From positions 1 through 24,160 of the IMG/VR virus record IMGVR_UViG_3300042402_001205: a stretch of 24,160 bases of DNA; one strand, given 5' to 3'. The position numbers and the translations under genes are program-made. The stretch is from a virus. Below the pieces are notes generated by a model, which was given only the letters and a program-made list of their open reading frames with translations, made no database searches and had not been told where the DNA came from. Of this stretch, positions 1 to 24,160 are shown in pieces (positions within the stretch are counted from its first letter, which is position 1; each line of letters begins with the position of its first letter).

Positions 1-234
1 GGTGAGAAGCAAGAGTATTACACCCATGGAAGTCAAACTAAAAAGAATGATCCATCTCTGAAAGAAAAACTTGAAGCATCTAATGCAATGAATATTGATT
101 ACCTTACTGAAAAGTGGGGTAAAGATTGGAGGATTTGTGGTCCAACTGAATTGCCATTTGAGGGTAAAGAACAATTTATTTCTGCAACAACATTTGATTT
201 GGATTTTGTTCGTAGTAAGCACCTAGGATTCTAA
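1..234 (+). CDS. C-terminus of a probable family 2-like glycosyltransferase (5' end outside window)
   Basis: Frame 1 is open from the first base to TAA at 232-234, giving 77 residues of the end of a longer protein. The piece has a Y-x-H-G-S-x-T stretch followed by a basic segment and then N-x-x-Y-L-x-x-K-W-G. That arrangement is common at the C-terminus of family 2-type glycosyltransferases in phages and cyanobacteria, where an asparagine and a KWG motif follow the catalytic domain. No catalytic DxD is inside the window, so the family call rests only on the tail. Such enzymes in cyanophages are thought to decorate virion or host surface glycans. The next gene starts 1 nt after the stop, so the two are probably co-transcribed. 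It could be another protein with a similar tail. Confidence 0.5.
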   Translation, partial: GEKQEYYTHGSQTKKNDPSLKEKLEASNAMNIDYLTEKWGKDWRICGPTELPFEGKEQFISATTFDLDFVRSKHLGF

Positions 235-235
235 T

Positions 236-835
236 ATGAATCAACTATTAAGTGTTAATCCTGAATATAGAAAATCTCAGAGAGTAATCATTGTTGATAA
301 TTTCTATAGAGATCCAGATGCTGTAAGAAAATTTGCTCTAGAGCAAGATTTCTTTGATGATGCTGGATACATTGGCAGGAGAACTCGTAAGCAATTTTTC
401 ATTCCTGGAACAAAAGAAGCATTTGAAGATCTTCTTGGACAACCAATTATCAAGTGGGAAGACCATGGAATGAATGGTCGCTTTCAGCATAATTGGTCTG
501 GGGAAAAACTTGTTTATCACTGCGATGACCAGACTTGGGCTGGTATGGTTTATCTAACACCCGATGCTCCACCACAATGTGGAACTACCATGTGGAGGCA
601 TAAAGAAACTAAGATTCACCATAATTCTCAAATTGATTGGGCAGCAGGTCAAGGTCTTAAAGTCTTTAATCAAAGAACATTTCTTGATAGAACTCCATAT
701 GAACCAGTAGATGTTGCAGGAAATGTCTATAACAGATTAGTTCTTTTTAGTGGTGGAAATATTCACTCAGCATCTGAATATTTTGGAGACTGCCTTCAAA
801 ACTGCCGCTTGTGGCACATGTTCTTTTTTGATTAA
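236..835 (+). CDS. 2OG-Fe(II) oxygenase-like protein (DUF6445 type)
   Basis: A 199-aa soluble protein with the residues expected of a non-haem iron, 2-oxoglutarate-dependent dioxygenase. These are an H-x-D pair at H95/D97, a distal histidine at H177 in a GGNIHSA context, and R191 fourteen residues later, which would bind the 2OG carboxylate. The N-terminal part (VIIVDNFYRDPDAVRKFAL) matches the start of the DUF6445 group found in many cyanophages. The substrate is unknown. In phages these enzymes are proposed to hydroxylate proteins, sugars or nucleobases. The gene begins 1 nt after the upstream glycosyltransferase-like stop, so a role in modifying the same glycan is possible, but this is inference. 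The stop overlaps a TTAAATA late-promoter-like motif serving the next gene. Confidence 0.72.
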   Translation: MNQLLSVNPEYRKSQRVIIVDNFYRDPDAVRKFALEQDFFDDAGYIGRRTRKQFFIPGTKEAFEDLLGQPIIKWEDHGMNGRFQHNWSGEKLVYHCDDQTWAGMVYLTPDAPPQCGTTMWRHKETKIHHNSQIDWAAGQGLKVFNQRTFLDRTPYEPVDVAGNVYNRLVLFSGGNIHSASEYFGDCLQNCRLWHMFFFD

Positions 836-838
836 ATA
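832..838 (+). promoter_or_regulatory. Putative late promoter TTAAATA upstream of glutaredoxin
   Basis: TTAAATA overlaps the stop codon of the oxygenase gene, with 24 nt between it and the glutaredoxin ATG. It differs at one position from CTAAATA, the recurring form of the T4-type late promoter in this window. No -35 element is needed for clamp-dependent late transcription. It is a one-base variant, so confidence is low. Confidence 0.35.
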
Positions 839-862
839 CTTATACAAAAATTATAAAGAAAT

Positions 863-1099
863 ATGAACTTTACAATCTATTCAAAACCAGGTTGTCCATA
901 TTGTGACAAAATTAAAAGCGTAATGAAGTTGACAAAGATGACACATGTGGTGTATACTCTTGACAAGGACTTTACCGCAGAGGAATTTTACTCCGAGTTT
1001 GGTGAGGGGAGTACATTTCCCCAAATTGTTGTTGATGATAAAAAATTAGGAGGATGTACTGATACAGTTAAGTTTTTACAAGAGCAAAAAATTGTTTGA
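863..1099 (+). CDS. nrdC: Glutaredoxin
   Basis: A 78-aa thioredoxin-fold protein with the classic dithiol active site C11-P-Y-C14 near the N-terminus. It also has the T-F-P cis-proline motif (around residues 51-53) and a GGC-T-D glutathione-binding turn near the C-terminus. Its length is normal for a phage or bacterial glutaredoxin. It probably donates electrons to ribonucleotide reductase during phage dNTP synthesis, as T4 NrdC does. No ribonucleotide reductase gene lies in this window, so the partner is elsewhere in the genome or in the host. There is no clear Shine-Dalgarno before the ATG. The stop overlaps the next start by one base (TGATG), which implies translational coupling. Confidence 0.93.
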   Translation: MNFTIYSKPGCPYCDKIKSVMKLTKMTHVVYTLDKDFTAEEFYSEFGEGSTFPQIVVDDKKLGGCTDTVKFLQEQKIV

Positions 1100-1272
1100 T
1101 GGCGGACATAAATAAAGACATCCACATTAATCGTGGAGTTGAATTTATTCTTAATGGAGGAAAAAGAAAGCAACCCAAAGATTTTCATATTATATTCGAG
1201 AAGTTGGTTTGCTTTCTGAGACGGGAAGTAACCATCTACTTTGAGTTTTCCATTAAAGTAAGGAAAAAGTAG
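1099..1272 (+). CDS. Small conserved cyanophage protein (57 aa), unknown function
   Basis: A short ORF whose ATG shares one base with the glutaredoxin stop. The translation begins MADINKDIHINRGVEFILNG and ends in a basic stretch. From memory, a similar small basic protein often follows glutaredoxin in T4-like cyanophages, which supports it as a real gene. It has no transmembrane segment and no motif I recognise. The close overlap suggests it is translated by re-initiation after glutaredoxin. Function unknown. Confidence 0.6.
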   Translation: MADINKDIHINRGVEFILNGGKRKQPKDFHIIFEKLVCFLRREVTIYFEFSIKVRKK

Positions 1273-1294
1273 TAGTTCCCGAGGGAGAAAAACT

Positions 1295-1522
1295 ATGTTA
1301 GCAACTAGTTTAGTTTTCGGTTCTTTTTTAACCGTATTATTTTTTATAGTTGGAATAATGGGAGGATGGGTTGCAAGAGAATATATGATGAACTATCGGG
1401 AAATTCCACGACCTCACCCCGAAATGTTTGATGGACAAGGAAATCTAATTCCAGATGAGGTGATTGCATTTAACTTTGAGAACTATCATGACTACGAAGA
1501 CAACGGCGACGAAGAAGACTGA
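1295..1522 (+). CDS. Small single-pass membrane protein (75 aa)
   Basis: The N-terminal about 27 residues form a strongly hydrophobic segment (ATSLVFGSFLTVLFFIVGIMG) that ends in a positively charged stretch. This predicts one transmembrane helix with the acidic C-terminal half (PEMFDGQGNLIPDEV, then a D/E-rich tail) facing the cytoplasm. A good Shine-Dalgarno (GAGGGAG) lies about 8 nt before the ATG. The 3' end overlaps the next gene by 35 nt in another frame. This looks like a conserved small cyanophage protein often seen beside the DUF6433-like gene. Function unknown; a role at the host membrane is only a guess. Confidence 0.65.
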   Translation: MLATSLVFGSFLTVLFFIVGIMGGWVAREYMMNYREIPRPHPEMFDGQGNLIPDEVIAFNFENYHDYEDNGDEED

Positions 1523-2087
1523 ATCAAAATTTACGGTTAAGAAGGAATCTCCTATTCCCGATCTTCCTTCAAATCCATTTATTTTTGAGATTTTAAGTCT
1601 TGCATGTAAGCAAAAAAGTACAGCAAAAAAGGTAGAAGTACTTCAAAAGTATTCTCATCCTGCTCTGAAGACTCTTTTTATTTGGAACTTTGATGAGACG
1701 GTTGTTTCTATTCTTCCCCCAGGAGATGTACCTTATGCAGGTACTGATGAACAAACTTCATTCAGCGGAACTCTGTCTGGAAAGATTACAGATGCTGTTT
1801 CTAAGATGGGTGAGTTGGGAAGTAGTTCTTTAGGTTCTCAGGACCAGGGACGCTCATCAATTCGTAAGGAATATAATAAGTTTTATAATTTTGTAAAGGG
1901 TGGTAACGATGGATTGAGTTCTCTTCGTAGAGAAACAATGTTTATTAACATTCTTCAAGGTCTTCATCCTCTTGAAGCAGAAATTGTTATTCTTACTAAG
2001 GATAAAAAACTGACAGACAAATACAAACTCACCAGGGAAGTAGTTTCACAAGCTTATCCTGATATTAAGTGGGGAGGTCGTTCGTGA
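1488..2087 (+). CDS. DUF6433-like conserved cyanophage protein (199 aa)
   Basis: A soluble protein of 199 aa when started at the ATG at 1488. An in-frame ATG at 1464 lies deeper inside the upstream gene and adds eight residues (MHLTLRTI) that look like read-through of that gene, so I prefer 1488. The body is mixed alpha, with a central Gly/Ser-rich linker and a C-terminal segment (ETMFINILQGLHPLEAEIV) that I associate with the DUF6433 family of T4-like cyanophages. No catalytic motif is visible. It overlaps the upstream membrane-protein gene by 35 nt and the next gene by 4 nt (GTGA), forming a tight translational cluster. Function unknown. Confidence 0.7.
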   Translation: MTTKTTATKKTESKFTVKKESPIPDLPSNPFIFEILSLACKQKSTAKKVEVLQKYSHPALKTLFIWNFDETVVSILPPGDVPYAGTDEQTSFSGTLSGKITDAVSKMGELGSSSLGSQDQGRSSIRKEYNKFYNFVKGGNDGLSSLRRETMFINILQGLHPLEAEIVILTKDKKLTDKYKLTREVVSQAYPDIKWGGRS

Positions 2088-2437
2088 GTCAGGTTCGTGA
2101 TGTAGTTGAAGAAACCCACAATACGGAAAAGCATATGGACTATTGGACACCAGCAGAAAAAGAAACCTGTAAGTCACGCTATGGTTGTGATATTTTAATT
2201 GAAAATGGTTCATATGCTGATGTCTGTACTAAAGAAGCACCGAATGATGCTTACATCGTAAAGTATATTGTTGATGAGGAAATTTGTTTTGATTTAACTA
2301 GAGGATCACGAATTCGTTTGTTTGATATGTACTGGGACAAGTTTCGTGAAAATCTAAAGAGTATTGACTTTGGGTATGGAAGAATCAATCCAAAGTTATG
2401 GGGTTATCAAGCACCCAAAACCAAAAAGCGAAAGTGA
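2084..2437 (+). CDS. Conserved hypothetical protein (117 aa), GTG start
   Basis: The likely start is GTG at 2084. A Shine-Dalgarno-like GGGGAGG lies about 6 nt upstream, and the codon overlaps the previous stop in the usual GTGA arrangement. The alternative GTG at 2069 would add five residues and lacks a ribosome site. The product has W-x-P-x-E-x-E-x-C and a second cysteine (C-K-S-R-Y-G-C) near the N-terminus and a very basic C-terminal tail (PKTKKRK), which suggests nucleic-acid contact. No family recognised. It ends the first gene cluster, and the following 176 nt are intergenic. Confidence 0.6.
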   Translation: MSQVRDVVEETHNTEKHMDYWTPAEKETCKSRYGCDILIENGSYADVCTKEAPNDAYIVKYIVDEEICFDLTRGSRIRLFDMYWDKFRENLKSIDFGYGRINPKLWGYQAPKTKKRK

Positions 2438-2487
2438 TTTTCTTTTTGGGGTAAAAAATTTCCGCCAAAATTTTTCTTGCGCGAAGG

Positions 2488-2519
2488 TTTTCATAAATCT
2501 TCACGCCTTTTAGTATAAT
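2488..2519 (+). promoter_or_regulatory. Possible sigma70-type promoter, weak -35
   Basis: TATAAT at 2514-2519 is a perfect -10 hexamer in the AT-rich intergenic stretch after the 117-aa gene. The best -35 candidate, TTTTCA at 2488-2493, has a 20-nt spacer, so it is weak. A better promoter lies 70 nt downstream. The two may act in tandem. Confidence 0.35.
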
Positions 2520-2522
2520 AGA

Positions 2523-2538
2523 GATACATTTTTGTATC
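2523..2538 (+). repeat. Short perfect hairpin GATACA-TTTT-TGTATC
   Basis: Six-base perfect inverted repeat with a TTTT loop, just downstream of the -10 at 2514-2519. No T-run follows it, so it is unlikely to be an intrinsic terminator. It would lie at the 5' end of a transcript from the upstream promoter and could protect that end or bind a regulator. Confidence 0.4.
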
Positions 2539-2563
2539 TATTGTTACTATTTCAAAATAAAAC

Positions 2564-2593
2564 TTGACTATATAGTGTGAATAGGGGTATAAT
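2564..2593 (+). promoter_or_regulatory. Sigma70-type promoter TTGACT-N18-TATAAT
   Basis: The -35 TTGACT (2564-2569) and -10 TATAAT (2588-2593) are 18 nt apart. This is one mismatch from consensus and fits an early host-polymerase promoter for the cluster of small genes at 2614-3321. Transcription would begin near 2600, leaving a leader of only about 14 nt. The -10 is flanked by GGGG (2584-2587) and CCCC (2597-2600), making a small inverted repeat across the melting region. Confidence 0.7.
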
Positions 2594-2603
2594 AATCCCC
2601 TAA

Positions 2604-2616
2604 CGTTCATCCTATG
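2604..2616 (+). repeat. Leader repeat copy 1: CGTTCATC next to a start codon
   Basis: CGTTCATC at 2604-2611 followed two bases later by ATG at 2614. The same eight bases occur at 2858-2865, one base before ATG 2867. Both genes lack a Shine-Dalgarno. Confidence 0.5.
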
Positions 2617-2820
2617 ACTAAAGCACTTTTGCTTTTAGCATGGGTTCCACTTCTTTCTATTTCTACGCCTCAACTTGCCAAATCTAATCAAGTGACTATA
2701 AGTTGCGACGCAGCGTGGGAACTAATGGACATCGTTAAAAACGACGATGTAGTAGACCAAAGAAAAGAAGACCGATTGCTATCAGAACTCCGAAAGGACG
2801 TTATAAGACTTAAGTGCTAA
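2614..2820 (+). CDS. Small exported protein with signal peptide (68 aa)
   Basis: The N-terminus has a lysine, a hydrophobic core (ALLLLAWVPLLSIST) and a polar stretch, which together form a likely Sec signal peptide of about 22-25 residues. The mature part would be about 45 residues, charged and helical, with two cysteines (C-D-A-A-W and the C-terminal residue) that could form a disulfide in the periplasm. There is no Shine-Dalgarno, and the start is preceded by CGTTCATC, an element repeated before the gene at 2867. This is the first gene behind a strong early-type promoter, so it is probably expressed early. Similar short signal-peptide proteins occur in cyanophages without known function. 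Confidence 0.6.
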   Translation: MTKALLLLAWVPLLSISTPQLAKSNQVTISCDAAWELMDIVKNDDVVDQRKEDRLLSELRKDVIRLKC

Positions 2821-2857
2821 ACTGAATAGGACGGAAGTAAGCCGACTCGGAACGGAT

Positions 2858-2869
2858 CGTTCATCTATG
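2858..2869 (+). repeat. Leader repeat copy 2: CGTTCATC next to a start codon
   Basis: Second copy of CGTTCATC (2858-2865), one base before ATG 2867. The upstream flank also contains GCCGACT (2841-2847) and GGAACG (2849-2854). The same pair recurs at 3011-3017 and 3021-3026, spanning the end of this gene. Confidence 0.5.
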
Positions 2870-3019
2870 GAAACAATTCTCTGGACTTGCATTGAGGCTC
2901 AAAGACTTATTAGTAATGTAAAACTAAAAATGGATGAGCCTGCAAGATCTGAACTTATTCAGATCTTTAAAGAAGGATCTCCAAGAACTTGTAAATTCAT
3001 AGACGCAAAAGCCGACTGA
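2867..3019 (+). CDS. Small conserved protein (50 aa), unknown function
   Basis: ORF from ATG 2867 to TGA 3019, starting METILWTCIEAQRLI. The composition is that of a normal soluble helical mini-protein with two cysteines, and codon use resembles its neighbours. It is one of a run of very short genes between the promoter at 2564 and the terminator at 3325. No motif recognised. No Shine-Dalgarno; the CGTTCATC element stands in that position. Confidence 0.5.
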   Translation: METILWTCIEAQRLISNVKLKMDEPARSELIQIFKEGSPRTCKFIDAKAD

Positions 3020-3058
3020 AGGAACGCTCTTTAGCCTCAAAATTAAGGAGAAAACCTA

Positions 3059-3223
3059 ATGTCTAAAGTCGTATATCGTGGTGTCGAATATGATACCGCA
3101 GAACGTCCAAATCAAACGTTTAAAATTGAACCCCACGTAGAAATTTATCGTGGTACTATGTTTTACGTTGATGAAAATGGAAACAAACTCTCTATGTCTA
3201 AAACTAAGGGAGGTGCAAAATGA
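3059..3223 (+). CDS. DUF4278-type small protein (54 aa)
   Basis: The product opens with K-V-V-Y-R-G-V-E-Y, the hallmark of the DUF4278 family (YRG-x-x-Y), which is widespread in cyanobacteria and their phages. A second Y-R-G lies at about residues 30-32, as expected for the two-motif architecture. The family has no known function. A strong Shine-Dalgarno (AAGGAGA) lies about 7 nt upstream of the ATG, unlike the two genes before it. The stop overlaps the next start (ATGA). The family supports a cyanobacterial host. Confidence 0.7.
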   Translation: MSKVVYRGVEYDTAERPNQTFKIEPHVEIYRGTMFYVDENGNKLSMSKTKGGAK

Positions 3224-3321
3224 ACACTTACTTCGTTCGCTATCTCAAACTCAAAGCAAAAAAGGAAAAACTCCTTCATAACGCACAACTGAATATGGCG
3301 AAGCAACCACAAGTTGCTTGA
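3220..3321 (+). CDS. Tiny basic protein (33 aa)
   Basis: ATG at 3220 overlaps the stop of the DUF4278 gene by 4 nt, and GGGAGG about 8 nt upstream can serve as ribosome site. The product is rich in Lys/Leu and starts MNTYFVRYLKLKAKKEK. It ends 6 nt before a terminator stem, so it is the last gene of its operon. Comparable tiny basic ORFs sit here in related phages, but at this length coding status is not certain. Confidence 0.45.
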   Translation: MNTYFVRYLKLKAKKEKLLHNAQLNMAKQPQVA

Positions 3322-3324
3322 AGT

Positions 3325-3352
3325 AAAGGAGGGTTGATTCCCTCCTTTTTTT
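3325..3352 (+). terminator. Rho-independent terminator
   Basis: AAAGGAGGG (3325-3333), loop TTGATT, CCCTCCTTT (3340-3348), with a run of seven T's at 3346-3352. This is a strong intrinsic terminator closing the operon of small genes that starts at the 2564-2593 promoter. Confidence 0.9.
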
Positions 3353-3383
3353 ATGTTAAAATATTGAAAGAGAATAGTATCTT

Positions 3384-3557
3384 ATGGATAAAGACAAACT
3401 AAAACTTATTGTCCGTAATCTAGAACTCTTGGTTGATTCTCTGAAAGCAGAAGTTTATTCTGATGTATCTGCATATTCTTATACAAATCCAGAAGTCAGA
3501 AAAAGACCAATGTTAGATTACGACGAAATTTTTGAGGATTCTGATTTAGATGACTAA
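3384..3557 (+). CDS. Small acidic protein (57 aa), unknown function
   Basis: ORF MDKDKLKLIVRNLELLVDSL and onward, ending in an acidic tail (FEDSDLDD). The N-terminal half is an amphipathic helix and the centre is Tyr-rich. It overlaps the next gene by 8 nt, and that one overlaps thyX by 4 nt, so the three are probably one translational unit. I recall a similar small gene upstream of thyX in other cyanophages. No function known. Confidence 0.55.
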   Translation: MDKDKLKLIVRNLELLVDSLKAEVYSDVSAYSYTNPEVRKRPMLDYDEIFEDSDLDD

Positions 3558-3717
3558 TAGGGCAAGAAAAATGATGAAATTGCTCCGTAGATTGATTAAA
3601 CAAGAGCATTTATATTCTGCTGAGCAATTGATTGAAATGAAATCACAATTAAGGATTCTGGAAGAAGAACTTTCAGAACTCGAAGCAAAAACATCAAAAG
3701 GATTTGGAAAGAAATGA
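3550..3717 (+). CDS. Small coiled-coil protein upstream of thyX (55 aa)
   Basis: Starts inside the end of the previous gene and ends in the ATGA that begins thyX. The N-terminus is basic (RARKMMKLLRRLIK). Residues about 25-46 show a heptad pattern (LIEMKSQLRILEEELSELE) that predicts a short coiled coil. It is probably an oligomer or a partner-binding peptide. The position suggests coupling with thyX translation. No family recognised. Confidence 0.55.
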   Translation: MTNRARKMMKLLRRLIKQEHLYSAEQLIEMKSQLRILEEELSELEAKTSKGFGKK

Positions 3718-4352
3718 CAGTAAAACTCATTAGCGTGACCCCAGATGCAGAAAAAACAATGGCATATGTTGCTAGAGTTAGCAACCCTGCGAATCAAGAC
3801 AACGAAAACTATGCCAAGTTGCTTGCTTATTGCATTAAGCATAATCATTGGTCTGTTTTTGAGCAGTCTTTTATGACTCTTGAGATCGAAACAAATCGTG
3901 GTATCGCAGCTCAAATTTTGAGGCACCGTTCTTTCACATATCAAGAATTTTCGCAGCGTTATGCAGATTCTTCTTTGTTGAGCGATTATATTCCTGTACC
4001 TGAACTTCGTCGTCAAGATACCAAGAATCGTCAGAACTCTATTGACGACATTTCTGAGTATGAGAAACTGACTCTACAGAGTAAGATTCAAGACCATTTT
4101 GCACACTCTATGCAACTCTATAAGGAACTTCTTGCTCATGGAGTAGCAAAGGAGTGTGCAAGGTTTGTACTGCCCTTAGCGACGCCTACACGCATTTATA
4201 TGTCGGGATCATGCAGGTCATGGATTCATTATATCAATCTTCGTTCTGCAAATGGAACTCAGAAAGAACACATGGATATTGCTCTTGAGTGTAAGAAAAT
4301 ATTTACCGAACAATTTCCATCAGTCTCAGAAGCGTTAGAGTGGAATAAATAA
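3714..4352 (+). CDS. thyX: FAD-dependent thymidylate synthase ThyX
   Basis: A 212-aa protein with the ThyX signature RHR-x7-S at residues 70-80 (R70-H71-R72 ... S80). It also has the second conserved region near the C-terminus (S-C-R-S-W-I-H-Y-I-N-L-R). ThyX makes dTMP from dUMP with CH2-tetrahydrofolate and FAD/NADPH in the cytoplasm, supplying thymidylate for phage DNA. Marine cyanobacteria and their phages commonly use ThyX instead of ThyA. The length agrees with the family. The start overlaps the previous stop (ATGA). Followed by an ATAAATA late-type motif across its stop codon. Confidence 0.96.
   Translation: MTVKLISVTPDAEKTMAYVARVSNPANQDNENYAKLLAYCIKHNHWSVFEQSFMTLEIETNRGIAAQILRHRSFTYQEFSQRYADSSLLSDYIPVPELRRQDTKNRQNSIDDISEYEKLTLQSKIQDHFAHSMQLYKELLAHGVAKECARFVLPLATPTRIYMSGSCRSWIHYINLRSANGTQKEHMDIALECKKIFTEQFPSVSEALEWNK
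4345..4351 (+). promoter_or_regulatory. Putative late promoter ATAAATA
   Basis: ATAAATA overlapping the thyX stop, with 23 nt between it and the ATG at 4375. It matches the core of the T4 late promoter and would let the following gene be expressed late while thyX is expressed earlier. Confidence 0.5.
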
Positions 4353-4374
4353 TTTTACTCTTAAATGTTCAAAG

Positions 4375-4749
4375 ATGTCTGTCAAATATTCTTGGAAAAT
4401 TCATGCATTGAATTATAATACTGCAGGATTATCTGGTGCAGTTAGTTCTGTAGAATGGATTTACACTGCTACAGAAAAAGTGAATGAAACTACTTTTACT
4501 GCTGATGAAAGAGGTACTCTAGAATTGCCTTCAGCTGCTGAAGATGATTTTACTGAGTATTCTGATTTAACTGAGGAACAAATTATTTCTTGGGTTGAGA
4601 CTTTAATTGGGGAAGAAGAGATTGCGAATAAGCAATTCAGATTATCTTCTATAATTGATGCTCAAAAATCAGCATCAACAACCGAAAAGTATGATACTTT
4701 ACCTTGGGAATCTCAAGAAGTTGTTGATGTGGAAACAGTAGAAGAGTAA
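4375..4749 (+). CDS. DUF7936-like cyanophage protein (124 aa)
   Basis: The N-terminal portion resembles an Ig-like beta domain: Y-S-W-K-I ... W-I-Y-T-A-T ... G-T-L-E-L. It is followed by Y-S-D-L-T-E-E-Q-I-I-S-W-V, and the C-terminal region has an L-P-W motif before an acidic tail. This order is typical of the small cyanophage family listed as DUF7936, with a beta-rich domain, the DLTE motif and LPW. The function is unknown. Its own late-type promoter suggests a virion-associated or late role. It is a free-standing gene with its own leader and no overlap with its neighbours. Confidence 0.65.
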   Translation: MSVKYSWKIHALNYNTAGLSGAVSSVEWIYTATEKVNETTFTADERGTLELPSAAEDDFTEYSDLTEEQIISWVETLIGEEEIANKQFRLSSIIDAQKSASTTEKYDTLPWESQEVVDVETVEE

Positions 4750-4759
4750 AACTTTCATT

Positions 4760-4766
4760 CTAAATA
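4760..4766 (+). promoter_or_regulatory. Putative late promoter CTAAATA
   Basis: CTAAATA, the exact recurring form in this window, with 23 nt between it and ATG 4790. It would transcribe the 82-aa gene and possibly phoH late in infection. Confidence 0.6.
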
Positions 4767-4789
4767 AATTATCTTGATTTCGTAACTTT

Positions 4790-5038
4790 ATGGCGACTTA
4801 TCCTGTTATTAACAAAACCACTGGCGAACAGAAAGAAGTGGAAATGAGTATCCACGCCTGGGACCAGTGGAAAAAAGATAATCCAGATTGGGACAGAGAT
4901 TGGTCTGACCCATCAACTTGTCCTGGCGCTGGAGAAGTTGGTGAGTGGAGGGACAAACTTATCAATCGCAATCCTGGATGGAATGATGTGCTTGCAAAAG
5001 CAGCAAAAGCTCCTGGTTCTACTGTAAAGAAACTCTAA
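4790..5038 (+). CDS. Small conserved phage protein, FmdB-like N-terminus without zinc cysteines (82 aa)
   Basis: Starts M-A-T-Y-P-V-I-N-K-T-T-G-E followed by M-S-I-H and W-x-x-D-N-P-D-W. This is the pattern of small phage proteins related to the FmdB zinc ribbon (short strand, turn, then a helix with ENP/DNP). Only one cysteine (C-P-G-A-G) remains, so a Zn(Cys)4 site cannot form. The rest has G-E-V-G-E-W-R-D and a Trp-rich patch. Such genes are common in cyanophages and pelagiphages; function unknown. Its last base is shared with the phoH start (TAATG). Confidence 0.6.
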   Translation: MATYPVINKTTGEQKEVEMSIHAWDQWKKDNPDWDRDWSDPSTCPGAGEVGEWRDKLINRNPGWNDVLAKAAKAPGSTVKKL

Positions 5039-5796
5039 TGGCAAGAAGAAAAAGAGGCAATGACATCCAACCTATTGGTGTTGGTTTGACTGCAAAGCAA
5101 ATGAAGAGGAGAAAGCCTCTAAGTTCTGATTACTTGGTCGATATTGAACCAATTACAGATAATCAGAAAAAGTTTTTTGATTCCTATCAAGATGAAAAGC
5201 ATTTAGTTGCTTATGGATGTGCTGGAACTGGTAAAACTTTTATTACTCTTTATAATGCTTTAATGGATGTTCTTGATGAAAGAACCCCTTATGAAAAAGT
5301 TTATATCGTTCGTTCTCTTGTAGCAACTCGTGAGATTGGATTCCTTCCTGGATCTCATGAAGATAAAGCAGACATTTACCAGATTCCTTATAAGAATATG
5401 GTGAAGTATATGTTCCAGATGCCTTCTGATGCTGACTTTGAAATGCTCTATGGCAATTTGAAGTCACAAGAAACTATTAAGTTCTGGAGCACTTCATTCC
5501 TCCGTGGAACAACTCTTGATAATGCTATCGTCATTGTTGATGAATTCCAAAATCTAAACTTCCACGAACTCGATTCTATTATTACTCGTGTGGGTGAAAA
5601 TACCAAAATTTGTTTCTGTGGTGATGCTACTCAATCAGACTTGCAAAAAACAAATGAACGTAATGGTATTGTAGATTTTATGAACATCTTGCGTAAAATG
5701 CCTTCTTTTGATATAATTGAATTTGGTGTAGAAGATATTGTTCGTTCTGGACTTGTTAAAGAATACATCATCGCAAAAATGGAAGCAGGTATGTAA
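5038..5796 (+). CDS. phoH: PhoH-like P-loop ATPase
   Basis: A 252-aa protein with Walker A GCAGTGKT at residues 60-67 and Walker B IVIVDE at 164-169, followed by F-Q-N and later F-C-G-D-A-T-Q-S-D (sensor-like). These and the conserved R-S-x-x-A-x-R-E-x-G-x-L-P-G segment define the PhoH family. The cyanophage phoH gene is used as a marker. Its function is debated: a nucleotide hydrolase, probably with RNA-related activity, sometimes linked to phosphate stress. The first about 30 residues are basic. It overlaps its upstream neighbour by 1 nt and the downstream exonuclease by 1 nt (TAATG), so the three genes are coupled. Confidence 0.95.
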   Translation: MARRKRGNDIQPIGVGLTAKQMKRRKPLSSDYLVDIEPITDNQKKFFDSYQDEKHLVAYGCAGTGKTFITLYNALMDVLDERTPYEKVYIVRSLVATREIGFLPGSHEDKADIYQIPYKNMVKYMFQMPSDADFEMLYGNLKSQETIKFWSTSFLRGTTLDNAIVIVDEFQNLNFHELDSIITRVGENTKICFCGDATQSDLQKTNERNGIVDFMNILRKMPSFDIIEFGVEDIVRSGLVKEYIIAKMEAGM

Positions 5797-6476
5797 TGTT
5801 CAAACATGTTGATGTGACGCTCCCTGAACTTGAAAGGGAGACTATAGATGGTGTTCGTTATTATAAAGTTCCTGACGAAGAAGAACTTGTACGACTGGTC
5901 TCCATCACTTCGGTGACCAGTCATTTTAATAAAGAAATCTTTATTAAGTGGCGTAAAAAAGTTGGTGAAGAAGAAGCAGAGCGTGTCACAAAAGCGGCAA
6001 CAAGTCGTGGAACTGATATGCACCTTCTTGTGGAACATCATCTCAAAAATGAAGAACTACCAGAAGTTCAACCAATCTCTGATTTTCTTTTTAAGATTGC
6101 AAAAACTGATTTAAATCGTATAAATAATATTTACGCCCTTGAAGGGTCCCTATATAGTAAGCAACTAGGCATTGCTGGGACAGTTGATTGTATTGCCGAA
6201 TATGACGGCGAGTTAGCGATAATCGACTTTAAGACTTCTAAAAAACCAAAACCACGCGAGTGGATTGAACATTATTTTGTTCAGTGTATGGCATATGGTT
6301 GTATGCTCTACGAACTGACTGGTATTTCAGTCAAAAAACTTGTAATCATTATGGCTTGTGAAAATGGAGAATGCGTCGTCTATGAAGAACGAGACAAATC
6401 AAAATACATCAAACTTCTCACAGAATACATTAGAAAGTTTGTTAGAGATAAACTGGAACTCTATGGAACCAAATAA
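5796..6476 (+). CDS. PD-(D/E)XK exonuclease, RecB/MGME1-like
   Basis: A 226-aa nuclease. The active-site residues are visible in order: an R-G-T-D-M-H stretch at 71-76 (Cas4/RecB-type histidine), E116 in A-L-E-G, D131 in G-T-V-D, and D144-F-K146-T-S, with Q-C-M-A-Y-G downstream. This is the pattern of MGME1-type single-strand exonucleases and of the RecB nuclease family. In the phage it probably degrades or processes DNA ends in recombination or recycles host DNA. It is coupled to phoH upstream (1 nt) and overlaps gp33 downstream by 14 nt. Homologues at this place are common in cyanophages. Confidence 0.85.
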   Translation: MFKHVDVTLPELERETIDGVRYYKVPDEEELVRLVSITSVTSHFNKEIFIKWRKKVGEEEAERVTKAATSRGTDMHLLVEHHLKNEELPEVQPISDFLFKIAKTDLNRINNIYALEGSLYSKQLGIAGTVDCIAEYDGELAIIDFKTSKKPKPREWIEHYFVQCMAYGCMLYELTGISVKKLVIIMACENGECVVYEERDKSKYIKLLTEYIRKFVRDKLELYGTK

Positions 6477-6723
6477 AGAATTAGAACAGGCAATAGAAAG
6501 TAAATTTTTAACCCCTTCCAAGTTTGCTCTTGAGATTGAGAAAATTGTTGCTGAAGAAAATCTGAATTATATTGATGCTATTTGTCACTATTGCGAAGTC
6601 AATAGTCTTGAGGTAGAATCAGTTACGAAACTCATTTCAAAACCTTTAAAAGAAAGACTCAAGTGGGATGCCACTCGTCTTAACTTTATGAAGAAAACAT
6701 CAAGAGCAAGATTGCCTTTATGA
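6463..6723 (+). CDS. gp33: Late-transcription co-activator gp33
   Basis: An 86-aa protein read from ATG 6463. An in-frame ATG at 6358 lies within the exonuclease gene and would add a low-complexity Asn/Glu-rich stretch, so it is not used. The core L-T-P-S-K-F-A-L-E-I-E-K-I-V, then Y-I-D-A-I-C-H-Y-C and K-P-L-K-E-R-L, resembles cyanophage gp33. The C-terminus (R-A-R-L-P-L) could be the clamp-binding tail. In T4, gp33 sits on RNA polymerase and links it to the gp45 clamp and the gp55 sigma, switching on late promoters such as the CTAAATA sites found here. It overlaps the exonuclease by 14 nt and gp59 by 4 nt. The small size makes the call less than certain. Confidence 0.75.
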   Translation: MEPNKELEQAIESKFLTPSKFALEIEKIVAEENLNYIDAICHYCEVNSLEVESVTKLISKPLKERLKWDATRLNFMKKTSRARLPL

Positions 6724-7313
6724 TCGTGACACCCTTTGAAACTTATCAACATTATTTGTCACTTAAAAATCATTTCACAAACCCAAAATACGATTTCTTT
6801 AAATATGGTGCGAAGACCCGTGCCAGTATGACATCCTTCAACAAACGCAAGGACAAATACTGGTTCGAGAAGACAAGTCGCAAATATTCTGATAAAGAAG
6901 TCGTAGATTTCTTAGTATCAAACTTTGTAGAAGCAGACAACCCGAGTAATTTATGGATTGGTTCTTTAATAAACGAAGGAGAAAGAACATATCAAGAATG
7001 GATGAGACGACAGCAGAGTTTGACTTACTTGTTCAAAGAGCAAAGCAACGAATTGTTCTCGGAAACAAAATTAGAGGATGCGTTGAATTGTTCCAAAGGA
7101 CATCCACCCGTTCTAAAAAAATTCCTGAGCGGGAAGATTAGCCTTGAAACACTGGTCATATATGATAAAATATTCCTGTTCGGGAAGACGTTTGATGAAA
7201 AACTTTTGGACCCAGTGTGGGAGTGTGTTTCTCTTAAAATTAAAAAATATTCACCATTTCTTCAAATAGATATTTTTAACTATAAAAAAATTCTTAGAGA
7301 AATAATTTCATAG
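6720..7313 (+). CDS. gp59: Replicative helicase loader gp59 with recoded C-terminus
   Basis: A 197-aa protein resembling T4 gp59. The N-terminus has T-P-F-E-T-Y-x-x-Y-L-S-L-K-N-H-F and Y-D-F-F-K-Y-G-A-K-T-R-A-S, then the basic R-K-D-K-Y-W-F-E-K motif used to bind fork DNA. The protein loads the gp41 helicase onto gp32-coated ssDNA, so it acts with the nearby gp32. The ATG overlaps the gp33 stop (ATGA). The 3' end is unusual. From about 7230 the DNA becomes very AT-rich, and the last 14 coding residues (nt 7266-7307) are nearly repeated by a fragment at 7701-7742 downstream. The present stop therefore belongs to an insertion that supplies a replacement C-terminus. The protein should still be functional. 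Confidence 0.85.
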   Translation: MIVTPFETYQHYLSLKNHFTNPKYDFFKYGAKTRASMTSFNKRKDKYWFEKTSRKYSDKEVVDFLVSNFVEADNPSNLWIGSLINEGERTYQEWMRRQQSLTYLFKEQSNELFSETKLEDALNCSKGHPPVLKKFLSGKISLETLVIYDKIFLFGKTFDEKLLDPVWECVSLKIKKYSPFLQIDIFNYKKILREIIS

Positions 7314-7333
7314 AGTGCGGGCAGCAAAGTCGG

Positions 7334-7383
7334 GTAGGGGTATTTGACTTGCGTAAGTCCCGCCTAAATAATATTACCCCTAC
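7334..7383 (+). promoter_or_regulatory. Hairpin enclosing a late promoter, upstream of the inserted ORF
   Basis: GTAGGGGTA (7334-7342) and TACCCCTAC (7375-7383) are perfect 9-base inverted repeats around a 32-nt loop. The loop contains a smaller hairpin, GACTT-GCGT-AAGTC (7346-7359), and the late promoter CTAAATA. The right arm ends 9 nt before the ATG at 7393, where it could block ribosome entry. A further GCGGG (7317-7321)/CCCGC (7359-7363) pairing crosses the 9-bp stem. AAGTC also occurs at 7327-7331, so alternative folds are possible. Transcripts reading through from gp59 would hold both arms; those from the internal late promoter would lose the left one. Confidence 0.6.
7364..7370 (+). 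promoter_or_regulatory. Late promoter CTAAATA inside a hairpin loop
   Basis: Exact CTAAATA, with 22 nt between it and ATG 7393. By analogy with T4 late promoters, transcription would begin a few bases downstream, at about 7376, within the right arm of the 7334-7383 hairpin. Confidence 0.6.
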
Positions 7384-7392
7384 TAAAAGAAT

Positions 7393-7698
7393 ATGTTAAA
7401 TGTATCGAGTATTAATCTTGCTCTTAATATTGATGGTCCTGATTTTATAGAAGATATAAAGGACGAAAATTGGGAAAATTTTCCATCTAGAGAGGTTCAA
7501 AAAGAACAATCTAGAAAAAAGTGGAGAGATAAAAATCCAGATTATGAAAAGAAGAGATGGGCAAAAGGTTTGACTGAGGAGCAAGTTTTAGCTAGACGAG
7601 CTAGGGAGAAAAAGAGATATTGGGAAAATCAAAAAGATAGGGAAAACCGTAAGGAACGGGCAAGAGAAAGAAAAAGAGCATTAAAGAATAATTCATAA
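7393..7698 (+). CDS. Inserted small basic ORF, possibly a degenerate HNH endonuclease (101 aa)
   Basis: The N-terminal about 35 residues are acidic. The rest is very basic and repeats a motif of the type R-K-K-W-R-D-K-N-P, K-K-R-Y-W-E-N-Q-K-D and R-E-R-K-R. Such K/R/E/N-rich repeats with W or Y are typical of the DNA-binding N-terminal part of phage HNH homing endonucleases. No H-N-H or GIY-YIG catalytic motif is present, so it may be a truncated endonuclease or a DNA-binding remnant. It sits inside the insertion that has displaced the end of gp59. Codons are AT-rich. There is no clear Shine-Dalgarno. Its own late promoter and hairpin lie immediately upstream. Function not established. Confidence 0.6.
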   Translation: MLNVSSINLALNIDGPDFIEDIKDENWENFPSREVQKEQSRKKWRDKNPDYEKKRWAKGLTEEQVLARRAREKKRYWENQKDRENRKERARERKRALKNNS

Positions 7699-7700
7699 AT

Positions 7701-7751
7701 ATTGACGTATTCCAGTACAAGAAGATTTTAAGGGAAATCATAGATGAGTAA
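7701..7751 (+). pseudogene. gp59: Displaced original 3' end of gp59
   Basis: Reading ATT 7701 onward gives I-D-V-F-Q-Y-K-K-I-L-R-E-I-I-D-E then TAA at 7749-7751. The current gp59 C-terminus (nt 7266-7307) reads I-D-I-F-N-Y-K-K-I-L-R-E-I-I: 12 of 14 residues are identical, but only about 27 of 42 bases, and most differences are in third positions. The fragment ends across the start of the next gene, an 8-nt overlap as is usual between phage genes, so this is where gp59 originally ended. It has no start codon. It probably persists because AAGGGA (7730-7735) serves as ribosome site for the ATG at 7744. Confidence 0.85.
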
Positions 7752-8076
7752 CTTTTTTGACTCCGATATTATTCAAGATGAACTGAAAGAAATCAATAAG
7801 TTACAAGAGGAGATATACGGAAGTATTCTCACTTTTGGTATGATGCCCCGTGAGACCAAACTGGAACACATTGAAAAGTTAGAACTCTTGCTAGAAAAGC
7901 AGAGAGTGATGTATACTAGACTGTCTCTTTCAGATGATCCACAAGCGGTTGAGATGAAAGAGAACCTACGCAAATCAGTCGCATTGATGGGTTTTCCACC
8001 AGAGACTGATATGCAAGTACTGTTCAGTAGTATGAATAAGACCATTGAATCCCTCAAACAATTCATTGACAGGTGA
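7744..8076 (+). CDS. DUF1825 family protein (110 aa)
   Basis: This matches the cyanobacterial DUF1825 family in order: F-F-D-S-x-I-I-Q-x-E-x-x-x-I-x-x-L-Q-E-x-I-Y near the N-terminus, then K-L-E-H-I-x-x-L-E-x-L-L-E-K-Q-x-V-M-Y-T-R-L-S-L-S-D-D-P in the centre, and G-F-P-P-x-x-D-M toward the end. The protein is small, helical and soluble. The family is found in nearly all cyanobacteria and in many of their phages, and its function is unknown. The place between gp59 and gp32 suggests a role near replication, which is inference only. The ribosome site lies within the gp59 remnant. The gp32 promoter overlaps its last codons. Confidence 0.9.
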   Translation: MSNFFDSDIIQDELKEINKLQEEIYGSILTFGMMPRETKLEHIEKLELLLEKQRVMYTRLSLSDDPQAVEMKENLRKSVALMGFPPETDMQVLFSSMNKTIESLKQFIDR

Positions 8077-8094
8077 TTCAATCTTCGCTATAAT
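8066..8094 (+). promoter_or_regulatory. Perfect sigma70 promoter for gene 32
   Basis: TTGACA (8066-8071), exactly 17 nt, TATAAT (8089-8094): the full consensus for bacterial housekeeping sigma. It begins within the end of the DUF1825 gene and would start transcription near 8100, giving a leader of about 39 nt before the gp32 ATG. A GAGG (8126-8129) serves as Shine-Dalgarno. It explains high and early gp32 expression. Confidence 0.88.
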
Positions 8095-8138
8095 ATCCAA
8101 GTAAATCCCCCGAATCCAAACTATCCGAGGTAATCCAA

Positions 8139-9062
8139 ATGTCTTTTGCTGACCTTAAGAAGCAATCTAAATTGGGCTCTCTGACCGCTAAACTGGTCAA
8201 AGAAGTTGAAAAAATGAATACTGGTAGCGGTTCTAGTGATGACCGCATCTGGAAACTGGATGTAGATAAGAGCGGCAATGGTTATGCCGTAATCCGTTTC
8301 CTCCCTGCTCCGAACGGTGAGGACCTTCCGTTCGTGAAACTCTACAGTCACGCATTCCAAGGTCCTGGTGGTTGGTATATTGAGAACTCTCTGACTACTC
8401 TGGGTCAGAAGGATCCAGTGTCTGAGTACAACTCTGAACTGTGGAACAATGGTACTGATGCTGGTAAGGAACTGGCACGTAAGCAGAAGCGCAAACTGAC
8501 TTATGTGAGCAACATTTACGTTGTGAAAGATCCTGCCAACCCTGCGAACGAAGGTAAGGTCTTCCTGTTCAAGTTCGGTAAAAAGATCTTCGACAAACTG
8601 ACTGCTGCGATGCAACCCGAGTTTGAAGATGAGGAAGCAATCGATCCGTTTGACTTCTGGCAAGGTGCCAACTTCAAACTGAAGGCGAAGAACGTTGCTG
8701 GTTATCGTAACTATGATTCTAGTGAGTTTGCTGCTGCTGCTCCTCTGCTGGACGATGATGATGCAATGGAAGCAGTGTGGAAGAAGCAGTATTCGCTTGC
8801 CGAACTCGTTGCTGCCGACCAATTCAAGACCTATGATGAACTGAAGAAGCGTCTTGACTATGTGCTTGGTTCCAAAGGTACTCCTCGTTATCAGGACCCC
8901 GAAGATCTTGATGAGGACAACACCCGTGGTTCGACCCGCGAACTAACTGAGGATCTTCGTACTGAACTCAACAATCTTCAACCCACCCGTCGTGCTGCTG
9001 CGGTTGAAGAAGATGAGGATGATGATGCTCTGTCCTACTTCGCCCGTCTTGCCGAAGACTGA
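8139..9062 (+). CDS. gp32: Single-stranded DNA-binding protein gp32
   Basis: A 307-aa protein, close to T4 gp32 (301 aa). It has a basic N-terminal region for cooperative self-contact (residues about 1-25). The OB-fold core has G-x-A-V-I-R-F-L-P near residues 48-56, then V-V-K-D-P-A-N-P-A-N-E-G-K-V-F and F-W-Q-G-A-N-F-K-L-K. The C-terminal tail is strongly acidic (E-E-D-E-D-D-D) and would recruit polymerase, gp59 and other partners. There are no cysteines at all: the T4 zinc-binding C-P-V-C is replaced by D-P-V-S starting at residue 92, so the zinc site is lost. Codon use is visibly more GC-rich (many CTG, GCT, AAG) than its neighbours, as for a very highly expressed protein. Promoter at 8066 and terminator at 9069. 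Confidence 0.95.
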   Translation: MSFADLKKQSKLGSLTAKLVKEVEKMNTGSGSSDDRIWKLDVDKSGNGYAVIRFLPAPNGEDLPFVKLYSHAFQGPGGWYIENSLTTLGQKDPVSEYNSELWNNGTDAGKELARKQKRKLTYVSNIYVVKDPANPANEGKVFLFKFGKKIFDKLTAAMQPEFEDEEAIDPFDFWQGANFKLKAKNVAGYRNYDSSEFAAAAPLLDDDDAMEAVWKKQYSLAELVAADQFKTYDELKKRLDYVLGSKGTPRYQDPEDLDEDNTRGSTRELTEDLRTELNNLQPTRRAAAVEEDEDDDALSYFARLAED

Positions 9063-9068
9063 TACACT

Positions 9069-9090
9069 GGGGGCATATGCCCCCTTTTTT
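9069..9090 (+). terminator. Rho-independent terminator after gp32
   Basis: GGGGGCATATGCCCCC (9069-9084), a self-complementary stem, followed by six T's (9085-9090). It ends transcription from the gp32 promoter and separates it from the convergent minus-strand tail operon, whose last stop codon (9089-9091) lies in the T-run. Confidence 0.92.
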
Positions 9091-9745
9091 ATGGTGACTT
9101 GATTCTAGTATTAGATGCCTTAATTAACTTAGAATCAATAAATTGAGATGATTCTGTATATGTCATAATCTTTCTAATATCAGTTAAGAAACTTGGTAAG
9201 TATTCTGATTTTAATACATAAATGTTTCTTTTTGCCTCATTCTTACGAACTTCATATTCATAATTATTAATTGCTACAACAACTTTAGATTGTTGTAAAT
9301 TTTGAACTTTATTCGCTGGGTCTGGAATTGTAAAGTTAGCATCAACAACTTTTCCAGCAGGGAGAATTAATCTTCCATTAGGATCTCTGACTTCTATTGT
9401 TTCATAAAATTTAGTGTCATTGAGATTATCTCCATATTTTTCATAACTGTAATTGTACAAATCATAGTTTGAGAGTGGCCACTCATCTCTTACATTAACT
9501 ATCCCAGCACTGATGAGTACAACCCAGTCAAATTCTGACTTTCCATATAGTGCCTCTGCAACTGTATCAGGTCTTGCACCATCAGAAATGGTATATTTGT
9601 TGAATATTGTAAAAACTTTCTGTAAGTCGTCTCTGATTTTTACTCTTCTAAAGATATTTTTTGCCCTTACATAATCTAATGAAGAGTTTCTATCCGAGAA
9701 TGGTGATTGATATTCTAAATCTGGTAGTTCTCTAAAGTATGCCAT
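9089..9745 (-). CDS. gp53: Baseplate wedge subunit gp53
   Basis: A 218-aa protein, a little longer than T4 gp53 (196 aa). The N-terminus (M-A-Y-F-R-E-L-P-x-L-E-Y) and the central Y-G-x-S-E-F-D-W-V-V-L-I-S-A-G-I-V-N-V-R-D-E-W-P-L are the family signature (the LysM-like W-V-V-L-x-x-N region of gp53). In T4 it joins the wedge complex and lets wedges assemble into the hexagonal baseplate around the hub. Last gene of the minus-strand group; its ATG lies 1 nt beyond the gp48 stop. Its own stop is in the T-run of the gp32 terminator on the opposite strand. Confidence 0.88.
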   Translation of the reverse strand: MAYFRELPDLEYQSPFSDRNSSLDYVRAKNIFRRVKIRDDLQKVFTIFNKYTISDGARPDTVAEALYGKSEFDWVVLISAGIVNVRDEWPLSNYDLYNYSYEKYGDNLNDTKFYETIEVRDPNGRLILPAGKVVDANFTIPDPANKVQNLQQSKVVVAINNYEYEVRKNEAKRNIYVLKSEYLPSFLTDIRKIMTYTESSQFIDSKLIKASNTRIKSP

Positions 9746-9746
9746 C

Positions 9747-10769
9747 TTAGTATCCTACTCCATCTTTTCCTTCTTTTGTATCATAATCTTCAGCATAAAT
9801 TGGTGTAAGTTCGCTCATATTAAGTGTTAATTGCATATGAACTGGTGTTGAATCACCATATGTTGCATAAGTTCCAGATCCTGTATAATTAACTGACATC
9901 CCAGTTAATGCCATTGGTTTGAACTGGTTCAAAAATGCATGTGGTTTTTGACCTGTCATGTAAGTTAATTGGAATACACTTGGAGACCCAATAAAGAATC
10001 CACCACCTGGTTGAGCCTGAGCACCTTTTCTTGCAGACATGTAGGATTTAAATATTCTTATTATATTTTTTACTTCATCCGATTCCTTTTTAGACCTTGG
10101 AACTAAGTCCCAACTAAATCCAAAAGATCTTTGAGCCACACTGTTAAATAAGAGTTGGCTATTTGGGTTTAATGTTGCACCAAGTGCTCTATTAATTAGT
10201 CCCTGGGCGTTAGCATTTCCTGTTATCGCTGCGGCTGCTTTAGCAGACATTGATGCCATAAATGCCTTTCCTCCTTCTGCAGATAGTGCTAAAGCAGATC
10301 CAGAACCAGCAAGATTTTTAGCCATGTCACCAAAAGCACCTGGAAGATTTCCCCCAGCAGATTGTCCCAAAAATTGATTGAATGCTCCAATCAAAGTAGC
10401 ATCAAATGGATTTACGTTACTATTTGACCAGTCTGCATTATTGGTATCTCCAACACCTTCTGGAATAGGTAAAATAATTCGACTAAGTACTTTTTGCTTG
10501 TTTTTTGCTAGAGTTTGATCTGTTGTAACTAATGCTAAAGACTCGGCACCTTGTCTTTGTAATCCACCAGGAACAAAATCAATAACTTCTATTAATAAGT
10601 AGTCATCACCATCATCAATTCTATCAAATGGATATCTATATGCTGTCTTCTTATTGGATTTTTGAGCTTGCTGTTTATCTGGCTTAGCTGGGGCAGATGA
10701 CCCAGCAGAAGAAGATGGTGGGTTACTTGTTGTTGAGCTTCGTTGGACTTCCCAGGGCTTAACTACCAT
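9747..10769 (-). CDS. gp48: Baseplate tail-tube-associated protein gp48-like
   Basis: A 340-aa protein. The N-terminal 45 residues are Ser/Pro/Gln-rich and likely disordered. A Y-R-Y-P-F-D-R-I segment follows, then a Gly/Ala-rich middle (residues about 130-210). The C-terminal domain has P-H-A-F-L-N-Q-F-K-P-M-A-L-T-G-M-S-V-N-Y-T-G-S-G-T-Y and M-Q-L-T-L-N-M-S-E-L-T-P-I-Y. This C-terminal tube-like fold is what I associate with gp48, which caps the hub and starts tube polymerisation together with gp54. The T4 protein is 364 aa, similar in size. gp54 is a paralogous alternative, but the tube-fold gene at 11669 fits gp54 better. Confidence 0.72.
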   Translation of the reverse strand: MVVKPWEVQRSSTTSNPPSSSAGSSAPAKPDKQQAQKSNKKTAYRYPFDRIDDGDDYLLIEVIDFVPGGLQRQGAESLALVTTDQTLAKNKQKVLSRIILPIPEGVGDTNNADWSNSNVNPFDATLIGAFNQFLGQSAGGNLPGAFGDMAKNLAGSGSALALSAEGGKAFMASMSAKAAAAITGNANAQGLINRALGATLNPNSQLLFNSVAQRSFGFSWDLVPRSKKESDEVKNIIRIFKSYMSARKGAQAQPGGGFFIGSPSVFQLTYMTGQKPHAFLNQFKPMALTGMSVNYTGSGTYATYGDSTPVHMQLTLNMSELTPIYAEDYDTKEGKDGVGY

Positions 10770-10783
10770 TTATCTTTTTCTAA

Positions 10784-11194
10784 CTATTTAGATCGTATTT
10801 TTCCAAAAGGTATCTTTCGTACATCAGTTATTTCTTCATCTAGAATATTATACACACCACCAATGATTTCTTTCCAGGTATATTGCCTTCCATCATTCCA
10901 GTGAAAATTAAATCCTTTGAATCCCCATTTTAAAACTTCAGTTACTGCAACCAAAGGATATTCATCATAAGTAATTCCAGATGTTTTTGGCGAATAAACA
11001 AAAGTATAGTATTTACCTACTTGTGGTGCAGTGCTTGACTCAGATAAAAGTCCCATGAGTTCCTGCATCAAATCATCAGGGTCTTCAGTGCCATTAATAC
11101 TTTCTACAAGTGGCAAAACCCTATTTTTGACTGCTTTATTTTGTTGAAGTTTTTGTTGCTTCTCTTGTTTGTCTTTAAGAGTTTTTCTCGGCAT
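10784..11194 (-). CDS. Conserved hypothetical protein (136 aa) between gp4 and gp48
   Basis: The N-terminal 30 residues are basic and glutamine-rich (K-D-K-Q-E-K-Q-Q-K-L-Q-Q). Then come an acidic helix (D-P-D-D-L-M-Q-E-L-M-G-L-L) and a beta domain with aromatic residues (V-G-K-Y-Y-T-F-V-Y, W-G-F-K-G-F-N-F-H-W, Y-T-W-K-E-I). The latter part looks like a small barrel typical of phage structural or assembly proteins. It overlaps the gp4 stop by one base, so it is translated with gp4. I do not recognise a T4 equivalent. Position suggests a head or baseplate assembly role. Confidence 0.55.
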   Translation of the reverse strand: MPRKTLKDKQEKQQKLQQNKAVKNRVLPLVESINGTEDPDDLMQELMGLLSESSTAPQVGKYYTFVYSPKTSGITYDEYPLVAVTEVLKWGFKGFNFHWNDGRQYTWKEIIGGVYNILDEEITDVRKIPFGKIRSK

Positions 11195-11631
11195 TATTTA
11201 ATACCTAACTCATCTTCTGTTATAATTTTAAAACTCCACCCACGGTCAGCACAGAATTCTTTTGCAGCAGCCCACTTTGATTGATTTTTTGCATACTCAT
11301 ATGCTTCACGGATGTATGTTTTAGTTTGTCTGCCTGGATTTTGTGGGGGAATAGTCTGTCTTTTGGGTTTTATTTCAATCAAATATTTTTTAATAACATT
11401 ATTTGATTCTTTTACTTTAATATAAAAATCTGGAAAATATCTATGAATGCGGCGGTCAATTGGGGAACGATATGGAAGGGCAATTTCTTCACTTCCCCAC
11501 TCTAAAATATTTTCATTGAGATCGCAGTATTTCATAAATTTTCTTTCCCAGAGGGAACGATAAATGATATTTGTTGGATCTCCTTTGTATTTTTCAGGAT
11601 AAGATGGTTGATATTTTCCCTTATAAGACAT
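11194..11631 (-). CDS. gp4: Head completion protein gp4 (PD-(D/E)XK fold)
   Basis: A 145-aa protein, near the T4 size of 150. It begins S-Y-K-G-K-Y-x-P, followed by I-I-Y-R-S-L-W-E29-R-K-F-M. The nuclease-type residues are P67-D68 (R-Y-F-P-D-F-Y-I) and E86-I-K88 (L-I-E-I-K-P-K), as in TnsA-type PD-(D/E)XK enzymes. T4 gp4 (also called gp50) is needed to complete filled heads before tails attach; the fold suggests it may trim the packaged DNA end. First gene of the minus-strand group, 29 nt downstream of a CTAAATA motif on that strand. Confidence 0.88.
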   Translation of the reverse strand: MSYKGKYQPSYPEKYKGDPTNIIYRSLWERKFMKYCDLNENILEWGSEEIALPYRSPIDRRIHRYFPDFYIKVKESNNVIKKYLIEIKPKRQTIPPQNPGRQTKTYIREAYEYAKNQSKWAAAKEFCADRGWSFKIITEDELGIK

Positions 11632-11638
11632 CTAAATA
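11632..11638 (+). promoter_or_regulatory. Late promoter (plus strand) for the tail module
   Basis: CTAAATA immediately after the gp4 start codon region, with 30 nt between it and the GTG start at 11669. It pairs with a CTAAATA on the opposite strand at 11661-11667 and would drive the tail genes rightward. Confidence 0.65.
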
Positions 11639-11660
11639 ACTAAAAGACTCATAATATAGG

Positions 11661-11667
11661 TATTTAG
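11661..11667 (-). promoter_or_regulatory. Late promoter (minus strand) for the gp4-gp53 operon
   Basis: The plus strand reads TATTTAG, so the minus strand carries CTAAATA, with 29 nt between it and the gp4 ATG (11631). It faces the plus-strand CTAAATA at 11632-11638. The two late promoters are divergent and interlocked in a 36-bp region. Confidence 0.65.
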
Positions 11668-11668
11668 A

Positions 11669-12538
11669 GTGCCAGCACCTAGACCAAGAAAAATATCAGA
11701 ATTTAAAAGAGTATTAACAAATCTAGCTCAAACCTCACATTATGAAGTCAAGTTTGGAGCACCACCAAAAGATGGTGCGTTATCATCTTATTTGGCTAAC
11801 AGAGGTGTTGATTCTAGATTTATAAGCGGTGATGTTGGATTGTTATGTTACTCTGCAGAACTTCCATATGGAAGTTTGGCAACTGCAAATATTGCAGGAA
11901 ACTACATGGGCATTCAAGAAAAGATTGCCCATAGTAGAATTTATGGGCAAGTTAATTTAGGGTTCTATATTGATAGTGATTATAAAGTATTGAAATTTCT
12001 AGAGCACTGGGCAGAATTTATTGCAAGCGGATCTCATAATCCAGTTGGAACAAATGCTGATGCTGTCAGTCAAGGAAGAAAGAATTATTTTATCAGAATG
12101 CAATACCCCGAATACTATAAGATGGAATCGACAAAAATCGTTAAGTTTGATAGAGACTATCGTAAAAATATTGAATACACATTTTTTGGAATGTTCCCCT
12201 CTAATGTTGGTAATATTAATGTTTCATATGATAGCTCTAGAACTTTGACTGCATCTGCAACTTTTGAATTCACTCGCTATGTTTGTGGGCCAATTTCTGC
12301 CATTGACCAAAAAAGAGGAGTTGATAATAATAAAACTGGAGAATCATCTTTACTGTATGCATCTGGTAAAGTCGCACCACTGAGTGCGGATGAAGCGAAC
12401 GCTATTAGATTATCACAATCTTATCCAATTTATGGAGGAGAGGGTGCGGCAACTACTGGGAGTAGTATTGATTGGAATCAAAAACCTGACTTTGTTGCTG
12501 GAGAAATTGGACAATATCCACCAGGATTTGGTTCATAA
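11669..12538 (+). CDS. gp54: Tail-tube-fold baseplate protein, gp54-like, GTG start
   Basis: A 289-aa protein read from GTG 11669; no in-frame ATG covers the conserved N-terminus. The sequence has the tube-protein pattern: P-Y-G-S-L-A-T-A-N-I-A-G-N-Y-M-G-I-Q-E-K, then I-Y-G-Q-V-N-L-G-F-Y-I-D-S-D-Y-K-V-L-K-F-L-E-H-W, and later Y-T-F-F-G-M-F-P-S-N-V. It ends with a Gly/Pro-rich tail. This fold is shared by gp19 tube subunits and gp54, which starts the tube on the baseplate. The length (gp54 is 320 aa; gp19 is 163 aa) and the location favour gp54. I cannot separate these without alignment. It starts the rightward tail operon. Confidence 0.6.
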   Translation: MPAPRPRKISEFKRVLTNLAQTSHYEVKFGAPPKDGALSSYLANRGVDSRFISGDVGLLCYSAELPYGSLATANIAGNYMGIQEKIAHSRIYGQVNLGFYIDSDYKVLKFLEHWAEFIASGSHNPVGTNADAVSQGRKNYFIRMQYPEYYKMESTKIVKFDRDYRKNIEYTFFGMFPSNVGNINVSYDSSRTLTASATFEFTRYVCGPISAIDQKRGVDNNKTGESSLLYASGKVAPLSADEANAIRLSQSYPIYGGEGAATTGSSIDWNQKPDFVAGEIGQYPPGFGS

Positions 12539-12541
12539 ATA
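12535..12541 (+). promoter_or_regulatory. Putative late promoter ATAAATA upstream of gp26
   Basis: ATAAATA spans the stop codon of the tube-fold gene and has 26 nt between it and ATG 12568. It matches the window's late-promoter core and could boost gp26 and the downstream tail genes. Confidence 0.5.
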
Positions 12542-12567
12542 AATTACTGACAATATTATAGGTTATT

Positions 12568-13284
12568 ATGCCTTTACCAACAATTGCAACTCCGACTTAT
12601 GAGTTGACATTACCATCTTCTAAAAAAACAATTAAATATAGACCATTTCTTGTTAAAGAAGAAAAAATTCTTATCATCGCAATGGAAAGTCAAGATGATA
12701 AGCAAATCACAAATGCAATTAAAACAGTTATCTCAAATTGCATTTTGACAAAAGGTGTAAAAGTAGAAGACCTGGCTACTTTTGATATTGAGTATCTGTT
12801 CCTTAACATCAGAGGAAAGTCAGTAGGTGAGACAGTAGATGTTCTAATCACCTGCCCTGATGATGAAGTTACTCAAGTTCCAGTGTCAATTAACTTGGAC
12901 GAAATCCAAGTTCAAACCAATCCAAATCATACCAGAGATATTAAGTTAGATGATAATCTAACAATGAGGATGAGATATCCTTCATTGAGTCAGTTTATTA
13001 AAAACAACTTTAATATTACTGATGTAACGGTTGATGATACTTTTGAGTTGATTAGTGGATGTATTGAGCAAGTCTATTCTGAAGAAGAATCTTGGTCTGC
13101 TTCTGATTGTACTAAGAAAGAATTATTTGAATTTGTTGATCAATTGAGTTCGAAACAATTCAAAGAGATTGAGACTTTCTTTGAAACAATGCCCAAACTT
13201 TCTCATACAATCAAAATCAAAAATCCAGAAACAAAAGTTGAAAGTGAAGTTGTTTTGGAGGGTCTAACAAGTTTTTTCGCGTAG
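12568..13284 (+). CDS. gp26: Baseplate hub assembly protein gp26 (T4_baseplate family)
   Basis: A 238-aa protein starting M-P-L-P-T-I-A-T-P-T-Y-E-L-T-L-P-S with K-Y-R-P-F-L-V-K-E-E-K, the conserved start of the T4 gp26 family. T4 gp26 (208 aa) is an assembly factor for the central hub. In the general tailed-phage scheme it stands where the tail-assembly chaperone lies, directly upstream of the tape-measure region. The last codons read S-F-F-A-stop through AGT TTT TTC GCG TAG, containing a T TTT TTC slippery heptamer in the proper frame (13272-13278). A -1 shift there would fuse residues 1-237 to the gp51-like ORF, giving a product of about 298 aa. Confidence 0.85.
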   Translation: MPLPTIATPTYELTLPSSKKTIKYRPFLVKEEKILIIAMESQDDKQITNAIKTVISNCILTKGVKVEDLATFDIEYLFLNIRGKSVGETVDVLITCPDDEVTQVPVSINLDEIQVQTNPNHTRDIKLDDNLTMRMRYPSLSQFIKNNFNITDVTVDDTFELISGCIEQVYSEEESWSASDCTKKELFEFVDQLSSKQFKEIETFFETMPKLSHTIKIKNPETKVESEVVLEGLTSFFA

Positions 13285-13310
13285 GGATGGCTCATGATTC
13301 CCTTGAGTCA
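13272..13310 (+). promoter_or_regulatory. Candidate programmed -1 ribosomal frameshift site
   Basis: The heptamer T TTT TTC lies at 13272-13278, aligned to the gp26 frame as X XXY YYZ. After a 9-nt spacer there is a stem-loop: TGGCTCA (13288-13294) pairs with TGAGTCA (13304-13310), seven pairs with one G-U, loop of 9 nt. The zero-frame stop (TAG 13282-13284) comes two codons after the heptamer. The -1 frame from 13278 reads R-V-G-M-A-H-D and continues without stop to 13463. Confidence 0.65.
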
Positions 13311-13463
13311 TACTACAAAACAAATTTTGCCCTCATACAGCATCATAAATATTCATTGACAGAGTTAGAAAATATGATACCTTGGGAGAGAGAAATTTAT
13401 ATCTCTCTTCTTCAGCAGTTTATAGAAGAAGAAAATCTTAAAAACGGCATAACGAATGGCTGA
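13287..13463 (+). CDS. gp51: gp51-like hub assembly protein or frameshift extension of gp26 (58 aa)
   Basis: ORF from ATG 13287, two bases after the gp26 stop. The product starts M-A-H-D-S-L-E-S-Y-Y-K-T-N-F-A-L, with the helical motif L-T-E-L-E-N-M-I-P-W-E-R-E-I-Y-I-S-L-L-Q-Q-F-I-E-E-E. From memory, a protein of this kind follows gp26 in cyanophages and is called gp51-like; T4 gp51 is much longer (249 aa). The P-W-E-x-E-x-Y helix recalls the short second part of tail-assembly chaperones. There is no Shine-Dalgarno at normal spacing, and the ORF is in the -1 frame relative to gp26 with no stop between. It is probably made by frameshift, by coupled re-initiation, or both. It overlaps the next gene by 8 nt. 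Confidence 0.75.
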   Translation: MAHDSLESYYKTNFALIQHHKYSLTELENMIPWEREIYISLLQQFIEEENLKNGITNG

Positions 13464-15066
13464 TGCAATAACCATAGCACAAACAGGTGTAGATCCTAGA
13501 ACAGGATCTTACCTGTCTGCTGAAGCCAGAAAAGCACTATTCCGTAGAGCAACTGTTTCCAGTTCTGTGTTTCGTGGTCGTGGTGGTGCTTTAGTTAGGC
13601 AAGATGGAAATGATTTAGCAAGCACTCAAAGTTTAGCAATTGTAAAGGCAAATCAATCTTCTCTTGGAACAATTTCAAAGCAGATTGAATTTGTTCGTGT
13701 AGAAGTTTTAAATTTAACCAATGGTGTTAGAGATATTGCTAGACTTCTCAGAGGAGAAACTATTGCTGAGCAAAAAAGAATTCAAACAGAACAAGATAAT
13801 GAGCAAAAGATAGTTGATAGAGATATAAAAAGAGGTCGTGAAAACGAATTAGAAAAGAAAATACAAAATGCTCTTATCAGTCCAGTAAAAAAAGTTATTG
13901 AGCAGACTGAGGGTATATTTGATAGGATTAAGAGCGCAATATTCACTCTTCTTGGTGGGTGGTTCACACTTCAAGGAATAGAATTATTAAGGGCATACAA
14001 GGATAAAAATTTTAAAGTTTTTGATGAGATTAAGAATAGTATCCTCAAGAACTTACTTTATGCTGGTGCTGGTTTATTAGCGATTAATGTTGGATTTGCT
14101 GTTTTCCTAAGATTACTCAATGGTGTAGTTTTTAAAGTTGGTGGTTTAATTGCTAAACTGATTTTACTGCCATTCAGAGGTCTGGGTGCTTTAGGTAGAG
14201 GTGTTGCTGGATTATTCAGTAGAGGAGCACCTGCCGCTGCCAATGCCGCTGCCAGAGGTGCAAGACCTACTGTAACAGGTAGCACGAACTTAATGACTAA
14301 GTTCTTTAATTTTATGAAAGGTGGCGGTGCTGCAGCAGCTGGAGGTGGGAGAGTTGCTGGTGGTTTTACCCCTGGTCTTGGAACTGCTCTTGGTGCAGTC
14401 TCGACAGGTTATGATTTGAGTCAAGGAGATTTGCCAGGAGCAGCTCTTAGTGCGTTATCTATGTTTCCAGTAATCGGAGGATTTGCAGCCGCTGGAAGAG
14501 TTGGACTTGAATTATCTAGAATGGCAGGTGGGGGACAAGAACAAAAACAAACTCCAACTTCTTCAACTCCACAGCAACAATTAAAGCCAAATAAACCAAA
14601 TATTCCACCACCAGGTTCAACTTCACAAACACCAGAAGCTCCAGCAGCAACACCTATGCTTCCAATGACTCCAGGGGTAAATGGAGATCTTAATATGAAT
14701 GTTGGAACCGCTGCACCAGAAGTAACTCCAACAGAAGAAGAAAAAGGATACTTAGACTTATATAAAAATATACCAACAATGAGACCTTTACTTCCAGGAG
14801 AAACTGCTGAAGAAAGAGCTCTTTCTGTTACTCCAGTGTCTCCAGAAGCAAAAATATCACAAAAGCAAACAGAAAATGCACCATTAGGACCTTTAACTAA
14901 ACCAGCTCCTCAGGTTATTTTGACACAACCAGAGATGAAGCAAAAACCACCAGCACCATCATTAAGAAAAGGAAATTCTTCTAACAATGTTCCCCATATA
15001 TCTTCGAGTAATCCTAATAATTTTTACACTATGTACTCTCAATTAAGTTATAATGTGGTGATGTAA
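13456..15066 (+). CDS. Tape-measure-like structural protein (536 aa)
   Basis: The N-terminal 90 residues are mixed; about 100-140 is a highly charged coiled coil (E-Q-K-R-I-Q-T-E-Q-D-N-E-Q-K). Hydrophobic membrane-like segments follow at about 160-178, 199-240 and 330-355, separated by a Gly/Ala-rich stretch. The last 170 residues are Pro/Gln/Thr-rich. Long coiled coils and membrane-like helices directly after the chaperone pair are typical of tape-measure proteins, which set tail length and may enter the host membrane on ejection. T4's gp29 tape measure is 590 aa, similar to this one and to the next gene (626 aa). I find no sequence motif of gp29, so the role is inferred from place and shape. 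It could be a hub-associated structural protein instead. Confidence 0.55.
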   Translation: MADAITIAQTGVDPRTGSYLSAEARKALFRRATVSSSVFRGRGGALVRQDGNDLASTQSLAIVKANQSSLGTISKQIEFVRVEVLNLTNGVRDIARLLRGETIAEQKRIQTEQDNEQKIVDRDIKRGRENELEKKIQNALISPVKKVIEQTEGIFDRIKSAIFTLLGGWFTLQGIELLRAYKDKNFKVFDEIKNSILKNLLYAGAGLLAINVGFAVFLRLLNGVVFKVGGLIAKLILLPFRGLGALGRGVAGLFSRGAPAAANAAARGARPTVTGSTNLMTKFFNFMKGGGAAAAGGGRVAGGFTPGLGTALGAVSTGYDLSQGDLPGAALSALSMFPVIGGFAAAGRVGLELSRMAGGGQEQKQTPTSSTPQQQLKPNKPNIPPPGSTSQTPEAPAATPMLPMTPGVNGDLNMNVGTAAPEVTPTEEEKGYLDLYKNIPTMRPLLPGETAEERALSVTPVSPEAKISQKQTENAPLGPLTKPAPQVILTQPEMKQKPPAPSLRKGNSSNNVPHISSSNPNNFYTMYSQLSYNVVM

Positions 15067-15067
15067 G

Positions 15068-16948
15068 ATGGCAGTTTTAAGTTTATCTGCTGGAACTAGT
15101 TCAATCAATAAGATTTCTTCCACGTTTATAAACATGAGAAGAAGTCTTTCTAATACAAGAACAGTAATTAGTGATACTAAAAGAGTTATTTTAAATAGAA
15201 CTAAGATAAAAAGTGAAGCAGTATTCAGAAGTAAAGGTCTCTTTCAAAAAAGACAGGATAATTTAAGAAAGAAAGAAGCAGAAGATCAACTTGAAGCATC
15301 AAGTCTAGGTTCTATCCTTTCTCCAGGATTTGCTACTGAGAAATCTATCCTCAACAGTGGTAAAGGATTTTTGGGAAGGATTTTATCTGCGATTGCATAT
15401 TTGGGAGTGGGATGGTTACTAAGAAACTTACCAACTTGGATTGGAATGGCAAAAGAATTTGTTGCCAGAATTTATAAGGGAGTGGCAATTATTAAACAGT
15501 TTTTTATGGGTGCAATTGGATTTGTTGGTAATATGTTCAATCTTCTTGGTGCCGTTGCCCAAAACATTATGTCATTTGATTTCTTTGACACATCGAATAG
15601 AGTAAAAGATACATTTGGACAACTCAATCAAAATCTATCTGATATGTCATCATCAATCGATGACGCATTGAGATTGATGACAACATCTCTCAATGAAGGG
15701 ATTGCAAGTGGTCAAAATGCACCACCATTGGGCACTCAGGGAGAATCTCAATTCTCAGAACGCGAATCTCAATTTCCAGGAGCTGGAGAAACATTATCCA
15801 CTGAACAATTAGTTGCTGTTGCAAAACAAGCTGGATTTAGTCAACAAAATGCAGTTACTGCAGCAGCAGTTGCAAAAGCAGAGTCTGGTGGAAGATCTGG
15901 TGTAGTAAATGACAATCCAAGGACTCGTGACTTATCTTATGGTTTATGGCAAATTAATATGATTGGGTCCCTTGGCCCAGAAAGATTGAAAAAATTTGGA
16001 ATAACATCCTATGAGCAATTAAAAGACCCTCTAACTAATGCAAGGGCAGCATTCATTCTGTCTGGTGGTTCTAATTTTAATCCTTGGAGTGTTTATAAGT
16101 CTGGAAAATATAGGTCATTTTTACCAGAAGCACAAAAAGCAGCAAATGTATCTCCAGCAGCATATGCATCTGGGCAGCAATCTGCAAATCTACAACAAGC
16201 ACCTGCAGTATCAACTGGAACAATGAGTTTAATACCACAAGTTGGACCAGGGGGATTTATTCAGGGTGGATCTGGTAGAGGGGAGGCTAGTTATGCGACT
16301 CACTTCCACTTAGATTATAAAGGAGCAAATCCAACGGCAGAGCAACTTGCAAGTATTCGTGAAGTTGCTTTCCATGCAACAAAAGCAATGCTTGCAAGAG
16401 GTTCAACTGTATTTTATGGAAATATAAAACAATATGCATCTGGTAGTGATGATAATATCAGAAGATTAATTGCTGCAGAGCAGAGAGCCCATGGTGGAAG
16501 AAGTAGTGCCGCTGTTGATATGCAAGAAATCAATTCTAAAGTAAAACAAACATTCCCATCTCAAGTAGGATCGGCAACTAAGTTTCCTTTTGCAGTTGGT
16601 GCAGTGTATTATCGTGGTGGATATGGTAGAGAAGCAGAAATTATTGGAACGGGGGGAGTTACTGTTTCTCATGGTGCAGCAGGTTCAACAGCAAGTTCTG
16701 TATCTGGTGTTCCATCAATGGATGTTGCATCTGGAATTACACCAAGTATGTCTCCAGATGTTGTAAGCGTGGTTGATACACGACCACAAATGGATTTGAG
16801 TGGATTAGCACAATTATTGAATTCTGCCGCTGCATCGTTTGGATCTCGTTCTCTTGAACAAGAATCACAAACCACACAAAGCCCACCATCAAGTGTGTTA
16901 AATAATTTTATCAAACAAAAGTTCTTAACTGATTTAGCGTATCTATAA
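15068..16948 (+). CDS. Tape-measure-like protein with lysozyme-like domain (626 aa)
   Basis: Residues 1-80 are basic and helical. Membrane-like hydrophobic segments lie at about 101-128 and 138-175. A lysozyme or lytic-transglycosylase-like domain spans about 248-360: catalytic-type Glu 272 in A-K-A-E-S-G-G, then Y-G-L-W-Q-I-N near 290 and N-P-W-S-V-Y-K-S-G-K-Y. From about 400 a second domain has T-H-F-H-L-D (H412, H414) and H-G-G-R-S-S-A-A-V-D (H475, D484), which could be a degenerate metallopeptidase; this is uncertain. The protein would cut peptidoglycan at ejection, the job done in T4 by the gp5 lysozyme domain. Its membrane-segment layout resembles that of the previous gene. Last base shared with the next start. 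Confidence 0.65.
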   Translation: MAVLSLSAGTSSINKISSTFINMRRSLSNTRTVISDTKRVILNRTKIKSEAVFRSKGLFQKRQDNLRKKEAEDQLEASSLGSILSPGFATEKSILNSGKGFLGRILSAIAYLGVGWLLRNLPTWIGMAKEFVARIYKGVAIIKQFFMGAIGFVGNMFNLLGAVAQNIMSFDFFDTSNRVKDTFGQLNQNLSDMSSSIDDALRLMTTSLNEGIASGQNAPPLGTQGESQFSERESQFPGAGETLSTEQLVAVAKQAGFSQQNAVTAAAVAKAESGGRSGVVNDNPRTRDLSYGLWQINMIGSLGPERLKKFGITSYEQLKDPLTNARAAFILSGGSNFNPWSVYKSGKYRSFLPEAQKAANVSPAAYASGQQSANLQQAPAVSTGTMSLIPQVGPGGFIQGGSGRGEASYATHFHLDYKGANPTAEQLASIREVAFHATKAMLARGSTVFYGNIKQYASGSDDNIRRLIAAEQRAHGGRSSAAVDMQEINSKVKQTFPSQVGSATKFPFAVGAVYYRGGYGREAEIIGTGGVTVSHGAAGSTASSVSGVPSMDVASGITPSMSPDVVSVVDTRPQMDLSGLAQLLNSAAASFGSRSLEQESQTTQSPPSSVLNNFIKQKFLTDLAYL

Positions 16949-18318
16949 TGGCACAAGTAGTAGCACAATCCCCATCCAAGTTTGAAGAAGCAATTCTAGA
17001 ATCAAATGATCAGCAAAGAACAGTTGATATCACGCCTTCAATAGTTTCTTTTGACTATTATGAAGATATCTTTTCGCCAACAATCACTGCGACTTTGAAG
17101 ATGATTAATACTGGTGATAGCATACCTTCTGCTAACCCTGATGGGAGCACAGATAAGAATCCCCAGTCTGTTTATAATGGTCTTCCTCTTAGGGGTGGGG
17201 AGAGACTTAGATTGAAAATTTCTCCTAACACCGAGTCTAATATTGCCATTGATTTTTCCAAGTCATCAAAAGATTACTTGTATGTCTCAAGTATTACTGA
17301 TGTGATTGCAGAATCTCAAAGAGAAGCTTTTACTTTACATCTTACTTCAAGAGAAGCAATCACAAATGAAACAGTAAGAGTAGGAAAAAAGTTTGCCCCA
17401 GACAATAGTATTGATACTTCTGTAAAACAAATTCTTAAAAATATCCTTAAGACTGACAAATTTACTAATGATTCAATAGAGAGGACAACAAATAAGTATG
17501 GATTTATTGGTAATATGCGTAAGCCATTTACTGTCTTAATCTGGCTAGCATCAAAAGGTGTTCCTGCTACTTCAGGTGATGCTACCGCTGGATTTGTATT
17601 CTATCAAACCAAGGATGGTTTTAATTTCAGGTCAATTGATAATTTGATTAAACAAAAACCAAAAGCAGTTTATCTTTATAGTCAAAGCATTGAAACATAT
17701 GATGAAAAGGGTGACGCTGTAAAGAACGACTTTAAAATCTTGAAATATACTACAGAGAAGAATCAAAACTTAATTGAGAAACTTAAGTTAGGCACATATT
17801 CAAGTTACAGAATATTTTTTAATCCATTAACGTTTGAATTTACAAATCCCCAAAAGGGATTATTTAAGTTAAATGACTATGTTAATAAGACAAGTAATCT
17901 TGGCGAAAAAATAAAACTTCCTAAAATAACTTCTGGTAGTTCAAAAGATCTTGGTGAAACTCCAACTAGAATCTTCACAATGTGTCTTGATGTTGGTACT
18001 CTGAATAAAGAACCATCTAAAGAAGTGAATGCAAGTCCAGAAAAGTATCAATCTCAGTCTATTATGAGGTATAATATACTTTTCACTCAAACTTTAAGTA
18101 TGGTTGTTCCTCTGAATACAAATCTAAGTGCAGGGGATGTCATTAAATGCAATTTTCCAAAGATATCTTCTCAAGATGGAAACGAATTGGACGAGGAAAC
18201 AAGCGGTCTATATATGATTAAAGAACTGTGTCATCACTTTGATACAGAATCATCTTATACTTCTATGAAATTAGTTAGAGATACATTTGGTATAAATCCA
18301 GAGGCTAATAAGTCATGA
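16948..18318 (+). CDS. Baseplate hub protein, gp27-like
   Basis: A 456-aa beta-rich protein. The start (I-T-P-S-I-V-S-F-D-Y-Y-E-D-I-F-S-P-T-I-T-A-T-L-K) resembles the first barrel of hub proteins of the gp27/gpD type. It continues with L-P-L-R-G-G-E-R-L-R-L-K-I and T-L-H-L-T-S-R-E-A-I-T-N-E. The C-terminal part has S-A-G-D-V-I-K-C-N-F-P-K, which is the barrel strand seen in that group, and ends with Y-M-I-K-E-L-C-H-H-F. T4 gp27 is 391 aa and forms the trimer that links the sixfold baseplate with the gp5 spike. The gene directly upstream of the gp5-like OB protein, with a 4-nt overlap (ATGA), fits this job. Moderate certainty. Confidence 0.62.
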   Translation: MAQVVAQSPSKFEEAILESNDQQRTVDITPSIVSFDYYEDIFSPTITATLKMINTGDSIPSANPDGSTDKNPQSVYNGLPLRGGERLRLKISPNTESNIAIDFSKSSKDYLYVSSITDVIAESQREAFTLHLTSREAITNETVRVGKKFAPDNSIDTSVKQILKNILKTDKFTNDSIERTTNKYGFIGNMRKPFTVLIWLASKGVPATSGDATAGFVFYQTKDGFNFRSIDNLIKQKPKAVYLYSQSIETYDEKGDAVKNDFKILKYTTEKNQNLIEKLKLGTYSSYRIFFNPLTFEFTNPQKGLFKLNDYVNKTSNLGEKIKLPKITSGSSKDLGETPTRIFTMCLDVGTLNKEPSKEVNASPEKYQSQSIMRYNILFTQTLSMVVPLNTNLSAGDVIKCNFPKISSQDGNELDEETSGLYMIKELCHHFDTESSYTSMKLVRDTFGINPEANKS

Positions 18319-20294
18319 TAGATGAATCATTACTTAAAAGTAATTTTCTAGGTAGAGACGGATTCCGTTGGTGGATTGGTCAGATTCCCCCTGCTCCTTA
18401 TCATAGACAAGGTGCTGAAGGTTGGGGTAATAGATACCGTGTTCGTATTATGGGGTATCATCCATTCTATGAATCTGAATTAAAAAATGAAGACCTTCCA
18501 TGGGCTCAAGTTCTGATACCAACCACGTCTGGAAGTGGCGCAGCAAATCAATCTACAGATGTTGCACTTCAACCTAGTGATGTGGTTTTCGGGTTCTTTA
18601 TGGATGGTGATAATGCACAAATCCCCGTCATATTAGCAACATTTGGTAAAACATCGGACGTAGTAAGCAAAGATTATAAAGGACCATTTCAACCATTCAC
18701 GGGATATACTGAGAATATTCCTAAACCAGATGGAACTCTTGTTCCGAATGAATCAAATGAATCTGGCAATCCTAAATCTCAAGTTTCTCCTGTTGCTAGA
18801 ACAGATGATACATCTTCTTCAACTGGAGATGTTTCAGTAAGTTCTGTTATTGGTGACAAAATTGTTATGGCAAATCCCTGTAAGAATACTACAGTGGATA
18901 AAATAACTGCCAGAATTGAAAACCTACTTAAAAAGATTAGAAAGTTACAGAATAATATACAGAAGAAAAAAGCAAAAATCAAAGAGGCAATTAATGGAAT
19001 TCTAAAAGACTGCAACGAAATGATTGGCAATGCGGTCAAATGGTTGGGTGATGAGATGGTCAAATTGATGAAGGCTGGTTTAGACTTTTTATATAAAGAT
19101 GTATTTGGAAAAATTTTAGCGATAACTGGCAACCCCGTAGCAGCTCACTTGGGTGGGGTTGCAGCTCAGACTGCAATGGTAAAACCAGTGAAAGCATTCC
19201 AAAAAGCACTAGGGTGTGTTGTTGGAAAAGTAATTGAAGGATTGAAGGGTGTTATTGAGCAGATGGTTAATTCTGCAGTAGATAATATTAAAAACTTTGT
19301 TTCTTGTGCTGCTAATCAATTTGTTGGAGCACTTTTGAATAATATTGTTGATGGCATTGCTGATGCACTAAGTGCTGCCATTGGTGGAGTTGCTAAGATT
19401 TTAACTGCAGGTCTTAATATTGCCAATTTAATTCGAAGTTCAATTGATGCAATTAAAGGTATTGGTTCTATTTTTGGATGTAATCAAAATAAAGACAAAT
19501 GTACAAATCTTGCAACAACATATGTGATTGGTGGTGGTCCAATGATGTCTGGGGCAGATCCATTTACTCAGATTTCTAATATTATGAACACTGCCAATTC
19601 TACCTTGCAAGATATGACAGGTAGTTTCACAGATGCTTATGATATCTTTAAATCAACTACAGGTCAAGTTATTGACGCTGTAAGTAATCCATTGAGTGCT
19701 TTGGGTGGTTGTTATACTGGACCGCCATTAGTTTGTGGTGCTCCTACTATCAATATTTTTGGTGGTGGTGGGACTGGCGCAGCAGCTACGCCACTTATGG
19801 GAACAATTGTTGGACTTGGCGCAGAAGCAACTGGAAGTTGCATTGGAGTGCAAATCACTAATCCTGGATCGGGATATCAATTCCCACCATTTGTTACCAT
19901 TCAAGATAATTGTAATCAGGGATATGGTGCAGTTGCTAGAGCATTAATTAATGATGCTGGAGAAGTGAGTGCCATTTATCTTGTATCTGAGGGTGAAAAT
20001 TATCCTGTTGGTGATATTGCAAATTATGCAGTAACTAATACAGTTATTGATAATCCTGGAACTGGATATCGAGTTGGTGATATAGCAACTGATAATTTCG
20101 GCACAGAATATGATCTAGTAATTGATAAGGGAGGAATTGTTCAGGCTACTCCGATAAATACCAATATAACTACCGACTTACCAATTATAAGAGTTATTAG
20201 TGATACAGGATCGGGAGCATTAATACGACCAATCCTGGGCATTCCTGAATATCAAGATGAAGTTAAACAGCAAATAGATTGTATTACGAAATAA
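18315..20294 (+). CDS. gp5: gp5-like baseplate spike protein lacking a lysozyme domain (659 aa)
   Basis: The N-terminal about 120 residues match the gp5 OB domain: F-R-W-W-I-G-Q-I, R-Y-R-V-R-I-M-G-Y-H-P, D-L-P-W-A-Q-V-L-I-P and V-V-F-G-F-F-M-D-G-D-N-A-Q-I-P-V-I. In T4 a lysozyme domain and a beta-helix needle follow. Here, instead, come a Lys-rich coiled coil (about 197-235), a long Ala/Ile-rich hydrophobic region, and from about 510 two beta repeats around N-P-G-S-G-Y and N-P-G-T-G-Y as in other cyanophage virion proteins. No lysozyme motif is seen. The lysozyme-like domain is in the gene at 15068 and a needle-like beta protein is the next gene. Overlaps the hub gene by 4 nt. Confidence 0.78.
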   Translation: MIDESLLKSNFLGRDGFRWWIGQIPPAPYHRQGAEGWGNRYRVRIMGYHPFYESELKNEDLPWAQVLIPTTSGSGAANQSTDVALQPSDVVFGFFMDGDNAQIPVILATFGKTSDVVSKDYKGPFQPFTGYTENIPKPDGTLVPNESNESGNPKSQVSPVARTDDTSSSTGDVSVSSVIGDKIVMANPCKNTTVDKITARIENLLKKIRKLQNNIQKKKAKIKEAINGILKDCNEMIGNAVKWLGDEMVKLMKAGLDFLYKDVFGKILAITGNPVAAHLGGVAAQTAMVKPVKAFQKALGCVVGKVIEGLKGVIEQMVNSAVDNIKNFVSCAANQFVGALLNNIVDGIADALSAAIGGVAKILTAGLNIANLIRSSIDAIKGIGSIFGCNQNKDKCTNLATTYVIGGGPMMSGADPFTQISNIMNTANSTLQDMTGSFTDAYDIFKSTTGQVIDAVSNPLSALGGCYTGPPLVCGAPTINIFGGGGTGAAATPLMGTIVGLGAEATGSCIGVQITNPGSGYQFPPFVTIQDNCNQGYGAVARALINDAGEVSAIYLVSEGENYPVGDIANYAVTNTVIDNPGTGYRVGDIATDNFGTEYDLVIDKGGIVQATPINTNITTDLPIIRVISDTGSGALIRPILGIPEYQDEVKQQIDCITK

Positions 20295-20295
20295 C

Positions 20296-20892
20296 ATGGC
20301 AGAAAGACCCGCCCAAAAGTGTAACTGGGAAGCAAGAAGACACATTAGTCTTGGACCAAAGTTTAGGATTGACGCAAACAATCCTAGAATGGGAAATAAG
20401 GGAAATTTAAGTTATCTAATTTACTCTACAACAGATAATAAAGATAAGTCTTCTATTTCCCTTGCACAGGATGGCACGTTTTCAATTTATAATGATAGAA
20501 CGATTGAAATAGTTGGTGGAGATGGTAATGAAAGTTCTAAAGGTCAAGACGTTTTAATTGCATCTAAAACTGGTGAAGTTGTAATTCAAGCAGATGGAAA
20601 TGGTGCGGTAAGAATTAAAGCAACAAATATAACTCTTGAAGCAACCGAAGATATTGACATTAAAGCGGGAAGAAACCTAACACTAAAATCAGTTGGTGGT
20701 CAAACACTGCTTGATGGTAATGAAGTTAATCTGAATGCAAAACAGGGAAATCTTGCTGAAGGATTGAAAATTGATTTTTGTAATCAAGTCTTCGCTGGTA
20801 GTTTCGTTGGGGCAGATGTTTTAGCAGGAATTCTTGGTGGGGCAGCAGTATTTCTTTTTAATGCTGCAAAAGACTCTTTCAATGGAAATTGA
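20296..20892 (+). CDS. Needle-like beta-repeat protein (gp5 C-terminus/VgrG type, 198 aa)
   Basis: Residues about 88-150 alternate in short strands: D-V-L-I-A-S, E-V-V-I-Q-A-D, A-V-R-I-K-A-T, I-T-L-E-A-T, D-I-D-I-K-A-G, N-L-T-L-K-S-V, T-L-L-D-G-N, E-V-N-L-N-A. This is the V-x-I-x-A pattern of the triple-stranded beta-helix in the gp5 C-terminus and VgrG spikes, which trimerise to form the membrane-piercing needle. The C-terminal 30 residues contain a hydrophobic segment (V-L-A-G-I-L-G-G-A-A-V-F-L-F). The N-terminus has W-E-A-R-R-H-I-S. It lies 1 nt after the gp5-like gene, so it may provide its missing needle. The spike role is inferred. Confidence 0.6.
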   Translation: MAERPAQKCNWEARRHISLGPKFRIDANNPRMGNKGNLSYLIYSTTDNKDKSSISLAQDGTFSIYNDRTIEIVGGDGNESSKGQDVLIASKTGEVVIQADGNGAVRIKATNITLEATEDIDIKAGRNLTLKSVGGQTLLDGNEVNLNAKQGNLAEGLKIDFCNQVFAGSFVGADVLAGILGGAAVFLFNAAKDSFNGN

Positions 20893-20902
20893 GGTAAAGT
20901 AG

Positions 20903-23900
20903 ATGGAAGGAGAAGATTTTTCAATTATTGGAAAACCATCTATCTTTAATGAAGATGTCAAGATGTATAAGGACTTATACGTCTATGGCAAAATTTATTA
21001 TGATTTTGAAGCAGGAGCAACAGAAACTTTCGGTGACATTTCAATTACTGGAAATGCATTTTTCTCTGGCATAACAACTTTTGCTGGTCCTGTTGATATT
21101 CAACAAGAACTAGAACAACTTCAAGTTGGAATTCTAACAGTTACTGAAGAATTTTATATTGGAAATAATCCAGGAGATAATGTTTTTAATGTTGTAACTT
21201 ATGGACCCTATGCTGGTTGGGTTGGAATAGGCACAACAGCCCCAACTCAAAATCTAGATATTATTGGTAATGCTAGAATTGATGGAAATCTTTATGATGC
21301 TTCTAATAGTCCTGGTGTTATTGGTGGATTCTTATCAAAAGATGCTGAAGGAATTAAATGGGTAGAATTTGAACCATCTTTTACTGAAGGTATCTTTGTT
21401 TATAATGAAGGCGTTCTAGTTGGACCATCATCATTCCGTGGATTAAACTTTATCACTAATTCTGGTGGAAGTCTTTTTGAATTGGTAGAGGGTAAAGTTA
21501 ATGTAGATAACCCCAATATTGCTGATATTGTTATTAAAGATTTTTGGGAAAAGAGACCTGCTGGACTTAATACTTCAGCATATGTTGGCATAGGTCTTAC
21601 CAACCCACAAAATCAATTAGAAGTAACTGGTGATACTAAATTAAATGGTAGATTAACTGTATCTGGAGTTTCTACTTTCTTTGAAAGAAGTGTATTTTAT
21701 GATGGATTTGATGTTATAGGTTCTGGATCTACTATCTTAAGTCCATTAAGTGTAGTTGGAGTAGCAACATTTGAACAAATTGTTACATTTAAAGATGATG
21801 TAACTTTTGAAAAAAATGTTCTTGTAGAAGAAAACTTAGAAATTGATAATCAATTATACGTTGGTGCTGCTGCCACGATGGCAGGTAGTTTTAGAGTTAT
21901 TGGAGTCTCGACGTTCCAAAATAATGTTTTTGTTGGAGCTGGAGTATCCATACAAAAATTCTTATTTGTTGGTGCTGGTACAACTTTATTTGGAACTTTA
22001 CAAGTTGGTGCAGCAGCAACTTTACTCAGCACATTGGACGTGCTTCAGTCTGTTGAATTGTTTGATACCTTAGAAGTAACTGGTGCAACTAATTTATTAG
22101 ACACATTAGATGTAACAGGTGCAACAGATCTGCAATCTACTTTAGATGTTGTTGATGCAGTTCAGTTTGATTCAACACTAAATGTAGATGATGCAACAAC
22201 TTTACAGACAACGTTAGGTGTTGGTGCTGGTGGAACAGTATTTACAACAACTGGAATCGGTTCAATTGGTATAGGAACTGCAGATCCATCACGCGATGTC
22301 GATCTTTTTAGAAAAGACATATACTTCAATCAAGGTGCAATATATGATGCAAATAATCAAGTAGGATTCACATCTGAAAATACAACTGATGAATACAGAG
22401 TCTTCAGAAGTGTATTAACACAAGTTGGTGTTGGAACTACAGGGCAAGTTATTCCTGCTAGATTCTTTGATGCTGCGAATATGATTCGCTTGAATCTAGA
22501 GTATCTTGCTGGAGAAGCAGTTGGATTCATAACAAGCACTTCATACAAAGACCCCCCATTTTCACTATCAACTTCTAATTATAGTTCTTGTCGAGATGAC
22601 ATCAAAGATATTCTAAGGTCCATTTGTTTTGACATTACTAGAGGTGGTAATTCTAGATCGGTTGGTGCTGGATTATCATATTATAATGGCAATACATTAA
22701 TTCATATCACTGGGACTGATGTGAATGGATATTCAATTAAAGAAGCATCTATTACTGCAATTCAAAAAGCAGCGGAAATTTCTAGATATGTCATTAATAA
22801 TTCCTTGTATCCTCTATCTTATCAGATGGAGCCCATCAATGGAACATATGCCGATGCTTCTCGTTTGATTTTCTTAAACAAAGATTTTATTGCGGCAGAA
22901 GCAGTTGATAGAGTTTTAAATAATTATCCTCTGTTTAGCATACCAAATAGTAATCAAAGTTGCATTGATGATATCAAGTTAATTTTAGATGCTATTGCAT
23001 ATAACTTGTCATATGGTGGTAATGAAAGAGTTTATGACGCAACCAAATACTATATTGATAATGCAGGATTATTAGCAGGTGAGCAAGAGCAATCAATCTA
23101 TGCTTATCAACAAGCAAGAGATGTTGCTATTCAGGTAATGAGAAATCAAGTTGTTACCAAAATATCTGGCATAAGAAATACATTTACTCAGTATATTGAT
23201 GGTTCCGTATTACCAGATCCAATATCACCAACTTGTGCAAGTCAGGCATCTGCTATTACATCATTTATTGGAATAGTTACAACTGGTATTGGAAATACTC
23301 AACTACCAGCAACAAGAACCCTTTCTTATACAATACCTTTTCCACAAATCAGGGACTTCTCTCTTCTACCAGATTCTCAAAGAGGTAGTAATAGTGATCC
23401 TGATGGGTGTGCAAACGTTGTTTCTGCAATTAATGTTTGTGCTGGAATCGTTACAACAATTATTGGTGTTGGTCCTGCTGCTTCTCCAAAAGTTACTTAT
23501 CCAAATGGTAGAGTCTTTTGGGCTCCTAGAGGTGCAGATTCGAAGAATATTGTATATGTTTCGAAGTATGGTAATGATGAAAATAGCGGAAGAACCGAGG
23601 GTGATGCCAAACTAACCATTGGTGCTGCAGCAGCAGTAGCAAACCCAGGAGATACAATTTATATTCGTTCTGGAGTTTATGCTGAGAACAATCCTATTGG
23701 TCTTAGAACAGATGTAAGTGTTAGTGGGCAGGATTTACGTCTTGTTACCATCTATCCACAACATGATGATGATGTTTTCTATGTAAGAAGAGGATGTTTA
23801 ATTGAGAACATCAACTTTGCTTATGCTCCAGATCCTTTTGATGATAATGCTCCATTGACAATTAGAGGTGCTGCTGTAGCATTCCCACCACCAGCAGGTA

Positions 23901-24160
23901 TTGCAAGTGCAAGGTCTGGATTCTTAGATCCAGGACCATGTAACGAAGGTCCAAGCGGAAGATGGAGGTCCCCATATATCCGTAACTGCACTAACTTCAT
24001 GACCGATAGTATTGGCATGAAGATTGATGGGAAGCATGTTGGTGCAGCATTTACTGGAGTCAATAATCCAGGACAAGACCTCAAGTGTATGGTTTGTGAC
24101 TCCTTTACGCAATATAATGAAAATGGTATTGGAGTTTCAATCACTAATAATGGATATGCT
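20903..24160 (+). CDS. Giant tail fibre or baseplate structural protein (partial, at least 1086 aa)
   Basis: Open from ATG 20903 to the right edge without a stop; a Shine-Dalgarno GAGG lies 8 nt before the start. In order: an N-terminal region with I-G-T-T-A-P-T-Q-N-L and G-L-T-N-P-Q-N-Q-L-E-V-T-G (adhesin- or tail-spike-like turns); fourteen exact 12-residue repeats (residues 281-448) with core x-L-x-V-x-x-A-T-x-L; two copies of a domain with C-x-D-D-I-K (C563 and C687) and G-G-N; and from about 884 the start of a right-handed beta-helix (V-Y-V-S-K-Y-G-N-D-E-N-S-G ... P-G-D-T-I-Y-I-R-S-G-V-Y-A-E). This layout is typical of large cyanophage fibre or baseplate-periphery proteins that contact the host surface. 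The exact T4 counterpart cannot be named. Confidence 0.75.
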   Translation, partial: MEGEDFSIIGKPSIFNEDVKMYKDLYVYGKIYYDFEAGATETFGDISITGNAFFSGITTFAGPVDIQQELEQLQVGILTVTEEFYIGNNPGDNVFNVVTYGPYAGWVGIGTTAPTQNLDIIGNARIDGNLYDASNSPGVIGGFLSKDAEGIKWVEFEPSFTEGIFVYNEGVLVGPSSFRGLNFITNSGGSLFELVEGKVNVDNPNIADIVIKDFWEKRPAGLNTSAYVGIGLTNPQNQLEVTGDTKLNGRLTVSGVSTFFERSVFYDGFDVIGSGSTILSPLSVVGVATFEQIVTFKDDVTFEKNVLVEENLEIDNQLYVGAAATMAGSFRVIGVSTFQNNVFVGAGVSIQKFLFVGAGTTLFGTLQVGAAATLLSTLDVLQSVELFDTLEVTGATNLLDTLDVTGATDLQSTLDVVDAVQFDSTLNVDDATTLQTTLGVGAGGTVFTTTGIGSIGIGTADPSRDVDLFRKDIYFNQGAIYDANNQVGFTSENTTDEYRVFRSVLTQVGVGTTGQVIPARFFDAANMIRLNLEYLAGEAVGFITSTSYKDPPFSLSTSNYSSCRDDIKDILRSICFDITRGGNSRSVGAGLSYYNGNTLIHITGTDVNGYSIKEASITAIQKAAEISRYVINNSLYPLSYQMEPINGTYADASRLIFLNKDFIAAEAVDRVLNNYPLFSIPNSNQSCIDDIKLILDAIAYNLSYGGNERVYDATKYYIDNAGLLAGEQEQSIYAYQQARDVAIQVMRNQVVTKISGIRNTFTQYIDGSVLPDPISPTCASQASAITSFIGIVTTGIGNTQLPATRTLSYTIPFPQIRDFSLLPDSQRGSNSDPDGCANVVSAINVCAGIVTTIIGVGPAASPKVTYPNGRVFWAPRGADSKNIVYVSKYGNDENSGRTEGDAKLTIGAAAAVANPGDTIYIRSGVYAENNPIGLRTDVSVSGQDLRLVTIYPQHDDDVFYVRRGCLIENINFAYAPDPFDDNAPLTIRGAAVAFPPPAGIASARSGFLDPGPCNEGPSGRWRSPYIRNCTNFMTDSIGMKIDGKHVGAAFTGVNNPGQDLKCMVCDSFTQYNENGIGVSITNNGYA
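21743..22246 (+). repeat. Fourteen tandem 36-bp (12-residue) coding repeats
   Basis: In the frame of the fibre gene, fourteen uninterrupted 12-residue units run from residue 281 to 448 (for example PLSVVGVATFEQ, TLEVTGATNLLD, TLDVTGATDLQS). All have strand-type hydrophobics at positions 2 and 4 and usually T/S at 8 and L/F at 10. The last six units begin with T-L and are nearly identical, so recent duplication is likely there. Such units fit one coil of a narrow beta-solenoid shaft. Confidence 0.75.
22589..23150 (+). repeat. Two diverged copies of a C-x-D-D-I-K domain in the fibre protein
   Basis: Copy 1 begins at the Cys codon at 22589 (C-R-D-D-I-K-D-I-L-R-S-I ... G-G-N-S-R) and copy 2 at 22961 (C-I-D-D-I-K-L-I-L-D-A-I ... 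G-G-N-E-R). In both, an Ala/Gln-rich helix follows (A-I-Q-K-A-A-E-I-S-R and A-R-D-V-A-I-Q-V-M-R). The DNA has diverged, so this is an old domain duplication. Confidence 0.6.

Follow-up and report, generated by a model that had tools for sequence, protein, structure and literature searches.

Gene 26 and gene 51 of many T4-like phages are probably joined by a programmed -1 ribosomal frameshift

Introduction

In phage lambda the chaperone genes G and GT are placed between the tail tube and tape-measure genes, and a short and a long form are made by a -1 shift at the slippery site GGGAAAG, close to the end of the short reading frame. The long product, GT, has a T domain, and neither G nor GT is found in the virion, according to excerpts of a 2016 review in which the tail frameshift is held to be conserved in long-tailed phages 'except T4' (PMC5009743). 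A passage of another text states that some T4-like phages, rather than frameshifting, carry one short gene and one long fusion gene (PMC10885494). In excerpts dealing with T4 itself, gp26 and gp51 are given as hub assembly chaperones, gp51 being essential, of unknown function and absent from the particle, while genetic work is also cited as placing gp26 in the hub (PMC3004832).

The locus described here lies in a virus record of 24,160 bases, the whole of which is called the window. As in lambda, a short and a long form appear to arise from a -1 shift shortly before the short frame ends, but the slippery site differs, being T TTT TTN accompanied by a Shine-Dalgarno-like (SD-like) element, and gp26 is larger than its lambda counterpart and belongs to family PF12322. 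Phage T2 (T4-type) differs from the window in having two genes, gp26 for the short and gp51 for the long form, and no heptamer, where the window has one gene with a putative slippery site. In the TAC genes of the Adele-type Vandenendeviridae/Andersonviridae the -1 frame continues open beyond the TAC-N stop at an invariant poly-T motif, as in the window; the motif is GTTTTT, the phage group is a different one, and the excerpted description mentions no SD-like element (PMC12846349). Outside the phages, E. coli dnaX offers a likeness in its homopolymeric heptamer, simple downstream stem-loop and 5' SD-like stimulator, as these are summarized in part of the 2016 review (PMC5009743). It is an unrelated gene, its heptamer is A AAA AAG as against T TTT TTC, and its shift gives the shorter product in E. 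coli.

Chaperone genes in T4-like phages were reportedly assigned by Vladimirov, Gautam and Davidson in 2022. A later text cites that 2022 paper for slippery sequences of the poly-T type which T4-like phages have in their TAC-N genes (PMC12846349). As such, the core idea of the frameshift has probably been in print in some form, which limits the novelty of what follows, and the remark in the original prediction that no description of the shift was known for T4-like phages has probably been overtaken. Our literature search, which covered titles, abstracts and excerpts of texts other than the 2022 paper, found no statement of a gp26/gp51 frameshift for cyanophages. Nor did it find, for gp26/gp51, any mention of absent start codons, of a hairpin with covariation, of the SD-like element or of how widely the pattern extends, any of which the 2022 paper may contain.

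Methods

Six scans of viral contigs, with the gp26 of the window, HTVC008M, S-CREM2, OC, phiM9 and PX29 as queries, yielded loci L001-L080 and L094-L199, the window-query scan contributing the best 80 of 595. The total was 200 loci including the window and 13 isolate regions, with some repeats (L197-L199 are L125, L124 and L127; L095, L135 and L195 come from the genomes of L083, L088 and L087), and since some contigs are thus repeated the cluster counts are the trustworthy ones. The 196 loci with a gp26 stop formed 115 clusters at 90% identity, the 4 of 200 without a stop being left out; for downstream counts L003 and L012, which have fewer than 60 nt after the site, were also left out, and the 110 clusters with the heptamer became 108. 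Our tests count each cluster once and take no account of a tree, which overstates the probabilities but not the counts. A gp26 identical to the window's is present in a contig of 100.6 kb (L001), and among the matches listed the best named isolate is Synechococcus phage S-SRM01, with a gp26 77% identical. In the profile comparisons, alignment A4 held the gp26 rows together with the fused protein of L066 and alignment A6 the gp51 domain, and the two were modelled apart; a joint alignment of gp26 and gp51 fragments with fused L066 was dropped when a smaller test showed that it had misplaced the gp51 rows.

Results

The features of the locus in the window are as follows.

11669-12538, + strand: upstream neighbour, tail-tube-like protein (PF23849, E 1.5e-13; phrog_45, E 2.9e-37)
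12568-13284, + strand: gene 26, the predicted short form (TAC-N), 238 aa (PF12322, phrog_150, structural model)
13257-13262, + strand: SD-like GGAGGG, proposed upstream stimulator, ending 9 nt before the heptamer (GAG bias at its Glu codon)
13272-13278, + strand: candidate slippery heptamer T TTT TTC, in phase (110 of 115 clusters; control, 1 of 96 other Phe-Phe pairs)
13272-13463, + strand: -1 frame gp51 domain, predicted to be reached by the shift (phrog_634, E 6.8e-29, and the end of phrog_150)
13282-13284, + strand: zero-frame stop TAG, one codon past the heptamer (sequence)
13287-13311, + strand: hairpin, proposed downstream stimulator, 13287-13294 paired with 13304-13311, the stem containing the gp51 ATG
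13456-15066, + strand: downstream neighbour, tape-measure-like by position, overlapping the -1 ORF by 8 nt

Read directly, gene 26 ends GGT CTA ACA AGT TTT TTC GCG TAG, in which T TTT TTC is phased as N NNT TTT TTC, as a -1 shift needs. The ATG at 13287, placed 2 nt past the TAG at 13282, and the TGA at 13461-13463 are both in the -1 frame, with no stop from the heptamer to the TGA; the same reading confirms what had been predicted, namely a correctly phased heptamer at the end of gp26 and a -1 frame open from it to TGA 13463. From the coordinates, the shift product (gp26-51, the predicted TAC-NC) would read ...T-S-F-F-R-V-G-M-A-H... and have 298 aa in total, its gp51 extension comprising 61 codons. 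Gene 26 matches PF12322 (T4_baseplate) with E 5.9e-77 over profile positions 1-219 of 219. A single profile, phrog_150, spans gp26 (5-232 matched) and then gp51 (231-278 matched), which was the first hint that both belong together. All 35 of 35 aligned members of the gp51 frame match phrog_634; Pfam at E 0.01 gave no credible gp51-domain model, one of the 35 members having matched an unrelated family.

The gene order of tube-like protein, gp26, gp51 and tape-measure-like protein is the usual place of a tail chaperone, the tape-measure side being the weaker and coming through the annotation of relatives: nearby downstream genes carry a tape-measure annotation in HTVC008M, and a similarity to tape measure is found in phiM12. 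The predicted position of the pair, upstream of tape-measure-like genes, is thereby upheld by position and by relatives' annotation, but not by Pfam, where the gene at 13456-15066 had zero matches. The second gene downstream, at 15068-16948, has a lysozyme-like domain (PF18896, SLT_3, E 1e-19), and its product is apparently a tail-associated cell-wall enzyme, as judged from this domain. Elsewhere in the window, the ORF at 3714-4352 presumably resembles a ThyX-type thymidylate synthase, from its motif RHRSFTYQEFSQRY.

Among the relatives, an in-phase T TTT TTN stands at the end of gene 26 in 110 of 115 clusters (TTC in 74, TTT in 32, TTG in 2 and TTA in 2), unbroken by the silent changes which, in the original prediction, would have spoken against a shift. 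By single loci the figure is 189 of 196, or 190 counting L096, where the heptamer is visible and which was scored as a miss solely through an early stop in its reading. The five clusters that lack the heptamer are those of T2, Salmonella SJ2, Vibrio D508, Vibrio 207E48.1 and IME-SM1, which have no in-phase copy anywhere in the gene; in-phase heptamers occur at 14 of 25,564 other codon positions in the genes surveyed. The codon ahead of the slip is AGT, GAT, TCT, GCT, AAT or CGT, ending in T without exception even as the amino acid varies between Ser, Asp, Ala, Asn and Arg. The distance from heptamer to stop is 0 or 1 codon in 106 of 108 clusters, and in two loci (L117:2190-2220 and L179:2115-2145) the zero frame extends 8 codons past the heptamer, not 0 or 1, which implies that a nearby stop is not required.

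The frame of gp51 is equally constant. After the heptamer it is -1 in 108 of 108 clusters and open for 59-71 codons (that of L137 is ended by the contig end), and as to the possibility, raised with the prediction, that the gp51-like ORF might lie in variable frames relative to gp26, the sole departing record is IME-SM1 (+1). In 20 of the 108 clusters the first 11 codons of the gp51 frame contain no ATG, GTG or TTG, and in 7 more they contain TTG only. The ATG-less frames keep their sequence, for example FFLVGLSHIDLEAY in L102, and, being open and kept with no start codon, could hardly be reached except by way of the shift. Annotators have omitted gp51 in ACG-2014j, S-PRM1 and P19 and have started it internally in HTVC008M, S-RIM8 and OLIVR5, and a joined gp26/gp51 feature is found in none of 28 isolate regions (one of which is without any annotation). 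A subgroup of the window's own group (L004, L005, L009 and L018, at about 3208-3260) has kept the heptamer but lost both the hairpin's 5' arm and the ATG of gp51.

These start codons bear on a rival reading, termination-reinitiation, according to which ribosomes ending at TAG 13282 would restart at ATG 13287 and gp51 would be a separate, translationally coupled protein of 58 aa. The closeness of the window's ATG to the stop is what such coupling would call for, in 81 of 108 clusters, the window included, an in-frame ATG occurs no more than six codons from the slip, sometimes in a TAATG overlap, and the hairpin holds the ATG, as in coupled genes. Against this, reinitiation provides for no start in the 20 clusters that have none of the three codons, and for little in the 7 with TTG; it leaves the heptamer, the T-ending codon before it and the phase unexplained; and T2 gp51 has both domains in one chain. 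Moreover, an SD core 4-15 nt upstream of the gp51 ATG was found in 0 of the 81 ATG-bearing clusters, the window again included, as had been claimed when its ORF was said to have no normally spaced ribosome site. We regard reinitiation as unlikely overall, though it may operate in the 81 ATG-bearing clusters, and the ribosomal -1 shift as the better account of the gp51 frame.

An element that the original prediction did not contain is the SD-like GGAGGG, which sits at -15 to -10 and pairs well with the 16S rRNA end. Windows starting at -15 reach -6 kcal/mol or below with 16S rRNA in 93% of 58 core clusters, as against 1.5% of windows elsewhere in the gene, and in 60% of the 52 other clusters, as against 1.2%. 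Its Glu codon is GAG in 49 of 58 core clusters versus 389 of 1382 Glu codons elsewhere (Fisher p 4e-18); in the non-core clusters Glu is present there in 30 of 52 and is encoded by GAG in 24 of the 30, versus 304 of 1142 elsewhere (p 3e-9). From these codon choices the element is conserved at the codon level, beyond its amino acids. In the window it stands 24 nt from the gp51 ATG, which exceeds known SD spacing for a start codon, and it is therefore too far away to start gp51; the SD spacing in dnaX is about 10 nt. Its position fits that of the SD-like stimulators of bacterial -1 shifts, as these are described in excerpts of two texts (PMC10885494, PMC5009743).

The SD-like element is more widely shared than the hairpin. 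The predicted seven-pair stem-loop does exist after the heptamer, with 8 pairs (seven plus one), but it is largely confined to the window's own group. The 40 nt at 13279-13318 fold at -14.0 kcal/mol, where shuffled versions average -7.4 (z -2.8) and 1 of 200 does equally well. In 56 core clusters 96.4% of cells pair, against 18-48% for slid stems, with a covariation score above 500 of 500 shuffles, although slid and shuffled controls of this type favour any stem that was read from these sequences or is common to kin. Most of the covariation rests on one pair, which is U-A in 29 clusters, G-C in 23, A-U in 1, G-U in 1 and unpaired or other in 2. One side of this pair is mostly the wobble base of an Ala codon and its partner the middle base of a Glu, Ala or Val codon, such that no protein reason for linking them is evident. 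A quickly built gp26 tree, 19 of whose 53 inner branches are open, gives 12 changes of state for the pair, and the well-supported branches give only 3 independent comparisons, all of which agree. The hairpin is partly broken in some core clusters and its stem is lost in most of the 52 non-core clusters (L102, L106 and L108 have one). A single general hairpin for all clades was accordingly rejected, and on these sequences the hairpin appears to be largely lineage-specific.

A second rival is transcriptional slippage, in which the T run would gain a base in some mRNAs, which would then be read in the -1 frame. The runs are of 6, 7 or 8 Ts, and one record, that of IME-SM1, does show a run-length difference. 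However, the run is exactly 6 in 76 of 108 clusters and 9 in none, whereas slippage in bacteria is associated with runs of 9 As or Ts in the part of the 2016 review that treats it (PMC5009743). Slippage would also not need the run to begin at the third codon base, as it does in 108 of 108 clusters, and it accounts for neither the SD-like element nor the hairpin; we consider it very unlikely. The base preceding the heptamer is G in 37 clusters, A in 36, C in 35 and T in 0 of the 108.

The weakest rival, that a conserved Ser/Asp/Ala-Phe-Phe end in AT-rich genomes happens to adjoin an independent overlapping gene, can draw on the conservation of Phe-Phe at the protein level and on the share of TTT among Phe codons elsewhere (785 of 1153, 68%), but is scarcely credible when the other Phe-Phe pairs of the same genes, predominantly TTC TTT, are T TTT TTC in 1 of 96 cases and T TTT TTT in none, and when the T before the heptamer alone has, given the amino acids, a log10 probability of about -26 with clusters taken as independent, a value that shared descent overstates. 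Synonymous change at the slip, which had been predicted to be depressed, gives a mixed picture. The codons for Phe236 and Phe237 are identical in all 1540 pairs of the 56 core clusters, where 0.59 is expected, and the synonymous-rate test is positive, but codons 231-237 form the second-best 7-codon window, behind the gene start, and since they are not the unique window of low change the Phe-Phe control is the stronger argument. High codon identity among relatives is also seen at codons 1-14 of gene 26 and at Ser226 (AGT, 0.94 versus 0.35 expected).

With named isolates, the heptamer is present in 21 of 28 examined. It was found in 8 of 13 isolates of the first set and in 11 of 11 of the second (P-HM1, S-ShM2, S-RIM8, ACG-2014j, Melnitz, phiM12, OLIVR5, XG4, Bakedbeans, P19 and S-PRM1); Mendera and Ps15 have it, and the Ackermannviridae phage GR28A and Aeromonas phage 31, which is of the two-gene kind, do not. 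The seven without it are T2, Aeromonas phage 31, D508, 207E48.1, SJ2, GR28A and IME-SM1. By their taxonomy lines the positive isolates include Kyanoviridae, three Straboviridae genera outside the T-evens, Pootjesviridae, Menderavirus and others, and their proteins are as low as about 25% identical to the window's. In Ackermannviridae-type loci (L092:3290-3420, which is SJ2, L086, L090 and L215, which is GR28A) a gp51-like -1 ORF follows gp26 with no T TTT TTN, and in SJ2 this frame has no start codon ahead of its conserved part; Vibrio phage Bakedbeans has a C-terminal domain similar to the Ackermannviridae type, yet the heptamer is present.

Two records depart from the pattern in other ways. 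In Stenotrophomonas phage IME-SM1 (L085:3195-3290) the T run lacks one base relative to Mendera and Ps15 of the same genus, and this places the gp51-like frame at +1, lengthens the annotated gp26 and drops gp51 from the annotation. The short run is probably a sequencing slip in a homopolymer, and the comparison with its genus slightly favours the frameshift reading. In L066:2501-3388, the one miss by single loci apart from the five clusters above and L096, gp26 and gp51 form a single fused frame (..LTSFWLGMAHVDL..), the heptamer having been replaced; this single metagenome contig may have lost the frameshift naturally or may have been misassembled.

The two-gene arrangement of T2, with gp26 and gp51 on opposite strands, can be related to the window through the make-up of T2 gp51. 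Its residues 1-201 match PF12322, the gp26 family (E 4e-55), phrog_634 is found at its end, and phrog_150 spans residues 3-248 of 249. In profile comparisons T2 gp51 matched A4 with E 3.6e-12 over 234 columns and the gp51 alignment with E 2.7e-5 (probability 74%, 45 columns), and T2 gp26 matched A4 with E 4e-19; the gp51 of Aeromonas phage 31 aligns with the fused L066 protein in one piece over both parts (22% identity, E 6e-6). T2 gp51 thus comprises a gp26-like domain and a gp51 domain, from which it follows that in T4-type phages the short form would be gp26 and the long form gp51, each with a gene of its own. Short and long forms have a common N-terminal part in T2 gp26/gp51 and, in a single frame, in L066; in the window they would have it only by means of the proposed shift.

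The model of gp26 (pLDDT 87) has an N-terminal part resembling the HK97 chaperone. Among 635 chains its best matches, over residues 1-96, were 2ob9 (Z 7.8), 3fgx (7.7) and 3klu (7.1), followed at rank 4 by 5ir0, a protein of unknown function (Z 5.2), with the remainder at 4.2 or below. The first three are phage tail-assembly chaperones according to excerpted text (PMC9603447), and that all of the top three are so is the weighty point, not the Z alone, as a Z of 7-8 is reached by many models with no true relative and may reflect a common arrangement. Foldseek alone was weak, matching the gp26 model to 2ob9 at E 1.6, and against BFVD it recovered the gp26 family, with nothing further on function. 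A PDB sequence search with gp26 had no match at E 1. Taken together, the model argues moderately for an HK97 gp13-type chaperone fold in gp26. The gp51-domain model is middling (pLDDT 75, pTM 0.47), and a PDB sequence match for gp51 at E 0.59 was taken as chance.

Discussion

Given the conservation of the heptamer, its phase and the frame that follows it, we consider it very likely that 13272-13278 is the site of a functional programmed -1 ribosomal frameshift. From these sequences and the gp26 model it is also likely, if a little less so, that gp26 and gp26-51 serve as chaperones of tail assembly. What we infer from this material is the slipping itself, its frequency, and the roles of the two stimulators and of both proteins. 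Under the proposed scheme, most ribosomes would stop at the gene 26 stop and release the short protein, gp26. A minority would be slowed when GGAGGG pairs with 16S rRNA and, in the window's group, also by the hairpin 8-9 nt downstream; ribosomes so slowed would slip back by one base on T TTT TTC into the -1 frame and add the gp51 domain of 61 codons. In phages of the window's type gene 51 would thus be an extension of gp26 rather than a separate gene, and the two chaperone forms would, by analogy to lambda G and GT, keep hold of the tape-measure protein and bring in the subunits of the tube. In E. coli constructs U_UUU_UUA and U_UUU_UUU were far less shift-prone than A_AAA_AAG, with UUC going unnamed in the excerpt concerned (PMC5009743), and the efficiency at T TTT TTC may be low for this reason.

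The make-up of T2 gp51 and the structural matches of gp26 together suggest that gp26/gp26-51 correspond to lambda G/GT and that T4 gp26/gp51 are the same pair carried as two genes. The original prediction had proposed this equivalence with G and GT, and a tie between the T4 hub factors and the universal chaperone system; both proposals gain support from T2 gp51 and, moderately, from structure. On a wider scale, we lean towards the view that gene 51 is a mere frameshift extension of gp26 in cyanophages, pelagiphages and KVP40-like, giant Aeromonas, Stenotrophomonas and rhizobial T4-like phages, the shift being brought about by a dnaX-like signal (the SD-like element, a T6-T8 heptamer and, in one group, a covarying hairpin), and that frameshifting may be ancestral to the superfamily, with T4 gp26/gp51 a later duplication and in-frame fusion that took its place.

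If so, the ordinary frameshift of tail chaperones appears to be in use across much of the T4-like superfamily, and the long-puzzling hub proteins of T4, gp26 and gp51, would be its short and long chaperones in two-gene form. Gene 51 would be misannotated or missed in widely sampled marine phages, and gp51 would gain a role that can be tested. The pair would also present a clear case in which one gene-expression device, the frameshift, was exchanged for another, duplication.
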